Of a stretch of DNA of 64,000 nucleotides, positions 1-64,000 are shown one piece after another. Origin of the DNA: an uncultured Bacteroidota bacterium. GTDB lineage: Bacteria; Bacteroidota; Bacteroidia; 2-12-FULL-35-15. The position numbers and the translations under genes were made by a program. The stretch lies in assembly GCA_903847205.1 (NCBI GenBank), contig CAINDA010000064.1, positions 186,001-250,000 on the forward strand, in the 5' to 3' direction. The notes below the pieces were generated by a model that was not told the origin of the DNA, searched no databases, and saw only the letters and a program-made list of their open reading frames with translations. Within the stretch, counting starts at the first letter, position 1; the number at the start of each line of letters is the position of its first letter.

Positions 1-1
1 A

Positions 2-397
2 TGGAGAGGTACTATTCCTAACCGTGGCAGCGGTGTTTTAATTTCAGGTGAACAAGGCATATCCATTGCTTATTCCATTGACAAACTGCAAGACCGTGGC
101 AAATTTTTCGTTGAAGCAGGAGACCCTATTTATACAGGGCAGGTGATTGGTGAAAACAATCGTCAGGATGATATTGTGGTGAACATCACTAAAGAAAAAA
201 AATTATCCAACATGCGTGCCTCCGGTACTGATGATAAAACACGTATTCATCCAAAAATTACTTTTTCTTTAGAAGAAGCAATGGAATATATCCAGGGTGA
301 TGAATATGTTGAGATTACTCCAAAATCAATCCGGCTGCGTAAGGTTATTTTAGATGAAACTGAACGCAAACGCCAAGAGAAAAAATTAGTATCGTAA
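2..397 (+). CDS. typA: Translational GTPase TypA/BipA, C-terminal part (truncated by window edge)
   Basis: Only the last 131 residues are present; the reading frame is open from base 2. The visible part holds the family's C-terminal signatures: IPNRGSGVLIS, then AYSIDKLQDRGKFFVEAGD, then GQVIGENNR, DDIVVNITKEKKLSNMRAS and EITPKSIRLRK. TypA is a ribosome-associated GTPase related to EF-G and LepA; the GTPase and EF-G-like domains lie outside the window. The protein ends a few residues after the conserved SIRLRK helix, as in the family, so the C-terminus looks intact. A strong hairpin follows the stop codon. Confidence 0.95.
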   Translation, partial: WRGTIPNRGSGVLISGEQGISIAYSIDKLQDRGKFFVEAGDPIYTGQVIGENNRQDDIVVNITKEKKLSNMRASGTDDKTRIHPKITFSLEEAMEYIQGDEYVEITPKSIRLRKVILDETERKRQEKKLVS

Positions 398-413
398 TTT
401 CTATTTTTTATTA

Positions 414-457
414 AAAATACGAAAGCCTGCTGCGTCTGCATCAGGCTTTTGTATTTT
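414..457 (+). terminator. Rho-independent terminator after typA
   Basis: The arms AAAATACGAAAGCCTG and CAGGCTTTTGTATTTT pair almost completely around a 12-nt loop and sit 17 nt after the typA stop codon. The A-rich and T-rich flanks could let it act in both directions. Confidence 0.8.
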
Positions 458-568
458 AATAAGTATTATCTCTGCCAGAACAATACTTCCACCAGCTTTG
501 CGTTTCATCTGTAAAAAAACTGTTGAACATAAAACAGTAAATTTATTATCCGTTCAATAATTTTAATC

Positions 569-599
569 TTGAAATGCAAAATATAAAATTTTACCTTTA
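569..599 (+). promoter_or_regulatory. Candidate Bacteroidota promoter for wecB
   Basis: A TTG at 569-571 and TACCTTTA at 592-599 (consensus -7 TAnnTTTG, one mismatch) are separated by 20 bp, the spacing usual for Bacteroidota promoters. The wecB start codon lies 38 nt downstream. Sequence match only. Confidence 0.45.
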
Positions 600-636
600 C
601 CCTTTCTGTAAGCACTAAACATTGCATTAACTGCTG

Positions 637-1785
637 ATGATTAAAATTTTAACTGTTATTGGTGCCCGTCCGCAGATTATTAAAGCTGCCGCTTTGAGCC
701 GTGCAGTAAAAAATAATTATTCAGACGATATCCGGGAAGTGATTGTTCATACCGGTCAGCACTATGACGAGAACATGTCGAAAGTTTTTTTTGATGAATT
801 GGGCATTCCAAACCCTGATTACAATTTGAATGCCGGCTCATGCAGTCACGGCAGACAAACGGCTTTAATGATTGAAGGAATTGAAGAAATTTTATTAAAA
901 GAAAAACCAAACTGCATAGTATTATACGGCGACACCAATTCAACATTAGCCGGCGCTGTTGCTGCTTCAAAAATACAGAGCCCTGTAATTCATATTGAAG
1001 CAGGGCTGCGGTCGTTCAACAAATCAATGCCGGAAGAAATTAACAGAATTTTATGCGATCATGTTTCCACACTATTATTTTCTCCGACAAAATCGGGATA
1101 CGATAATTTATTGAAAGAAGGCTTCAAGGAAAATAATCAGCCTCCTTACTCATTTAACAACCCGAAAATTTATCACTGCGGTGATGTGATGTATGATAAC
1201 AGTCTTTATTTTGGAGAAGCCGCAGAAAAAAACACAACTATTTTAAAAGATAATAACCTGCTGAAAAATGATTTTATTTTAGCTACCATCCACCGAAATA
1301 ACAATACCGACGAGCCTCTAAGGCTTAACGCCCTGTTCAAAAGTTTAAACAAAATTGCATTAGAAAATAAAATAAAAATAATTCTTCCCCTGCATCCTCG
1401 CACTGCAAAGCTGCTTCCGGTAAATCTTTCAACTGAATTGTATAATTCGATAAAAGAGAATGACTATATAAAAATTATTGCTCCTGTTTCATTTTTAGAA
1501 ATGACTGCATTGGAAAAAAATGCAGCGTTGGTAATGACTGATTCCGGCGGGGTTCAGAAGGAAGCATTTTATTTTCAAAAACCATGTATAATACTGCGTT
1601 CAGAAACAGAGTGGGTTGAATTAGTAAAATGCGGTGCAGCAAAAATTACTGATGCTGATGAAACAAAAATTATTGAAGCGTATAACTATTTTGCTGCAGC
1701 GAAAAACCTGCTATTTCCTGATTTATTCGGTGATGGCAGGGCCGCTGAATTTATATGCGGGGAAATTTTGAAATATATTAGTTAA
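637..1785 (+). CDS. wecB: UDP-N-acetylglucosamine 2-epimerase (non-hydrolysing)
   Basis: The protein is 382 residues, normal for the family. It interconverts UDP-GlcNAc and UDP-ManNAc in the cytosol, feeding ManNAc-type sugars into surface polysaccharide synthesis. Visible motifs in order are GARPQIIKAA near residue 9 (most relatives have GTRPE), VHTGQHYDENMS near 38, YGDTNSTLAGA near 97 with the catalytic-type Asp, HIEAGLRSFNKSMPEEINR at 119-137 with two conserved Glu, ATIHRNNN near 216, and MTDSGGVQKEA near 300, the nucleotide-binding part of this GT-B-like fold. The neighbours downstream are carbohydrate-modifying proteins, which supports a role in a cell-surface glycan. A 33-bp palindrome begins 11 nt after the stop codon. 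Confidence 0.92.
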   Translation: MIKILTVIGARPQIIKAAALSRAVKNNYSDDIREVIVHTGQHYDENMSKVFFDELGIPNPDYNLNAGSCSHGRQTALMIEGIEEILLKEKPNCIVLYGDTNSTLAGAVAASKIQSPVIHIEAGLRSFNKSMPEEINRILCDHVSTLLFSPTKSGYDNLLKEGFKENNQPPYSFNNPKIYHCGDVMYDNSLYFGEAAEKNTTILKDNNLLKNDFILATIHRNNNTDEPLRLNALFKSLNKIALENKIKIILPLHPRTAKLLPVNLSTELYNSIKENDYIKIIAPVSFLEMTALEKNAALVMTDSGGVQKEAFYFQKPCIILRSETEWVELVKCGAAKITDADETKIIEAYNYFAAAKNLLFPDLFGDGRAAEFICGEILKYIS

Positions 1786-1795
1786 TGATCAATTC

Positions 1796-1828
1796 AGACC
1801 TGACAGGTTTTGAAAACCTGTCAGGTCT
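1796..1828. repeat. 33-bp intergenic palindrome, copy 1
   Basis: A perfect 16-bp inverted repeat around a single G; the left arm is AGACCTGACAGGTTTT. The same element recurs at 34408, 40200 and 62735. No T-tract follows, so it is not a standard terminator. Confidence 0.9.
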
Positions 1829-1934
1829 ACATAGCAATGACGGCCTACTTAAAAAACTTATCTGCTATGCAGCAGTATTAATTTCAATAATTCAACTTTT
1901 AAAAAGAACAAATTTTTGACAAACACATATTGAT

Positions 1935-3242
1935 TTGCTTCTCATATACACACATAAAATAACCAACCGCAGCAAGTATATTTTTAACTTGATTTTTAAA
2001 GATATTGCTGGAATTAATTTTTCACTAACTACGGATATTGAAGAGTTTAAAAAATACAGCAGGCCCAAATTAAGTTATACCAACAGCCCTTTGTGCGATG
2101 AATTATTTTTTATTTCACGCAATCTGCTTTTCGAAACAGGTATAACAGAGCAGAATATTTCAGTTTTTGATTTTAATAATAACAAAGTGTTTTATGCTGT
2201 GGGAAAAGCGTCTGCACTGCCCTTTGATGCCTTTGCAGCAAGTTTTTATTTAGTGAGCCGTTACGAAGAATATCTGCCGCATATCCGCGATGAACACGAC
2301 CGGTTTGATGCAGAGAACAGTCTTGCCTTTGCAAATGGATTTTTGCAAAAACCACTGGTAAATATCTGGGCGTTATTGATCAAAGAATTAATTCAAAAAA
2401 AATATCCGACATTCATTTTTCCTGAAAAAAAATACCAATTCATTTCTACTATTGATATTGATAATGCCTATGCTTACCGTGAGAAAGGTTTTTTACGGAG
2501 CGTTGGGGGGTATTTGAAGTCCTTATCAATGCTTGATTTTTCAGAAATCTCAGAGCGCACACGCGTACTGACCGGCTTGGCGAAAGATCCTTATGATACC
2601 TACGATTTCCAATTAGAAATATTAAAAAAATATAAATTAAAGTCCATCTATTTTTTTCTTCTCGGCGATTACGGCGTTAATGATAAAAACCTGCCTATTG
2701 AAAGCAGAAAATTCCAATCACTTATTAAAATGCTGGGCGATTATGCAGAGATAGGGATTCACCCATCCTATGGCTCGAACAAAAGCAAAGAACAGTTAAA
2801 AAAAGAAGTGGAGCGTTTATCAAAAGTGTTGCACAGAGACATAACAAAAAGCCGCCAGCACTTTTTAAAATTAACCCTGCCAGAAACCTATCGCAACTTA
2901 ATTGATTTAGATATCACTGATGACTATACGATGGGATTTGCTTCACAGGTGGGGTTTAGGGCAAGTATCTGCACGCCGTTTAATTTTTACGATCTGGATT
3001 TGGAGCTCGAAACAAAGCTGAACATCCACCCCTTTGCAGTGATGGAAGGCACGCTGCGGTATTATATGAAAGTACACAGGGAAGATGCATTGCAAAAAAT
3101 AATACCGCTGATTGATGAGGTAAAAGCAGTAAATGGTGAGTTTATCAGCCTTTGGCATAACGATACGCTCAACAATAAAAAGCTCTGGGCCGGATGGCGC
3201 CAGGTTTATGAGGAGATGGTAAAATATGCAGCCGTTAATTAG
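1935..3242 (+). CDS. Polysaccharide deacetylase-like protein
   Basis: This 435-residue protein has no signal peptide. The TTG start is chosen because the stretch LLIYTHKITNRSKYIFNLIF looks like a genuine family N-terminus, and an in-frame stop lies five codons upstream. An N-terminal domain of about 150 residues precedes a NodB-like region: STIDIDNAYAY near residue 176 corresponds to the metal-binding Asp motif, and EIGIHPSYGSN near 277 replaces the usual H-x3-H, so the second metal-binding His is not obvious. The end contains SLWHNDTL. Proteins like this are common in Bacteroidota glycan loci, but their substrate is unknown to me. Catalytic deacetylation is therefore uncertain. It stands 15 nt before the next gene, in the same operon. 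Confidence 0.7.
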   Translation: MLLIYTHKITNRSKYIFNLIFKDIAGINFSLTTDIEEFKKYSRPKLSYTNSPLCDELFFISRNLLFETGITEQNISVFDFNNNKVFYAVGKASALPFDAFAASFYLVSRYEEYLPHIRDEHDRFDAENSLAFANGFLQKPLVNIWALLIKELIQKKYPTFIFPEKKYQFISTIDIDNAYAYREKGFLRSVGGYLKSLSMLDFSEISERTRVLTGLAKDPYDTYDFQLEILKKYKLKSIYFFLLGDYGVNDKNLPIESRKFQSLIKMLGDYAEIGIHPSYGSNKSKEQLKKEVERLSKVLHRDITKSRQHFLKLTLPETYRNLIDLDITDDYTMGFASQVGFRASICTPFNFYDLDLELETKLNIHPFAVMEGTLRYYMKVHREDALQKIIPLIDEVKAVNGEFISLWHNDTLNNKKLWAGWRQVYEEMVKYAAVN

Positions 3243-3257
3243 TTTATAAATAAAAAC

Positions 3258-4163
3258 ATGTCGGTAAAAATTAAAATAATTTCTCTGTTAAAAAAACACG
3301 CTCCATTTGTAATCGAATATTGCAGGGGAATTAAAAAAATATTGAAGAAAAAATCATTAGAAAAAAAACGGATCAATAATCAAATAATTACAAAGCAGCA
3401 ATTGATTTCGGATTTTAAAAAAACCGGCATTAAACGCGGTGATAATATTATTGTTCATACAAGTTTAAGTAAAATGGGGTATGTTGAACAGGGCGCTAAA
3501 ACGTTTGTTGATGCCCTGCTCGAAGTGATAGGGAAAGAAGGGACATTGCTTTGCCCTTGTTTCGCACATGATACATTCAGTAAATATTATTTGGACAATG
3601 ACCCGGTATTTGACATACTGCAGTCCCCTTCAAAAGCCGGAGCCGTTACTGAATATCTGAGAAAATTAAACGGAACCAAACGAAGCCTTCATCCAACTGA
3701 TTCAGCCTGTGCCTACGGCCCATTAGCAGATTTTTTTACCAACAGCCACTTCGGGCAGCTGACCCCCTATACGAAGTTGTCGCCCTATTATAAACTGACT
3801 GAGAAAAACGGAAAAATTTTAAATGTAGGCGTGCCTTTAAATACTTCCTGCACTAATTTACATACTTTAGAAGATGCTGTTGATTTTAAATTTCCGATCT
3901 ACTATTCAAAAATTTATGATGCAAAACTTATTGATGAAAGCGGGCAGAAACGGACGATGAAAACAAAAGTGCATGATCCCGTTTTTTCTCAAAAAAGAAA
4001 ACCAGATGAATTAATTCCTCTTTTCGAAAAAGAAGGAATATTAAAACATTATACTATCGGTGAGGCTTCTGCAACATTGATTGATGCAAAAGGACTGTTG
4101 GATGTGATGATTAAAAATTATAATGAAAGAGGAGTAACAATGTACACCCCGCATGGTGATTAG
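3258..4163 (+). CDS. AAC(3)-fold N-acetyltransferase, probably sugar-specific
   Basis: This 301-residue protein belongs to the aminoglycoside 3-N-acetyltransferase (Antibiotic_NAT) fold. The conserved acetyl-CoA region is GIKRGDNIIVHTSLSKMGYV near residues 57-76, followed by GTLLCPCF, LHPTDSACAYGP near 148 (the RHP-x-x-S motif, here with Asp before Ser) and the TPYTKLSPYYKL stretch. Family members use acetyl-CoA to acetylate an amino group. Its place between a deacetylase-like protein and another glycan gene argues for an amino-sugar substrate rather than drug resistance; this is inference from context. The N-terminal 50 residues are Lys-rich. It shares the direction and tight spacing of its neighbours. 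Confidence 0.78.
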   Translation: MSVKIKIISLLKKHAPFVIEYCRGIKKILKKKSLEKKRINNQIITKQQLISDFKKTGIKRGDNIIVHTSLSKMGYVEQGAKTFVDALLEVIGKEGTLLCPCFAHDTFSKYYLDNDPVFDILQSPSKAGAVTEYLRKLNGTKRSLHPTDSACAYGPLADFFTNSHFGQLTPYTKLSPYYKLTEKNGKILNVGVPLNTSCTNLHTLEDAVDFKFPIYYSKIYDAKLIDESGQKRTMKTKVHDPVFSQKRKPDELIPLFEKEGILKHYTIGEASATLIDAKGLLDVMIKNYNERGVTMYTPHGD

Positions 4164-4209
4164 TTTGTACAAATAATATATTTAACAATGCACGTGAATC
4201 TCTTTAAAT

Positions 4210-4217
4210 TAATTTTG
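4210..4217 (+). promoter_or_regulatory. Perfect -7 box upstream of the second deacetylase gene
   Basis: TAATTTTG matches TAnnTTTG exactly and lies 38 nt before the start codon at 4256. No clear -33 TTG was found at the usual distance, so strength is uncertain. Confidence 0.35.
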
Positions 4218-4255
4218 TTTTTTATATCTGCATAGTCAATACAATTAAATTTTAA

Positions 4256-5293
4256 ATGAATATATACATAACACTGGACTATGAAATTTACTTTGGCGAA
4301 AACCATGGTACGGTTGAGAAATGTATAATTTATCCAACTTCTGAGCTCATCCGGATTGCCGAAAAACATGATGTAAGATTTTGTTTTTTTGTTGACTGCG
4401 GCTTTATTTTAAGGCTCGATGAATTTCGAAAAAAATATCCACAACTGGAAAAAGATTATAAGCTGGTTACAGAGCAGCTGAAATATTTATCAGATACAGG
4501 ACATGACCTGCAGCTGCATATTCACCCCCATTGGGAAGACAGTTTCTATAACGGCGAACGCTGGATTATTGATGTGAAGCGTTACAAATTATCCGATTTC
4601 AGCGAAACAGAAATTTCAGATATTGTTTTCCGATATAAAAAAACACTAACGGATTTAACAGGCAAACCTGTTTTTGCATATCGCGCAGGAGGCTGGTGTT
4701 TACAGCCATTCAGCAAGCTTAAGAAAGCATTTATGGAAAACAATATTACTTTAGACAGCAGCGTTTTTAGAAACGGTTTTTACGTTTCCGAAAATTATGA
4801 CTATGATTTCCGCGGGGCGCCTGATAAAGATATTTATCATTTTGAAGATGAGCCTGCCGCCGAAAATGCAGCAGGTCACTTTACGGAATTACCGATCAGC
4901 GCTATCCGAAATTCACCTTTGTTTTTTTGGAAATTATTTCTGCTTGGTCGAAAAGATCCATACCTGCATAAGCCTTTGGGCGATGGAAGAGCAATACCTG
5001 CACCAGGCCAGCGAAAAAAAATGCTTACAGAATACACCAACTGCACAGTTTGTATAGACGGCTATAATGCACATCTTCTGCAAAAAGCTTTGAAAGCGCA
5101 GCAGAAAAAGAAGTTTGACAACATGGTTGTAATAGGCCATCCAAAAGCATTGTCGCGCTATTCAATCCAGAAGTTAGAAGAATTTGTAACCAAGAATAAA
5201 CTAGCGCATAATTTTACAACTTACGCTGAACAGTTCAATCCTGCAACAGGAACAAAAGTTCTGTTAAACAAAAAAAAGCTTAAAAATTTTTAA
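4256..5293 (+). CDS. Polysaccharide deacetylase family protein
   Basis: A 345-residue cytosolic protein with a NodB-like layout. YITLDYEIYFGEN at the N-terminus supplies a T-x-D-x-E version of motif 1. HDLQLHIHPHWED near residue 83 supplies two metal-ligand-type His. AYRAGGWCLQPF near 141 corresponds to motif 3 with its Arg. Deacetylases of this type remove acyl groups from N-acetylated sugars. It differs from the protein at 1935, which lacks the complete His motif, so this is the better candidate for an active enzyme. The stop codon overlaps the next start by one base (TAATG), suggesting translational coupling. Confidence 0.75.
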   Translation: MNIYITLDYEIYFGENHGTVEKCIIYPTSELIRIAEKHDVRFCFFVDCGFILRLDEFRKKYPQLEKDYKLVTEQLKYLSDTGHDLQLHIHPHWEDSFYNGERWIIDVKRYKLSDFSETEISDIVFRYKKTLTDLTGKPVFAYRAGGWCLQPFSKLKKAFMENNITLDSSVFRNGFYVSENYDYDFRGAPDKDIYHFEDEPAAENAAGHFTELPISAIRNSPLFFWKLFLLGRKDPYLHKPLGDGRAIPAPGQRKKMLTEYTNCTVCIDGYNAHLLQKALKAQQKKKFDNMVVIGHPKALSRYSIQKLEEFVTKNKLAHNFTTYAEQFNPATGTKVLLNKKKLKNF

Positions 5294-6213
5294 TGATAAA
5301 CTTTATACAGCATAAAAATATTGACAGGCAGAAGTGGGATGACTGTATCAACAAAAGTTCCAATGCCTGCATATTTGTTTATTCATGGTACTTAGATGCA
5401 GTCTGCGAAAATTGGACGGCACTTATTTTGAATGATTACGAAGCAGTATTCCCTCTTGCATCAAAATCAAAATACGGTATTAATTATTTACACCAGCCTT
5501 TTTTTACACGTTATTTCGGTGTGTTTTCCAAAGTAAAACCGACCGATAAATTAACAGCGGTGTTTTTAAATGCAATCCCCGAAAAGTTCAAATACATTGA
5601 GTTTTGCCTGCATGAAACAAATAATTTTGACGGCAGCGGCTATTCAAAAACAGAACGCGTTTATCAATCTCTGGATTTAAATGCTCCTTATCAAACATTG
5701 TACAAAGGATATTCTGATAACGCCAAACGAAGTATTAAAAAAGCGGTTAAAGCTGGGCTTGTTATAAAGCCGGCTGTTAATCCCGAAGTTGTTGTTAACC
5801 TTTTTAAATCTACAAAAGGAAAGGAATTAGAGGTATTTAAAGCCGAGGACTATAAATCACTCGCGGCATTAATGGATGCGTGTATTAAGCAAAACAAGGC
5901 AGAATCCATTGCAGTATATGATAAAGAAAAGAATCTTTGTGCAGCCGGATTTTTCATGAAAAGTAATGATCGTTTTGTTTTTTTAAAAAGCGGAGTAACG
6001 GATTACGGCAAAGCCAATGGAGCTATGCATTTTTTATTCGACACCTTTATTAAGCAGCATGCCGAAACGGCTGAAGTCTTAGATTTCGGGGGGTCATCGG
6101 TTGAATCAGTTGCCCGTTTTTATAAAAATTTCGGAACAAAAGATTGCTTATATTTACAACTGAAAAAAAATTCCTTATCACGCATTTTAAAATGGGTCAG
6201 CAGCAAGTCGTAA
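5293..6213 (+). CDS. FemAB/GNAT-like acyltransferase domain protein
   Basis: 306 residues. The N-terminal half has the ACIFVYSWYLDAVCENW type of motif found in Bacteroidota proteins related to FemAB and GNAT. The second half holds a GNAT-like core: YSDNAKRSIKKAVKAG near residue 141, ESIAVYDKEKNLCAAGFFM near 198, and DFGGSSVESVARFYKNFG near 273. FemAB-like proteins transfer aminoacyl or acyl groups onto cell-wall or lipid acceptors; the substrate here is unknown. The one-base overlap with the preceding deacetylase makes co-translation likely and suggests they modify the same glycan or glycolipid. Confidence 0.65.
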   Translation: MINFIQHKNIDRQKWDDCINKSSNACIFVYSWYLDAVCENWTALILNDYEAVFPLASKSKYGINYLHQPFFTRYFGVFSKVKPTDKLTAVFLNAIPEKFKYIEFCLHETNNFDGSGYSKTERVYQSLDLNAPYQTLYKGYSDNAKRSIKKAVKAGLVIKPAVNPEVVVNLFKSTKGKELEVFKAEDYKSLAALMDACIKQNKAESIAVYDKEKNLCAAGFFMKSNDRFVFLKSGVTDYGKANGAMHFLFDTFIKQHAETAEVLDFGGSSVESVARFYKNFGTKDCLYLQLKKNSLSRILKWVSSKS

Positions 6214-6232
6214 TTTAAAAAATCAAATCAGT

Positions 6233-6880
6233 ATGGTACACATTATTGGGAGTCATAATTCGATATTCAACCAGTTTATTTCTGAAATCAGGGATGAGAA
6301 AATTCAGAAAGATCCTATGCGTTTCCGCAGAAACATTGAACGCATGGGCGAAATAATCAGTTATGAAGTCAGTAAAATGCTAACATACGAAACACGTGAA
6401 GTAGTTACATCACTTGGTATGGCCAATGTTTCAGTGTTAAAAGAACAGCCTGTTATTGCAAGTATTTTAAGAGCAGGTCTTCCCCTGCACATGGGGGTTT
6501 TAAATTATTTCGACAGAGCTGAAAATGCTTTTATATCGGCCTATCGCAAACATCATAATAACGGCACATTTGATATTCAATTAGAATACCTTGCCAGTCC
6601 TGACCTTAACGGCAAAGATTTAATTTTGTGCGACCCTATGCTTGCAACCGGAGCCTCATTAGTGCTTACCTACAATGCCTTACTTCACCGCGGGAAGCCT
6701 CGTCATACATACATCATTACTCTTATTGCCAGTGCCGCCGGGCTTGAATACGCAAAAAGAAATCTGCCTGAAAATGTTTCTATTTGGTGCGGAGCTGTTG
6801 ACGAAGAATTAACTGCAAAAGCATACATCGTTCCAGGCTTAGGCGATGCCGGAGATCTGGCTTATGGTAATAAGATGTAA
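6233..6880 (+). CDS. upp: Uracil phosphoribosyltransferase
   Basis: 215 residues. It salvages uracil to UMP using PRPP. Recognisable elements are ASILRAGLPLHMGVLNYF near residue 78, the PRPP-binding LILCDPMLATGASLVLTYNALL near 130, and the uracil-binding C-terminus GAVDEELTAKAYIVPGLGDAGD. The length matches the family. It is 20 nt after the glycan cluster and 8 nt before the next gene, and it probably forms a separate salvage unit with the YjjG-like phosphatase two genes on. Confidence 0.95.
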   Translation: MVHIIGSHNSIFNQFISEIRDEKIQKDPMRFRRNIERMGEIISYEVSKMLTYETREVVTSLGMANVSVLKEQPVIASILRAGLPLHMGVLNYFDRAENAFISAYRKHHNNGTFDIQLEYLASPDLNGKDLILCDPMLATGASLVLTYNALLHRGKPRHTYIITLIASAAGLEYAKRNLPENVSIWCGAVDEELTAKAYIVPGLGDAGDLAYGNKM

Positions 6881-6888
6881 TTTATTAA

Positions 6889-7347
6889 ATGGAATCAGTA
6901 ATAGAAATTGCAAGTGTTTTTTTGCTGAGCACCGTTAAATTTGTTTTCGGAGGACTTCCACTTGCTTTAGCCTTAGGTTTCCCATTTTTCAAAGCGGTTG
7001 TAGTTACTTCTGTCGGCGGATTCACTGGATCTGCTTTTTTTGTTTCAATAAGTGATAAGCTTGTTGACTATTTAAAAAAGCGGAAGCATCAAAAACTAAT
7101 TGAAAATCACACTCCAAACCCTGTTCCCAAAAAAATATTCACCCGAAGAAATAAAATTATTGTGCGTGTGAAGCACCGGTTTGGATTAGCAGGCATTGCC
7201 CTTCTGACTCCTTTATTATTTTCTATCCCTATCGGCTGTTTCATCGCAGTCCGTTATTTTAAAAATAAGCAGCAGATATTAATTTACATGTTTGTGGCAG
7301 TTCTTTTTTGGTCGGTTGTCGGATCCTCATTTAAATTATTATTTTAA
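6889..7347 (+). CDS. Small membrane protein of unknown function
   Basis: 152 residues, with hydrophobic segments at roughly 5-30, 33-55, 97-120 and 128-150 separated by a basic stretch (KKRKHQKLIENH, then RRNKIIVRVKHRF). The FGLAGIALLTPLLFSIPIGC segment recalls glycine-rich re-entrant regions of DedA-like or small multidrug-export (PF06695) families, but I cannot assign it. It is packed tightly: 8 nt after upp and zero nt before the following GTG start, so it is co-transcribed with nucleotide salvage genes. No function is claimed. Confidence 0.7.
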   Translation: MESVIEIASVFLLSTVKFVFGGLPLALALGFPFFKAVVVTSVGGFTGSAFFVSISDKLVDYLKKRKHQKLIENHTPNPVPKKIFTRRNKIIVRVKHRFGLAGIALLTPLLFSIPIGCFIAVRYFKNKQQILIYMFVAVLFWSVVGSSFKLLF

Positions 7348-8043
7348 GTGAAAAACTACGGGCACATTTTTTTTGATTTAGACAGCACACTCTGGGATTT
7401 CGAGACTAACTCCCACGAAACACTTACCCAGCTTATCGATAAATATAAACTTTGTGAAAAAGGAGTTGATTCCATCGAAGGATTTATTGCCCGTTATCTT
7501 GTGATAAACGAACGCATGTGGGAAGAATACGGCAAAGGATTGATTGATAAAAAGGCGCTGCGCTACGAACGTTTTCACGAAACACTTCTGCAGTATGAAA
7601 TTAATGATAGGAGTTTAACTGAAAATTTCGGCGATGATTACATCACAATTTCTCCCTATAAAACTAATATGTTTCCCCATTGTATTGAGGTGCTGGGCTA
7701 TCTGAAAGAAAAGTATGTACTTCACATAATAACTAATGGATTTGAAGAAGTGCAGTTTGTTAAAATTAAAAATTGCCGCATCGATCATTATTTTGATCAG
7801 ATAATTACTTCTGAACGTTCTGGATTTAAAAAACCGGATATCCGGATTTTTAAATTCTCCTTGAACGCCGCAACTGCTGATGCCTCAAAAAGTTTAATGA
7901 TCGGCGACAGCCTTGATGCAGATATTATAGGCGCACGCAATGCCGGAATAGACCAGGTTTACTTTAATCCAAACGGAGCTCCCCATGAAGAAAAAATCAC
8001 CTGCGAAATAAAAAGCCTGAAAGAATTAATCAGCCTTCTTTAA
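7348..8043 (+). CDS. HAD phosphatase, YjjG-type pyrimidine nucleotidase
   Basis: 231 residues beginning with GTG, directly abutting the stop of the preceding gene. HAD motif I is FFDLDSTLWDFE, with nucleophile and acid Asp and the D-x-D-S-T-L-W-D-F form typical of the YjjG subfamily. Motif II lies in HIITNGFEE. The motif III Lys is in SGFKKPDIRIF, and motif IV is MIGDSLDADIIGARNAG. YjjG enzymes dephosphorylate non-canonical pyrimidine nucleotides such as 5-substituted dUMP. Co-transcription with upp fits pyrimidine housekeeping. The exact substrate is inferred from subfamily resemblance. Confidence 0.85.
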   Translation: MKNYGHIFFDLDSTLWDFETNSHETLTQLIDKYKLCEKGVDSIEGFIARYLVINERMWEEYGKGLIDKKALRYERFHETLLQYEINDRSLTENFGDDYITISPYKTNMFPHCIEVLGYLKEKYVLHIITNGFEEVQFVKIKNCRIDHYFDQIITSERSGFKKPDIRIFKFSLNAATADASKSLMIGDSLDADIIGARNAGIDQVYFNPNGAPHEEKITCEIKSLKELISLL

Positions 8044-8184
8044 AAAAAAAGTACATCCTCAGGCATACTGCCGCAAACTTTAAAGAAACAATAACATTGG
8101 ATACTGTGTTTGTATTGATATTTCACTAAATTCGCAACTCATTTACTCAAAACAGATTTTTGCATAACCTTAAAAAAGATAAAA

Positions 8185-11100
8185 ATGAAAAACAACTACA
8201 GCTTAAAAACACGATTCGGATTTTTTCTAATGTGTTTTGTGATGTGCGCTTCAACAAATATGAAAGCACAGCTGACGGGTACAAAAAACATTCCCGGTGA
8301 CTATGCTTCTTTAATTTTAGCAATAGATTCCCTTAATCTTTACGGTGTGGGTGCCGGCGGAGTAACTTTAAATTTAATTGCCGGAACCCCACAAACGGCT
8401 CCTGCAGGCGGTTACGCGATCACAGCATCAGGTACTTTATCTAATCAGATAATCATTGAAGGAAATGGAAATACCATAACTGCCGGTTTGCAGACATTAG
8501 GAAAAAACAATGATGCCATTTTTAAAATTATCGGCGGGGATTATATCACCCTCCAGCATTTTATAATGCAGGAAAATTCGAACAACATCAGCACTACAGC
8601 CGGCGCATTCAATACAATGACGGAGTGGGGAGTTGCTTTATTATATGCCTCAGCATCAAACGGCGCTCAAAATAATACAATTCAAAACAACAGCATTTCA
8701 CTTAATAAAGTATATAGAAATTCATTCGGCATCTACAGCAACACAAGACATACTGCTACTGCACCCAGCACTAATGCCGACGCTGCAGCCGGAGGCTCAA
8801 ACACAGGTAACAAGGTGTATGGCAATAAAATCAGCAATGTAAATGTCGGAATTTGTTTCACAGCAGCGTCTGCAGTACATGATTCCCTTAATGATATAGG
8901 AGGAGGATCAACAAACACCGGAAATAAAATCAGCAATTGGGGCGGAAATTCATCACCCCAGTCATCTGCTTTTAATGGTATTTCAGCAACTCTTTTTGGA
9001 ATCTATATGAATCACCAGGATGCGTATAATGTTTCTTTTGATACTATTATCAGTGCAGCTGGTATTAATGCAACGACATTTGCCGGGATACGCTCAGATT
9101 ATTCTTCAGCCTCACCTTCAGGAATTTTTACAAATACAATTTCTAACAATACAATTACGCTGAACAGCGCCTCCACCTCTTCCAATTCACTTATCTGTAT
9201 TAATTCATTAAACGGCGGAGGAGCTGCCGCCAGCGGTGTAAGAAATAATATTATGTCCAACACCTTTCTGAACTGTGCTGTTACAGGAGCTTCTTCTGCT
9301 CAAACTTTACAGGGTATTGTAAACAGCTTCGCATGCGGCACACTTAATGTCAGCAGTAATATTTTTTCAGGCACGGCTTCATCCGCAACAACCGGCGGTT
9401 TTACGGCTATTTCCAATTCAGCTGCTGTTGTTGATTCAATTAACATTAATAATAATCAAATAGGAAACGCAGGTGGCGATGCATTTACATTCAGCGCTGC
9501 TTCAAGCGGCGCTGTTACAGGAATTACTAACTCAGGCGGAGATCCGGCAGCAGCACTTTCTATTAAAACAAATAACTTCAAAGGTTTTGTGCATACTATT
9601 GCCGGCTCAAGTGTTCACGCTTATATTGTCAACACAGCTTCCACGCTTTCGCAGAACATCAGCAGCAATACGTTCACAAATCTAAATGTAAACACTACTG
9701 GCAGTTTAAGATTTATTTCAAACGATGTCGCACTTCCTGCTGGAGGATTTCTAACAGCAAACAGCAATTCAATTGTCACGGCATTCACCAAGGGTGCAGG
9801 AGGAACAGTGTTTTTATACTATACAACAACCGCTCCTTCGTCTTTAGCAGGAACAATAAAAAGCGAACAGAACAATAATTTTTCCAACATCACACTTTCT
9901 GGTTCTGCGGTTATGTCCGGATGGTCTGATTTAGAAGGAGCAACCGGCGGAGGCGCTGTTAAAACAATATCCGGGAATACATTCAGCAACTGGATTCTTG
10001 GTTCAGGCGCAGCAAACGTAATACAGACTAACTATTCAGGCGACGGCACAACTGTTTCAAATAATACTATTTCAAACATTTCGGGAAGCGGTGCTATTCA
10101 GGCAATTAATATCGGCGGAAACAATGGCGGTACCGAGAGCGTGTCCCTAAATAGAATAAATACTTTAGCAGGAACAGGCGCTGCTGCAGTCAACGGAATA
10201 GCTAGTGCAGGCGGAACAACTTCATCTGCACAGAAAATTTTCAAAAATAAAATTTATGATCTTCAGGCTGCCAACGGATCTGGCACCGTAAACGGTATTT
10301 TGATTTCAGCAGGCCCGCTGAATTCAGTTTACAATAACCTGATCGGGGATTTAAGAGCAACCGTAACAAGCAGTGTTAATGATGGTGTGCGCGGCATCAG
10401 TATAACTTCAGCCGTATCAAATTCAATAATTAATGTTTATAATAACAGCGTTTATTTAAATGCAGTTTCCAGCGGAACTAATTTCAGCACAAGCGGTATT
10501 TTTCAAACAGCAAGTACTACAGCCGGTACCGCCTCTCTTGATTTAAGAAATAACCTTGTTGTAAATTTATCTACTCCATCAGGGACAGGGCTTGCTGTTG
10601 CTTTCTGCAGAAGCGCCGGCATTGCAGGCAGTCTGGCGAATTTAGCCGCTACTTCAAATAACAACTTATTTTATGCAGGCACTCCTGCAATAAACCATCT
10701 TATTTATTCCGACGGCGTGAGTATGGCGCAAACACTTGCTTCTTATCAAGCCGGTGCATTTACCGCGGGAACTATTGCTCCGCGCGAAACAGCTTCCGTT
10801 ACTGAGAATCCTGCTTTCCTTTCTACAACAGGTACTAATGCTGCTTTTTTACATATTGACAATACTATAGCAACACTTATTGAAAGCGGTGCTGTAAATA
10901 TTGCATCAGTCAGTGATGACATTGACGGCGATATCCGCCAGGGCAGTATCGGCTACATAGGCACAGGCTCTGCTCCTGATATAGGCGCAGATGAATTTAA
11001 CGGTATAGATATCAAAGCGCCTGTTATCTCTTACACTGCTTTGATCGGCAGCAGCTGCTTAACTAATCGCACATTTTCAGCTTCAATAACTGACGGCACA

Positions 11101-13971
11101 GGAGTAAACACAATTACAGGAACCGCTCCACGCGTTTGGTTTAAGAAAAAAACGAATTTAAACGTACTTCCCTCAACCAACACAAATACCAGTGACGGAT
11201 GGAAATACACTGAAGCATCGAATACTTCAAGTCCATACAATTTTACCATTGACTACTCTTTAATTTTCGGCGGAGCTGCAGCCGGCGATTCAATACAATA
11301 CTTTATTACAGCCCAGGATATTGTTTCAACACCGAATGTTGGTATTAACAGCGGCACCTTTGCTGCAGCGCCTTCAAGCTCGGCATTAACAGCTGCTGCT
11401 TTTCCTATAGGCGGTGCAGTTAACAGCTACTTATTAATCGGCGGGGGCATAAGCGGCACAGTAACAATCGGCGCTGCAGGAACTTACACAAGTATAACCG
11501 GTGCGGCTAATAGTTTGTTTGCTGCAATTAATGCAGGCGGTTTAGCCGGAAATACTTCAGCAGAAATAAGCGATGCTTCTGTTGCTGAAACAGGTGCAGC
11601 AGCGTTGAATACAATCACCTATGGCTGCAGTTCTTTTTATACATTAACTATTAAACCTGCCGCAGGTGTAACTGCAGTACTTACAGGTAGCAGCGACTCG
11701 GCATTAATAAAATTGAAAGGCGCCGATTATGTAACAATAGACGGATCCAATTCCGGCGGAACTTCAAAAGACCTTACTATTACAAACACAAGTGCTCTTA
11801 CTTCATCAGCAGTAATCTGGATAGGCAGTGCTTCCGCTGCTGACGGCGCATCAAACAATACAATTAAAAACTGTATAATTACCGGAAATGCAGATACAAC
11901 AACAGCAGCAGGAATTATTTCTTCGAGCGGCCACATCCTTGGCGGAAATGCTGAAGCAGCCAACTCAAATAATACTTATCAGAATAATGCAGTAAGTACC
12001 TGCCAAAATGGAATCGCTGTTTTCGGCCCGGCAGCCGGCGAAAGCATTACAACTATATCTGGCAATAGTGTGGGCTCGGCAACGGCAGCAAATAAAATTG
12101 GATTCACAGGCATTTATATAAATAATCAAACAAATGCTGTTGTTGCTGACAATACAATTTTCGGTGTTAACACGAGTTCTACGTCAACTGTTTCGGGAAT
12201 TATTACTGCCGGTGCAATTTCTGGCGGCAGTATCAGCGGAAATAAAATAAGTGATATAAAAAATACAAATTCAGGAGGCTATGGATCAAACGGTATTTTT
12301 TTAACAGCCTCATCTTTGGCATCCAACCTTACAGTTTACAACAATATGATTTATGATGTTGCAAGTTATGGCTTTACAGGCGGAAGCAGTTCTATGGATA
12401 ATGGATATGGAATAATAGTTGAGAACGGCGGGGGTTATAATATTTATTATAATACGATTGCTATGAATACTGATCAAACATCTGACGGCCTGCCTGCGGC
12501 ATTTAATGTTACAAATGCCGTAACCGCAATAGGCGGGCTTAATGTCCGTAATAATATTTTTTCAAATACTCAGACCATAGGTGTGGAGAGATACAGCATT
12601 ATCTGCTCAGCTTTAAGCACAGTGTTTTCTGCTATTGATTTTAACGATTACGATGCCGGCACTGCGCCTGATTTAGGCAACTTAGGGGGACCTGCTGTTA
12701 ATTTAGCAGCATGGCAGCTTTTAACAAACAAAGATGTGCATTCGATTTCTTCAGCACCGGTATTTACATCCGCTTCAGATCTTCATCTGGTGATAGGCAG
12801 CAACTGCGGTATTGACCACAGAGGAACTCCTATAACAGGCATCACTGCTGATATTGACGCAGATGTTAGAAATGTAAGCAACCCTGATATCGGTGCCGAT
12901 GAATTCTTGAACCCCGGACCGGTTTTAAATACTACTTTATCACCGCCATCTATCTGCAGCGGGGCTTCATTTTCATACACGCCGGGGAGCGCTGCTTCCG
13001 GAGCAACATTCGCCTGGACCCGCGCTGCTATAACAGGCATTACTGAAGCAGCATCGGCCGGATCAGGAAACGTAAACGAAACCTTAATCAATACTTCTGC
13101 TTCATCAATTAATGTAACTTATGTATATACAACAACTGCGGGTGTCTGCAGTAATTTAGAAAATGTGGTAGTTGCAGTAAATCCGTCGCCCGCATTAACC
13201 AGCAGTTTAACTCCGCCGGCAGTCTGCAGCGGTACAGTTTTCAATTACACACCAATATGTGCAGCAACGGGAGCTTCCATTACCTGGACAAGAGCTGTTG
13301 TTACAGGCATAAGCAATACTGCCGGAACCGGTTCAGCGAATCCTAACGAAGTGCTCATAAATACAACCGCATCACCTGTAAATGTAATTTATGTTTATTC
13401 TGTTTCGGCAAATGGCTGTACCAACACACCCGGCGATAATGTAACTATTACTGTAAACCCTGCAGCTGCAGCAAGTTTCTCAGCATTCTCTTCACCGGTT
13501 TGTATTCTGGCACCTGCATTTCTTTTAACAGGCGGTTCGCCTGCAGGCGGTTACTATTCAGGAACAGGAGCTGATTCAGCGACAAGCATGTTTAGTCCAT
13601 CTGTGGCCGGAGCAGGAACATTTTCTATTTCTTATACCCTAATAACAGGCAGCTGCTCAAGCATTGCATCACAAAGCATAGCTGTTGAAGTATGCACAGG
13701 TGAAGCAGGAAATTTATTTTCTCAAGACATCACAGTATATCCAAATCCGACAAGCGGACAGTTTGATTTAACTGTTAAAAATGCTGCCTCTAAAGAATTA
13801 TTAATAAGCATTGTTGATATTCAAGGAAAGGAAGTTTATAATTTATTGGATAAAAATACCGGCATCGATTACAGCAGACAAATAAATTTAAAAAACTTTG
13901 CGAAAGGCATCTATTATCTAAAGCTGCGATCAGATTCTGATTTAAAAATTCAAAAATTGATTATTCAATAG
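8185..13971 (+). CDS. Very large secreted beta-helix protein with T9SS sorting domain
   Basis: 1928 residues, extracellular or surface-attached. A signal peptide covers about residues 1-28 (hydrophobic FGFFLMCFVMCAST, then MKAQ). Residues 30-930 are Asn/Ser/Thr/Gly-rich with recurring short N-x-I/F and G-N-x-I units typical of right-handed parallel beta-helices. A PDIGADEF motif near 931 closes that block. An Ig-like segment spans about 945-1060. A second helix block spans about 1090-1570 and ends with the same PDIGADEF motif. Then come two near-duplicate Ig/PKD-like modules (LSPPSICSG and LTPPAVCSG) at about 1580-1757 and a third. The last 85 residues (VYPNPTSGQF ... FAKGIYYLKLRS) are a type A T9SS C-terminal domain. 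No catalytic site is visible; an adhesin or surface-structural role is possible. Confidence 0.85.
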   Translation: MKNNYSLKTRFGFFLMCFVMCASTNMKAQLTGTKNIPGDYASLILAIDSLNLYGVGAGGVTLNLIAGTPQTAPAGGYAITASGTLSNQIIIEGNGNTITAGLQTLGKNNDAIFKIIGGDYITLQHFIMQENSNNISTTAGAFNTMTEWGVALLYASASNGAQNNTIQNNSISLNKVYRNSFGIYSNTRHTATAPSTNADAAAGGSNTGNKVYGNKISNVNVGICFTAASAVHDSLNDIGGGSTNTGNKISNWGGNSSPQSSAFNGISATLFGIYMNHQDAYNVSFDTIISAAGINATTFAGIRSDYSSASPSGIFTNTISNNTITLNSASTSSNSLICINSLNGGGAAASGVRNNIMSNTFLNCAVTGASSAQTLQGIVNSFACGTLNVSSNIFSGTASSATTGGFTAISNSAAVVDSININNNQIGNAGGDAFTFSAASSGAVTGITNSGGDPAAALSIKTNNFKGFVHTIAGSSVHAYIVNTASTLSQNISSNTFTNLNVNTTGSLRFISNDVALPAGGFLTANSNSIVTAFTKGAGGTVFLYYTTTAPSSLAGTIKSEQNNNFSNITLSGSAVMSGWSDLEGATGGGAVKTISGNTFSNWILGSGAANVIQTNYSGDGTTVSNNTISNISGSGAIQAINIGGNNGGTESVSLNRINTLAGTGAAAVNGIASAGGTTSSAQKIFKNKIYDLQAANGSGTVNGILISAGPLNSVYNNLIGDLRATVTSSVNDGVRGISITSAVSNSIINVYNNSVYLNAVSSGTNFSTSGIFQTASTTAGTASLDLRNNLVVNLSTPSGTGLAVAFCRSAGIAGSLANLAATSNNNLFYAGTPAINHLIYSDGVSMAQTLASYQAGAFTAGTIAPRETASVTENPAFLSTTGTNAAFLHIDNTIATLIESGAVNIASVSDDIDGDIRQGSIGYIGTGSAPDIGADEFNGIDIKAPVISYTALIGSSCLTNRTFSASITDGTGVNTITGTAPRVWFKKKTNLNVLPSTNTNTSDGWKYTEASNTSSPYNFTIDYSLIFGGAAAGDSIQYFITAQDIVSTPNVGINSGTFAAAPSSSALTAAAFPIGGAVNSYLLIGGGISGTVTIGAAGTYTSITGAANSLFAAINAGGLAGNTSAEISDASVAETGAAALNTITYGCSSFYTLTIKPAAGVTAVLTGSSDSALIKLKGADYVTIDGSNSGGTSKDLTITNTSALTSSAVIWIGSASAADGASNNTIKNCIITGNADTTTAAGIISSSGHILGGNAEAANSNNTYQNNAVSTCQNGIAVFGPAAGESITTISGNSVGSATAANKIGFTGIYINNQTNAVVADNTIFGVNTSSTSTVSGIITAGAISGGSISGNKISDIKNTNSGGYGSNGIFLTASSLASNLTVYNNMIYDVASYGFTGGSSSMDNGYGIIVENGGGYNIYYNTIAMNTDQTSDGLPAAFNVTNAVTAIGGLNVRNNIFSNTQTIGVERYSIICSALSTVFSAIDFNDYDAGTAPDLGNLGGPAVNLAAWQLLTNKDVHSISSAPVFTSASDLHLVIGSNCGIDHRGTPITGITADIDADVRNVSNPDIGADEFLNPGPVLNTTLSPPSICSGASFSYTPGSAASGATFAWTRAAITGITEAASAGSGNVNETLINTSASSINVTYVYTTTAGVCSNLENVVVAVNPSPALTSSLTPPAVCSGTVFNYTPICAATGASITWTRAVVTGISNTAGTGSANPNEVLINTTASPVNVIYVYSVSANGCTNTPGDNVTITVNPAAAASFSAFSSPVCILAPAFLLTGGSPAGGYYSGTGADSATSMFSPSVAGAGTFSISYTLITGSCSSIASQSIAVEVCTGEAGNLFSQDITVYPNPTSGQFDLTVKNAASKELLISIVDIQGKEVYNLLDKNTGIDYSRQINLKNFAKGIYYLKLRSDSDLKIQKLIIQ

Positions 13972-13987
13972 TCAATTAAAGTTTTAT

Positions 13988-14025
13988 AAAAACGCCCATT
14001 CTTTGCATAGGATGGGCGTTTTTTA
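13988..14025 (+). terminator. Rho-independent terminator
   Basis: AACGCCCAT pairs with ATGGGCGTT around a 12-nt loop, followed by a run of T. It lies 20 nt after the stop of the beta-helix gene. Confidence 0.85.
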
Positions 14026-14062
14026 TTATAATGGCAAAGAATGTAAACAATGTGCTTTTACT

Positions 14063-14070
14063 TATATTTG
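14063..14070 (+). promoter_or_regulatory. Perfect -7 box for the VOC gene
   Basis: TATATTTG matches TAnnTTTG exactly and lies 33 nt upstream of the start at 14103, just after a terminator, where a new promoter is expected. Confidence 0.5.
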
Positions 14071-14102
14071 CGACGCTTCTGTATTAAAATACAAAAAACA
14101 GC

Positions 14103-14528
14103 ATGAAACAATTTTTAACTTTTCTGACTATCGGGGTAAATGACCTTGAAAAAATGAAAACTTTTTACACCGAGAAATTTGGCTGGACACCATTAAAAGA
14201 CAGCGATGGAATAGTGTTTTTTAAACTCAACGGCATCATACTCGGACTTTTTCCGAAAGAGGAACTTGCAGAAGACATAGGTATTCCTGAGGATGGAACG
14301 GGTTTTAAAAGAGTTGCTTTTGCAAGTAATTATAATTCAGAAGATGAAGTTGACAGGGCATTTGAGGAACTCCGTAAAAAAGAAGTAAAAATTATCAGGG
14401 AACCCGAAAAAGTGTTTTGGGGAGGTTACAGAGGCTATATAGCCGATATTGAGAACAATTATTGGGAGATTGCATACAATCCATTTCTAGTACTTGACGA
14501 AACAGGAAATGTGATTACACATAAATAA
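14103..14528 (+). CDS. VOC (glyoxalase/bleomycin-resistance fold) protein
   Basis: 141 residues with the two-module beta-alpha-beta-beta-beta pattern of the VOC superfamily: TIGVNDLEKMKTFYTEKFGW at the start of the first module, then ALVLF-type strands, and the C-terminal WGGYRGYIADIENNYWEIAYN. The second module carries the conserved D-x-E-x-N-x-W-E ending that supplies a metal-ligand Glu in many members. Members range from metallo-isomerases to antibiotic-binding proteins, and the sequence does not tell which. It has its own promoter and a 70-nt gap to the metal exporter, so it may be monocistronic. Confidence 0.85.
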   Translation: MKQFLTFLTIGVNDLEKMKTFYTEKFGWTPLKDSDGIVFFKLNGIILGLFPKEELAEDIGIPEDGTGFKRVAFASNYNSEDEVDRAFEELRKKEVKIIREPEKVFWGGYRGYIADIENNYWEIAYNPFLVLDETGNVITHK

Positions 14529-14598
14529 AAATGATTTAAGATATTTATAAATCTGAAACTTACAGAGGGAATTATTGAGGCGCAGGCCAAGCGGATAT

Positions 14599-15573
14599 AT
14601 GGAACACAATCATTCACATCATACTGACGAGCATCACCACGAGGATCACCACGATCATGAACACCATCATGAACATCATCACGATCACTCAGTTGTATTA
14701 ACAAGTGTGAATACGGCTTTTATTGTCGGTATTACCTTAAATTTTTTATTTGCTGCGATTGAAATTGTTGTCGGACTATTTATTCATTCACTATCCCTGC
14801 TTTCGGATGCAGGGCATAACCTGGCTGATGTAGGAGCTTTAGCTCTATCTCTCTTAGCTTTCAGGCTTTTGAAAGTAAAATCAAATGAGCAGTACACTTA
14901 TGGTTATCGTAAAACTTCTATTCTTGTTGCTTTGTTCAACGCAATGGTACTGCTGGTTTCAATCGGTGCAATTGTTTATGAAGCGGCACACCGCCTTTTA
15001 AATCCTGAATCAATCTCTGGAACTACGGTAGCGATTGTTGCCGGAATAGGCATTATTATTAATACTGTAACCGCTTTAATGTTTCTCCGTGATAAAGAAA
15101 AAGATTTGAATATTAAAAGCGCTTACCTCCATTTAATGGGTGATGCGGTTGTTTCACTTGTACTTGTAATAGGCGGTATTGTGATGTTTTACACCAATTG
15201 GTTTTGGATTGACAGCCTGCTTAGTATTGTAGTGGCAACAGTAATTTTTCTAAGCACCTGGCGTCTTCTCAAAGACAGTCTGCGTTTGTCGCTTGATGGC
15301 GTCCCCAAAAACATCCAGCTTGCCGATATCAAGGCTGCAGCGATGAATGTGCAGGGAGTGAAGGACATACATCATATTCATATTTGGGCAATCAGCACCA
15401 CGCAAAATGCACTTACAGCCCATTTAGTTTTACAGCAGGATACAACAGCAGAAGAGGAGCAGAAAATAAAACATGAACTTAAACATCAGCTTGAGCGCAA
15501 AAATATTCATCACATCACTCTTGAAACAGAGAGAGAAAATGAAACCTGCGAAAAAATTGACTGCTCTAATTAA
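14599..15573 (+). CDS. czcD: Cation diffusion facilitator (Zn/Co/Cd efflux, CzcD type)
   Basis: 324 residues from the ATG at 14599; an upstream in-frame TTG at 14575 would add eight residues that do not resemble the family. The first 30 residues are extraordinarily His/Asp/Glu-rich (about 17 His) and probably bind metal in the cytosol. Six transmembrane segments follow. HSLSLLSDAGHNLADVGALA near 70 holds the H-x7-D / H-x3-D transport site, and HLMGDAVVSLVLVI near 177 supplies the matching TM5 motif. The cytosolic C-terminal domain (HHIHIWAISTTQNALTAHLV) is the dimerising metallochaperone-like fold. It exports divalent cations by proton antiport; the metal cannot be told from sequence. Confidence 0.92.
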   Translation: MEHNHSHHTDEHHHEDHHDHEHHHEHHHDHSVVLTSVNTAFIVGITLNFLFAAIEIVVGLFIHSLSLLSDAGHNLADVGALALSLLAFRLLKVKSNEQYTYGYRKTSILVALFNAMVLLVSIGAIVYEAAHRLLNPESISGTTVAIVAGIGIIINTVTALMFLRDKEKDLNIKSAYLHLMGDAVVSLVLVIGGIVMFYTNWFWIDSLLSIVVATVIFLSTWRLLKDSLRLSLDGVPKNIQLADIKAAAMNVQGVKDIHHIHIWAISTTQNALTAHLVLQQDTTAEEEQKIKHELKHQLERKNIHHITLETERENETCEKIDCSN

Positions 15574-15611
15574 CCGCCGTATCACCTGCCTTTACTAATT
15601 TAAAAACTTTC

Positions 15612-16667
15612 ATGAAAAAATTTTCAGAAAAAATAATTTATTGGTATCAGGAAAACAAACGCGATTTACCCTGGCGCAATACTAAGGATGCATATTTGAT
15701 CTGGCTGTCGGAAATTATTTTACAGCAGACCCGCGTAGAGCAAGGAATGGCCTATTATCTTAAGTTTGCGAAGGAATTCCCGACAGTAAAACATTTAGCT
15801 GCAGCTGACGATGAAAAAGTAATGAAGCTCTGGCAGGGTCTTGGATATTATTCACGCGCGCGCAATCTGCATGCAGCTGCTAAAGTTATTTCAGAAAAGC
15901 ATAAAGGTAAATTTCCAAATGAGCACAGCGATATTCTTTTATTGAAAGGCGTTGGTGAATATACGGCAGCTGCTATTGCTTCTTTTGCATTTAATAAAGT
16001 GCATGCAGTTGTGGACGGCAATGTTTACCGTGTATTGTCCCGCGTATTTGGAATTGAAACACCTATTGACAGCACAGAGGGAAAAAAAGAATTTTACAAA
16101 TTAGCAAATGAACTGATTGACAAAAAAAATCCGGCACTGCATAACCAGGCTATAATGGAGTTTGGAGCAATTCAGTGTAAACCAGTTTCGCCTGACTGCT
16201 CTGTATGCCCTTTAAACACAATGTGTTTCGCGTATGCAAAAAAACGGATTACCGAACTTCCGATTAAAGCAAAAAAAACAAAGGTACGCTGCCGGTACTT
16301 TAATTATATAGTGCTTCACCATAAAACGCTTACAGCACTAAATAAGCGGGGTGAGGGCGATATATGGAACAGCCTGTATGATTTCCCCTTAATTGAAACA
16401 AATAAAGAATTGGGCGAGGACCAGTTTTTAAAATCTAAGGATTGGAAAAATTTTATTGATGGTGCCCAATACACTGTAAAATCAATACCTGTAAGCTATA
16501 AACACATTTTAAGCCATCAAAAAATTTATGCGCGTTTTTGGGAGATCGAATGCGCAAAGCCGTTTGACAAACTCCTTCCAGAAACAGCTGTTGTTATCAA
16601 AACAAAAGAACTTCATCAATATGCAGTACCCAGGTTAATTGATATTTATTTAGAGAGCAGAAAATAA
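15612..16667 (+). CDS. mutY: A/G-specific adenine glycosylase
   Basis: 351 residues. It removes adenine opposite 8-oxoguanine in base-excision repair. RDLPWRNTKDAYLIWLSEII at the start includes the catalytic-Glu region (SEIILQQTRVEQ). LWQGLGYYSRARNLH follows, then the helix-hairpin-helix LLKGVGEYTAAAIASFAF near 114 and VVDGNVYRVLSRVFGI with the catalytic Asp. The 4Fe-4S loop C-x6-C-x2-C-x5-C is CKPVSPDCSVCPLNTMC near 198. The C-terminal part with SYKHILSHQKIYARFWEI is the NUDIX-like domain that recognises 8-oxoG. Complete and of normal length. It is 38 nt after czcD and may be co-transcribed. Confidence 0.95.
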   Translation: MKKFSEKIIYWYQENKRDLPWRNTKDAYLIWLSEIILQQTRVEQGMAYYLKFAKEFPTVKHLAAADDEKVMKLWQGLGYYSRARNLHAAAKVISEKHKGKFPNEHSDILLLKGVGEYTAAAIASFAFNKVHAVVDGNVYRVLSRVFGIETPIDSTEGKKEFYKLANELIDKKNPALHNQAIMEFGAIQCKPVSPDCSVCPLNTMCFAYAKKRITELPIKAKKTKVRCRYFNYIVLHHKTLTALNKRGEGDIWNSLYDFPLIETNKELGEDQFLKSKDWKNFIDGAQYTVKSIPVSYKHILSHQKIYARFWEIECAKPFDKLLPETAVVIKTKELHQYAVPRLIDIYLESRK

Positions 16668-16838
16668 AATCGGGATGGGATTGGTTGCTGTTAATGCAGC
16701 TTGCTTATTAAAATTAATCATCCTTTTTGTTTTCACCCTTCACGCTCAGATAAACTGTTTTTTTTATCTGCGGTTATCCTAAAATCAGCGTCACCTGCGT
16801 TCCATAGGTATTAGCCGAATCAATTACCTAAAGTAAAC

Positions 16839-16883
16839 TTAATCTTACCTTAATGTAAAAGTGAAATTACTAAGATACTTTAG
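16839..16883 (+). promoter_or_regulatory. Candidate Pho-box-like operator and promoter of the first response-regulator gene
   Basis: CTTAAT occurs at 16839 and 16850 with exactly 11 bp between copies (CTTAATCTTACCTTAATGTA). A near-consensus -7 box TACTTTAG sits at 16876-16883, so the last TTAA begins 32 bp before the end of the -7 box. Very similar wording (CCTTAACATAACCTTAATGTA) occurs upstream of the gene at 18292. Function is inferred. Confidence 0.4.
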
Positions 16884-16903
16884 CGAAGTATTTTATTAAT
16901 TGA

Positions 16904-17587
16904 ATGGTAAACGCGAATTTTAAAATATTAGTTATAGATACTGATAAAGAACTTCTATCGGCTGTTAAAACAGCTTTGAAAGCAGAAGGGTTCCAGATAA
17001 TTTTATCATCAAACTCGTGCGAAGCAATTCAGCTTGCTGAAGAAGAACAGCCGCAGCTTGTTCTGCTTGACCTATTGATGCCCGATTTAGACGGGATAGA
17101 TATTTGTATTGAGCTAAAGAGAAAACCTCAAATGAGCAGCACAATCATTGTTTTCCATACCGAGAGAGAGGAGGATTATTCCCAAATAGCCGCATTTAAT
17201 GCCGGTGCTGATGATTACATTGTAAAACCTGTTAAAATGCGGGTGTTGGTAAGCAGATTAAAAGCAGTTCTGAAACGCCACCCTAACAATCAGAAACAAA
17301 TTATTAAAAATGATGCGATTGGTTTAATAATTGACCGCGAACGTTACTTGGTTTTTAAAGACGCAAAAGAAATAATTCTGCCCCGTAAAGAATTTGAACT
17401 GCTTTCCCTGCTCTCATCATCACCTCGTAAAGTATTTACCCGAAAGGAAATTTCTCAGATTATATGGGATACGGAATTTGTTAAAAAAAACAGAACTATA
17501 GATGTTCACATTCTTAAAATCCGAGAAAAATTAGGCGCCGATTATATCAAAACAATTAAAGGAATAGGCTACAGCCTGGAGAGTTAA
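16904..17587 (+). CDS. OmpR/PhoB-family response regulator (orphan)
   Basis: 227 residues. The receiver domain (4-125) has ILVIDTDKELL, in which one of the usual paired acidic residues is Thr, the phospho-acceptor Asp in LVLLDLLMPDLDG, Thr in FHTERE and Lys in YIVKPVK. The winged-helix DNA-binding domain (about 135-227) has LPRKEFELLSLLSSSPRKVF and RTIDVHILKIREKLGADYIK. It is a paralogue of the regulator at 31108, sharing the DYSQIAxF and IDRERY stretches. No histidine kinase is adjacent. The promoter carries 11-bp spaced TTAA repeats, which would suit PhoB-like autoregulation. The single-acid pocket may weaken Mg-dependent phosphorylation. Confidence 0.88.
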   Translation: MVNANFKILVIDTDKELLSAVKTALKAEGFQIILSSNSCEAIQLAEEEQPQLVLLDLLMPDLDGIDICIELKRKPQMSSTIIVFHTEREEDYSQIAAFNAGADDYIVKPVKMRVLVSRLKAVLKRHPNNQKQIIKNDAIGLIIDRERYLVFKDAKEIILPRKEFELLSLLSSSPRKVFTRKEISQIIWDTEFVKKNRTIDVHILKIREKLGADYIKTIKGIGYSLES

Positions 17588-17624
17588 AAAGTTTTTTCAT
17601 TTATTTTATTGACGGTACACTGTT

Positions 17625-18095
17625 TTATAAATTATTGTAGTTTTTTTCGCTGCTAACGCGGCCTTTCTCATCCCACATAGTCCAAGTGCCCGTTTTTTCG
17701 CCCAAAGCATAAAGCATTTCATAGCGTTTTGTTCCATTGGCATCCCATACAAGCCAGGTTCCGTTTTTCTTTCCGGATAGATAAAATGCTTCAGCAATTT
17801 TATGTCCTGCTTCATCCCAGCGCATCCATTGGCCGTGCTTAGCATTGAATGTAAAGCTTCCTGTTTCCATCAGCGAACCATTTTCGTAATAGTATTGTGC
17901 CTTGCCATTCATTTTCCCATTAATAATTTCCACAGTTTGTTTTTTATTTCCTGATTTAAAATAAGATATATAAAGCCCCGAAAATAAATTTCCATTGTTC
18001 GTAAAATAAAGACCGTACCTTAAAACCAGATTTTGAGAGAATGACCCAGAAAGTATCGTAAAGGTTACAATGAATAGTAAGATTATTTTTTTCAT
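17625..18095 (-). CDS. Secreted or periplasmic MORN-repeat protein (YwqK-like)
   Basis: 156 residues from the ATG at 18095; an upstream in-frame ATG at 18122 would put a polar stretch before the signal peptide and is less likely. A signal peptide (KKIILLFIVTFTILSGSFSQ) is followed by at least five MORN-like repeats of about 23 residues with the pattern Y-x-x-G-x-x-x-G-x-W-x-x-W-D, for example GSFTFNAKHGQWMRWDEAG and LSGKKNGTWLVWDANG. Such proteins in Bacteroidota are often labelled YwqK-family antitoxins, but no toxin gene is next to it, so I do not accept that role. Function unknown. Confidence 0.8.
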   Translation of the reverse strand: MKKIILLFIVTFTILSGSFSQNLVLRYGLYFTNNGNLFSGLYISYFKSGNKKQTVEIINGKMNGKAQYYYENGSLMETGSFTFNAKHGQWMRWDEAGHKIAEAFYLSGKKNGTWLVWDANGTKRYEMLYALGEKTGTWTMWDEKGRVSSEKNYNNL

Positions 18096-18242
18096 GATCC
18101 CAAGAGTTTTATTCTTAGCCATTAATACGAAGGGCTTGGGGAAAAGTTGATAAATATTTTACTAAATAATAAATCTGTTTTAATATTAAGTTACATAAGA
18201 TTAAGCGCTGAAGACTGCTAAATTTCCAATTTTGTTAAATGC

Positions 18243-18275
18243 AAAAAGCCATCTGCTTTTAGCGGATGGCTTTTT
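18243..18275 (-). terminator. Bidirectional-looking terminator
   Basis: AAAAAGCCATC pairs with GATGGCTTTTT around an 11-nt loop. It lies just beyond the 3' end of the minus-strand gene ending at 18292, and poly-A/poly-T flanks allow function on either strand. Confidence 0.8.
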
Positions 18276-18291
18276 AAACTTAAGAGGCGGG

Positions 18292-18615
18292 TTATTTTGA
18301 TTCTAATTGAACAACTATTTCGGAATAGGAAAAAGGCTCAATGTTAACTTTCATTTCATTATAGGAAACAAATGAAATAATTGCTTCCGTTTCTGAGGAT
18401 TTTATAATTGCGGAAAATTTTCCGTTTAAATCTGTATAAATAATTTTATCACCAATTTTAACAACAGCACCGGCAATTTCCTCACCGCTTATTTTGTCGA
18501 TTACTTTACCGGAAATTAATTTTGTACTGGCTTTCTCCTTATTGTTATCGGCATTTTCAGCAAATGCGGTGATTCCAATAATTATTAAACAAAAAATCAA
18601 AACAGCTCTTTTCAT
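18292..18615 (-). CDS. Small exported protein with carboxypeptidase-regulatory-like domain
   Basis: 107 residues: a signal peptide (about 1-20, RAVLIFCLIIIGITAFAE) and one beta-sandwich domain of the CarboxypepD_reg type. The hallmark run is SGKVIDKISGEEIAGAVVKI followed by IIYTDLNGKFSAII. In large proteins this domain precedes TonB receptors; here it stands alone, with no barrel or plug. It could be a periplasmic binding or signalling module. The upstream region holds five TTAA boxes, two pairs of them 11 bp apart, the densest such cluster in the window, so strong regulation is likely if the boxes are functional. Confidence 0.78.
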   Translation of the reverse strand: MKRAVLIFCLIIIGITAFAENADNNKEKASTKLISGKVIDKISGEEIAGAVVKIGDKIIYTDLNGKFSAIIKSSETEAIISFVSYNEMKVNIEPFSYSEIVVQLESK

Positions 18616-18681
18616 TCTTATAAATTTTGTTTCATAAAATTACTTTGGGGAATTGATTATATGGCTGCCAGAAACTTATTA

Positions 18682-18731
18682 ATACATTAAGGTTATGTTA
18701 AGGATGCTGGTTCATGTTAAGAAAACCTTAA
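18682..18731 (-). promoter_or_regulatory. Candidate Pho-box-like operator upstream of the CarboxypepD_reg gene
   Basis: On the minus strand TTAA begins at 18731 and 18720 (11 bp apart) and again at 18701 and 18690 (11 bp apart). The second pair reads CCTTAACATAACCTTAATGTA, close to the operator at 16839. A TATAAT-like run follows downstream. Function inferred. Confidence 0.4.
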
Positions 18732-18771
18732 ACAACTTAAAACCATTTCCTAAACGCGCCCACACAGAATT

Positions 18772-19824
18772 CTATATTTTATGACGGGAAATATGAAATG
18801 AATCCTGGTTTTTAAAATCGGGATGAAGAGTTTTTTTCCGACAGTGTTTTGCAATGATCATTTCAATTATCTGTTCTGTAACGTCAGGATAATTAACGGG
18901 TACAGCTTTACCATAAGCAAGCCAGTCCTTTATTATCCAATGATGTTTCTTTTTTAAACTTTTTATCACAGCCACTCCCATTGTTTTTAAAGTTGCAGCA
19001 TTGCACTGCTGCTCATACTGAGCTTTCATAGGAATAACCAAAAGTTTTTTCTTGAGATACAATGCTTCTGCCGGGGTTTCAAATCCTGCACCGCAGAGCA
19101 CACCGGTACTGGATGCAAGACTTTTAATAAATGCTTCATTATTGATGGGCTGAATTGTGACAACACCGCTTTTAGTGGTTTCTTTGCAATGTTTGCTGAA
19201 TACATCCCATTGAACATTTTTAAATTGTTCTAAATTTTTAATAAGACGTTCATCATTATAAGCCGGCAGATATACAGTATAGTGATTTTGTTTAACCGGT
19301 TTTAATTCACGGATTTCTTTTCGGATAACAGGAGTGAAAATATTTTTATCAAAATCAGAAAAATGAAAACCATATTGAGCAGTTGAAGGGGCGTAATGTT
19401 TTAATACTGCTTTTCCTAAAGCATTTTTCTTTTTCGGTTTCGGTGCATTTTTTGAAAGCACTGCACTTTGGTGGCTGAGAGCAATACATTGCAATTTTTT
19501 TTGTTTGCATGCCCATGATGTAATGGGTTCAAAATCGCTGATAATTAAATCGTATTTTTCTAAAGGAACTTTGTCAATATCATGCAGTAACTCTCGCAGA
19601 TCCATTTTCAAATAAGTGCTGACAAAATCAATCCCACCATTTTTTCCGAATACAAAACTCAGCCCTTTGAATTGGTATTTAACAGGAAAGGGCAGGCTGA
19701 CATCTGCCTGCATGCCGCTTACTAAAATATCTACTTCGCCTTTTTTTTGAAGTACGGGAACAATGTCTCTTGCACGGCTCAAATGCCCGTTGCCGGTACC
19801 TTGCACAGCATACAATATTTTCAT
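18772..19824 (-). CDS. GT28/MurG-like glycosyltransferase
   Basis: 350 residues with a GT-B layout. The N-terminal acceptor half starts with YAVQGTGNGHLSRARDI, the G-x-G-G/N-x-G-H loop of MurG, diacylglycerol glucosyltransferases and relatives. The C-terminal half has CGAGFETPAEALYLKKKLLV, the donor-sugar binding motif, followed by PMKAQYEQQCNA. No signal peptide; likely a peripheral inner-membrane enzyme. Its start overlaps the stop of the phosphoesterase gene by four bases (ATGA), so the two are translationally coupled. In bacteria that remodel lipids under phosphate shortage, a PlcP phospholipase works with a diacylglycerol glycosyltransferase (Agt); this pair fits that scheme, though the GT family differs from the one I recall. 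The acceptor is inferred. Confidence 0.75.
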   Translation of the reverse strand: MKILYAVQGTGNGHLSRARDIVPVLQKKGEVDILVSGMQADVSLPFPVKYQFKGLSFVFGKNGGIDFVSTYLKMDLRELLHDIDKVPLEKYDLIISDFEPITSWACKQKKLQCIALSHQSAVLSKNAPKPKKKNALGKAVLKHYAPSTAQYGFHFSDFDKNIFTPVIRKEIRELKPVKQNHYTVYLPAYNDERLIKNLEQFKNVQWDVFSKHCKETTKSGVVTIQPINNEAFIKSLASSTGVLCGAGFETPAEALYLKKKLLVIPMKAQYEQQCNAATLKTMGVAVIKSLKKKHHWIIKDWLAYGKAVPVNYPDVTEQIIEMIIAKHCRKKTLHPDFKNQDSFHISRHKI

Positions 19825-20672
19825 CCTTTTAACATGTTAAACTCCTGAATTAAATTTTCAAACAGCTGTGAGTTATTTAATGACACATGCTGCGGTTCGT
19901 TTAAATCAACCGCTTTTGCAAATTCATCTTCATGATATTTATAGATGCTCCATGCTCCGTTATTATATTCAAGTGCAGTAAGATTTTCAATCCAATCACC
20001 GGAATTTAAATACAGAATAGAACCTTTATCATTTTTCATTTCGCGAATTTCCGGCTGATGAATATGCCCGCATACAACATAATCATAACCGTTTGAAATA
20101 CCAATATCAGCAGCTGTCTGTTCAAAAGCGTTTGCATACTTAACGGCGCTTTTAACACTATTTTTTATTTTTTTTGAGAGTGATATTTTCCCCTTACCTA
20201 ATTTTTGAGAAATAAAATTTACTGCCCGATTGATGAGAATTAACAAATCATATCCCATTGCACCTAATTTTGTAAGCCACTTAGCATGCTGCATTGTTAC
20301 ATCAAATACATCGCCGTGAAAAAGCCAAGCCCGGCGCCCGTCAAGTTTCAATACTACTTTATTTACAATCTTCAGCGAGCCCATTTTAAAACCGACAAAC
20401 CGGCGAAGCATTTCATCGTGGTTGCCGGTTACATAATACACCTTTACATCTTTAGCTATTAATCCCGTAAGATGCTTTATTACCTGCATGTGACTGGAGG
20501 GCCAATAACGTTTACTGAACTGCCAGATGTCAATAATATCACCGTTGAGTACAACCTTTTTAGGTTTTATACTTTTTAAATACTGAAGCAGTTCTTTTGC
20601 ATGACAGCCGTAAGTACCCAAATGTATATCCGATATCACAACCAGTTCTACCTCTCTTTTTTTTGTTTTCAT
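19821..20672 (-). CDS. plcP: PlcP-like calcineurin-fold phosphoesterase (putative phospholipase C)
   Basis: 283 residues from the ATG at 20672; starting at 20717 would add 15 residues overlapping the previous gene. The dinuclear metal motifs are all present: VISDIHLGTYG (D-x-H), LNGDIIDIW (G-D), TGNHDEMLRRF (G-N-H-D), FHGDVFD (His) and CGHIHQPE (G-H-x-H). The stretches YWPSSHMQVIKHL and YLNSGDWIENLTA, and the overall pattern, resemble rhizobial PlcP (SMc00171 type), which cleaves phosphatidylcholine and related lipids during phosphate starvation, more than LpxH. LpxH-type hydrolase remains the main alternative. It lies between a SpoIIE phosphatase and a coupled glycosyltransferase. Confidence 0.7.
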   Translation of the reverse strand: MKTKKREVELVVISDIHLGTYGCHAKELLQYLKSIKPKKVVLNGDIIDIWQFSKRYWPSSHMQVIKHLTGLIAKDVKVYYVTGNHDEMLRRFVGFKMGSLKIVNKVVLKLDGRRAWLFHGDVFDVTMQHAKWLTKLGAMGYDLLILINRAVNFISQKLGKGKISLSKKIKNSVKSAVKYANAFEQTAADIGISNGYDYVVCGHIHQPEIREMKNDKGSILYLNSGDWIENLTALEYNNGAWSIYKYHEDEFAKAVDLNEPQHVSLNNSQLFENLIQEFNMLKG

Positions 20673-20692
20673 AGTTTTTTGTGCAAGCTGAT

Positions 20693-21547
20693 TTACAATC
20701 TTATCCCAAGTACACAAACATCGTCTGTTTGTTTATTGCTGCTTTTCCATTCGTTGAAAATTGATGTTAGTACAGTTTTTTGAACATCAGCTGGAAAAGA
20801 ATATATGTCGTTTAAATGCTCATGTAATTTTTTGATTGTCATTTTTTTATTTTTTTTTCCGCCGAACTGATCTTGAAAACCATCTGAAGTCATATATACC
20901 ATTGAATCTTTAGAAAGTATAATTTTCTGTTCCTCGTAAATTCGATTTTTTTCTATCTGCCATCCGCCCACCGGATAATTATGCCCTTTAATTATTTCTA
21001 TTCCATTTTTATTTACAATAATAATTTTACCTCTTGCGCCAGCAAAACGAAGCTCCCTGGTTTTGCTGTTAAATGCAGCTAATGAAATTTCCATCCAATC
21101 ATTATTCACTTCTTGTTCTGTAAACATGTGAAATGCTTCTATCCATTTCTTATCAATATGTTCCAGCATTCTTCCGAGGTTATCAATGTCCTTCCCAAAA
21201 ACAACATAATTCAAGTAGCTGATGCCAAGAACTGACAACATGGCTCCTGATACCCCATGACCTGTGCAGTCGGCGAGAGCGAAGACCGACCAGTCGTTTT
21301 TTTGAGCTATCCAGTAGAAATCACCTCCTATTATATTCTGCGGCTGATATATTACAAAGTATTCATTGAAGATGCGTTCAAAATGGCGCATTTGCGGAAG
21401 GAGCGCTTGCTGAATAGTTGCGGCATAATTTACGCTGTCGAACATATCTTTATTGATGCCGTAGAGCTGGAGATATTTATTTCGCAGTTCGGAAGAATCT
21501 ATAGAATCAACTCGCTGCATCGGCTCGTCTAAATATTTTGAAATCAT
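20693..21547 (-). CDS. SpoIIE-type PP2C serine phosphatase
   Basis: 284 residues. The catalytic domain (about 65-284) has IIGGDFYWI, ALADCTGHGVSGAMLSVLG and MTSDGFQDQFGG, the Asp-based metal sites of the PP2C/SpoIIE family. The first 60 residues form a short helical lead with no PAS, GAF or receiver domain. The stop is 20 nt before the phosphoesterase start, so phosphatase, PlcP-like enzyme and glycosyltransferase form a three-gene operon. Phosphatases of this type reset anti-sigma antagonists or SiaC-like proteins. A SiaB-SiaC pair is encoded at 54 kb without a linked phosphatase, making this a possible distant partner. Confidence 0.88.
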   Translation of the reverse strand: MISKYLDEPMQRVDSIDSSELRNKYLQLYGINKDMFDSVNYAATIQQALLPQMRHFERIFNEYFVIYQPQNIIGGDFYWIAQKNDWSVFALADCTGHGVSGAMLSVLGISYLNYVVFGKDIDNLGRMLEHIDKKWIEAFHMFTEQEVNNDWMEISLAAFNSKTRELRFAGARGKIIIVNKNGIEIIKGHNYPVGGWQIEKNRIYEEQKIILSKDSMVYMTSDGFQDQFGGKKNKKMTIKKLHEHLNDIYSFPADVQKTVLTSIFNEWKSSNKQTDDVCVLGIRL

Positions 21548-21573
21548 AAAACAATTTTTTTAGTTTCATATTA

Positions 21574-21618
21574 CAAAATAAGGCGATGTATATCAATTGT
21601 AGTTTAACTAATGATTAA
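21574..21618 (-). promoter_or_regulatory. Candidate Pho-box-like operator and promoter of the SpoIIE-plcP-glycosyltransferase operon
   Basis: Minus-strand CCTTAATCATTAGTTAAAC has TTAA at 21618 and 21607, exactly 11 bp apart. A near-consensus -7 box TTATTTTG ends at 21574, 33 bp after the second TTAA, as in the TonB-receptor promoter. Function inferred. Confidence 0.4.
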
Positions 21619-21738
21619 GGAATGATTATATATTTTATAGGAAACAGCAGACAGCGGGGATAATTTTTAAAAAAATCATTTGAGTTTAATACTTAAACTA
21701 ACAATTGTCTGCTATGAAAATTAATTATTATTTCAAAG

Positions 21739-21776
21739 AAAAAGGTTCATCCCAATAATGAAATGAACCCCTTTTT
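21739..21776 (-). terminator. Terminator downstream of the Lys-rich gene
   Basis: AAAAAGGTTCAT pairs with ATGAACCCCTTTTT with one bulge; poly-T on both strands. It follows the minus-strand gene that ends at 21880, or at 21812 if read through the -1 frame. Confidence 0.6.
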
Positions 21777-21811
21777 TATTAAATATTACACAAATAAAAT
21801 AAAGAAATTTT

Positions 21812-22134
21812 TTATTTTTCGTACGCCTTTACAAGTTCTTTCTTTGACTCAGCTGAACTTTTATGGGCGGTCTTTTTCTTTATTTCGCCTTTTTTATTGA
21901 TTGTTTGGTCACTATTTTTTTATGGGAAATTTTCGCTGGTTCCTTTTTCGCCGGTTTTTTTTCTTCTAAAGATTTTGCAACTGCTTTTGCAATTATTTTG
22001 CTTGCCTCTTTAACCGCTTTACGTATTTTTTTTGTTTCAGCTTTAGTAGTGGATTTCACAAAAGCATCAATCAGTACTTCAAGTTTTTCCTTTAAGTGCT
22101 TTTTCACAGGTTCTTTTTCTTGCGGCATTGGCAT
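21812..22134 (-). CDS. Lys/Ala-rich basic small protein, possible -1 frameshift product
   Basis: In the starting frame the product is 84 residues, ending at a TAA at 21880-21882. It is strongly basic, with a helical core (EVLIDAFVKSTTKAETKKI, then AVKEASKIIAKAVAKSLEE) and a Lys-rich tail. That core is clearly paralogous to residues 15-60 of the protein at 24661. The heptamer A AAA AAG lies in register just before the stop; slipping to -1 adds GEIKKKTAHK and 15 more Lys-rich residues, giving 107 residues ending at 21812. The added part resembles the paralogue's KQSLKGETKVVKVRK, so it looks like real coding sequence. Either programmed frameshifting or a one-base indel explains this. Function unknown; DNA or granule binding is conceivable from charge. 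Confidence 0.65.
21889..21895 (-). promoter_or_regulatory. In-frame A AAA AAG slippery heptamer
   Basis: Minus-strand AAAAAAG is positioned as X XXY YYZ relative to the zero frame of the Lys-rich gene, the classic strong -1 frameshift site known from dnaX. The zero-frame stop is two codons further on. No stem-loop was confirmed downstream. Confidence 0.5.
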
Positions 22135-22368
22135 ATTCAGTTAATTTATAAATGTTTGGTTTTCAAAGTAAAGATAATAAAAAATGTTTTTCATGCAAAT
22201 TCGGGCATAATGCTTTGATTCAAGATTTCAAAAAGCGGGATTCTAAATATTGATCTGAGAACATTAAAAACAAAAAGCATTTATATAATAATTCCTTAAC
22301 TATTGCATTAGTTTGGCAGCTGCAACACTGATTAGCTTTGCCGAAAATATAAAATACAATATAAATTT

Positions 22369-23001
22369 ATGACACTATCTTTTTTTATCGGCAGTTTTGT
22401 TTCCCTTTTTGCATTGATTAACCCATTAAGTGCACTTCCTGTTTTTATTTCTTTAACTGCGAATCATGATTCGGTTTGGCGAAATAAACAAATCAGAAAA
22501 ACATGTTTGTATATTACTATCATATGCGTTTGCTCATATCTGGCGGGATCATCTATACTTGGCTTTTTTGGAATCTCCATAAATGCATTGAAAATTGCAG
22601 GGGGAATTGTTATTTCCCGATCAGGTTTTCTGCTGCTAAATGCTAAACATAAAAAAGATATTAAGGGAAAAATAAAACAGGAATCTTTGGAAAAAGAAGA
22701 CATTGCTTTCAGTCCTTTAGCAATGCCTCTTTTAGCAGGCCCTGGTTCCATTTCTTTATTAATTAATATGTCAATTGAAAATACCGCGTTTGATAAAAGG
22801 GCAGCAATTATGGCAGCAATAGTTTGCGTGGCTTTATGTATTTATGTAATTTTTTCAATAGCACCAAGAATACTCAGATACACCGGAGAAACGGGATTAA
22901 AATCAATGTCAAAGATTATGGGTTTTTTGGTATTGGCAATTGGGATAGAAATGATTTCGGCAAGTGTAATTAATATGCTTCTGCCATTATTAAAGCATTG
23001 A
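22369..23001 (+). CDS. MarC-family integral membrane protein
   Basis: 210 residues with six predicted membrane segments. Family features are FVSLFALINPLSALPVFISL at residues 9-28 and SPLAMPLLAGPGSISLLINM near 115-134, a repeated N-P-x-x-x-x-P / P-x-x-x-G-P-G architecture, plus a C-terminal segment with GLKSMSKIMGFLVLAIGIEM. MarC/YhgN proteins are poorly characterised inner-membrane proteins; a transport role has been suggested but not settled. It has its own upstream region and is the first plus-strand gene of a set leading to the Crp-type regulator 70 nt downstream. Confidence 0.88.
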   Translation: MTLSFFIGSFVSLFALINPLSALPVFISLTANHDSVWRNKQIRKTCLYITIICVCSYLAGSSILGFFGISINALKIAGGIVISRSGFLLLNAKHKKDIKGKIKQESLEKEDIAFSPLAMPLLAGPGSISLLINMSIENTAFDKRAAIMAAIVCVALCIYVIFSIAPRILRYTGETGLKSMSKIMGFLVLAIGIEMISASVINMLLPLLKH

Positions 23002-23030
23002 TTTCTGTGTAGAAAACTTATTTAATACAT

Positions 23031-23055
23031 TTACATTATATTAGATGTAATGTAA
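23031..23055. promoter_or_regulatory. Inverted repeat upstream of the Crp-family gene
   Basis: TTACATTA and TAATGTAA form perfect 8-bp arms around a 9-bp spacer, ending 16 nt before the start codon. Its size is reasonable for a dimeric regulator, so autoregulation by the Crp-type protein is possible. Confidence 0.4.
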
Positions 23056-23071
23056 AAAAAAGCACCCCCAA

Positions 23072-23644
23072 ATGACAGAACTTGAACAATATATTAAATC
23101 TTATTTTGGAGTAATTCGGTCGGACGAATTGGAAATAATCGGTTCTCTCTTCAAACCAAAAACAATTAAAAAAGGCGGATTTTTTTTAAAATCAGGAAGG
23201 CCTTGTGATAATCTGAGCTTTATACAATCGGGATTTTTAAGGATTTTTGCTGCAACAGCCGACAAAGAAGTAACACAATGGATATCGGCAAAAGGTTATT
23301 TTGTTACCGACCTTTCTGGTTTTATTTTTGAAAAGCCTGCACGCTGGTCAATCCAAGCATTGATTGACACCGATCTATATTCAATCAGCAGAGAAGACTA
23401 TAACAAAATCGGCAAATTAATTCCTCAATGGCATGAACTTGAAAAACTTTTTATTGCCCGTTGTTTTACTGTTTTGGAAGACCGAATATTTGGCCACCTT
23501 TCTATGACAGCCGAAGAAAGATATAATTTCTTTTTTGAGCATAATAGAGAGCTGTTTAATCAAGTTCCATTGCAATATATTGCTTCGATGCTTGGAATGA
23601 CTCCCGAAACCTTTAGCAGGGTGAGAAAAAAAACCATTTCTTAA
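23072..23644 (+). CDS. Crp/Fnr-family transcriptional regulator
   Basis: 190 residues. A cyclic-nucleotide-binding-like beta-barrel (about 20-120) has KKGGFFLKSGRPCDNLSFIQ and GFLRIFAATADKEVTQWIS. A long dimer helix follows, then a short HTH (about 150-188) with YNFFFEHNRELFNQVPLQYI and SMLGMTPETFSRVRKK. The cAMP-binding Arg-Ser of E. coli Crp is absent, as in most Bacteroidota members of this type, so the ligand is unknown. No Fnr-type Cys cluster is present. These regulators commonly control an adjacent gene, here the SRPBCC protein 121 nt downstream. A palindrome lies just upstream of its own start. Confidence 0.88.
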   Translation: MTELEQYIKSYFGVIRSDELEIIGSLFKPKTIKKGGFFLKSGRPCDNLSFIQSGFLRIFAATADKEVTQWISAKGYFVTDLSGFIFEKPARWSIQALIDTDLYSISREDYNKIGKLIPQWHELEKLFIARCFTVLEDRIFGHLSMTAEERYNFFFEHNRELFNQVPLQYIASMLGMTPETFSRVRKKTIS

Positions 23645-23765
23645 TTTCTTGATTTATATCAAGAGCAATATGCCGGCTGCATTAGATCTTTGTGATGTTA
23701 ATTAAATGAAACAAAACGAGGTATAGTCAATAATTTTATTTGTCACATTATTAAATGCAGCAGCC

Positions 23766-24203
23766 ATGGCCAAAGAAATTAAAACAGAAATTCTAATAAA
23801 TGCAGCACCCGAAAAAATTTGGGCGGTGCTTACTGATTTTGATAATTATCCGAATTGGAATCCATTTATAAAATCAATTACCGGAGATATTGCTGTTGGA
23901 AATAGAATAACCGCTAGACTTGAACCACCGGAAGCAAAAGGAATGACTTTTAAACCAAAGATACTTACCTATGAAATAAATAAAGAGTTCCGATGGCTCG
24001 GACATTTATTGTTTCCAGGGCTATTTGACGGAGAACATAAATTTGAACTTATTGATAATGGAAACGGAACAGCAACTTTTAGACAAAGTGAAAAATTCAA
24101 AGGAATACTTGTTCCATTATTCAAGAAAATGCTGGATATAAACACAACTAACGGCTTCAATCTGATGAACAAAAGACTTAAAGAATTAGCTGAAAAGAAA
24201 TAA
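23766..24203 (+). CDS. SRPBCC-fold (START-like) protein
   Basis: 145 residues forming one helix-grip domain: EILINAAPEKIWAVLTDFDN at the N-terminus with YPNWNPFIKSITGDIAVGNR following, central strands RLEPPEAKGMTFKPKIL, and a C-terminal helix NLMNKRLKELAEK. SRPBCC proteins bind hydrophobic ligands in a cavity; this subtype (YPNWNPF signature) is widespread and uncharacterised, sometimes annotated polyketide cyclase-like. It follows the Crp-type regulator in the same direction and is its most likely target. No catalytic residue can be named. Confidence 0.85.
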   Translation: MAKEIKTEILINAAPEKIWAVLTDFDNYPNWNPFIKSITGDIAVGNRITARLEPPEAKGMTFKPKILTYEINKEFRWLGHLLFPGLFDGEHKFELIDNGNGTATFRQSEKFKGILVPLFKKMLDINTTNGFNLMNKRLKELAEKK

Positions 24204-24231
24204 ACAACAAGAGATGAAGATTTTTTATTTA

Positions 24232-24624
24232 TTAATGACGCAGATTAGCCTGATAACTAAAATCTTTTCCTGAAAAATAAAAAACTACTTTATTATTTGC
24301 AGCGTTTTTATTCGAAAGCCCTCTCATTATAATATGTTCTGTAGTTTGTAAATGAAGATAATCATCTAATCTAATTACGCCGGGACATAACGTTTTTTTA
24401 AAATAGCCTATTTTTAAATGATTTCTGAATTGTTCAATATCTTTTTCTGCGTCTGATGTTTTTATAACAATTAAGTCGGGATTAGCGTTTTTCACTTTAT
24501 TTAAAGCATCACTTAAATTTCCGGATTTCATAGTTTCAAATCCATTCCTTGATAAATCTATTGCAGCCGATTCAAGTTCTTTAGCATTATCAAATACTAA
24601 TAAAACATTCTGGATGGTTTTCAT
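24232..24624 (-). CDS. Degenerate response-regulator receiver-like protein
   Basis: 130 residues. The fold pattern of a receiver domain is visible: NVLLVFDNAKELESAAIDLS, FETMKSGNLSDALNKVKNAN, then PDLIVIKTSDAE, where functional receivers have PDLIVLDVMMP. The phospho-acceptor Asp is replaced by Lys and the acidic pair after strand 1 is reduced to one Asp. After about residue 75 the similarity fades and the C-terminus (NNKVVFYFSGKDFSYQANLR) is unlike any receiver. This suggests a phosphorylation-independent pseudo-receiver. It shares the minus strand with the Lys-rich gene 36 nt upstream and may be co-transcribed. Confidence 0.65.
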   Translation of the reverse strand: MKTIQNVLLVFDNAKELESAAIDLSRNGFETMKSGNLSDALNKVKNANPDLIVIKTSDAEKDIEQFRNHLKIGYFKKTLCPGVIRLDDYLHLQTTEHIIMRGLSNKNAANNKVVFYFSGKDFSYQANLRH

Positions 24625-24660
24625 TATTATTGTTTTGAAGTATAAATTTATATATAAAAA

Positions 24661-25071
24661 TCAATGAGCTCTTCTTTCAATAGGCCGATTAATGATTAAG
24701 TGATTCTTTTCCCATTCGGCCGCTAAAATTTTTTTTGAGACCGCAGTTTTTAATGACTTTTCTTTCAGCGGATTTAATTTTCTGACCTTTACTACCTTTG
24801 TTTCACCTTTTAAACTTTGTTTAATAACAACTTCCATTACTGCTTTATCTATCGGATTTTTCTTCTTAACATCCACTTTTTTTAAAGATATATTTTCAGG
24901 ATTCTCTTTTAATGATTTAACAACTGCTTTTGCAACCATCCTGGATGCTTCCTTTACAGATTTATTAATTTTTTTAGTATCCATTGCTGTTGTTGATTTT
25001 ACAAAAGCATGGAGGAGAACCGCTATTTTTTTCTGAAGATTTCTTTTTAAGAATTCGGATATCATTTCCAT
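24661..25071 (-). CDS. Lys/Ala-rich basic protein, paralogue of the one at 21812
   Basis: 136 residues, highly basic. Residues 8-60 (NLQKKIAVLLHAFVKSTTAM, then SVKEASRMVAKAVVKSLKEN) align without gaps with the protein encoded at 21812-22134, so the pair arose by duplication. The C-terminal half (VIKQSLKGETKVVKVRKL, then KTAVSKKILAAEW) also resembles the -1 frame extension of that paralogue. No signal peptide or membrane segment. The central V-K-E-A-S-x-x-x-A-K-A-V helix is amphipathic. I recognise no named family. Such basic helical proteins include histone-like and granule-associated proteins; a phasin-like gene is next door, making the latter worth testing. Confidence 0.7.
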   Translation of the reverse strand: MEMISEFLKRNLQKKIAVLLHAFVKSTTAMDTKKINKSVKEASRMVAKAVVKSLKENPENISLKKVDVKKKNPIDKAVMEVVIKQSLKGETKVVKVRKLNPLKEKSLKTAVSKKILAAEWEKNHLIINRPIERRAH

Positions 25072-25158
25072 ATTTTTGCTTTGATAGATTTCATTGACAC
25101 CATTCTATGCCCCAGTAATCTGCAGTATGAATGAACTAAATAATTGGAAACTTTATGA

Positions 25159-25201
25159 GTTTCTGCTTTCAGCTTCACTTCCGAAAGCAGAAACATTTTT
25201 T
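25159..25201 (+). terminator. Plus-oriented hairpin with T-tract, no plus-strand gene before it
   Basis: GTTTCTGCTTTC pairs perfectly with GAAAGCAGAAAC around 12 nt and is followed on the plus strand by ATTTTTT. Both flanking genes are on the minus strand and neither ends pointing into it on the plus strand, so it could terminate a small plus-strand RNA, or serve the minus-strand gene ending at 25246. Confidence 0.45.
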
Positions 25202-25245
25202 GGCGTATTGATTAAAAAATATTCGACCCGTGTTGTAAACCTTTT

Positions 25246-25836
25246 TTATTTCTGCTCTTCACTTTTCCACCATTCAGCAGCCCAGTTTGTGAATTTATCA
25301 AGGCTTTTATTCTGCATTTTATAAAGTGATTCAATCTGCGTTTCTACGCTGTCTCCAAATTTTTGATTGAAGCTCACTGCCAGACTGGTGTGTTTGTTAT
25401 AGAAACCAAGAATCTCTTTTGTATTATTTATAGTCAATTGATGAGATGCTTCAAAATTTTCATGAATTAATTCAAGCAGTTTTTCAGGATGGTTATTGCT
25501 GGTTTCTTTTATAAGATCAACTAATTTTGTATTAAAATCAATATTCATTTCCATCTGACGTGTGTATGAATTGATAATGCTGTCAAGAGCATCTTCGGCA
25601 AGTTCAACTGATCTCCCGAATGTGTTTTTCATTGTATCAGTTACTGCATCATCAATTTCCTGCCCATTCAATTTTTCTTTTATTGAATCAACAATTTTTT
25701 TATTGGATTCCAATACATCGCCTATGTAGCGGGTATTTGAATCAATCATTTCGCGGATTGTTTCTTTCGACTTGTCGGCAGTGTCTTTGATGCTGCTTTT
25801 AATTTTTTCTGATTTTTCGTTTAAAGCTGTTTTCAT
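25246..25836 (-). CDS. Phasin-like helical protein
   Basis: 196 residues, almost entirely helical with heptad-like spacing and no Pro-rich or signal region. Runs such as DTADKSKETIREMIDSNTRY, EDALDSIINSYTRQMEMNID and NWAAEWWKSEEQK recall phasins (PhaP-type), amphipathic proteins that coat polyhydroxyalkanoate granules. The evidence is compositional and positional rather than a firm family match, and no PHA synthase is in the window. Its promoter region has a perfect -7 box at 25907-25914 and TTAA repeats 11 bp apart, suggesting shared control with the phosphate-related genes. PHA storage is often induced by phosphate shortage, which would agree. Confidence 0.6.
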   Translation of the reverse strand: MKTALNEKSEKIKSSIKDTADKSKETIREMIDSNTRYIGDVLESNKKIVDSIKEKLNGQEIDDAVTDTMKNTFGRSVELAEDALDSIINSYTRQMEMNIDFNTKLVDLIKETSNNHPEKLLELIHENFEASHQLTINNTKEILGFYNKHTSLAVSFNQKFGDSVETQIESLYKMQNKSLDKFTNWAAEWWKSEEQK

Positions 25837-26184
25837 TTTTTTTGATTTTGAGAAGGTTTATATTGTGATAAATGTTTTTTGCGATTTTTAACTGTTCATT
25901 TTTTCACAAAATTATCCTCTTAATGCTAATGCATTATTTTCTAAATATTAAAGAATTATTAAATCCTGCAAAATTTAAAACATTTTAATTAGAAAGATTA
26001 TTTCCAAGTTTTTTCTAAAATCAATATGTTTTTTCATCAATGAATAGGGAAAGAAAAGGATGCTGGGGGATTGCTGATGAATATTGAAACGATTTTTAAA
26101 TAATAATCATGGATGTATAAATGATAAAACAATAGATCACTATTTTATTTGGTTTAAAATTATTTCAACAGTTTCATCTTTCTT
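25837..26184. other. 348-bp region without a gene
   Basis: The left 130 bp hold the promoter and candidate operator of the phasin-like gene. The remainder is AT-rich and shows no supported gene; an open plus-strand stretch from 26084 is the complement of arsC coding sequence further on and has no family resemblance. Confidence 0.6.
25907..25962 (-). promoter_or_regulatory. Promoter and candidate Pho-box-like repeats of the phasin-like gene
   Basis: On the minus strand TTAA begins at 25962 and 25951, exactly 11 bp apart (TTTAATAATTCTTTAATATT). The -7 box TAATTTTG at 25914-25907 is a perfect TAnnTTTG. The last TTAA lies 44 bp before the end of the -7 box, one 11-bp turn further than in the other cases. 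Confidence 0.4.
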
Positions 26185-26604
26185 TTATCTTTTATTGTTC
26201 GCGTTTTCGTTTTCAATTTTTGTAATCAGCTGTTTCACTTTTCGCTCAATCAAATCCCGGATAATAATAAAATTCTTCACAGGAAAATTGCGCGGATCTG
26301 GAATATCCCAATCCTCTCTATGTTTTGCTCTGATGAATGGACATGCATCTCCGCAGCCCATTGTGATCACATAATCCAAATCAACATTTCGGAATTCATC
26401 AACCGTTTTTGATTTATGCAAAGTCAAATCATATCCAATTGTTTTCATAGCTTCAATAGCTTTTGGATTTATAATACCAGAAGGGTTTGAACCAGCACTA
26501 TAGCTATTCACAACTTTTTTTCCATGAATATTTGCAAATGCTTCGGCCATTTGGCTTCGATTTGAATTTTCGATACATACAAATAAAATATTTCTGCTCC
26601 TCAT
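26185..26604 (-). CDS. arsC: Arsenate reductase, LMW-phosphatase (thioredoxin-coupled) type
   Basis: 139 residues. The P-loop FVCIENSNRSQMAEAF near residues 8-23 is the C-x5-R phosphatase motif. TMGCGDACP near 80 provides the two further Cys used in the redox relay of the S. aureus pI258-type enzyme, and DWDIPDPR supplies the catalytic Asp loop. It reduces arsenate to arsenite in the cytosol. The start overlaps the aquaporin stop by four bases, so it is translated with it. ArsC plus an aquaglyceroporin is a known efflux arrangement (aqpS-arsC of Sinorhizobium), in which arsenite leaves passively down its gradient. No arsR or arsB is seen nearby. Confidence 0.93.
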   Translation of the reverse strand: MRSRNILFVCIENSNRSQMAEAFANIHGKKVVNSYSAGSNPSGIINPKAIEAMKTIGYDLTLHKSKTVDEFRNVDLDYVITMGCGDACPFIRAKHREDWDIPDPRNFPVKNFIIIRDLIERKVKQLITKIENENANNKR

Positions 26605-27239
26605 TTCTTTATTATTTTAAAAACAATCACACCAATTAATGCTCCTATAAATGGAGCTGTTAAATATACCCAAAGCGAATGAAGGTTTCCTGATACAATG
26701 GCAGGAGCCAAAGAACGTGCTGGATTCATTGATGCCCCGCAGACAGGGCCGGCAAACATTGCTTCTAATCCAACAACAGAACCTACTGCTATTCCCGCTG
26801 TAATGCTTTTTTCTTTTGCTCCGGTTGAAACATTCATTATAACAAACATTAAAAAGAAAGTGAGAATTATTTCAAGAACAAATGACTGCATATCGGAGCC
26901 CGCAGGTATTGTTGCACCGAGATTAATGTTCTGCGGGAATAAGAATTTCAAACCCAAACTTGCTGCAAATGCGCCTAAAATTTGAAAAAGAATATAAATA
27001 ATGGATTCTTTAAATGCTAACCTTTTGGCGAAAAAAAATCCAAATGTTACTGCAGGATTCAAATGTGCTCCTGAAATATCTCCAATAGCATAAATCATAG
27101 ATAGTACAATTAAACCAAATGTAATGGCTATTCCAATATGAGTTACAGCACCTCCCTGAACTTCATTGATAATTATTGCACCAGTCCCGCAAAATATCAA
27201 AGTAAAAGTTCCGATAAGTTCCGCAAAATATTTATTCAT
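26601..27239 (-). CDS. MIP-family channel (aquaporin/AqpS-like), probably arsenite exit
   Basis: 212 residues with six membrane helices and both half-helix motifs: SGAHLNPAVTFGFFF near 56 and GASMNPARSLAPAIV near 168. The protein is short and lacks the extra loop of GlpF, but so do some arsenite-conducting members. It sits first in a two-gene operon with arsC, coupled by an ATGA overlap. That context rather than selectivity-filter residues is the reason for proposing arsenite conduction; water or glycerol are alternatives. TTAA boxes 22 bp apart (two 11-bp turns) lie just upstream of the start, a weaker match to the other promoters in this region. Confidence 0.88.
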   Translation of the reverse strand: MNKYFAELIGTFTLIFCGTGAIIINEVQGGAVTHIGIAITFGLIVLSMIYAIGDISGAHLNPAVTFGFFFAKRLAFKESIIYILFQILGAFAASLGLKFLFPQNINLGATIPAGSDMQSFVLEIILTFFLMFVIMNVSTGAKEKSITAGIAVGSVVGLEAMFAGPVCGASMNPARSLAPAIVSGNLHSLWVYLTAPFIGALIGVIVFKIIKK

Positions 27240-27644
27240 TGCTGATATGTTTTTTGTTAAAAAAAAATACAGTTTTTTTTAAGGATAAATCCAAATTAAT
27301 AATGCTTGCAATAAAAACAGATTTGAGAATTTTCATCGATTTCTAAAACAATGATTTTAATTTTTTTCCTTTTTTGCAAGATTAATTCCCAAACACCAAT
27401 TAAGTGTTTTCATATTATTAAATAATTGTTAAATAAAATTTTAATTGAAAAAAGAATTGGAAATTTTATTATATGAATCTATCAGTTCCAATTTATTCCA
27501 TAGGAGGGATATATATAGCTTTAAAGCGACAACCATATAAGATATTATACCTTAAATATCCTTAATAATATTTTAATATTCTCTTAAACTTTATTCTCGC
27601 TTAAGATTGCAGTTTTGCACTCGAAAATTTTAAAACCCAAAATC
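27240..27644. other. 405-bp divergent regulatory region
   Basis: This stretch separates the minus-strand aquaporin-arsC operon from the plus-strand TonB receptor. It is very AT-rich with several A and T runs. On the minus strand TTAA begins at 27282 and 27260 (22 bp). On the plus strand a four-copy TTAA array and a -7-like box precede the receptor. No gene or ORF with family resemblance was found. Confidence 0.7.
27552..27617 (+). promoter_or_regulatory. Four-copy TTAA array and -7 box of the TonB receptor gene
   Basis: TTAA begins at 27552, 27562, 27573 and 27584 (spacing 10, 11, 11). CAGTTTTG at 27610-27617 differs from TAnnTTTG by one base and ends 33 bp after the start of the last TTAA. 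This is the longest array in the window. Binding by a PhoB-like regulator is inferred. Confidence 0.45.
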
Positions 27645-30600
27645 ATGAAAAAACTTTATCAACTCGTAATTGCATTATTTTTTATTTTTTCTCAATTTAA
27701 TAAAATTGAAGCTCAGGTAACAAGTTCATCTATTAATGGGAAAATAACCGATGGTAAAGGTGAAACGCTGCCGGGTGTTGCAATTATTGCAATACATGTA
27801 CCCACAGGGTTCAAATATGTTGTTCTGACCGATTTAGATGGGAAATATTTTATCCCAAACATGAATTCAGGCGGACCATATACAGTTAAAACAAGTTTTA
27901 TAGGTTATAAAGAATCTGTAAAAGAAAACATTACTCTCAGCCTTGGTGAAAATCAAAAAATTAATTTTCAACTGCATGAATCCACAACAGATCTTGCTGA
28001 AGTGGTTATTAAGGCAAACTTAGATGACAATAAAACAGGAGCCGGAACAAGAGTAAGCAGTGAACAAATTCAAAGTTTACCCACGCTTTCAAGAAGCATT
28101 ACAGATTTTACAAAGCTGACTCCCCAAAGTTCGAATAACTCTTTTGCGGGCACAAACTTTAGGTATAACAATGTTGCTGTTGATGGAGCTATAAACAATG
28201 ACGCTATTGGATTTAGCCCATCTCTTGGAGGAGTAAGCGGAACATCCAATATGCCGGGAAGCAGCACACGCACAAACCCGATAAGCCTTGATGCTATACA
28301 AGATGTAAGTGTAAGTATTGCTCCCTATGATGTTAAGTTAGGCAATTTTACCGGGGGCAGTATTAATGCAATTACAAAAAGCGGAACAAACCAATTGACA
28401 GCATCAGTATATAGTTTTGGAAGAAGCGCCGCTATAACCGGACCCGATAATGCCGGTGATAAAAGTAAAATGCCAAACAGTTATTCCGACTTTCAAACAG
28501 GCTTCAGCCTAGGACTTCCCATAATTAAAGACAAACTGTTTCTTTTCGCAAATTATGAAAACACAAACAGAACAGAACCTTTATTTTATGGTGCAGATCA
28601 AAACGGTTCGTTTATGACCTCAACCATTGCAAATAGAATTACTGATAGTTTAAAAAGCTCTACGTTTATGCCTAAAAGCGCATACAATCCAACGGGAGTT
28701 TACGATCCTGGAGCCACCGCTGCTTATAATATTTTCTCGAAAAGCAATAAATTTTTTGCCAGAGTGGATTGGAATATAAACAACAGCAACCAACTAAGTA
28801 TTAGAAATAATTATGTAATTTCTTCTTCATCAAATCTTGAGCGTTCAGCCACACAGTTTCAATTCGGGAATTATGATTTTATTCAAAACAACGTTAATAA
28901 TTCGACAGTATTAGAATTAAAAACCCGTCTAAGTCCTAACATTGCCAATAGCTTGATAGGAGGGTTTACAACCATTCATGATTATAGAGATCCGACAGGA
29001 ACCCTGTTTCCTCAAATACAAATTAATAATGTTAATGGAACAGGAACAGTATTATTAGGAAGTAACCGCGAAGCCGGAATTTTTAATATGAAACAGAAAA
29101 CATTTGAGATAACCGACAATATTACCATTTATAAAAGAAAGCAGGTATTTACTTTCGGTACTCATAACGAATTGTATAATATAGGCTATGGTTTTATTAA
29201 TTCATGGAACGGACGAATTGATTATAACAATTTAAATGATTTCTATAATAATGATCCTGCCAGAATAAGGGCTATTTATAACTTAACCGATGATACCAGA
29301 GCAACTAATTATAATAATCCGGTGGCTGCATTTAATGTTTATATGCTCAGCGCCTACGCTCAGGATGAAATAAGTTTACGTGATAATTTAAAAGTTACCG
29401 GAGGTTTAAGGATTGATTATACCGATGTTCCTGCAGCACCAGCAACAAGCAGCTTAGTAACTACTGCTAATATTGATAATAATTATGGAAACACTTATAC
29501 TCATAACCAATTACCTTCTTTAGGAGGTAAAATTTTAGGGCAGCCGCAGTTTTCTCCTCGTTTAGGTTTTAATTGGGATGTTTTATCAAATAAAAAACTG
29601 ATAGTTAGAGGCGGAAGCGGCGTTTTTACAGGAAGAATCCCTTTTGCCTGGCTAGGATATGCATATTACAACAATGGAGTTAATTATGGAGCATTTGATT
29701 ATAAACCCGGAACTCCTGTTAAAATTAACATTCCCACTGATCCTTCTTCTTTCCAAAGTTTTAACACAAACGTTTTATCACAGCCCAACAGAACTGAATT
29801 GGATATAATTGATAAGAATTTTAAGCTTCCGCAGATTTGGAGAAATAATATTGCATTTGATATCATGCTTCCTGGAGATTATAAGCTGACATTAGAAGGA
29901 ATGTATACGCAGACAATCAGCGACGTAATGTTTAAACAAATTAATCTTAAAGATTCTGTTACCTATAATCCTAATGATGTAAATCATCTGCAGCCAATAT
30001 ATATTAAGGGTGGTAACACGGGACAAAGGGTTGATAATAATTTTTCAAGTGTTTACATGATGACCAATACAAACCAAGGCTATCGTTATAGCTTAACCGC
30101 ACAAATTTCAAAACAATATAAATTTGGTTTAAATGTATCGGCTGCCTATAATTACGGCAAATCATACGATATGTCAAATGGCATCAGAAATTCTTATGAG
30201 TCCAATTGGCAGTTAAATCAAGCTTTATCTCCTAATAACCCAGCTTTGGCCTATTCAAACTTCGATATCCGCCATCGTATTGTTGCAACTGCCGGGTATA
30301 AAAAGGAGTGGAATAAAAAGCTGACTTCTTACTTGTCATTTGTTTTCACAGGTCAGTCGGGTACTCCATTTTCATGGACTATGAATAGCAATAAAGTAAC
30401 CAACAACGGTCAGCAGATTGATTTAGCTTATATACCAGCATCGCAAAGCGATATAAATTTAGTTGCTTACAATGATGCTTCCGGCAATGTAGTAACCCCT
30501 CAGCAGCAATGGAGTAATTTAGACAGCTATGTGAACAGTCAAAAAACCTTGAGCGATTCACGTGGCCATTTTACTCAAAGAAATGGGGGAAGAACGCCTT

Positions 30601-30908
30601 GGAACAACAGGCTTGATATGCGTTTTATGCAGGATTTTAACTTTTTCATTAAAGAAAAAAAGCATACAATTCAGCTTACCTGCGATATAATTAACTTTTC
30701 TAACCTGCTGAATAAAACATGGGGTTATGCTTATTTTGTCCCTGACACACAAAATTCTTCGGCATTTTTCGGATTAACTCCTACTGGAACTAAAGGAGCA
30801 AACGGCAATCCGAATTATACTTACACAACACCAACTACAACTCCCTGGTCAATTGATAAATTAAATTCAAGATGGCAGATGCAGATTGGCGCAAGATATA
30901 CTTTCTAG
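27645..30908 (+). CDS. Oar-like TonB-dependent outer-membrane receptor
   Basis: 1087 residues from the ATG at 27645; an upstream TTG at 27615 overlaps the -7 box and is not credible. A signal peptide (MKKLYQLVIALFFIFSQF) ends near 24. A CarboxypepD_reg domain (about 27-110: INGKITDGKGETLPGVAIIA, YFIPNMNSGGPYTVKTSFIG) is followed by a plug domain (about 125-260, with VSSEQIQSLPTLSRSITDFT and SLDAIQDVSVSIAPYDVKLG) and a beta-barrel ending in the aromatic WQMQIGARYTF. The Oar-type plug and barrel differ from SusC, and no SusD lipoprotein follows. It imports an unknown ligand using TonB energy. The array of TTAA repeats in its promoter suggests phosphate-linked control. Confidence 0.88.
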   Translation: MKKLYQLVIALFFIFSQFNKIEAQVTSSSINGKITDGKGETLPGVAIIAIHVPTGFKYVVLTDLDGKYFIPNMNSGGPYTVKTSFIGYKESVKENITLSLGENQKINFQLHESTTDLAEVVIKANLDDNKTGAGTRVSSEQIQSLPTLSRSITDFTKLTPQSSNNSFAGTNFRYNNVAVDGAINNDAIGFSPSLGGVSGTSNMPGSSTRTNPISLDAIQDVSVSIAPYDVKLGNFTGGSINAITKSGTNQLTASVYSFGRSAAITGPDNAGDKSKMPNSYSDFQTGFSLGLPIIKDKLFLFANYENTNRTEPLFYGADQNGSFMTSTIANRITDSLKSSTFMPKSAYNPTGVYDPGATAAYNIFSKSNKFFARVDWNINNSNQLSIRNNYVISSSSNLERSATQFQFGNYDFIQNNVNNSTVLELKTRLSPNIANSLIGGFTTIHDYRDPTGTLFPQIQINNVNGTGTVLLGSNREAGIFNMKQKTFEITDNITIYKRKQVFTFGTHNELYNIGYGFINSWNGRIDYNNLNDFYNNDPARIRAIYNLTDDTRATNYNNPVAAFNVYMLSAYAQDEISLRDNLKVTGGLRIDYTDVPAAPATSSLVTTANIDNNYGNTYTHNQLPSLGGKILGQPQFSPRLGFNWDVLSNKKLIVRGGSGVFTGRIPFAWLGYAYYNNGVNYGAFDYKPGTPVKINIPTDPSSFQSFNTNVLSQPNRTELDIIDKNFKLPQIWRNNIAFDIMLPGDYKLTLEGMYTQTISDVMFKQINLKDSVTYNPNDVNHLQPIYIKGGNTGQRVDNNFSSVYMMTNTNQGYRYSLTAQISKQYKFGLNVSAAYNYGKSYDMSNGIRNSYESNWQLNQALSPNNPALAYSNFDIRHRIVATAGYKKEWNKKLTSYLSFVFTGQSGTPFSWTMNSNKVTNNGQQIDLAYIPASQSDINLVAYNDASGNVVTPQQQWSNLDSYVNSQKTLSDSRGHFTQRNGGRTPWNNRLDMRFMQDFNFFIKEKKHTIQLTCDIINFSNLLNKTWGYAYFVPDTQNSSAFFGLTPTGTKGANGNPNYTYTTPTTTPWSIDKLNSRWQMQIGARYTF

Positions 30909-30992
30909 TTTGTGAAAGCTTCCTCTTTCAAATCTCCATTTTTTCCACCGGATAGATTTTTGATGGAGCTTAATTTTAAAAGAAAATAATTA

Positions 30993-31028
30993 AAATAGAT
31001 GAAGTAAACCTACTTCATCTATTTTTTT
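30993..31028 (+). terminator. Rho-independent terminator after the TonB receptor
   Basis: AAATAGATGAAGTA pairs with TACTTCATCTATTT around a 4-nt loop and runs into seven T residues. It separates the receptor from the response regulator downstream. Confidence 0.85.
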
Positions 31029-31029
31029 G

Positions 31030-31056
31030 TTAATATTAAATTAATCGTGATTTAAC
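31030..31056 (+). promoter_or_regulatory. Triple TTAA repeat upstream of the second response regulator
   Basis: TTAA begins at 31030, 31041 and 31052, exactly 11 bp apart each time (TTAATATTAAATTAATCGTG, then TTTAAC). It starts immediately after the receptor's terminator and ends 52 nt before the chosen start codon. A weak -7-like GAAATTTA lies at the offset seen in the other promoters (31078-31085). Confidence 0.45.
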
Positions 31057-31107
31057 ATTGCGTATATGCATAATAGAGAAATTTACGCTGAATTAAAATT
31101 TAGAATT

Positions 31108-31794
31108 ATGAATAACAGTGAACACAAAATATTATTAGTTGATGATGAGCCGGATATTTTGGAATTCCTTAGTTACAATTTAAAGAAAGAAGGTTATGCT
31201 GTTTTTACTGCCAATAATGGAAAAGAAGCAATAGCTGCAGCCAAAAGGGAAAAACCTGATCTGATTGTTCTGGATGTGATGATGCCGGATATGGATGGTA
31301 TTGAAACCTGCAGGGAGATTCGTGAAATACCTGAATTAAAAGATATAGTAATTGCCTTTTTAACTGCGCGAAGCGAGGATTACTCGCAGATTGCAGGTTT
31401 TGATGTAGGGGCAGATGATTATATTAATAAGCCTATTAAACCCCGCGTTTTAATCAGTCGTATTAAAGCGCTTTTAAGACGCAGCGGAAATTTAGAACCC
31501 AAACATACAGAAACCGAAGATTTAGGTGGAATTAAAATTGACCGCGAACGCTACGTAGTAATTAAAGACGGCATTGATATTAACCTTCCGAAAAAAGAAT
31601 TTGAATTAATTGCTCTGCTTGCTTCAAAGCCTGGGAAAGTGTTTACACGCGATGTGATTTTGGACAAAATTTGGGGAGGCGATGTAATAGTAGGCGACAG
31701 AACCATAGATGTGCATGTCCGTAAACTGCGCGAAAAATTAGGAGAGGATTTAATTAAAACAATAAAAGGCATTGGTTATAAATTTGAATTTTAA
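31108..31794 (+). CDS. OmpR/PhoB-family response regulator
   Basis: 228 residues from the ATG at 31108; the in-frame ATG at 31066 would add 14 residues before the receiver and lies too close to the repeats. The receiver has the full phosphorylation set: LLVDDEPDIL, LIVLDVMMPDMDG, Thr in FLTARSED and Lys in YINKPIK. The winged-helix domain (about 130-228) has LPKKEFELIALLASKPGKVF and RTIDVHVRKLREKLGEDLIK. It resembles KdpE/PhoB-type regulators of Bacteroidota. No histidine kinase is adjacent. Phosphate uptake genes follow 400 nt downstream and the upstream triple repeat suits PhoB autoregulation. Of the two regulators in the window this one looks fully phosphorylatable. Confidence 0.9.
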   Translation: MNNSEHKILLVDDEPDILEFLSYNLKKEGYAVFTANNGKEAIAAAKREKPDLIVLDVMMPDMDGIETCREIREIPELKDIVIAFLTARSEDYSQIAGFDVGADDYINKPIKPRVLISRIKALLRRSGNLEPKHTETEDLGGIKIDRERYVVIKDGIDINLPKKEFELIALLASKPGKVFTRDVILDKIWGGDVIVGDRTIDVHVRKLREKLGEDLIKTIKGIGYKFEF

Positions 31795-32194
31795 AAATAC
31801 TATATATTTTGCTATCACCAAAGCAGACTGCCTTCTGGGTAGAATCTTTAACACCTTCCACTTTCCCGCCATTCAATTTTATGCTCGGGTTGAGGCATTC
31901 CTTTTTGCAAAAACCTCTTCCTCAATAGCTCCTTTTTCGGTAAGATCAGTGGAAAACTTCCGGTTTCATCAAACAGAACCTTTTTTCAAAATAAAAAGCT
32001 CATTGCTGTTAATAATATTTTAACATAAGTATAATTAATAATAAACATGCGATGCTGTTTTTTAGGTAGTTTTGCAACATTAATCCCTTTAAATTCGAAT
32101 CACTAAAAAAATTAATTGTTTTGTTTTTCAGGTTCTCTGGAATATAATCTGCAATAAATTTTGAAACAAATAAATAAATTTAAAATCAATAAAA
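31795..32194. other. 400-bp region: possible gene remnant plus phoU-pit promoter
   Basis: 31800-31990 is less AT-rich than its flanks. On the minus strand it reads as a short open stretch (VLFDETGSFPLILPKKELLR onward, about 45 codons) ending in a stop, with a second coherent stretch in another frame. This could be a decayed gene, but I cannot identify it. The rest holds the candidate operator and promoter of the phosphate genes. Confidence 0.4.
32009..32074 (+). promoter_or_regulatory. Candidate Pho-box-like operator and promoter of phoU-like/pit
   Basis: TTAA begins at 32009 and 32020 (11 bp); the next two 11-bp positions carry degenerate ATAAT and TAAAC. TAGTTTTG at 32067-32074 is a perfect -7 box, ending 32 bp after the last phased position. 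Function inferred. Confidence 0.4.
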
Positions 32195-32839
32195 ATGGCA
32201 TTTAACATCTTTCAATTTTTCCAGCCAAAAGACAAAATATTTTATGTGCTTTTCGAAAAAGCATCTGCTAATGTAGTGGCCATTTCAAAAGCACTTGTAG
32301 AAATGGTAACAACAGTTTCCTTAGACCGCAGAAGAGAATTGATCCGTGAAATTGAGCGTTTAGAACATGTCGGCGACAACATCACTCATGAAACTTTTCA
32401 TGAATTAAGTGCAAATTTTATTACTCCTTTCGACAGAGAAGATATCCACGCTTTAATTTCGGCTATTGACGATATCGCTGATTATGTGCACGGCTCCTCA
32501 AAACGCATTGAGTTATATAAAGTTGAAACCATGACTCCTGCAATTATTAAACTTGCAGAATTAATTGAAAAATCTGCTGATGAATTGTATAATGCAGTAT
32601 GTGAGTTAAAAAACATGAAAAATATTAATAAGATAAAAGAAGCCTGCGTCCGCATAAACAGTATTGAAAATCATGCTGATGATATTTTTGATTCTGCAAT
32701 TGCAAAACTTTTTGAAGAAGAAAAAAATGCTATTGAAATAATAAAAATGAAAGAAGTTCTTTTAGCATTGGAAACAGCAACCGATATGTGTGAAGACGCA
32801 GCAAATGTTATTGAATCCATTTTGGTTAAAAATGCTTAG
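32195..32839 (+). CDS. PhoU-like DUF47 accessory protein of Pit transporter
   Basis: 214 residues, all helical, with the DUF47 pattern: AISKALVEMVTTVSLDRRRE, a metal-binding-type ELSANFITPFDREDIHALIS near 69, IDDIADYVHGSSKRIE near 90, and the C-terminal DMCEDAANVIESILVKNA. These E-x3-D motifs resemble the iron-binding clusters of PhoU. Proteins of this family lie next to Pit phosphate transporters and modulate uptake. Here it precedes pit by 42 nt in one operon. The metal-binding Asp/Glu are intact. It is a soluble, probably inner-membrane-associated protein. Confidence 0.92.
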   Translation: MAFNIFQFFQPKDKIFYVLFEKASANVVAISKALVEMVTTVSLDRRRELIREIERLEHVGDNITHETFHELSANFITPFDREDIHALISAIDDIADYVHGSSKRIELYKVETMTPAIIKLAELIEKSADELYNAVCELKNMKNINKIKEACVRINSIENHADDIFDSAIAKLFEEEKNAIEIIKMKEVLLALETATDMCEDAANVIESILVKNA

Positions 32840-32881
32840 AAAAATCAATAATCGAATATCTATTTTAACCAATTATAGAAA

Positions 32882-33949
32882 ATGACAATACTGATTATAA
32901 TAATTGTTCTTGCGCTTGTTTTTGACCTCATCAATGGTTTCCATGATGCAGCAAACTCCATTACAAACATTGTATCTACAAAAGTTCTTACACCATTTCA
33001 AGCTGTAGTTTGGGCCGCTTTTTTTAATGTAGTAGCTTTTTTAATTTTTGATTTGAACATTGCCAACACAATCGCCAAAATCGTTAATAACGATGTTATT
33101 AATTTTACTGTAATAGCTGCGGCTTTAGTTTCGGCAATTATATGGAACCTCGTAACCTGGTGGTCGGGAATCCCTTCGAGTTCTTCACATACATTGATCG
33201 GCGGACTTGCAGGTGCTGCTATAGCATGTGCTGGCTGGGGCGTTGTGAACCAGGAAAAAATATTTAAAACATTTGCATTCATTTTCCTCGCTCCCGTAAT
33301 AGGTTTAATAATAGCAGCTGTTATCAATCTTATTATTATTAACATCAGCAAAAAAGCGCATCCGGCTAAAGCCACACGCTGGTTTAAGCGGCTTCAGTTA
33401 GTTTCAGCAGGTTTGTTCAGTATCGGGCATGGAGGCAATGACGCACAAAAGGTGATGGGTGTGATCGCAGCAGCTTTAATGGTATTCATGGCGCAGTTGA
33501 AAGCAAAAGGTTTGGAGATTCCGGGCTGGGCAAACATTGTACAGAAAATGGATCCTTTAACACATAAAATGTCAATTGACGGCAGCCTGTTTCCTGTTTG
33601 GATACCAATAGCCTGCTACACTGCGATTGGGTGCGGCACTATGATGGGCGGCTGGAAAATTGTAAAAACAATGGGAACAAAAATTACTAAAATCACTCCT
33701 ATTGAAGGTGTAAGTGCTGATACAGCAGGTGCAATTACACTTTTTCTTACCGAAAGATTAGGGATTCCAGTTAGTACCACTCACACCATTACCGGCTCTA
33801 TTATCGGGGTGGGTGTTGCAAAACGTGTATCGGCAGTAAAATGGGGCATTACGTATAGTTTATTATGGGCCTGGATATTAACTATTCCTATCAGTGCTTT
33901 GATCGGCGCCCTGCTGTTTTGGCTGTTCGATTTTATCGGTTTAAAATAA
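32882..33949 (+). CDS. pit: Low-affinity inorganic phosphate transporter (Pit)
   Basis: 355 residues, about ten membrane segments. The duplicated PiT signature is intact: DLINGFHDAANSITNIVSTK near 15 with GIPSSSSHTLIGGLAGAA near 95, and SIGHGGNDAQKVMGVIAAAL near 180 with GIPVSTTHTITGSIIGVGVA near 293. It takes up metal-phosphate complexes driven by protons. It is co-transcribed with the DUF47 protein. Pit carriers also admit arsenate, giving a link to arsC and the aquaporin 6 kb away. A short 25-nt gap separates it from the convergent acpS gene. Confidence 0.95.
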   Translation: MTILIIIIVLALVFDLINGFHDAANSITNIVSTKVLTPFQAVVWAAFFNVVAFLIFDLNIANTIAKIVNNDVINFTVIAAALVSAIIWNLVTWWSGIPSSSSHTLIGGLAGAAIACAGWGVVNQEKIFKTFAFIFLAPVIGLIIAAVINLIIINISKKAHPAKATRWFKRLQLVSAGLFSIGHGGNDAQKVMGVIAAALMVFMAQLKAKGLEIPGWANIVQKMDPLTHKMSIDGSLFPVWIPIACYTAIGCGTMMGGWKIVKTMGTKITKITPIEGVSADTAGAITLFLTERLGIPVSTTHTITGSIIGVGVAKRVSAVKWGITYSLLWAWILTIPISALIGALLFWLFDFIGLK

Positions 33950-33974
33950 TTTTTTTGTAAAAGGACAGCCTGGC

Positions 33975-34346
33975 TCACCCCTCCAAAACAACCACCGCTA
34001 TTGCAGTTTCTTTTGTGTGCGACAAAGAAACATGCATGCTTTTGATGTTTTTTTCTGAAATAATTTTTGCCGTTTTTCCAAATACATTCAGTGAAGGTTT
34101 TCCTAATTCATCATTTACAATTTCCACTTCATTAAAAGCCAACCCGCCGCGCCAGCCTGTTCCTAATGCTTTAAAAAAAGCTTCTTTAGCAGCAAAACGC
34201 GCAGCAAAACTTTCTGCAGGATTCGTTTTTTTTTCGCAGTAACTGATTTCTGATTTTGAAAACACTCTTTCCTTAAAGCTTTTGCTTTCAATACTTTTAG
34301 CGATTCGTGCAGTTTCTGCTATGTCGGTTCCTATACCTATTATCAT
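33975..34346 (-). CDS. acpS: Holo-[acyl-carrier-protein] synthase
   Basis: 123 residues, typical length. It transfers 4'-phosphopantetheine from CoA to apo-ACP. IIGIGTDIAETARI at the N-terminus contains the Mg-binding Asp; FAARFAAKEAFFKALGTGW near 48-66 contains the catalytic Glu-Ala-Phe motif; and MHVSLSHTKETAIAVVV near the end completes the AcpS pattern. Monocistronic; it converges on pit, with no obvious terminator between them. Confidence 0.95.
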   Translation of the reverse strand: MIIGIGTDIAETARIAKSIESKSFKERVFSKSEISYCEKKTNPAESFAARFAAKEAFFKALGTGWRGGLAFNEVEIVNDELGKPSLNVFGKTAKIISEKNIKSMHVSLSHTKETAIAVVVLEG

Positions 34347-34407
34347 AAAAAATACGGTTAATCAGAGTAAATATTTTTTTCTCCAGCTTAAAAAGTTTGA
34401 TGTATAT

Positions 34408-34440
34408 AATCCTGACAGGTCTTAAAGACTTGTCAGGATT
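34408..34440. repeat. 33-bp intergenic palindrome, copy 2
   Basis: Arms AATCCTGACAGGTCTT and AAGACTTGTCAGGATT around a single A, with one mismatch. This is the most diverged of the four copies. It lies between acpS and hrpB. Confidence 0.85.
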
Positions 34441-34549
34441 GGGTTGCGTAATTATTTTTCAACAAGATTAACATTTGAAAAATCTGAACAAATTCTGCGT
34501 TTTTTATCAAAGATAGTTTAGCTGGCCGATACATAAAATAATTTATTTT

Positions 34550-37030
34550 TCACATTCCTCTTTTTTTTGCACCGGCAACAGCTGCTGCAGTCCAGGGATC
34601 CTCCGGCCAGTGGTGCCTTTTATATCGTATTCTTAATTCCTTCCGTACATCGGGATAAGTATTTTTCCAAAAACTTTTTAAGTCCTGGGTAATCTGTACG
34701 GGCTTGTATCCGGGCGAAAGCAGATTCAGAATCACTTTGATCCTCCCTTCATTTACTGAGGGCGTATCCAGCAGTCCGAACATTTCCTGAAGCCTCACAG
34801 CGAGCGCAGGGCTTGTTCCATCCGCCTGATAAGCAAGTGCAATCATTGACCCGCTGGGAACTTTTATTTTTGAAGGAACGAGCACCTCCATCTGCAGTTG
34901 CTGCTGATAAGAAAGCAGCCCTGATAAAATAGAAAACAAATCCAGCTTAAATAAATCTTCTCTTTTTTTAACTGTTGTAATATAAGGTGCAAGCCATTCT
35001 TCAAGTGTATCTAACAAATGTTCATCACTTGCATTCGGCCAATCCTCATTTGTTCTCCAAATTCTAAGACATGATAATCGTGCTTTCCATTCAATTACCT
35101 GCTCTGTATTATTGAGAACCGACAGCCCCTCTTTACGTATGGTTTCGCATAAAACCTTTATGCGGTCTTCATCGGGAATAACCTTCAGCGGTTTACTTTC
35201 AAGGATAATATCGCCGATACGTTTTTCATTTCGTGCAATGAGTATTCCGTTTTGCGCATCCCATGCAATTACTTTTTTGTCAGAAGCAAGATGCAAAATA
35301 TCATCCAGGCTCAGGGGTGCAGCAAGGTAAATCCGGCCTTCTGCTGTACCCGCATCAATATGAGCTGCCGCTAAATAAGGTTCGTGGCTTAAAGGGTCGT
35401 TTTCATTAAGCTTTACAACTTTACCATTAGCAAGCCTGTACCGGTGGCTTTGTTCGCGCTGTTTGGCAATACGTTCAGGATAAGCCGCTGCTAATAACTT
35501 ACCAACTTCCTGATCGATAGGAGCTGAATTATCCTGCTGAACAGAAAAAAATTTCCGCCATTGTGATGCCAGCCGTTCAATGCGTTCCAGCAGATTTCTA
35601 TCGGATGAAACATATTCTTTTCTCCGCCATTTTCGCAGCACTTCAATCCTTAATGTAAGGTTAGCTCCGGCTTCTTTCGGAAGCGGATCACGTTCTTCCA
35701 ATACTGCCGCAATATCAGTGGCGAGAGCTGTTAAGCGGTATTCTTTACCTTCTAAAAGTAAATGTGCAATGCGCGGATGAGTAGGCAGACGGAGCATTTC
35801 CCTGCCCCTCGCTGTTATTTTATTTTCATGAAGCGCGCCTAATTCTTCTAACAAACTTTTCGCCTGGCCTACTGCACCTGACGGCGGCTGGGTAAGCCAG
35901 CTGAGTGTATTCATATCCTGAATCCCCCATTGTGCAAGCTCTATAATAGCAGGCGCCAGATCTGCTTCCATTATTTCCGGACTGCGGTGCGCATGAAGGT
36001 ATTGATTCGAAGCCTCATTCCAAAGGCGGTAGCAGATTCCGGGAGAGGTTCTTCCTGCACGCCCGGCACGCTGCGCAGCCATATCCTGAGTAACCCTAAC
36101 TGTATCCAGCCGGGTGAGCCCAGTTTTAGGATCAAAGCGCGGTGACCGGCAGTAGCCGCAGTCAATCACAATTTTAATTCCTTCGATTGTTAAACTGGTT
36201 TCGGCAATAGAAGTTGCAAGCACTACTTTGCGCTTTCCCTGTGGATGCGGAAGTATAGCATCCTGCTGTTTCTGCATCGAAAGATCACCGAATAAAGGAT
36301 GAATGCTGATGCCAGAAAGTTCCTGCTCCAGTAATTCCATCGTACGCTGTATCTCTCCTGCTCCCGGCAGAAATGCAAGTATATCTCCCTCATGCGCAGT
36401 AATTGCTTTGCGGATAGCTTTTGACATTTGCAGATGAATAGGGCTCTCACTATCAGACGCTGTATAACGGAGTTCAATCGGATACTGCCTTCCAGCACTT
36501 GTTAAAACAGGGGCATTGCCGAGCAGCGACGAAAGTTTTTCGCCGTCGAGTGTTGCCGACATAATTAAAATGCGCAAGTCTTCGCGAAGTATCTGCTGCG
36601 TTTCCCGGCACAAAGCAAGCGCTAAATCGGCATGAAGGCTGCGCTCGTGGAACTCATCAAATATCACTAATCCTATCCCTTCTAAAGTATTGTCCTGCTG
36701 CAGCAGGCGGGTAAGAATGCCCTCCGTAAGAACTTCAATGCGGGTATGTTTACTTATTTTATTATCGAACCTAACCCGGTATCCTGCAGTTGTTCCGGTC
36801 TGTTCATCAAGTAATGAAGACATACGGTCTGCAACAGCCCTTGCAGCAAGACGGCGCGGTTCGAGCATTACAATTTTTTTTCCCTGAAGCCAGGGCTCGT
36901 TAAGCAACTCAAGCGGCAGGATTGTACTCTTCCCTGCACCTGGAGGCGCCTGTAGAATAACAGTGTTATGCGCGACCAGACTTTTTTTAATCTCCGGAAT
37001 TATTTCAAAGATGGGAAACTGTTCTGTCAT
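34550..37030 (-). CDS. hrpB: ATP-dependent helicase HrpB
   Basis: 826 residues. DExH-box RNA-helicase-like protein: Walker A in LQAPPGAGKSTILPLELL near 24, DEFHERSLHADLALALC near 127, motif III IMSATLDGEKLSSLLG near 156, ATSIAETSLTIEGIKIVIDC near 270 and the motif VI region AAQRAGRAGRTSPGICYRL near 315. The C-terminal HrpB-specific domain ends with HHWPEDPWTAAAVAGAKK, the hallmark that separates HrpB from HrpA. Its cellular role is not well established. Complete; slightly lower AT than its neighbours and rich in Ala/Leu. Monocistronic. Confidence 0.95.
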   Translation of the reverse strand: MTEQFPIFEIIPEIKKSLVAHNTVILQAPPGAGKSTILPLELLNEPWLQGKKIVMLEPRRLAARAVADRMSSLLDEQTGTTAGYRVRFDNKISKHTRIEVLTEGILTRLLQQDNTLEGIGLVIFDEFHERSLHADLALALCRETQQILREDLRILIMSATLDGEKLSSLLGNAPVLTSAGRQYPIELRYTASDSESPIHLQMSKAIRKAITAHEGDILAFLPGAGEIQRTMELLEQELSGISIHPLFGDLSMQKQQDAILPHPQGKRKVVLATSIAETSLTIEGIKIVIDCGYCRSPRFDPKTGLTRLDTVRVTQDMAAQRAGRAGRTSPGICYRLWNEASNQYLHAHRSPEIMEADLAPAIIELAQWGIQDMNTLSWLTQPPSGAVGQAKSLLEELGALHENKITARGREMLRLPTHPRIAHLLLEGKEYRLTALATDIAAVLEERDPLPKEAGANLTLRIEVLRKWRRKEYVSSDRNLLERIERLASQWRKFFSVQQDNSAPIDQEVGKLLAAAYPERIAKQREQSHRYRLANGKVVKLNENDPLSHEPYLAAAHIDAGTAEGRIYLAAPLSLDDILHLASDKKVIAWDAQNGILIARNEKRIGDIILESKPLKVIPDEDRIKVLCETIRKEGLSVLNNTEQVIEWKARLSCLRIWRTNEDWPNASDEHLLDTLEEWLAPYITTVKKREDLFKLDLFSILSGLLSYQQQLQMEVLVPSKIKVPSGSMIALAYQADGTSPALAVRLQEMFGLLDTPSVNEGRIKVILNLLSPGYKPVQITQDLKSFWKNTYPDVRKELRIRYKRHHWPEDPWTAAAVAGAKKRGM

Positions 37031-37473
37031 GATAATGCAATTACTCCAGGAACAGCAGCGCCGAATTCTTCTGAAGCTTTTATTTCAATTAATCCTTTAT
37101 AAATCATGCTTTGAGGCAGCTTCCTGATTGGCAGCTAAAGTTTTAAGGTATTAAGCGGATTGAATTAAAACGCGTTAACATAACAGGCCCTTTTCATTGG
37201 ACGTTAAAGTTAAAAAGAATTAGCTGGGAATCTTACTGACTTAATGAAAAATTGAAGAATTGTTTTAGTCTTTCCTTGATTCAACCGGACACGGTGTTCC
37301 AGGAGCATTTATAAGCCTGTTAAATATATCATATCTGCATGAAGCCGTCAATGAAAATCAGCTTGTTTATATTCAAACTAAACAACGCTGCCGTTTGTGA
37401 ATAAACAATTTTTTGACCTACTTTCGCATCTTCAAAAACAAACACATTTGATGTAGAATTTTATTTATTTACA
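37031..37473. other. 443-bp region without a gene, upstream of the Mg P-type ATPase
   Basis: No ORF with family resemblance on either strand. The only supported element is the promoter near 37394-37426. I looked for a magnesium riboswitch-like leader (the long transcript leader would be about 40 nt) and saw none. Confidence 0.6.
37394..37426 (+). promoter_or_regulatory. Candidate promoter of the Mg P-type ATPase gene
   Basis: TTTG at 37394-37397 and TACTTTCG at 37419-37426 (one mismatch to TAnnTTTG) are separated by 21 bp. The start codon is 47 nt downstream. Confidence 0.5.
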
Positions 37474-40185
37474 ATGACCGCAGCAACAATAAAAGAGCAG
37501 CTGAAAAACAAAATTGTTTTTTCGAAAAGCGGAAACAACGGCTTTGATACATTGGTATTGAACAAACTCCGTGATGTATCAAAAACAGATAGTAATTCAT
37601 TTTTAACTTTATTAAACAGCCGTGCAGAAGGGCTTTCGGAAACTGAAGTTGAGGAAAAACGAAATCAATCCGGGCTGAATGAAATAGAACACGAAAAAGC
37701 TGCTTCCTGGTATAAACAATTATTCCATTCTTTTCTCACTCCTTTTAATGCTGTACTTATTACAATTGCAATTGTATCGTTTGTAATAGATGTAGTGCTC
37801 ATAGCAGCTGCTGAGCGCGATTACAAAACAGTTATTGTTGTAGGCACAATGATAATGCTGAGTTCCATCATCCGCTTTTGGCAGGAATACAGCAGCAACC
37901 AGGCGGCTGAAAAGTTAAAAAGCATGGTATCTACCACTGCAACCTTAATAAGAAAGAAAACCGGGAAACAAGAAATAGATATAAAGGAAATTGTTCCCGG
38001 CGATATTATTCTGCTTAGCGCAGGCGATATGATACCAGCCGACTGCCGCATCATTCAGTCAAAAGATTTATTTGTGAGCCAGTCTATCCTTACGGGAGAA
38101 GCACTGCCTGTTGAAAAACTTGAACATAAAATTGATGATGCCGAAAAAAAATCTCCGCTTGAATTAGAGAATCTTTGTTTCATGGGAACCAATGTAGTAA
38201 GCGGTTCGGCCAAAGCAATTGCTGTTACCACAGGAGACGAAACTTATTTCGGCTCCATCGGAAAAGCAATAGCCGGGAAAAGGCCGCTCACAAGTTTTGA
38301 TAAGGGCGTAAATAAAGTAAGCTGGCTGCTGATAAGGTTTATGTTTGTAATGGTTCCCCTTGTTTTTCTGATCAACGGACTTACAAAAGGAAACTGGCTG
38401 GAAGCCTTGTTATTCGGCTTTTCTGTTGCTGTAGGCTTAACGCCCGAAATGCTGCCTATGATTGTTACAGCCAACCTTGCCAAAGGCGCACTGAAAATGA
38501 GCAAACGGAAAGTAATTGTGAAACGCCTCAATGCCATACAGAATATCGGTGCAATGGATATTCTCTGCACTGATAAAACCGGCACATTAACATTAGATAA
38601 AATTGTGCTTACCCGCCATTTGAATGTTTATGGCGACGAAGACGATGAAGTAATGAAATGGGCTTACCTCAATAGTTACCATCAAACCGGTTTAAAAAAT
38701 TTACTTGATGTGGCAGTGCTTGAACACAGCGAACTGCATCATTATATTAAGGCAGAAGAAGATTTTAAAAAGATTGATGAAATACCATTCGACTTTCAGC
38801 GCAGAAGAATGAGCGTGATTTTGGGAATGAAAAACGGAAAACATTTATTGATCTGCAAAGGCGCAGTGGAAGAAATGCTGGAAGTATGCACGCACGCTTT
38901 CGATCCGGGTGAAGACAAACAGCTGCACATCGAGAACGACAAAATAGTTCCGATGAATGATGCAATGCGCAAGATTGTAATTGAAACATCTAAGAAATTA
39001 AATGAGGAAGGTCTTAGAGTTTTATTAGTTGCAATAAAAGAATATGAAGGAGGTCCGCTTACGTATTCGGTTAAAGATGAAAACAATTTAGTACTTACCG
39101 GCTTCATCGGATTTCTTGACCCTGCTAAACCATCGGCAAAACTGGCTATTGAGGGACTTCAAAAATTAGGAGTAAACATTAAAGTATTAACAGGCGACAA
39201 TGAAATTATAACAAAAAAAATCTGCCGCGATGTAGGAATCCCTATTAACCATGTGGTGCTTGGACATGAATTGGAAAAAATGAGTGATGAAGAAATCACA
39301 GCTCAGATTGACGACATCTCTATCATGGCGAAGTTAAGCCCTATTCAAAAATCAAGAATAGTAAAGCTTTTACAGGTAAAAGGCCACACGGTTGGTTTTA
39401 TGGGCGACGGCATTAACGATGCGGCCGCTTTGCGCGATGCAGATGTCGGCATTTCGGTTGATACTGCGGTTGATATTGCCAAAGAAAGTGCGGATATTAT
39501 ATTACTTGAAAAAGATTTAATGGTGCTGCTCAAAGGAGTAGTCTACGGACGCAGGACTTTCGGCAACATCATCAAATATATAAAGATGACAGCCAGCAGC
39601 AATTTCGGCAATATGTTCAGCGTATTAGGAGCAAGCGCATTCCTGCCTTTTCTGCCAATGCTCCCTATACAAATTCTGGTGCAGAATCTTTTGTACGACG
39701 TTTCACAAATATCAATTCCCTGGGACACAATGGATGCCGAATTTATCGATAAGCCCCAGAACTGGGATGCAAAAGGCACCAGCCGTTTTATGTTTTTTAT
39801 CGGCCCCATCAGTTCCATTTTCGATTATGCAATTTTCGGAATAATGTATTTTTACTTTAAAGCCAGCACTCCAGAACATCAAAGTTTATTTCAGTCGGGA
39901 TGGTTTGTTGAAGGGTTGTTATCGCAGACACTCATTGTTCACATGATACGTACCCGAAAAATTCCATTCATTCAAAGCTGGGCAGCAGCGCCAGTTACAG
40001 CCTTAACATCACTGGTAATGGCCGTCGGAATATTTATTCCATTTTCCCCTTTTGCATCAGCATTAAAACTTGAACCGCTTCCAATGATTTATTTCCCTTT
40101 CCTGATTTTAATTCTGCTCAGTTACTGCGTTCTCACACAGTTCGTAAAAAACTGGTACATTAAAAAGTTTAATAAATGGCTGTAA
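37474..40185 (+). CDS. mgtA: P-type ATPase, Mg2+ importer (MgtA/MgtB type)
   Basis: 903 residues, close to MgtA length. The N-terminal domain is followed by membrane helices, the actuator loop with SQSILTGEALPVEKLE near 208, the phosphorylation motif CTDKTGTLTLDK near 365, the ATP-binding Lys region HLLICKGAVEEMLEVCTHAF near 455, and the hinge GFMGDGINDAAALRDADVGI near 641. The terminal membrane part includes SNFGNMFSVLGASAFLPFLP and NLLYDVSQISIPWDTMD, a run characteristic of Mg-type (P3B) ATPases rather than Ca or Cu pumps. It imports Mg into the cytosol at the inner membrane. No MgtC is adjacent. A 33-bp palindrome begins 15 nt after the stop. Confidence 0.92.
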   Translation: MTAATIKEQLKNKIVFSKSGNNGFDTLVLNKLRDVSKTDSNSFLTLLNSRAEGLSETEVEEKRNQSGLNEIEHEKAASWYKQLFHSFLTPFNAVLITIAIVSFVIDVVLIAAAERDYKTVIVVGTMIMLSSIIRFWQEYSSNQAAEKLKSMVSTTATLIRKKTGKQEIDIKEIVPGDIILLSAGDMIPADCRIIQSKDLFVSQSILTGEALPVEKLEHKIDDAEKKSPLELENLCFMGTNVVSGSAKAIAVTTGDETYFGSIGKAIAGKRPLTSFDKGVNKVSWLLIRFMFVMVPLVFLINGLTKGNWLEALLFGFSVAVGLTPEMLPMIVTANLAKGALKMSKRKVIVKRLNAIQNIGAMDILCTDKTGTLTLDKIVLTRHLNVYGDEDDEVMKWAYLNSYHQTGLKNLLDVAVLEHSELHHYIKAEEDFKKIDEIPFDFQRRRMSVILGMKNGKHLLICKGAVEEMLEVCTHAFDPGEDKQLHIENDKIVPMNDAMRKIVIETSKKLNEEGLRVLLVAIKEYEGGPLTYSVKDENNLVLTGFIGFLDPAKPSAKLAIEGLQKLGVNIKVLTGDNEIITKKICRDVGIPINHVVLGHELEKMSDEEITAQIDDISIMAKLSPIQKSRIVKLLQVKGHTVGFMGDGINDAAALRDADVGISVDTAVDIAKESADIILLEKDLMVLLKGVVYGRRTFGNIIKYIKMTASSNFGNMFSVLGASAFLPFLPMLPIQILVQNLLYDVSQISIPWDTMDAEFIDKPQNWDAKGTSRFMFFIGPISSIFDYAIFGIMYFYFKASTPEHQSLFQSGWFVEGLLSQTLIVHMIRTRKIPFIQSWAAAPVTALTSLVMAVGIFIPFSPFASALKLEPLPMIYFPFLILILLSYCVLTQFVKNWYIKKFNKWL

Positions 40186-40199
40186 AAACCAACAGCTGA

Positions 40200-40232
40200 A
40201 ATCCTGACAGGTTTTCAAAACCTGTCAGGATT
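40200..40232. repeat. 33-bp intergenic palindrome, copy 3
   Basis: Perfect arms AATCCTGACAGGTTTT and AAAACCTGTCAGGATT around a single C. Same outer arms as copy 2, same inner arms as copies 1 and 4. Confidence 0.9.
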
Positions 40233-40389
40233 AAATTATCCTTGATAACATTCACCAAATTAAATTCTGCAAGCATTGTTGTATCAAATCGAATTGGCGT
40301 AAAAAGAATAGCATCAATTCATTCAAAACTATTATTTTTATAAACTAAATACGTACAAGTAATCGTACAATGAATAAAGCGTTATAAAA

Positions 40390-42294
40390 ATGGCTTCTAA
40401 AAAAGCAAAATCGTCTGAAAATAACAAGCCCTCAATTTCATTGCCGCCTCTGAAAGAAAGCCGCAGTATCACATTTCATGATTTTAGAGTACAAGCCATT
40501 GTGTTGATGCTGCTGGGTTTTATTCTGTACTCCAATACTTTTAAAAATGAATACGCTCTTGATGATGGCATCGTAATTCAAAAAAACGATTACGTACAGC
40601 AGGGCATCCGTGGCATTCCAAAAATTTTGAGTACCGATGCTTACGAAAGTTTTTATAGAAGCATGAGTGCCAAGCAGCAGCTTTCCGGCGGGAGGTACCG
40701 GCCTCTTTCAGTAATTACATTTGCAATTGAACAACAGTTCTTCGGATCAAAGGAAAAAACAAAACCGCCCGATGACGCAGCAATCGTAAGGCATATAGGC
40801 AATGTTTTGTTTTACATTTTATCTGTAATTGTGCTTTTGTTTTTTTTGCGGAATTTTATTTTCAAAGAAAATCCAATTGCCGCATTTGCTGCCTGCCTGA
40901 TTTTTTTAATCCACCCTATACATACCGAGGTAATTGCGAATGTAAAAAGCCGGGACGAAATTTTATCTTTTTTATTTATAATACTTACTTTCATTTCGGT
41001 CCTCCGTTACCGCGAAAACAGGCTAACTAAGCAGCTGCTGCTTGGTTTGTTATTTTATTTCCTCGCTCTCCTTTCTAAAGAATATGCTGTAACCCTTTTG
41101 GTTTTAATACCTATGATTGTATATATCGTTAAAGGCGAAACCATTAAAGACAGCCTTATTGCAGTCATCCCGTATTTTTTAGCAACAGGGATTTATCTGT
41201 TCATCCGTTTTTCAATTGTCGGCAAAGGCGGTATTATCGAAAATCCTGATGTGCTTAACAGCCCTTTCAAATTTGCTGCCACGCCCGAAAAATGGGCGAC
41301 AAAAATTGAAATATTAAATCATTATTTACGCCTGTTGTTTTATCCATCCCCTCTTTCGAGCGATTATTCATACAATACAATCCCCTATACCACTTTTGGA
41401 AACAGTCTGGTATGGTTATCTATACTCATCCATTTATCAATGATTGCGACTGCAATTGTTTTGTTTTTCAAACGAAACATAATTGCATTTGCTATTGCAT
41501 TTTATCTGCTGCATTTATTTTTAGTCTCAAATTTTCTGATGGAAATCGGCGCAACAATGGGTGAACGGCTGGTGTATCATTCATCACTTGGATTTGCAAT
41601 GATTTCGGCTGTCGGAATCAATTGGCTCTCAAAACAAATTAACCAGAAGAGTACAAAAAAAATTATCGGGATCAGCGCTGCCTGCCTAATTACTTTTTGG
41701 TGTGCTGCTGTAATTATTAAACGCAATGCGGAGTGGAAAAACGACACAAGTCTTTTTATTGCTGATGCACAAACTGTCCCCAACAGCGCGTTGGTGAACG
41801 GAAATGCGGGTAAAGCATATATTGATTTATCTGAAATGCCGGAAAATAAACCGCAGGAAAAAGAACTTGTTATAAAAGCGATTTATTATTTAACAAGAGC
41901 AGTATCCATTCATAATGAATACGTGAATGGTTATTTAAACAGAGGTGTAGCGTATTTTAAACTGCATGACTACGTTAAAGCCAAAGCAGACTGGGATCTC
42001 GTTAAAGAAATTTATCCCCATAATCCTTTTCTAAAAGCCGATTATAAATTGCTGGGAACTATTTATTACAATGATGCAATGAAAATGGGCGCCAAACACC
42101 CCTTTGAAGCTGCAGCCTTATTAGAAAAAGCAATTGAAATTGATCCGGAAAATTCTGATTATTGGTATAATTTAGGAGGAGTAAACTTTACTATTCATAA
42201 CTTTGAAAAAGCGCGTGATGCCTGGACTAAAACACTTCAGCTGGATCCCAATAATCAAGATGCAAAACGCGGAATGGCGGCGCTGCCTAAATAA
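40390..42294 (+). CDS. Polytopic GT-C-like membrane protein with C-terminal TPRs
   Basis: 634 residues. The N-terminal 430 residues contain about 10-12 hydrophobic helices. After the first helix comes NEYALDDGIVI, the luminal/periplasmic Asp-Asp motif of GT-C glycosyltransferases (PMT/TMTC-like). HPIHTEVIANVKSRDEILSF near 174 and SKEYAVTLLVLIPMIVY near 235 match the TMTC/DUF1736 pattern. The C-terminal 180 residues carry at least three TPR units (for example AVSIHNEYVNGYLNRGVAYF and AIEIDPENSDYWYNLGGVNF). Likely transfers a sugar from a polyprenyl-phosphate donor to a periplasmic protein; a DPM1-like GT2 that could make such a donor lies 1.1 kb downstream on the other strand. Substrate inferred. 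Confidence 0.8.
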   Translation: MASKKAKSSENNKPSISLPPLKESRSITFHDFRVQAIVLMLLGFILYSNTFKNEYALDDGIVIQKNDYVQQGIRGIPKILSTDAYESFYRSMSAKQQLSGGRYRPLSVITFAIEQQFFGSKEKTKPPDDAAIVRHIGNVLFYILSVIVLLFFLRNFIFKENPIAAFAACLIFLIHPIHTEVIANVKSRDEILSFLFIILTFISVLRYRENRLTKQLLLGLLFYFLALLSKEYAVTLLVLIPMIVYIVKGETIKDSLIAVIPYFLATGIYLFIRFSIVGKGGIIENPDVLNSPFKFAATPEKWATKIEILNHYLRLLFYPSPLSSDYSYNTIPYTTFGNSLVWLSILIHLSMIATAIVLFFKRNIIAFAIAFYLLHLFLVSNFLMEIGATMGERLVYHSSLGFAMISAVGINWLSKQINQKSTKKIIGISAACLITFWCAAVIIKRNAEWKNDTSLFIADAQTVPNSALVNGNAGKAYIDLSEMPENKPQEKELVIKAIYYLTRAVSIHNEYVNGYLNRGVAYFKLHDYVKAKADWDLVKEIYPHNPFLKADYKLLGTIYYNDAMKMGAKHPFEAAALLEKAIEIDPENSDYWYNLGGVNFTIHNFEKARDAWTKTLQLDPNNQDAKRGMAALPK

Positions 42295-42298
42295 TAGT

Positions 42299-43315
42299 TT
42301 AAATAATATTTACTTCTCTTTCGAGCTCCACTTCGAATTTCTCTTTAACAGAATCCATTATATTTTGGGAGAGTTCCATAATTTCGGAACCTTCAGCATT
42401 ACCATAGTTAATTAAAACAAGTGCCTGTAATTTGTGTACACCCGCATCTCCGAAGGTTTTACCTTTCCAGCCGCATTGTTCAATCAGCCAGCCTGCTGCT
42501 AATTTAACATTTACGTTTTCCAAATCGTAGCCGACAATTGCAGGAAATTTATTTTTAAGATGTTCGTACTGGACTTTCAAAATTTCAGGATTTTTAAAGA
42601 AACTTCCGGCATTGCCTATTTCTGCAGGATTTGGCAGTTTACTTCTGCGGATATTACATACAGCCTGGCTGATTGCCTGAATGCTTAATTCTTTAACACC
42701 CATCTCTTCAAGCTCTTTTTCAATAGCTCCGTAACTGGTATTAAATACAGGCTGTTTACGAAGTTTAAAAGTAACTGAAGTAATGATGTATTGATTTTTC
42801 AATTCGTGTTTAAAAACGCTTTCACGGTAACCGAACCTGCACGCAGCATTGCTGAATGTATGAATAGTTTTATCTGCAATAAGCAGCGCTTCCAGTTCAT
42901 AAAAACTGTCTTTTATTTCAACCCCGTAAGCGCCAATATTCTGCATAGGGCTTGCACCCACGCAGCCCGGGATGAGCGATAAATTTTCTAACCCTGCATA
43001 GCCGGCCACAATACAGTGCATTACAAATTCATGCCATACCTCACCTGCAGCAGCTTTTACGAAATAAAAATCCGCGTCTTCTTTTATTAATTCAATTCCT
43101 TTGAGATTGTTTTTTAAAATGACGCCCTCAAAATTTTTGGTAAATAATAAATTGCTGCCTCCACCTAAAATTAATTTCGGCATACCAAAGAGAGCCTGCT
43201 GGGATAAGATTTCCTGCACCTCGCCAATATTTGTAAATTCAGCGAAATACTGAGCGGAGGCATTTATGCCAAATGTATTTAATTTTTTTAATGAATAATT
43301 TTCGTGCAGAATCAT
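42299..43315 (-). CDS. murB: UDP-N-acetylenolpyruvoylglucosamine reductase
   Basis: 338 residues. FAD-dependent enzyme making UDP-MurNAc in peptidoglycan synthesis. FAD-binding motifs are LNTFGINASAQYF at the start, LILGGGSNLLFTKNF near 49 and LIPGCVGASPMQNIGAYGVE near 108. FGYRESVFKHEL supplies the type I Tyr loop, and GNAGSFFKNPEI near 228 contains the catalytic Ser. The end holds AAGWLIEQCGWKGKTFGDAG. Full E. coli-like type I architecture. It stands alone between convergent and divergent neighbours. Confidence 0.95.
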   Translation of the reverse strand: MILHENYSLKKLNTFGINASAQYFAEFTNIGEVQEILSQQALFGMPKLILGGGSNLLFTKNFEGVILKNNLKGIELIKEDADFYFVKAAAGEVWHEFVMHCIVAGYAGLENLSLIPGCVGASPMQNIGAYGVEIKDSFYELEALLIADKTIHTFSNAACRFGYRESVFKHELKNQYIITSVTFKLRKQPVFNTSYGAIEKELEEMGVKELSIQAISQAVCNIRRSKLPNPAEIGNAGSFFKNPEILKVQYEHLKNKFPAIVGYDLENVNVKLAAGWLIEQCGWKGKTFGDAGVHKLQALVLINYGNAEGSEIMELSQNIMDSVKEKFEVELEREVNII

Positions 43316-43382
43316 TTTTTAATTTGAAAATTAAACAATTTGAAAATTTGAAATCAGAACCTTTATAAACAAAAAAATGTAC

Positions 43383-44096
43383 CTACCAATTATATTTCAA
43401 TATGCACCAAAGCGCCCTGAATCCGTCTTTCCAGCCTATTTTTTTCCCTTCTTCGTAAGTTCTTCCATAATATGAAATCCCAACTTCGTAAATTCTGATT
43501 TTGGGAACACGCGAAATTTTTGCTGTTACCTCAGGTTCGAATCCAAAACGTTTTTCTTTCAATTTTATATTTTGGATGATCTCAGTTCTGAATAATTTAT
43601 AACAGGTTTCCATATCCGACAAATTCAAATTTGTAAAAATATTTGAAAGGAATGTTAAAAAATTATTTCCTATTGTATGCCAGAAAAACAAAATCCGGTG
43701 CGGCTTTCCATCCACAAAACGAGAACCATAAACTACATCGGCAAAGCCGTCAACAACGGGTTTTAAAAGAATATTATATTCCTGCGGATCATATTCCAAA
43801 TCGGCATCTTGTATTATTATACATTCGCCGGTAGCTAAGGAAATACCTTTATGCAGAGCGGCGCCTTTTCCCTGGTTATAATCTTGATTATGTAATATAA
43901 TACCGCAGTTTTTGTTGCTGCTGATATATTGATTTATTGATTCCTGTGTGCCGTCTGTTGAGCAGTCGTTAACGATTATAATTTCTTTTTGAATATCATT
44001 CATCAGCTTTACATCAGCAACCTTATTTAAAATAAGATGGATGGTTGCAGCTTCGTTATAAGCAGGAATAACAATTGATAATTTTTTGATTGACAT
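43383..44096 (-). CDS. GT2 glycosyltransferase, dolichol-phosphate-mannose-synthase-like
   Basis: 237 residues of a single soluble GT-A domain. [20 protein letters not shown] at residues 7-26, [13 protein letters not shown] near 43, and the metal-binding [14 protein letters not shown] near 96 are the family landmarks; [11 protein letters not shown] follows near 124, and the acceptor region [11 protein letters not shown] near 159 is as in DPM1 and ArnC-like enzymes. It has no C-terminal membrane helices, so a peripheral enzyme using polyprenyl phosphate and a nucleotide sugar is likely. It could supply the donor for the GT-C-like protein at 40390; this is inferred from proximity only. Confidence 0.88.
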
Positions 44097-44240
44097 CTTT
44101 AAAATTGGTAATTCGTCTTCATGTATTTTATTTCCCAGCCGTTTTGTTTATTCGGATTCCAAATATACCCTTTAAATTACTTTTTTTTCTTTTTTTGAAT
44201 CTTGATTAAAAAACAAGGTCGTACAAAACAGCTGAATCAT

Positions 44241-45983
44241 TTACTGCCTTTCCCCGATTTGCTGCCGCCACATGGCATAATACAACCCCTTCTGATTGAG
44301 CAGCTCTTCATGCTTACCCTGCTCAAATACGTGCCCTTTTTCAAGAACAAAAATTTTATCGGCGTGCATAATAGTGCTTAACCTGTGAGCTATCAAAATA
44401 GTTATCTGGGTATTGTTTTTTGAAAGCACACGGATAGTTTTACTTATTTCTTCTTCAGTTATTGAATCAAGGGAGGATGTTGCTTCATCAAACACCAATA
44501 ACGACGGCTTGCGCAGCAAAGCTCGCGCTATTGACAACCGCTGTTTTTCTCCGCCTGAAACTTTTACGCCTCCCTCGCCTATCATTGTATCCAGGCCTTT
44601 ATCCGCTCTTGCTAAAAGACTCTGGCATGCAGATTTATTTAAAACATCCAAGCACTCTTCATTTGTTGCATTCGGGGCAACGAATAATAAATTTTCTTTT
44701 ATCGTTCCCGAAAACAGCTGCGTATCCTGTGTTACAAAGCCTATCTGTGAACGCAGCTGATCAAGGTCAACAGATTTCCGGCTGATTCCGTTGTAAAGAA
44801 TTTCACCTTCCTGCGGATTATACAAACCGACAAGCAGCTTCACCAGTGTAGTTTTTCCAGAACCAGACGGTCCGACAAAGGCAATAGTTTCGCCAAGTTT
44901 GGCATTAAACGAAATATTTTCAAGTGCTTTGCTGCTTGCTGTTTGATGTTTAAAACTCACGTTTTCAAATGCCAATGTCAGGATGCCTTTAACAGGAGAT
45001 GGGTGCAGCGGTTTTTCTTCTTTTGGTGTATTTAAGATAGCCTGAAAATTTTCCAAAGATACTTCAGCCTCGCGGTAAGTGCTGATAATATTGCCGAGTT
45101 CCTGCAGCGGACCAAAAATAAAAAAGGAATATATCTGCAATGAAAACAGCTCGCCGATTGTCATTGTATCAGCAAAAATAAAATACAATAATAAAAATAA
45201 AATACAGCTGCGTAACGCATTAACAAAGGTTCCTTGAACAAAACTGATACTTCTGATATACCTCACTTTTTTCAGTTCAAGCCCGAGTATTTTTATGGTA
45301 ATCCCATTCAGGCGGTTGATTTCCTGATCAGCCAGCCCTAAACTTTTTACCAGTTCAATGTTCCTGAGCGATTCAGTTGTTGCGCCCGCCAATGAGGTGG
45401 TTTCACCGACAATTTTTTTCTGAATTGTTTTTATTCTTTTGCTTAAAACAGAAGTTACAAAACCTAAAATAGGAACAGTAATAAAATAGACTACTGCTAT
45501 CAGCCAGTGAATTTTAATTGCATAAATCATCACAAAAACAATACCCACCAGCGAAGTAAATAATATACTTACGAAAGCAAAAATTAATTTCTCAACATCA
45601 GTGCGCACCTTTTGAAGTTTGCCGAGGGTTTCGCCGCTCCGCTGATCTTCGAACACCTGGTAAGGCAGTTCCAGCGAGTATTTCAAGCCGTCGGAATATA
45701 TCTGAGCCCCTAATTTCTGCGTGATTACATTCACATAATAATCCTGAAAATTCTTTGCAATACGCGACATCATTGCAAAACCCATTGAAAGTAAAATTAA
45801 TCCGCCGATACCTTTAATAAAATCAACTTTACTGTAATTGTGAGGATTGGCAGCATAATTATCTACAATGCGCTTAAATACTAATGGATCTAGTAATGAA
45901 AAAATCTGGTTAACAGAGGCTAAAACAAGCGCCAAAGCCACCAGCCACTTATACCGTTTTAAATATTGAATTAATAATTTCAT
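44241..45983 (-). CDS. ABC exporter, fused membrane and ATPase domains
   Basis: 580 residues. Six membrane helices fill about 1-310 (type IV exporter fold). The nucleotide-binding domain follows: Walker A VGPSGSGKTTLVKLLVGLY near 365, Q-loop QIGFVTQDTQLFS, signature VSGGEKQRLSIARALL near 472, Walker B SLLVFDEATSSLDS and H-loop AHRLSTIMH. As half-transporter it should dimerise. It resembles MsbA/LmrA-like exporters of lipids or drugs; no substrate can be named. It sits alone on the minus strand near cell-envelope genes (murB, GT2). Confidence 0.92.
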   Translation of the reverse strand: MKLLIQYLKRYKWLVALALVLASVNQIFSLLDPLVFKRIVDNYAANPHNYSKVDFIKGIGGLILLSMGFAMMSRIAKNFQDYYVNVITQKLGAQIYSDGLKYSLELPYQVFEDQRSGETLGKLQKVRTDVEKLIFAFVSILFTSLVGIVFVMIYAIKIHWLIAVVYFITVPILGFVTSVLSKRIKTIQKKIVGETTSLAGATTESLRNIELVKSLGLADQEINRLNGITIKILGLELKKVRYIRSISFVQGTFVNALRSCILFLLLYFIFADTMTIGELFSLQIYSFFIFGPLQELGNIISTYREAEVSLENFQAILNTPKEEKPLHPSPVKGILTLAFENVSFKHQTASSKALENISFNAKLGETIAFVGPSGSGKTTLVKLLVGLYNPQEGEILYNGISRKSVDLDQLRSQIGFVTQDTQLFSGTIKENLLFVAPNATNEECLDVLNKSACQSLLARADKGLDTMIGEGGVKVSGGEKQRLSIARALLRKPSLLVFDEATSSLDSITEEEISKTIRVLSKNNTQITILIAHRLSTIMHADKIFVLEKGHVFEQGKHEELLNQKGLYYAMWRQQIGERQ

Positions 45984-46080
45984 TGATGCTTTTTATTTTC
46001 TGTCAAAGATAATAAGTAAATTATATGTATGTACATCAAATTTGCACATGGCTGGATGGAAAATTCTCACAGCAAAAAAA

Positions 46081-47310
46081 TTAAATTTCATCCGAATAAA
46101 AAGCTTTCACGCGGTCTCTCAAATTATAAGCAGAGCTCATAACTTCGCCGTAGGCTCCTGCAGTGCGAAGAGCGACAATATCCCCGCGTTTTGTCTCCGG
46201 TAAAATCACTGCTTTTCCAAAGCAGTCGGAGCTTTCGCAGATAGGTCCCACTACATCGTATTTAAAAATTTCGGATTTTGGATTTCGGATTTCGGATTCA
46301 GACGATGCTTCTTGATACTTGATACCTGATACTTGATACTTAGAAAGATTTTCAATCTTATGGTATGCTTGGTACAAAGCAGGGCGCATCAATTCAGTCA
46401 TGCCTGCATCCAATATCGCGAAATTAGTATTTACACCTTTTTTAATATACAGCACTTTTGAGATCAGCGTACCACACTGTGCTATGATTGCCCTGCCCAA
46501 TTCAAAATGCACTTTCTGCCCCGGCTGCAATTCCAAAAAATCATTAAATAATTTAAAATAAGATGCAAAATCCGTTATGAGATGTGCCTCCGGCTCATGA
46601 TAATCAACACCTAATCCGCCGCCAACGTTAATATTTTGAATGGTAATTTTACGGTTTACAAACCAGCCCTGAATTTCATTTACTCTTAAACACAAGCTTT
46701 TAAAAGAATTCAAATCCATAATCTGAGAGCCTATATGAAAATGCAGACCGATAAGATTCAGATTTTTAAAATCTTTCAAAGCATTCACAACCGTTTCTAA
46801 TTCCCATAAATTAATTCCGAATTTATTTTCCTCAAGCCCTGTAGTAATGTATTTATGCGTGTTTGCATTCACATTCGGATTTATCCGCAATGCAATCCCG
46901 GCAGTCTTTTTTTTTGCAGCAGCAAGTTCGTTCAGCACTTCTAGTTCCTGAAGACTTTCACAGTTAAAACAAAAAATATTATTTTCCAGTGCGTAATTAA
47001 TTTCTGCATCATTTTTGCCGACCCCTGCAAATACAATATGTTCGGGCTTAAAATCACATTCAACAGCTTTCTTAACTTCATTTCCGCTTACACAGTCTGC
47101 CCCGATGTTATATGATTTTATAATATCTATAATTTTATTATTTGCGTTCGCTTTTAGAGCATAATGAATTATAAATCCGTACTTATCTGATTCTGCTTTT
47201 AATTTTTGAAGTGTCTGTTTTAAAACTTCCACATCATAGTAATAAAAGGGTGTTGGGATTGTTTCTAATTTTGAAACTATATTTTCTTTAAACATTTTTG
47301 TATCAGACAT
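46081..47310 (-). CDS. lysA: Diaminopimelate decarboxylase with repeat-derived insertion
   Basis: 409 residues. PLP enzyme converting meso-DAP to lysine. IHYALKANANNKI near 48 has the PLP Lys, LIGLHFHIGSQI near 188 and NVGGGLGVDYHEPE near 227 bind cofactor, ELGRAIIAQCGTLISKV follows, and ILDAGMTELMRPALYQAYH near 303 and VVGPICESSDCFGK near 353 complete the active site. Between residues 325 and 350 lies a 26-residue stretch (YQVSGIKYQEASS, then ESEIRNPKSEIFK) encoded by short DNA repeats that normal LysA lacks. It is in frame and falls between conserved blocks, so the enzyme may still work. lysC lies 72 nt upstream on the same strand. Confidence 0.95.
   Translation of the reverse strand: MSDTKMFKENIVSKLETIPTPFYYYDVEVLKQTLQKLKAESDKYGFIIHYALKANANNKIIDIIKSYNIGADCVSGNEVKKAVECDFKPEHIVFAGVGKNDAEINYALENNIFCFNCESLQELEVLNELAAAKKKTAGIALRINPNVNANTHKYITTGLEENKFGINLWELETVVNALKDFKNLNLIGLHFHIGSQIMDLNSFKSLCLRVNEIQGWFVNRKITIQNINVGGGLGVDYHEPEAHLITDFASYFKLFNDFLELQPGQKVHFELGRAIIAQCGTLISKVLYIKKGVNTNFAILDAGMTELMRPALYQAYHKIENLSKYQVSGIKYQEASSESEIRNPKSEIFKYDVVGPICESSDCFGKAVILPETKRGDIVALRTAGAYGEVMSSAYNLRDRVKAFYSDEI
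46261..46338. repeat. Short-repeat insertion within lysA
   Basis: Contains repeated TTTCGGATT-type units (46268-46299) and repeated CTTGATAC/CCTGATAC units (46313-46340). This is intergenic-type low-complexity DNA placed in frame inside lysA, adding 26 residues. Confidence 0.75.
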
Positions 47311-47382
47311 TGCTGCAAGTTCAATTTAATTTTAATGGCTGATTACTATAAACCTGCCGAAATGTGGCCATACGGGCGGAAT

Positions 47383-48693
47383 TTAGAACAAACCGTTATT
47401 CAGGGCAGTTAAAGCATCCTTTTTCAATTTAGTCTCTATCAAAATTGATACATTGTGTTCACTCCCTCCGTATGAAATCATTCGTATTGGAATGCTTTTC
47501 AGAGCTTCGAAAATGCGCAGTACATAACCTTGTTTTTCAACACTGAAGCTTCCCACAATGCAGACAATTGTGAGATCAGTATCTACCTCAACTGTACAGA
47601 ATTCCTGAAGTTCTTTTTTTATTGCATCTATATTTTTTGTATTGTCAATCGTCAATGAAACTGCTACTTCCGAAGTAGTAATCATATCTATCGGAGTTTT
47701 GTAACGTTCGAAAATTTCAAATACCGAACGTAAAAAACCATAGGCCAAAAGCATTCTCCCTGATTTTATTTTGATGGCGGTAATCCCGTCTTTTGCAGCA
47801 ACTGCTTTTATATTTCCATCCGAAATTTTAGAAGTTATAACAGTACCCTTAGCCTCTGGCTGCATGGTGTTTAATAAGCGGACAGGTATATTGCGCATCT
47901 GGGCGGGAAGTATGCAGGTAGGATGCAGAATTTTTGCCCCGAAATACGCTAACTCGGCAGCTTCATCAAAAGAGAGTTCTGCAATCGGGTAAGTTTTATC
48001 TACAATACGCGGGTCATTATTGTGCATACCGTCAATGTCCGTCCATATCTGTATTTCCTCTGCTGCCACCGCTGCACCAATTATTGTAGCAGTATAATCG
48101 CTTCCTCCGCGCTTTAAATTATCTATTTCGCCAAATGAGTTGCGGCAAATATATCCCTGGGTAATGAATAATTTTTTGCCGGAAAATTTTGCCAGTTCCG
48201 ATTTTATATTTGTTTCGATATATTTCATATCGGGCTCGCCGTTTTCATCTATCCGCATATAATTTAATGCCGGCAGAAGCACAGAATCAATCCCAATTTC
48301 TTCGAGGTAATAATGAAATAAAGCTGTTGAAAGAAGCTCTCCCTGGGCAAGCACAGCGCGTTCCTCATTCACCGTGAATAAATCCATTGTGAATGTCTGA
48401 AGATAATTAAAATGCGAATCGAGCAGCTCTTTGCTTTTATCAAAAGCGGCTTTTGATCTGTATAATTTTTTAATAACAAGATTATATTTTATCTCCAATC
48501 CCTCAATCAATGCTTTCGCATGACTGTGTTTTTTTGCATATAAAGCATCCGCAATTTCAGCCAGATTATTTGTAGTGCCGCTCATGGCAGATAACACAAC
48601 TATTTTAGGAACCTCGTCATTTATTAAATTAACCAGGGCCTGCATGCGTTCTGCAGAACCAACAGACGTACCTCCGAATTTTAAAACTCTCAT
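47383..48693 (-). CDS. lysC: Aspartate kinase (monofunctional)
   Basis: 436 residues from the ATG at 48693; an upstream TTG at 48705 is possible but the family starts with MRVLKFGGTSVG. It phosphorylates aspartate as the first step to lysine, DAP, threonine and methionine. The kinase domain has VLKFGGTSVGSAERM, RGGSDYTATIIGAA near 200 and EIQIWTDIDGMHNNDPRIV near 220. Two ACT domains follow, the second with GYVLRIFEALKSIPIRMISY and GGSEHNVSILIETK, for feedback control. No homoserine dehydrogenase fusion. Located upstream of lysA on the same strand, forming a small lysine/DAP unit. Confidence 0.94.
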   Translation of the reverse strand: MRVLKFGGTSVGSAERMQALVNLINDEVPKIVVLSAMSGTTNNLAEIADALYAKKHSHAKALIEGLEIKYNLVIKKLYRSKAAFDKSKELLDSHFNYLQTFTMDLFTVNEERAVLAQGELLSTALFHYYLEEIGIDSVLLPALNYMRIDENGEPDMKYIETNIKSELAKFSGKKLFITQGYICRNSFGEIDNLKRGGSDYTATIIGAAVAAEEIQIWTDIDGMHNNDPRIVDKTYPIAELSFDEAAELAYFGAKILHPTCILPAQMRNIPVRLLNTMQPEAKGTVITSKISDGNIKAVAAKDGITAIKIKSGRMLLAYGFLRSVFEIFERYKTPIDMITTSEVAVSLTIDNTKNIDAIKKELQEFCTVEVDTDLTIVCIVGSFSVEKQGYVLRIFEALKSIPIRMISYGGSEHNVSILIETKLKKDALTALNNGLF

Positions 48694-48850
48694 TTTGATT
48701 AACAATATTTAACAATTATAAAACACAAAAACAATCATTTATCAACTGACTCTTTTTTAATAGCTCCCGCACGCTTCAAGATTGTTTACAGAAGGCTGAG
48801 CTTGAAATAAAGACCGACAAATTTATAATAAAAGCAGTACTTTCAATCAA

Positions 48851-48866
48851 TAAATTTGTATTTTCG
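48851..48866 (+). promoter_or_regulatory. Candidate -7 boxes of the gldF operon
   Basis: TAAATTTG at 48851-48858 is a perfect TAnnTTTG and TATTTTCG at 48859-48866 a near match; the gldF start is about 55 nt downstream. Confidence 0.4.
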
Positions 48867-48920
48867 CAAAACTAAAAACATCCCGCCGTTACTTTAAAAT
48901 AGTATTTTAGCAACCGATTT

Positions 48921-49652
48921 ATGTTAACACTTCTAAAAAAAGAAATACGTAGTTTTTTAAGTTCACTCATCGGCTATATTACCATCACCGTTTTTTTATT
49001 GGTAATCGGTTTATTTATGTGGGTGCTGCAAACCGATTCAAACATATTGGATAATGGGTATGCAGGTATTGATACGCTTTTTGTAACGGCTCCCTGGGTG
49101 TTTTTATTTCTGATTCCTGCAATCACCATGCGGTCATTTGCCGATGAAAAAAAGTCAGGTACCATTGAATTATTATTGACCCGCCCAATCACAGATTTAC
49201 AAATTATTTCAGCAAAGTATTTTGCCGGATTTGTACTCGTTTTATTTTCATTGCTGCCAACTTTAATTTATTATTATTCTGTTTATAAATTGGGCAGCCC
49301 TGTCGGGAACATTGATACAGGCGGAATGTGGGGCTCTTATATCGGGTTATTATTTCTAGGCGCCGCTTTTGTTTCTATCGGCATTTTCGCCTCAGCGGTC
49401 ACGGATAATCAAGTGGTATCTTTTATCCTTGCCTTGTTTCTCTGCTTCTTTATTTATACAGGTTTCGATTATATGGGTTCCTTCGCCTTGTTCGGCAAAA
49501 TTGATAATATCATTTTCGCACTGGGAATTAACAGCCATTACATTTCTATGAGTCGCGGTGTGATTGACACACGCGATGTAATTTATTTTTTTAGTTTAAT
49601 AACAATATTTATCCTGGGTACGCGCACAGTGCTTGAAAGCAGGAAATGGTAA
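48921..49652 (+). CDS. gldF: Gliding-associated ABC transporter permease GldF
   Basis: 243 residues with six membrane helices. LTLLKKEIRSFLSSLIGYIT at the start, then IPAITMRSFADEKKSGTIEL near 72 with LLLTRPITDLQIISAKYFAG, match the ABC-2 permease of GldF. It is part of the GldA-GldF-GldG transporter required for gliding in Flavobacterium; gldA (the ATPase) is not in the window. The stop is two nt before the gldG start. Its association with T9SS substrates elsewhere in the window is consistent with a gliding or surface-secretion lifestyle, though Bacteroidota without motility can keep these genes. Confidence 0.92.
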   Translation: MLTLLKKEIRSFLSSLIGYITITVFLLVIGLFMWVLQTDSNILDNGYAGIDTLFVTAPWVFLFLIPAITMRSFADEKKSGTIELLLTRPITDLQIISAKYFAGFVLVLFSLLPTLIYYYSVYKLGSPVGNIDTGGMWGSYIGLLFLGAAFVSIGIFASAVTDNQVVSFILALFLCFFIYTGFDYMGSFALFGKIDNIIFALGINSHYISMSRGVIDTRDVIYFFSLITIFILGTRTVLESRKW

Positions 49653-49653
49653 T

Positions 49654-51333
49654 ATGAATAAAAAACGGGACTTAATATCACTTGCTTTAGCCGTTATCAT
49701 TTTGATACTGCTGAATTTCGTGGGTTCGTTTGTATTTCACCGTTTTGATTTAACATCAGAAAAACGCTATACGCTGTCTGATGCAAGTAAAAAATTACTT
49801 AGTCAGCTGAATGATGCTGTATATGTAAAAGTTTATCTGGAAGGAGAGTTTCCGGCCGGTTTTAAACGGCTGCGGAATGAAACCAAAGAAATGCTTGATG
49901 AATTCAGAGCCTATTCCAACGATAATATTGAGTACCAATTTATCAACCCATCCGAGAACTCGGATAAAAAACAGCAGCAGGAAGTTTACAAACAGCTTTA
50001 TAACAAAGGCTTGCAGCCGACCAACCTGGAAGTAAAAGGAGAGAACGGCACTTCGCAGCAAATCATATTTCCCGGAGCAATAGTTTCATACAAGGGGCAT
50101 GAAACACCTTGGCAGCTCCTTAAAACACAGCTTGGCCAGTCATCCGAAGGGCAGCTTAATAATTCTATCCAGGCTTTAGAATATGAGTTTGCCAGCTGCA
50201 TCCGAAAATTAACAACTGTGATTAAACCCGAAATTGGTTTTATTGAAGGTCAGGGAGAACTTGACACACTGGCTCTTCAGGATATCAGAAATTCACTGAG
50301 CGAATTTTATCTGCTGAAACGCGTAAAAATTAATGCACAGTTAAAAGCTCTGGACGGATTAAAAGCAATCATTGTAGCTAAGCCGGATACAGCCTTTTCC
50401 GAAAAAGATAAATTTATTATTGACCAGTTTGTGATGAAGGGCGGTAAAGTGCTTTGGGCGGTTGATCCTCTTTACACCAGCATCGACAGTCTCAGAAAAT
50501 CAGGCGGAACAATGGCAATGCCTTATGATTTGAAATTAGAAGATATGTTCTTTAAATACGGTGTCCGCATTAACCCAAATATGCTGATGGATCTGCAGTC
50601 ATCCGCAATACCTGTAAACAAAGCATTTTCAGGACAGCCCCCTCGTTTTGAATTAATGCCCTGGCTCTTTTCCCCGCTGATAATGCCGACAAGCAGTCAT
50701 CCTATAGTAAAAAATTTAGAAGTCATAAAAGTTGAATTCGCTTCAAGTATTGATACCGTTGAAGCAAACGGAATTAAGAAAAGCATTCTGCTGTCTTCAT
50801 CAAAATATTCGAAAAAGATTAACGCCCCGGTGCGTGTTGATCTGCGGATAGTAAACATGCGCCCTGATGAAAATCAATTCAGTGATTCATATCAGCCGGT
50901 TGCCGTGTTATTAGAGGGCGAATTCGAATCGGTTTTTAAAAATAGGATCCCTCCCAAAATCGCCAATGACAGTGCCATTTCATTTAAAGACAAAGGTGTA
51001 AACACTAAAATGATTATTATTTCCGACGGCGATATTATCCGAAACGAAGTACAGTATTCTGCCCGTAAATCTTATCCTTTAGGATATGATATTTACACAA
51101 AGCAGACGTACGGCAACAAAAATTTTATTTTAAACTGCATCAATTATCTATGCGATGATTCAGGTTTAATAAGCATCCGTGCACGTGAGTTAACTTTGCG
51201 TTTACTCGATAAGAAAAAAGTAAAAAGCGAGCGGCTTAAATGGCAGCTTATCAATACGGTAATGCCCCTGCTTGCAATTCTTTTATTTGGATTGATATAT
51301 ACCGCTGTAAGAAAACGGAAATACGCTAAATAG
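49654..51333 (+). CDS. gldG: Gliding-associated ABC transporter substrate-binding protein GldG
   Basis: 559 residues starting at the ATG at 49654, just after the gldF stop. An N-terminal membrane anchor (LALAVIILILLNFVGSFVF) is followed by HRFDLTSEKRYTLSDASKKL, the GldG signature, and a large periplasmic region with PEIGFIEGQGELDT near 195 and GGKVLWAVDPLYTSIDSLRK near 268. A C-terminal membrane helix (TVMPLLAILLFGLIYTAV) ends the protein. It is the auxiliary or substrate-binding component of the GldA-F-G transporter. Length and order fit the standard gldFG unit. The DUF4340-like protein follows after 57 nt. Confidence 0.92.
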   Translation: MNKKRDLISLALAVIILILLNFVGSFVFHRFDLTSEKRYTLSDASKKLLSQLNDAVYVKVYLEGEFPAGFKRLRNETKEMLDEFRAYSNDNIEYQFINPSENSDKKQQQEVYKQLYNKGLQPTNLEVKGENGTSQQIIFPGAIVSYKGHETPWQLLKTQLGQSSEGQLNNSIQALEYEFASCIRKLTTVIKPEIGFIEGQGELDTLALQDIRNSLSEFYLLKRVKINAQLKALDGLKAIIVAKPDTAFSEKDKFIIDQFVMKGGKVLWAVDPLYTSIDSLRKSGGTMAMPYDLKLEDMFFKYGVRINPNMLMDLQSSAIPVNKAFSGQPPRFELMPWLFSPLIMPTSSHPIVKNLEVIKVEFASSIDTVEANGIKKSILLSSSKYSKKINAPVRVDLRIVNMRPDENQFSDSYQPVAVLLEGEFESVFKNRIPPKIANDSAISFKDKGVNTKMIIISDGDIIRNEVQYSARKSYPLGYDIYTKQTYGNKNFILNCINYLCDDSGLISIRARELTLRLLDKKKVKSERLKWQLINTVMPLLAILLFGLIYTAVRKRKYAK

Positions 51334-51390
51334 AATAAAATGCAATGTTAACAAGCCTTTTATCGCACAGCCATTAGTATTATTTAAACA

Positions 51391-52467
51391 ATGAAAAAAA
51401 ACAGAACCGCAATTATTTTAGTAGTCCTGCTGGGAACAATATCCTTTTGGTTTATTATAAATAAAGGGAAAGGCACAATCAAAGAAACATTGCGCGATTT
51501 TGCTGTTGCAGACACAGCATCTATCAGCAAAATATTTTTAGCCGATAAAAGCGGTAATGCCGTCACTCTCGAGCGCCAGCCGTCGGGACACTGGACTGTC
51601 AATGGAAAGTACAATGCCCGCATGGATGCATTGAAAACACTGCTCAATACAATAAAAAAAATAGATATTAAAGAGCCTATCGGCAAAAGCGCACAGGACA
51701 ATGTGATAAAACGTCTTGCGGCAAAAGCGGTTAAATGTGAAATTTATCAAAAAGATAAACTTATAAAAGCATATTACGTCGGTACCGAAACCCCTGATCA
51801 AACGGGCACTTACATGATTTTAATAGATCCGGAAACAATGAAACCATCTGAAAAGGCTTTCATTACATACATTCCAGGCTTTGAAGGATATTTAACAACC
51901 CGCTATTTTGTTGAAGAAAGGGGCTGGAGAGACCGTACCGTTTTTCAATACAATCCAAATGATATAAAATCGGTGAAATTAGAATTACCTTCTAACCCCG
52001 AATATGATTATGAGCTTACTGTAAAAGGGAATAATAATTACCAGATTAAAATACTTAAAGATAATCAGCTTCTCAATAATTGGGACACATTGGCTGTAAA
52101 GCAGTATTTATCGTACTTTCAGCAGTTAAATTTCGAAAGTTTTGAAGTTGATTTAAAGCCGGCCCAGATTGATTCGGTATTAAAATCACAGCCCATAAAC
52201 ATACTAACTGTTACTGACAATGCCGGTAAAGCAAACAAGATTAAATTTTATGCCCGCAGCAATATGAAAAATATTTTGGATAAAGAAGGGAAGCCGCTGC
52301 CATTTGACCCAATCCGGATGGATGCCCTCCTTGATAATGGAAAAGATTTTGTAATGCTGCAGTTTTATATCTTCGGTAAAGTGATGCCGCAGCCAAATTA
52401 TTTCTTACAAAAATCGGCGCAGATGACACCGATGATTAACAAGGCTAAAAACAGGCCAAAGGCTTAA
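51391..52467 (+). CDS. DUF4340-like membrane-anchored protein
   Basis: 358 residues. One N-terminal membrane segment (TAIILVVLLGTISFWFIINK) and a large periplasmic beta-rich region. DFAVADTASISKIFLADKSG, then SGHWTVNGKYNARMDALKTL and GKSAQDNVIKRLAAKAVKCE resemble DUF4340, which occurs in other bacteria downstream of GldG-like ABC genes. It likely works with GldF-GldG in an extracytoplasmic complex; this is inferred from position. No catalytic motif. The C-terminus is Lys/Pro-rich. Confidence 0.75.
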   Translation: MKKNRTAIILVVLLGTISFWFIINKGKGTIKETLRDFAVADTASISKIFLADKSGNAVTLERQPSGHWTVNGKYNARMDALKTLLNTIKKIDIKEPIGKSAQDNVIKRLAAKAVKCEIYQKDKLIKAYYVGTETPDQTGTYMILIDPETMKPSEKAFITYIPGFEGYLTTRYFVEERGWRDRTVFQYNPNDIKSVKLELPSNPEYDYELTVKGNNNYQIKILKDNQLLNNWDTLAVKQYLSYFQQLNFESFEVDLKPAQIDSVLKSQPINILTVTDNAGKANKIKFYARSNMKNILDKEGKPLPFDPIRMDALLDNGKDFVMLQFYIFGKVMPQPNYFLQKSAQMTPMINKAKNRPKA

Positions 52468-52553
52468 CCGGCAGTGCAAGCAGACGACGATCTCAATAAC
52501 AGACCGAACTTTTTTTGTTAAAAAGTCGGTTGAAACTAAAACATCCATTACTT

Positions 52554-52581
52554 TTTGTTTCTCTAAATTAAGCTATATTTG
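52554..52581 (+). promoter_or_regulatory. Candidate promoter of dnaN
   Basis: TTTG at 52554-52557 and a perfect -7 box TATATTTG at 52574-52581 are 16 bp apart, slightly short. The dnaN start lies 45 nt downstream. Confidence 0.5.
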
Positions 52582-52626
52582 TACGCAGATTTTTGATTTA
52601 AAATAACACAATTAAAATATTACGAT

Positions 52627-53748
52627 ATGAAATTTATTGTTTCCAGTACCTCGTTATTAAAACAGCTGCAAGCCGTCAGCGGTGTGCTTAATTCCAATAA
52701 TGCACTTCCAATTCTAGATAATTTTTTATTTGAAATAGATAAAAACCAGCTCAAGGTATCTGCATCGGATTTGGAAACTACAATGACTACAATTATCAAT
52801 ATTGAGTCGAAAGATACCGGTAATATTGCCGTACCTGCGAAACTTCTTTTAGAAACCTTAAAGACCTTTGCTGATCAGCCTTTAACATTCAGCATTGACA
52901 CTAAAAAATTCGGAATAGAAATTATTTCTGATTACGGTAAATATAAATTAACCGGCCATAACGGAGATGAATTCCCTAAACTGCCAAGTATTGAATCTTC
53001 TTCATCTCTTGATTTGGATGCAGGCGTATTAGCTTCAGCAATCAACAAAACAATTTTTGCTGCCGGCAACGACGAACTCCGCCCGGTAATGTCAGGCGTT
53101 TTCTGCCAGCTGTCAACAGATGATATTACATTTGTAGCTACAGATGCCCATAAACTGGTGCGTTACCGCAGAACAGATGCAAAAGCACAGGCCGCATCAT
53201 CTTTCATTATTCCGAAAAAACCATTGAATCTTTTAAAGAGTACACTTGCAAGTGTAAGCGGAAATGTGAAAATTGAATACAATAAAACCAACGCATTTTT
53301 CTCATTTGAGAACACCAACTTAATCTGCCGGTTGATTGATGGCAAATACCCTAATTACGAAGCAGTAATTCCAAAAGAAAATCCTAATAAATTAACTGTT
53401 GACCGCGTTTCATTTTTAAATTCAATCAGACGTGTTTCCATTTTCTCAAACAAAACAACTCACCAGGTTCGTTTAAAAATTGCAGGAAGCGAACTGAGTA
53501 TTTCTGCTGAAGACCTTGATTTTGCTAATGAAGCAAGCGAGCGTTTAACCTGCCAGTATGCCGGCGAGGATATGGAGATTGGATTTAACTCTAAATTTTT
53601 AGCTGAAATGTTAAGCAACCTTAACTGCGAAAATGTAAATCTCGAAATGAGCGCACCAAACCGTGCCGGGATTTTACTGCCTAGCGAAAAAGAAAATGCT
53701 GCAGAAGATATTTTGATGCTGGTAATGCCCGTAATGCTCAACAGCTAA
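52627..53748 (+). CDS. dnaN: DNA polymerase III beta sliding clamp
   Basis: 373 residues forming three similar domains. MKFIVSSTSLLKQLQAVSGV at the start, NALPILDNFLFEI near 26, FAAGNDELRPVMSGVFCQLS near 141, VATDAHKLVRYRR near 169 and LICRLIDGKYPNYEAVIPKE near 233 are clamp hallmarks. The end (DILMLVMPVMLNS) corresponds to the M-P-M/V-R region, here without the Arg. It encircles DNA and tethers the replicative polymerase. dnaA and gyrB are not adjacent, so this is not an obvious oriC locus. A strong terminator follows the stop. Confidence 0.95.
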   Translation: MKFIVSSTSLLKQLQAVSGVLNSNNALPILDNFLFEIDKNQLKVSASDLETTMTTIINIESKDTGNIAVPAKLLLETLKTFADQPLTFSIDTKKFGIEIISDYGKYKLTGHNGDEFPKLPSIESSSSLDLDAGVLASAINKTIFAAGNDELRPVMSGVFCQLSTDDITFVATDAHKLVRYRRTDAKAQAASSFIIPKKPLNLLKSTLASVSGNVKIEYNKTNAFFSFENTNLICRLIDGKYPNYEAVIPKENPNKLTVDRVSFLNSIRRVSIFSNKTTHQVRLKIAGSELSISAEDLDFANEASERLTCQYAGEDMEIGFNSKFLAEMLSNLNCENVNLEMSAPNRAGILLPSEKENAAEDILMLVMPVMLNS

Positions 53749-53776
53749 AGAAAACGCTCTAAACGCAATAAAAATC

Positions 53777-53814
53777 ATACAAAAGGCTTGCTGATTTCAG
53801 CAAGCCTTTTGTAT
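53777..53814 (+). terminator. Rho-independent terminator after dnaN
   Basis: ATACAAAAGGCTTGCTG pairs perfectly with CAGCAAGCCTTTTGTAT around a 4-nt loop, 28 nt after the stop. Confidence 0.9.
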
Positions 53815-53954
53815 TTCAGAACAGCAACTATCGTCTGCCTGGTATTTCCGAGTATTTATTTCTTTTGCAGATTGCAAAGACTCCACCAGGCTCGGGCTTT
53901 TTTGCCCTTATAAAAATTAAAATTGAATATTGAAAAACGAATTATTTAAAAACA

Positions 53955-53986
53955 CAAAAAGCTTCGCAGACCTGCGAAGCTTTTTG
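53955..53986 (-). terminator. Terminator of the siaB-siaC operon
   Basis: CAAAAAGCTTCGCAG pairs perfectly with CTGCGAAGCTTTTTG around a 2-nt loop. It lies 48 nt beyond the stop of the minus-strand siaC gene; poly-A/T arms allow function in both directions. Confidence 0.85.
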
Positions 53987-54033
53987 TTTCTCTTCTATAT
54001 GTATAGCGTCCAGAAGAATAATTTCATAAAAAA

Positions 54034-54414
54034 TTATTCAACAACCTGTACCATTTTAAACGGCACATTAATGATTGCCTGATAATCTTCGCCTGCCTCC
54101 AACATGTCTTCATCATCTTCTTCGTAATACCAGTTAATAAGTACTTTGCTTCCGCTTTTGTTGATTGCTTCAAGTTTTTTAAATACATCCAAAATACATT
54201 TTGAAGAACTTGTATTAAAATATTCCAGCTGAATGTTTACATTAGTTGCTGCTTCGGGCTTAGCGGCATACTTTTCTAACAAATCTACAAGCGGTTTGTA
54301 GAACTCAATAGAGTTTTCAGGAATTGAACGTCCTTTAATCTCTAAAAAACCTTTACCTGTTTCAAATGTCACGGTCGGCGTTTTTGGTGTTCCTTCAATT
54401 AATATTGTTTCCAT
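54034..54414 (-). CDS. siaC: SiaC-family (DUF1987) regulatory phosphoprotein
   Basis: 126 residues. TLIEGTPKTPTVTFETGKG at the start, EIKGRSIPENSIEFYKPLVD near 26, and LEYFNTSSSKCILDVFKKLE near 63 form the DUF1987 pattern; the T/S-rich NTSSSK loop carries the residue phosphorylated in Pseudomonas SiaC. LINWYYEEDDEDMLEAGEDY follows. In Pseudomonas SiaC is phosphorylated by SiaB, dephosphorylated by SiaA, and activates the diguanylate cyclase SiaD. Here only SiaB is adjacent, 10 nt upstream; no GGDEF gene is in the window, so the output must differ or lie elsewhere. Confidence 0.85.
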   Translation of the reverse strand: METILIEGTPKTPTVTFETGKGFLEIKGRSIPENSIEFYKPLVDLLEKYAAKPEAATNVNIQLEYFNTSSSKCILDVFKKLEAINKSGSKVLINWYYEEDDEDMLEAGEDYQAIINVPFKMVQVVE

Positions 54415-54424
54415 ATGCTTTTGT

Positions 54425-54970
54425 TTATTGAGAAATTTTAATATTTAAACTAAAAAAAGAATATTTTTCGTCAACAGCAGTAAACTCAAAATTAAGTTTC
54501 TCTCCGGTTTTCCTTGCAATGTCAATCATCCCTAATCCTCCTCCGCCTTTTATCGACATTTCACCATTATTTAAAACTGCTTTATAGTATTCCTTTAATT
54601 CTTCTTTTGAAAGTACGTTAATATCATCTAACAATTTTTTCAAACCTGGAATATTTTCATTCCTGATATAATTGCCGGTAATAATGCTGTATCCCACATC
54701 CATTTTCCCAATCATAAAAATTGCTGAACGAATTTTGTCTTCCTGGTCTGGTGTCAGCGTATCCATGTGATGATACAGGTTTTGGAGACATTCAACCAAT
54801 ACATTGTAAACTTTCTTTTTAACTTTGGGCTCCTCTTGCCAGTTATCGAGCTTAGACTCCATAATCTGCAAAATAGATGTAAGTAAATCCGATGTAATAT
54901 CTCCTTTAAAAGAGAGCATAATATTATTCCGCTCCATTTTATCGTAGAAATCGTATATATCAATCACCAT
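54425..54970 (-). CDS. siaB: SiaB-family (DUF6272) protein kinase
   Basis: 181 residues. A divergent GHKL/anti-sigma-like kinase fold: YNVLVECLQNLYHHMDTLTP near 64 has the N-box-like E-x-x-x-N, and SIKGGGGLGMIDIARKTGE near 139 supplies the Gly-rich ATP lid. It phosphorylates SiaC on Ser/Thr and so inactivates it. It precedes siaC by 10 nt. The usual neighbour SiaA (a membrane SpoIIE phosphatase) is absent; the soluble SpoIIE phosphatase at 20693 is a distant candidate. Confidence 0.82.
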   Translation of the reverse strand: MVIDIYDFYDKMERNNIMLSFKGDITSDLLTSILQIMESKLDNWQEEPKVKKKVYNVLVECLQNLYHHMDTLTPDQEDKIRSAIFMIGKMDVGYSIITGNYIRNENIPGLKKLLDDINVLSKEELKEYYKAVLNNGEMSIKGGGGLGMIDIARKTGEKLNFEFTAVDEKYSFFSLNIKISQ

Positions 54971-55405
54971 AGAACTCTAAATTTAATCTATAAAGCTTAC
55001 TATTCTGAATAATTAATTTAGCAAATATATACATAAGTTTAATTAATCAAACAATTAATCCTTTTTTTTATTTAAAGGGTTTTTTTTAAAATTTTCAACT
55101 TTGACCGTTTCCCCTTAAACAATAAAGTCATATTTTAATTGATAAAACCGATTTGTACCCAGCCGGCAGAAGCATTTGGCATGAAATCATAGCCGTAAAA
55201 CCAGAATTATGGTATCCTGAATACAAATTAAAAGCCGGCTGAGCAAGCTCATTTAAAATTCAATTTTTTAGATTTTGAGTGAATGTTTTCTAAATTTTGA
55301 AAAACTGTTTTTCTATCTAAATTAATTTGCACGATTATTTTTCAACTTATGCAACCAATTTGTGTATTTATTCGTTACTGTTTTTATGAAACCCTAAAAA
55401 CCTAA
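54971..55405. other. 435-bp divergent intergenic region
   Basis: Very AT-rich stretch between siaB (minus) and the T9SS protein (plus). It must contain both promoters; TAAATTAATTTG near 55318-55329 approximates a -7 box for the plus-strand gene. AGCCGGC/GCCGGCT segments at 55159 and 55233 could pair over 70 bp. No gene or known RNA was recognised. Confidence 0.5.
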
Positions 55406-56869
55406 ATGCAGATGAAAAAAAAACTACTTATTTTCGCATGTTCCGGTTCCATTTTAGCTGCGGCTCAGAATAACGTGAACATTACCTCTCAACAGTATAA
55501 TTCACTTAAACAAAGTAATCAGCTTGATTTGTCTAAGCATTACCGCTTAACTGATAATTCAAGCCCTCAGCATGCAGTTCATCCCATGAATCAAGTAATG
55601 TCCTCGCGGGCTTCATCCACAATTTGCAGCTGTTTAGTTCCTTTAGACAGTACTTTCACGCTTGCCATGACCCCGAACGATGACGGATCAAGCAGTATTA
55701 TTTTGTTACCTTTTTCTTTTAATTATTATGGGGTAATGTACGATTCGCTTTATATCAATAATAACGGGAATATTTCATTCACTTCCCCTTATCCGACTTA
55801 TACGCCAGACTCCTTTCCCAGCTTAAATTTTAACATGATTGCTCCTTTTTGGGCAGATGTGGATACAAGGGCAAAAGGGGTAGTTTTTTACAAAATAACG
55901 CCCACAGCATTAATTGTAAAATGGGATAGTGTAGGGTATTACCCGAGTATGTTAGATAAGCTGAATAGCTTCCAATTAATTATTACAAACGGGGCTGACT
56001 CAATTTTACCAAGCGGCGATAATGTTGCATTCTGCTATGGCGACATGCAATGGACTACCGGCTCTGCATCATCGGGCGTTAATGGATTCGGAGGTACGCC
56101 AGCTACCGCAGGTGTTAATATTGGAAATGGATCAGATTATTTTCAGGTTGGAAGATTTGATCATGCTGGAACGGACTTTGACGGTCCTTACAATAATGTT
56201 GACGGCGTTGACTTTTTAGATAATCAGGGTATGTATTTTAATGTTGCGGCTGTGGGTAATATTCCACCGATTATCATTAATAATAATATCTGCGACACGA
56301 TTGATGTTTATACCGGCGACACAACCCGTTCAGCAGGAGATGAATTTATAACATTTAAAATTGGTGTAAGCACCCCGGAAATAAACCAGACAGTAAATGC
56401 AGTGCTAACATGCACAGAGCCTGGCAGTTTCACATATACAACAAATATAAATACCCCTACTTACAAAGAATATGCCTGCACATTTACAGCTTCGCATCTT
56501 CCAGAAAGTTTATATTATGTTCATGTAACGGCCTCTGATAACGGCACCCCTGCAATGCAGAGCAATAGAACAATAGTTATAAAAAACAAATTCAGTGCGG
56601 CTTTAACAGGAATAAAAGAAAACAAACTTTCTTCTGTTTCTATTTATCCAAACCCTGCTGACGGCTCAATTACAGTAAACCACAATTTTAATACCGCTTC
56701 GAACCCAATATTATCAGTGGTAAATGTGATGGGACAAAATGTTATGACAGCACAATTAACTATCCAACAGCAGACTATTGATATTTCAAGTCTTTGTAAA
56801 GGTATTTACTTTGCTGTAATTTCAAGTAAAGAAGGGAAAAGCAGTACAATAAAAATTGTCCGCAGATAA
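55406..56869 (+). CDS. Secreted T9SS protein with nidogen-like region
   Basis: 487 residues. A signal peptide (KKKLLIFACSGSILAAAQ) ends near 20; a second ATG at 55412 is an equally good start. About 75-280 resembles a nidogen-like extracellular domain: IILLPFSFNYYGVMYDSLYI, NNGNISFTSPYPTYTPDSFP, NMIAPFWADVDTRAKGVVFY and FCYGDMQWTTGSASSGVNGF. A cadherin-like or BACON-like beta domain follows (about 285-395). The last 80 residues (VSIYPNPADGSITV, then DISSLCKGIYFAVISSKEGK) are a type A T9SS sorting domain. Probably a surface adhesion protein. A strong terminator follows. Confidence 0.85.
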   Translation: MQMKKKLLIFACSGSILAAAQNNVNITSQQYNSLKQSNQLDLSKHYRLTDNSSPQHAVHPMNQVMSSRASSTICSCLVPLDSTFTLAMTPNDDGSSSIILLPFSFNYYGVMYDSLYINNNGNISFTSPYPTYTPDSFPSLNFNMIAPFWADVDTRAKGVVFYKITPTALIVKWDSVGYYPSMLDKLNSFQLIITNGADSILPSGDNVAFCYGDMQWTTGSASSGVNGFGGTPATAGVNIGNGSDYFQVGRFDHAGTDFDGPYNNVDGVDFLDNQGMYFNVAAVGNIPPIIINNNICDTIDVYTGDTTRSAGDEFITFKIGVSTPEINQTVNAVLTCTEPGSFTYTTNINTPTYKEYACTFTASHLPESLYYVHVTASDNGTPAMQSNRTIVIKNKFSAALTGIKENKLSSVSIYPNPADGSITVNHNFNTASNPILSVVNVMGQNVMTAQLTIQQQTIDISSLCKGIYFAVISSKEGKSSTIKIVRR

Positions 56870-56901
56870 AATGATTGTTTTTAGGATTCACTAAAATGTT
56901 G

Positions 56902-56944
56902 AGAAGCCCTGCAATATTAAGTATTGCAGGGCTTCTTGTTTTTT
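56902..56944 (+). terminator. Rho-independent terminator
   Basis: AGAAGCCCTGCAATA pairs perfectly with TATTGCAGGGCTTCT around a 5-nt loop, followed by a T-rich tract, 33 nt after the T9SS gene. Confidence 0.9.
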
Positions 56945-56988
56945 GACTAATTTTAAATCTATAGAATAATACAACCAGGAGGAGCAAA

Positions 56989-58293
56989 TTATTTTTTTCT
57001 CATAAATATCTGAATGGGAACACCTGTAAAATCAAACTCTGCCCTCATTCTGTTTTCAAGAAAACGAATGTATGCTTCTGTTACATATTGGGGAAGATTA
57101 CAGTAGAATGCAAATGTTGGCGCATGCGTGGGGAGCTGGTTAATAAATTTAATTTTTACGTGCTTCCCTTTGATTGCGGCTGGAGGCTGATTTTCAACTA
57201 TCGGAAGCATCACATCATTGAGATGGCGGGTTTTAATAACTTTTGTGCGGTTTTCATTTACCTTTTCAGCGGTTTCAATAGCTTTTAAAACACGCTGTTT
57301 GGTTAGTGTTGAGGTAAACACAATTGGTACATCGCGGAAGGGAGCGAGCTTTTCACGGATTTTTTCTTCATATTCTTTAGTTGAATTTGTATTTTTTTCA
57401 ATTAAATCCCATTTATTTACCACAATCACAACGCCTTTGCGATTGCTTTCAGCTAAATGAAAAATATTTATATCCTGAGCTTCTAATCCTAATTGGGCAT
57501 CAATTAAAAGCAATACTACATCGCAGTCTTCAATAGCCCGGATAGAGCGCATTACAGAGTAGAACTCCAGATCTTCTTCAACCTTTGATTTTTTACGGAT
57601 GCCTGCGGTATCAATTAATAAAAAATCGTGGCCGAAAGCTGTGTATCTTGTGTTTACCGAGTCGCGGGTTGTGCCGGCGATTGGTGTTACGATATTGCGT
57701 TCTTTGCCGAGCAGTGCATTTATAAAAGATGATTTCCCAACATTAGGACGGCCAACAATAGCAAATTTCGGAATATCTATTACTTCTTCTTTAATATCGG
57801 CATCCATTGCTTTTACAACATCGTCAAGCAACTCACCGGTGCCGCTTCCGCTGATGGCTGAAATATTGTATGGATCGCCTAAACCTAAAGCGTAAAATTC
57901 GCCCGACATGCCCTGTCTCACAAAATTATCAACCTTATTAGAAACAACAAATACTTTTTTCTTGCTCTTTCTTAAAATGTTGGCAACCACTTTATCGTCT
58001 TCAGTAATTCCTTCGGCAACATCTAATACAAATAAAATTACACTCGCTTCATCAATAGCCAGGGTAACCTGCTTGCGTATCTCTCCTTCAAAAACATCAT
58101 CAGATCCTTTTACGTACCCCCCTGTATCAATCACAGAAAATTCCAAACCATTCCATTCTGATTTACCGTAATGCCTATCACGCGTAACGCCCGACTCAGC
58201 ATCCACTATCGCTTTTCGGCTTTCCGTTAAACGGTTGAAAAGTGTTGATTTTCCTACATTCGGCCGTCCTACTATTGCTGCTATATTTGCCAT
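56989..58293 (-). CDS. der: GTPase Der (EngA)
   Basis: 434 residues. Two tandem GTPase domains are complete. Domain 1 has [29 protein letters not shown] and VSNKVD. Domain 2 has [40 protein letters not shown] and [10 protein letters not shown]. The C-terminal KH-like domain ends with [20 protein letters not shown] and QIFMRKK. Der is an essential 50S ribosome assembly factor. It lies 188 nt downstream of era on the same strand; the gap is filled with repeats, so joint transcription is uncertain. Confidence 0.96.
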
Positions 58294-58308
58294 TTTTATT
58301 AATTGGAG

Positions 58309-58436
58309 ATTTGTTGAATTGGAGATTTTTGAATTGGAGAATTAGGGATTTGGAGAATTAGAGAATGGATTGCGGGATATTTGCTACTTCAGATATTTAA
58401 TCGGCACTAATTTTATAATTCTCCAATTCAACAAAT
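58309..58436. repeat. Inverted and tandem GAATTGGAGA-type repeats between era and der
   Basis: A 17-nt segment ATTTGTTGAATTGGAGA at 58309-58325 recurs exactly inverted at 58420-58436. Imperfect tandem variants (GAATTGGAGA, GATTTGGAGA, GAATTAGAGA) fill 58326-58366, and more complementary variants continue to 58476. Confidence 0.75.
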
Positions 58437-58481
58437 TTCCATTTCTCTATTTCCCCAAATCTCGATTTCTCTATTTCAAAA

Positions 58482-59363
58482 TTAATTACTGTACCCAAAG
58501 CGTTTAAGCTCATTATCATTATCACGCCAGTCTTTATTTACTTTAACGAACAGCTCAAGAAATACCTGCTTCTGCAAAAATATTTCCATGTCCTTGCGGG
58601 CTTCTGTTCCAACCTTTTTAAGCGCTTTGCCCTGATGGCCGATGATAATGCCCTTCTGAGAATCGCGGATCACTAATATTTCGGCGCGTATTTTTATAAT
58701 TTTTTCTTCCTCTTTAAACGATTCAATAACAACTTCAACTGAATAAGGAATTTCTTTTTTGTAATTCATCAATATTTTTTCGCGGATAATTTCGGAAATA
58801 AAAAACTTTTCCGGTTTATCTGTCAGCTCATCTTTCCCATAAAAACCGGGGCCTTCCGGAAGTAATGCAAGAATGCGGTCGAAAATATAATTGACATTAA
58901 ATTTTTCTAATGCCGAAACGGGGATAACCTCTGCATTGGGCACTTCAACTTTCCAATACTGTACTTTTGCTTCCAGCTTATCCTGCTCAGCTAAATCAAT
59001 TTTGTTGACTAACAGCAGCACTGGAACTTTAGCGTTTTTTATTTTATGAAGTACTTTTTCGTCTATGGCAATATCCTCATAAATATCAGTAACGAAAAGC
59101 ATTATATCGGCATCAGTGATTGCTGTGTAAACAAAATCCATCATGGATTCCTGAAGCTTATAATTCGGTTTTAATACGCCAGGGGTATCTGAATAAACAA
59201 TTTGAAAATCTTCGCCGTTAACAATGCCCATGATGCGATGACGGGTGGTCTGGGCTTTTGAGGTAATGATAGAAAGGCGTTCGCCCACCAAAACATTCAT
59301 AAGCGTTGATTTGCCTACATTCGGACTTCCAATAATATTAACGAAACCAGCCTTATGCGCCAT
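58482..59363 (-). CDS. era: GTPase Era
   Basis: 293 residues. The GTPase domain has [20 protein letters not shown] near 10, the switch I region SKAQTTRHRIMGIV, YSDTPGVLKPNYKLQESM (G3) and LLVNKIDLAEQ (G4). The C-terminal KH domain has VIRDSQKGIIIGHQGKALKK near 232 with the G-x-x-G loop, then TEARKDMEIFLQKQVFLELF and VNKDWRDN. Era binds the 3' end of 16S rRNA and is needed for 30S maturation. Standard length and order. Confidence 0.96.
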   Translation of the reverse strand: MAHKAGFVNIIGSPNVGKSTLMNVLVGERLSIITSKAQTTRHRIMGIVNGEDFQIVYSDTPGVLKPNYKLQESMMDFVYTAITDADIMLFVTDIYEDIAIDEKVLHKIKNAKVPVLLLVNKIDLAEQDKLEAKVQYWKVEVPNAEVIPVSALEKFNVNYIFDRILALLPEGPGFYGKDELTDKPEKFFISEIIREKILMNYKKEIPYSVEVVIESFKEEEKIIKIRAEILVIRDSQKGIIIGHQGKALKKVGTEARKDMEIFLQKQVFLELFVKVNKDWRDNDNELKRFGYSN

Positions 59364-59683
59364 TTAATTATTTGTTGATAACATTTATTCGGGGTACAAA
59401 GGAACAAAATATATATGTGTAGTCCTATTTTACGCTCTTTAACAATATTATTCCAAGGTTTGAGCTGAGGGAAATACTGTAAGTTAACGAACCAAACAAA
59501 TACTGTGTATTTTCCTTATTTCTTAAAAAAGAAGAAACAAAAATTCAAGAGGGTGGGACTCATAAGGCATTCTGATTATTAAAGATTGACAATATCATAT
59601 AAGCATTCGATCTTAAAAAAAAAGAAGAAGCGCAAAGATTATAATTTATAATTCTTTGCGCTTCCTGCAAAAAAAGAATGCGT
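59364..59683. other. 320-bp spacer between the bam-like operon and era
   Basis: Apart from the terminator at 59615-59664 and the era promoter region near 59390-59420, nothing was recognised. Both flanking genes are on the minus strand. Confidence 0.6.
59615..59664 (-). terminator. Terminator of the aromatic-degradation operon
   Basis: GAAGCGCAAAGA pairs with TCTTTGCGCTTC through an AT-rich stem; on the minus strand it runs into nine T residues. It lies about 20 nt beyond the stop at 59684, marking the end of the operon. Confidence 0.85.
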
Positions 59684-61891
59684 TTATCTTCCTTGGTAAA
59701 CCACCTTTTCACCGATTGATGAAAGACCAAGCAGTGCATCAGATGTTAAAAAAACTTCTCGCAGGTGATCCAATTCTGATGAGCAGCCTTTTGCTTCATT
59801 TATTAATTGTTCTGCGAGTTTTAATGCAATGGGCGCTTTGTACTTAATTGTTTTCGCAAGCTTTTCGGCTTCTTCGCGATTCATTCCATCAAGCGAATAC
59901 TTTTTATCTGTAATTTTCTGCAATGAATTTTTTTCGAAAAAGTTTTTTATTGAAATCCATTTGCCCTCCAAACTTTTTTTCTCAATAAAAGGAAGAGGGA
60001 TTTCACCTCCTAAAATTGAAAACATTTCTTCATTGGAAATAACTTTATCAACCAGCCCGATTTCTTCAGCATCCCTTGCAGAAAGCATTTTGCCAGTGAG
60101 AACAAGGTATTTACTTAGTCCATTCCCAAGTTTTCTTACTGAACGCTGTGTTCCGCCAAGGCCGGGATATATGCCGATTCCTGTTTCCGGAAAAGCCATC
60201 TGTGCCTTCGGCAATGCAAGAATTAAATCGGCACAAAGCGCAAGCTCCAATCCTCCGCCCAATGCAAGTCCGTTAATGACAGCAACAATTTTCTTTTTAG
60301 AGTTATCAATCCGGTGAAACACACTTTGGCCGAATTCGGTGAATGATTCAATGTTGCAGATTCTTTCATTCTTAATGTTGTTCACAAAAAATTTGATGTC
60401 CGCCCCGGCAACAAAGGCTTTCCCCGAGCCGGTGATAAAAATAGTTTCAATAGATGAATTTTTATCTGCCCTGTCGAAACAATCACTAAACTGTTTCATA
60501 GTATCTTCGCTGAGCGCATTCAGGGTTTCGGGCTGATCTATTGTAATTACGGCAATCGCGTCGTTTTTTTCAAGTTTAACATTTGCCGGCTTCCAATACT
60601 TTTTGCCGATGGCGTCCGGCAGTTCCATATTATATAAGTCAATTATTTTAACGATGAGCCGTGTTACCTCGTTCTCCCCTAATTCTCTCATTAATTCAAC
60701 AGGCCCCTTTTTCCAGCGCAGGCCTATTCTTGCGCCTTTGTCGATATCAGAAGCGCTGCACACTTTTTCGTCAAGCAGCTGTGAGCAGATAAAAAACACA
60801 AGGCCCAGCATCCTTTCTTTGACTGCCAGGTTTACTTCAGGGTAGGTTGTACAGGTATTCAATTCCTTTGATTTATCCCATGTCCATTGTTGTTTTTCGT
60901 CCGTTTTTTTCTTCAACTCTTTAGCAACGGTGTAGAGACTGCCAAATACTTCTAATGTTTTTTCGGCGTGATAAGCCACAGGTACCCCGGTAACATTCAT
61001 CAATTCAAAGGGGCCCATACTTATTCCAAAAACGTCTTTGCATACATTCTCTATCCGTTCAATTGAAACTTTTTCCTGATGCAGTCTTACCGACTCATTC
61101 AGCCATGGAACAAAAAATCTGTTTACAATGAAACCATTAGCATCCTTACTGTATATAGGATCTTTGCCTGTAAGGACAGCAAATCTGTGTGCAGTTTTGA
61201 TTGTATCCTCAGAAGTTTTTAATCCGGGAATAATTTCCAGCAATCGGTTTTTAGCAGCATGGTAAAAATAATGCAAGCCAATAAATCTTTCGGGATATTT
61301 TACTGACGCAGCTAATTCTGAAATAGAAAATGAAGATGTATTTGTTGCGAGAATTGTATCATAAGGCACAATAGAAGAAAGCTCTTTAAAAAGTTCGCTC
61401 TTGGCATTAAAGTCCTCATAAATGGCCTCAACAACCAAGTCGCACCCTTGCAGATCGAACAAATTTTCTGTTCCCTTCAGATTATTTAAAAAATTTTTAA
61501 TCTGTTCATCCGTAAACAGTTTCTTTTTTGTTCCTTCGGAGAATGTGCTTTTAATTCCGGTTATTCCTTTTTCAACAAAATTCATAGCCCGATCGGCAAG
61601 AATTACGTTGAATCCTTCCTGTACAAATTTCTGTGCAAGTGCGGAACCCATAGTTCCTGCACCAACAACGCCTACTGTTCTTATTTTTTTCATTGCGGGA
61701 TAGTTTTGCAGTTTTTTTATTGCTGTATTCTTCTCAAGGTTTTTAAAATTCTTAACGTTTAAAAAGTTATTAAAGTTTGTTAGGTTATGATGCTGTGCGG
61801 CCTGCAGCATCTCGATGGTTTGTATTGCGTGTGATTTATATAGTTTGGATGAAGCCTGGAAAAAAAATTTATATGTTTCAAATAATTCCAT
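59684..61891 (-). CDS. 3-hydroxyacyl-CoA dehydrogenase / enoyl-CoA hydratase fusion (reverse domain order)
   Basis: 735 residues from 61891; an alternative ATG at 61693 removes 66 residues that no dehydrogenase needs. The NAD domain starts with TVGVVGAGTMGSALAQKFV near 73, then LATNTSSFSISELAASV, GLHYFYHAAKNRLLEIIPG and KDANGFIVNRFFVPWLNESV. The crotonase domain (about 445-735) has FITGSGKAFVAGADIKFF, NGLALGGGLELALCADLILA and FPETGIGIYPGLGGTQRSV, with both catalytic-type Glu. FadB has the opposite order. A dehydrogenase-first fusion is known in archaeal 3-hydroxypropionate cycles. In this operon it would act on the ring-opened acyl-CoA. The start is 20 nt after the dch-like stop, supporting the longer form, but its residues 36-65 look like repeat-derived filler. 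Confidence 0.88.
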   Translation of the reverse strand: MELFETYKFFFQASSKLYKSHAIQTIEMLQAAQHHNLTNFNNFLNVKNFKNLEKNTAIKKLQNYPAMKKIRTVGVVGAGTMGSALAQKFVQEGFNVILADRAMNFVEKGITGIKSTFSEGTKKKLFTDEQIKNFLNNLKGTENLFDLQGCDLVVEAIYEDFNAKSELFKELSSIVPYDTILATNTSSFSISELAASVKYPERFIGLHYFYHAAKNRLLEIIPGLKTSEDTIKTAHRFAVLTGKDPIYSKDANGFIVNRFFVPWLNESVRLHQEKVSIERIENVCKDVFGISMGPFELMNVTGVPVAYHAEKTLEVFGSLYTVAKELKKKTDEKQQWTWDKSKELNTCTTYPEVNLAVKERMLGLVFFICSQLLDEKVCSASDIDKGARIGLRWKKGPVELMRELGENEVTRLIVKIIDLYNMELPDAIGKKYWKPANVKLEKNDAIAVITIDQPETLNALSEDTMKQFSDCFDRADKNSSIETIFITGSGKAFVAGADIKFFVNNIKNERICNIESFTEFGQSVFHRIDNSKKKIVAVINGLALGGGLELALCADLILALPKAQMAFPETGIGIYPGLGGTQRSVRKLGNGLSKYLVLTGKMLSARDAEEIGLVDKVISNEEMFSILGGEIPLPFIEKKSLEGKWISIKNFFEKNSLQKITDKKYSLDGMNREEAEKLAKTIKYKAPIALKLAEQLINEAKGCSSELDHLREVFLTSDALLGLSSIGEKVVYQGR

Positions 61892-61911
61892 TTATTGGTT
61901 TTATTACTTTA

Positions 61912-62697
61912 TTATTTTTCCAGCACTTCATGATTCCATACGGGTTTTCTTTTTTCTAAAAAAGAATTGATCCCTTCATTTGCATCGTGTGTTTCCATCA
62001 GCTGATTTACATACATGTTTTCAAGCTGAGGTAAAAAATTACTAAGCACATGGTTGAATTTTGCTCTTACAGCCTTTACTCCAAAACGCAGTGATGATGC
62101 ACTTTTTGGAAGGATGTAAGTTTCAATCCATTTAGATGCTCCTGCAGCCATTGCTCCTTTATCATCAAATAATTCATTTATCAGTCCTATTGATTTTGCT
62201 TCATCTGCTGAAATTGTTTTTCCGGTAATGAGAAGCTCTTCAGCCTTTGCCAATCCGATTTTTTCGGGAAGAAGTATAGAAGCAGGGGGAGGAAAAACAC
62301 CAAGCGAAATCTCAGGCTGCCCTAGCTTAGCGGTTTTATCGGCAAACATAATATTGCACATCAATGCAAGTTCAAGCCCGCCGCCAAGGCACTGCCCGCT
62401 GATTATAGCAGCAGTTGGTATAGCTAAATCGCGAAGAGAATAAAAAAGCTGGTGGAAACCGCGGAGCATAGCTGCTGCAAATTCTTTCTGATGTTCTTCC
62501 ACACTTGCTCCGAAAGAAAAATGTTTACCGGCTCCTTCAAAAGTGATTAGTTTTAACTGCGGGGCATTTTTAAAATCATTCAGAAGTTTTTGCAATTCCT
62601 CCATCATGATACTGTCGAGAACATTGCCTTTGCCGTCATCAAGAATTATTCTGGCAACGGATCCTTCGTATTGATATTCAATTTTTATTTTTTGCAT
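61912..62697 (-). CDS. dch: Cyclohexa-1,5-diene-1-carbonyl-CoA hydratase (Dch/BamR-like)
   Basis: 261 residues of the crotonase superfamily. The segment HFSFGASVEEHQKEF at 59-73 replaces the usual A-G-A-D motif and is, from memory, characteristic of dienoyl-CoA hydratases of the benzoyl-CoA pathway (Thauera Dch, Geobacter BamR). GGGLELAL at 105-112 forms the oxyanion hole, and LGQPEISLGVFPPPAS at 125-140 carries the catalytic Glu and a Pro-rich loop also seen in that family. It adds water to the diene made by benzoyl-CoA reductase. It lies between bamA-like and HAD-ECH genes on the same strand. A general enoyl-CoA hydratase is the alternative, but the specific motifs argue against it. Confidence 0.8.
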   Translation of the reverse strand: MQKIKIEYQYEGSVARIILDDGKGNVLDSIMMEELQKLLNDFKNAPQLKLITFEGAGKHFSFGASVEEHQKEFAAAMLRGFHQLFYSLRDLAIPTAAIISGQCLGGGLELALMCNIMFADKTAKLGQPEISLGVFPPPASILLPEKIGLAKAEELLITGKTISADEAKSIGLINELFDDKGAMAAGASKWIETYILPKSASSLRFGVKAVRAKFNHVLSNFLPQLENMYVNQLMETHDANEGINSFLEKRKPVWNHEVLEK

Positions 62698-62734
62698 TTT
62701 GTTTATTTATTTTAGAACCGGCAACTTTGAATTT

Positions 62735-62767
62735 AGACCTGACAGGTTTTGAAAACCTGTCAGGTCT
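62735..62767. repeat. 33-bp intergenic palindrome, copy 4
   Basis: Identical to copy 1 over all 33 bases (arm AGACCTGACAGGTTTT, central G). It lies inside the 76-nt gap between the bamA-like and dch-like genes, so it is transcribed within the operon. Confidence 0.9.
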
Positions 62768-62773
62768 GGATTA

Positions 62774-63868
62774 TTAAACTTTTTGATATTGAGGTGAAAT
62801 AATTCTGTGTAAATCTTCATTCCATTCATGGCCTTCAGCAAGAAGCTGGCGGAGTTTAATGAAATCTGCTTCACGGTTGTCTTTAGGGCCGTCATTGAAT
62901 GCCCTGAAACCAGCTTTCGCTTCAGTCATCATGTTTAGCGCAAGCCATTCACGGCTGCTTTCTTTGTTTTTATCCCAATGTTCCAATTTTTTCTTGCGGA
63001 CTTCACTCAAGGTTTTAGCAGTGCAGTTAGGGAAGGTGTGTAATAATTTTGCGATAAGCTTGTTAACAGCGTCATCCAGCATGGATAAATCAACAATACC
63101 CTTTGCCATTATTTCTTTTCCTTTCTTCAGCTCCTCCCCAGTTTTCATGGTTCCGAAAACAAGTTTTCCGAATTCATCTGTGTGCTTATCTATCACTACC
63201 AGCGGGTTTGGAACAAATTTGCCATCTACTTTTAATGCTGGAACAATATCTGTAATCATGCCGAAGTTGTATGCCTGATGGGCTGTCCAAGGCTCGCAGA
63301 GCGTTAGTGACATCATTGCCCTTTCAATCCCCACGTACAAATGAAGAAAGTCTGTTGCACCGCCTATTGCAGCGCTTCCATGTTTTGGCCCTGCCTGTCC
63401 GAAACGGGCCAAATCCTGCGCTATGGTGAAATCACAGGCCATTCCTATTTCTTGTCCGCCGCCGATGCGCATACCATTTACACGGCAGATAACAGGCTTC
63501 TCGCATTTTAAAATTGCACTAACCATATCATTGAAGAGGCGCATGTACTGCGAATATTCCTGGGGGTTCCCTGAATAATATTCGGCATACTCTTTTGTAT
63601 TGCCGCCTGTGCAGAATGCTTTATCGCCGACAGCCGTAAACACAACTGCGACCACGCTTCTATCGTTTGAAGCTTCGCCGAAAGCGAGAATGATTTCTTT
63701 TACCGCAGCTGTGGTATAGGAATTAAACTGTTTGGGATTATTGAGAATAATCCATGCGTTGTATAAATCTTTTACCGGTTTTCCGTCATAATTTATACAT
63801 GGACGTTTTTCAAAAATAATTTCTTTGAAATCGTGTTGAACGATGTTGTGATTTTTCAATTTTTCCAT
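62774..63868 (-). CDS. bamA: 6-oxocyclohex-1-ene-1-carbonyl-CoA hydrolase (BamA/Oah)
   Basis: 364 residues, close to the family's length of about 375. It hydrates and opens the alicyclic ring to give 3-hydroxypimelyl-CoA. Highly diagnostic runs are NAWIILNNPKQFNSYTT at 37-53, CTGGNTKEYAEYYSGNPQEY at 86-105, VNGMRIGGGQEIGMACDF at 130-147 and FGQAGPKHGSAAIGGATDF at 156-174, which correspond nearly residue for residue to what I remember of Thauera Oah. The C-terminal SSREWLALNMMTEAKAGF also matches. No simple crotonase has these. It is the central and most confident member of this operon. bamA is used as a marker for anaerobic aromatic degradation. Confidence 0.93.
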   Translation of the reverse strand: MEKLKNHNIVQHDFKEIIFEKRPCINYDGKPVKDLYNAWIILNNPKQFNSYTTAAVKEIILAFGEASNDRSVVAVVFTAVGDKAFCTGGNTKEYAEYYSGNPQEYSQYMRLFNDMVSAILKCEKPVICRVNGMRIGGGQEIGMACDFTIAQDLARFGQAGPKHGSAAIGGATDFLHLYVGIERAMMSLTLCEPWTAHQAYNFGMITDIVPALKVDGKFVPNPLVVIDKHTDEFGKLVFGTMKTGEELKKGKEIMAKGIVDLSMLDDAVNKLIAKLLHTFPNCTAKTLSEVRKKKLEHWDKNKESSREWLALNMMTEAKAGFRAFNDGPKDNREADFIKLRQLLAEGHEWNEDLHRIISPQYQKV

Positions 63869-63894
63869 TTTCTAAATTTTTATTGTTTAATTTT

Positions 63895-64000
63895 CTATTG
63901 GGCAATATTACGTCCTTGCCGGCCGATTGAATGAGTATATCCAACCTGAAAATAAGGTTCGATAAAATTAAAATGCTGGCTTGCTTTACCGCCATTAACA
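63895..64000 (-). CDS. C-terminal end of an upstream gene of the same operon (truncated)
   Basis: The minus strand is open from the window edge to a stop at 63895-63897, giving 34 residues that end HFNFIEPYFQVGYTHSIGRQ and GRNIAQ. I do not recognise the family. The gap to the bamA-like start is only 26 nt, so it belongs to the same transcript. In known pathways the 6-hydroxycyclohexene-carbonyl-CoA dehydrogenase (Had) or an acyl-CoA enzyme would be expected here; the fragment does not let me confirm either. Confidence 0.5.
   Translation of the reverse strand, partial: VNGGKASQHFNFIEPYFQVGYTHSIGRQGRNIAQ

Follow-up and report, generated by a model that had tools for sequence, protein, structure and literature searches.

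A probable phosphate-starvation operon for membrane lipid remodelling, headed by a SpoIIE phosphatase gene, in a Bacteroidota genome

Does a tightly packed cluster of a SpoIIE/PP2C phosphatase, a metallophosphoesterase and a glycosyltransferase (GT) serve the remodelling of membrane lipids under phosphate shortage, or does it belong to lipid A and envelope synthesis? The cluster lies in a 64,000-nucleotide stretch of DNA (C64:186001-250000 of a 5.5-Mb genome), referred to here as the window, and the close relatives retrieved by name are Bacteroidota throughout. The three genes probably constitute a Pho-type operon for lipid remodelling under phosphate starvation. Under phosphate shortage, binding of a PhoB-family regulator to the 11-bp TTAA repeats 5' of position 21547 would be expected to switch on SpoIIE-plcP-GT, presumably as one transcript. 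By their predicted activities, PlcP would strip the head groups from phospholipids, giving diacylglycerol and a released phosphate ester, and the GT would add a sugar to diacylglycerol, its presumed acceptor, to form a phosphorus-free glycolipid. This reading is well supported by comparison of sequences, namely the grouping with PlcP, the plcP-GT pair, the adjacency to pst in sister genomes, a common promoter geometry and a separate LpxH. PlcP-GT lipid remodelling itself is already known; the layout in Bacteroidota, the deduced promoter and the apparent capture of a SpoIIE gene are new.

A check of the open reading frames in the window finds all three genes to be real, closely packed and on the minus strand (Table 1). 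The stated coordinates of the frames stand, with one correction to the start of the phosphoesterase, whose longer frame opens at 20717. Homologues begin at the in-frame ATG at 20672 (MKTKKREV...) and the start at 20717 is absent from relatives, so 20 nt separate the PP2C gene from the phosphoesterase gene, which in turn overlaps the GT gene by 4 nt (ATGA). Anti-phage models gave no match.

Table 1. Positions of the cluster and of phosphate-related features in the window
Feature	Position	Strand	Remarks
GT-B glycosyltransferase, predicted lipid glycosyltransferase	18772..19824	-	PF13528 136 bits, E 1.7e-39; near TIGR00661
PlcP-type metallophosphoesterase (predicted phospholipase C)	19821..20672	-	calcineurin-like; 283 aa from conserved ATG; PF12850/PF00149
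SpoIIE/PP2C-type serine/threonine phosphatase, first gene	20693..21547	-	284 aa, soluble, no sensor domain; PF07228 49 bits, E 9e-13
Candidate Pho-type promoter, 5' of SpoIIE gene	21574..21628	-	11-bp nTAA repeats and Bacteroidota -7 element
OmpR/PhoB-family response regulator	16904..17587	+	TTAA-N7-TTAA at 16839
Small CarboxypepD_reg-like protein, conserved neighbour	18292..18615	-	TTAA-N7-TTAA at 18687 and 18717
Second exact match to the Pho-type promoter	27563..27617	+	5' of outer-membrane protein gene 27615-30908 (CarboxypepD_reg and beta-barrel)
PhoB-like response regulator	31066..31794	+	TIGR02154 222 bits, cut-off 296; TTAA-N7-TTAA at 31030 and 31041
DUF47 (PhoU_div)	32195-32839	+	TTAA-N7-TTAA at 32009, ahead of DUF47-PitA
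PitA-type phosphate transporter	32882-33949	+	after DUF47 gene

The phosphoesterase is 32% identical to PlcP of Sinorhizobium (S.) meliloti and, in a search against plasmid records, 40% identical to PA3219, the PlcP of Pseudomonas aeruginosa. The S. meliloti match adjoins acyl-homoserine-lactone synthase and LuxR genes (sinR/sinI-type), the known PlcP site. By synteny (azoR3...cyaB neighbourhood), the P. aeruginosa match is the plcP-agt1 locus PA3219-PA3218, whose deletion mutants lose their glycolipids under phosphate stress (PMC8528852). The metal-binding motifs SD.HLG, GDIID, GNHDE, HGD and CGHIH are intact in the window protein and common to both of these PlcP proteins. In a tree of 60 rows, the window protein falls inside PlcP (50 rows) and apart from LpxH (10 rows) with support of 100/98. 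The LpxH group includes the genome's own LpxH-type protein on contig C24, a Bacteroidota LpxH orthologue that is only 24% identical to the window phosphoesterase. The preliminary description had likened the enzyme to PlcP; the tree bears this out, as the protein does not group with UDP-diacylglucosamine hydrolases and a distinct LpxH is encoded elsewhere, and its membership of the PlcP group is supported by these comparisons. It is very improbable, and already disfavoured, that the enzyme is an LpxH-type UDP-2,3-diacylglucosamine hydrolase of lipid A synthesis with the GT acting in envelope glycan synthesis: LpxH has the same fold and metallophosphoesterase motifs, NCBI labels the homologues UDP-2,3-diacylglucosamine diphosphatase and the closest solved structures in both sequence and fold are LpxH, but the LpxH models score far under their cut-offs (43.6 bits against 190.35, and 57.8 against 134), the clades are separate and an LpxH orthologue is encoded elsewhere in the genome. 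LpxH is the expected best PDB match, because the PDB matches included no PlcP structure, and a Foldseek search with the predicted phosphoesterase structure (pLDDT 79) does not separate LpxH from PlcP. A GNRD-versus-GNHD motif was dropped as a marker for the two families, since Bacteroidota LpxH-like proteins also have GNHD. Bacteroidota plcP proteins have been hidden because public annotation names them as lipid A enzymes.

The GT belongs to the PF13528 family, with PF04101 under cut-off, and falls just outside TIGR00661 (MJ1255/VC2487 glycosyltransferase), matching nearly the full model at 183.4 bits (cut-off 195.9). Its AlphaFold model (pLDDT 89) matches MurG/UGT-like structures in Foldseek. 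The GT4 domains PF13439 and PF13692 of the Agt type are absent from it, whereas P. aeruginosa Agt1 matches GT4 families; the Bacteroidota pair thus uses a different GT family for the same presumed step. The PlcP-Agt lipid renovation system (P. aeruginosa, Phaeobacter and SAR11; PMC8528852, PMC4796936) has, as here, a PlcP-type phosphoesterase immediately followed by a GT under a Pho-type promoter. In contrast, the GT of the window is MurG/UGT-like rather than a GT4 Agt, a GH1 glycosidase is the third gene in relatives, SpoIIE is the first gene in the window, and the Pho box and -7 element differ.

The plcP-GT pair is widely conserved. Within the genus, 14 of the 15 genomes that carry the phosphoesterase have the GT gene immediately 3' of it. 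Among 80 named Bacteroidota loci, the GT gene lies directly downstream (at most 217 nt away) in 60 and farther away or inverted in two; none is nearby in the other 18, mainly Flavobacteriaceae. This conserved pairing, together with the fold, agrees with the earlier suggestion that the coupled GT builds a glycolipid from diacylglycerol, which is its predicted role. Of these 15 genomes of the genus, 13 have a GH1 gene behind the GT gene (for example L059 6557-7936), the exceptions being the window and its closest relative G023; GH1 also occurs at 22 of the 80 named loci. Its product possibly functions in glycolipid turnover or transglycosylation, and a literature search on GH1 or SFR2 with glycolipids found nothing relevant. 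The genome's own GH1 protein (contig C49) was rejected as the linked orthologue, being diverged (52-58%) with a signal-like N-terminus. In L247, L248, L059, L060 and L066, plcP is preceded by a short conserved ORF (about 40 aa; MKTxLFWFxxxxxRVFMKQLxAxYSPFKxN...) whose end is 3-12 nt away, and L056, L091 and L098 have a similar version there; the window lacks it.

A second possibility is that the substrate of this PlcP-fold lipase belongs to a different class of lipids. It might, for instance, cleave phosphoethanolamine or phosphoglycerol off sphingolipids or ceramides, and the GT would then form a glycosyl-ceramide. Bacteroidota are known for sphingolipids, and genes labelled 'ceramide glucosyltransferase' adjoin related alphaproteobacterial genes. 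Moreover, the Bacteroidota PlcP clade sits on a long stem (1.51) in the tree; because of this stem and the 32-40% identity to tested PlcP proteins, the substrate could differ or have drifted. Against this, the plcP-GT operon of G050 has a diacylglycerol kinase (DAGK) gene in third place instead of GH1, which fits diacylglycerol as the intermediate, and many carriers are not known as sphingolipid producers. Action on such another lipid class is quite improbable, and diacylglycerol is preferred as the acceptor.

Flavobacterium johnsoniae, of the same phylum, links both enzyme types to phosphate. Its PlcP, Fjoh_4577, is strongly induced by phosphate depletion (log2 8.6), as is the GT Fjoh_0541, which lies in the phoBR operon and is annotated as pf04101 (PMC8115612). 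Unlike the window, its plcP is a lone gene, the GT gene is elsewhere and SpoIIE is missing. The Bacteroidota plcP clade is present in 23 of 26 Flavobacterium genomes, always as a single gene apart from one case in which it is split between contigs; Fjoh_4577 is very likely orthologous on the strength of this single-copy presence at genus level. The flavobacterium Dokdonia MED134 also exchanges lipids on phosphorus starvation, but for aminolipids (PMC4796936). The comparison provides testable genomic evidence for a dedicated plcP-GT lipid-remodelling unit, frequently with a glycosidase, in much of the Bacteroidota (Flavobacteria, Sphingobacteria, Chitinophagales and Cytophagales).

The surroundings of the cluster also point to phosphate. 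In the sister genomes G006 and G024, 9-11 kb separate the plcP cluster from a porin-pstSCAB-phoU operon, and an orthologue (~72% identical) of the regulator at 16904 lies in between. In G027, plcP and porin-pst are transcribed divergently, 1.1 kb apart; the pst genes of these genomes score above curated cut-offs. No pst operon is recognisable in the 5.5-Mb genome studied here, whereas the sister genomes have one. The phosphate genes of the window are the 16904 regulator, the PhoB-like regulator at 31066, DUF47 and PitA, with DUF47-PitA as the only transport unit.

The promoter of the cluster reads ATAATCATTCC-TTAATCATTAG-TTAAACTACAA-16 nt-TATTTTG, 5' of 21547, and the deduced geometry is three 11-bp nTAA repeats, a spacer of 15-16 nt and TAn(n)TTTG. 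The first repeat lies exactly 48 nt ahead of the -7 element in five pst and eight plcP promoters of sister genomes, and this spacing from first repeat to TTTG recurs in the SpoIIE promoters of both the window and G023; these are best-of-scan alignments, and 12 of 199 other genes reached such scores, mostly further phosphate genes or cluster neighbours. TTAA pairs peak at 11-bp spacing upstream of pst and plcP-cluster genes (20 versus about 3 for other spacings). At the 75 named plcP loci, TTAA outranks every other of the 256 tetramers at spacing 11, and the repeat is enriched 5' of plcP, at 25/75 compared to 54/680 other genes (p 8e-9, relatedness ignored). In Flavobacterium upstream regions, the repeat is weak (5/20) and has no spacing peak. 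Of the 11 intergenic TTAA-N7-TTAA sites in the window, 10 are confined to the stretch from 16.7 to 32.2 kb, against 0.8 expected by shuffling; they precede both regulators, SpoIIE, DUF47-PitA and the genes for the CarboxypepD_reg and outer-membrane proteins. The exact TAA...TTTG pattern has four matches in the 5.5-Mb genome, two of them in the window, and one in the reverse control; the four precede SpoIIE, the outer-membrane protein at 27615 and a lamin-tail-like protein on contig C61, or lie at one site on C44. The promoter is thus a supported candidate for a Pho-type element with PhoB-type 11-bp direct repeats common to pst, and the Pho box proposed earlier gains from both pst synteny and the geometry matching the pst and plcP promoters of sister genomes. 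A concrete phosphate promoter of Bacteroidota can be deduced from this, with three 11-bp TTAA repeats at a fixed distance to TAnnTTTG, of which a literature search found no description. The C61 match (L279 1501-1555; C61:38870) is 5' of a secreted protein resembling the lamin-tail type. Lamin-tail nucleases of F. johnsoniae are phosphate-depletion-induced.

The role of the SpoIIE phosphatase is less settled. Its motifs GGDFYW, ADCTGHG, TSDGFQDQ and DDVCVLG are intact and PF07228 is over cut-off. It is homologous to SiaA of the P. aeruginosa SiaABCD system in the C-terminal phosphatase domain only (141 bits; cut-off of 700 not reached). In contrast to SiaA, it has neither a membrane sensor part nor adjacent siaBCD genes, and a SiaBC-like pair is found 33 kb away. 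That SpoIIE stands beside plcP through an accident of rearrangement is a serious possibility, somewhat short of an even chance. The 5.5-Mb genome has 87 SpoIIE matches; most of the genus shares this unusually strong expansion, and adjacency alone means little because each genome holds dozens of such genes. SpoIIE is near plcP at none of the 80 named loci, and the window genome is the sole instance among all sampled loci with SpoIIE as the first gene of a plcP operon, which agrees with its description as unusual. In G023, an 81% identical SpoIIE gene adjoins marC, as in the window, while plcP is on a separate contig with a short SpoIIE-like fragment ahead.

The promoter evidence speaks against an accident. 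The window SpoIIE belongs to a tight five-member clade (support 100/100), of which four members (window, G023, G050 and G034) have TTAA-N7-TTAA within 250 nt upstream, a feature that none of 12 other SpoIIE genes has. In G004, the remaining member abuts plcP-GT-GH1, the G050 member is 3.7 kb from the plcP-GT-DAGK operon, and the G023 promoter has pst-like geometry although no plcP lies behind it. The repeats of four members and the position of the fifth suggest that SpoIIE is a phosphate-starvation gene. It was probably such a gene in its own right, which in this lineage came to head the plcP operon, and it is most likely a Pho-induced signalling output; any tuning or control of lipid remodelling by it is a guess. 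The preliminary description had read its position as suggesting protein-phosphorylation control of lipid renovation, which stays a hypothesis; the linkage is lineage-specific, and the evidence makes the phosphatase only a likely member of the Pho regulon. A literature search on SpoIIE with phosphate starvation found nothing relevant. It is rather unlikely, but conceivable, that a starvation-induced SpoIIE is wired into the operon and ties the exchange of membrane lipids to protein phosphorylation by way of a phosphoprotein switch, for example one with a partner of SiaBC or STAS type.

The SpoIIE genes facing GH1 in G006, G011, G025 and G033 are of another clade and lend no support to linkage of the window phosphatase. 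The G050 gene (L195 2879-3733) is 75-79% identical to the window SpoIIE and comes from another family, so horizontal transfer is possible. The genome encodes eight SiaC homologues, the best of which, at 54034 of the window, is beside a probable SiaB-like kinase gene. This SiaBC-like pair (54034-54970) has no SiaA adjacent and is a candidate partner of the orphan SpoIIE phosphatase.
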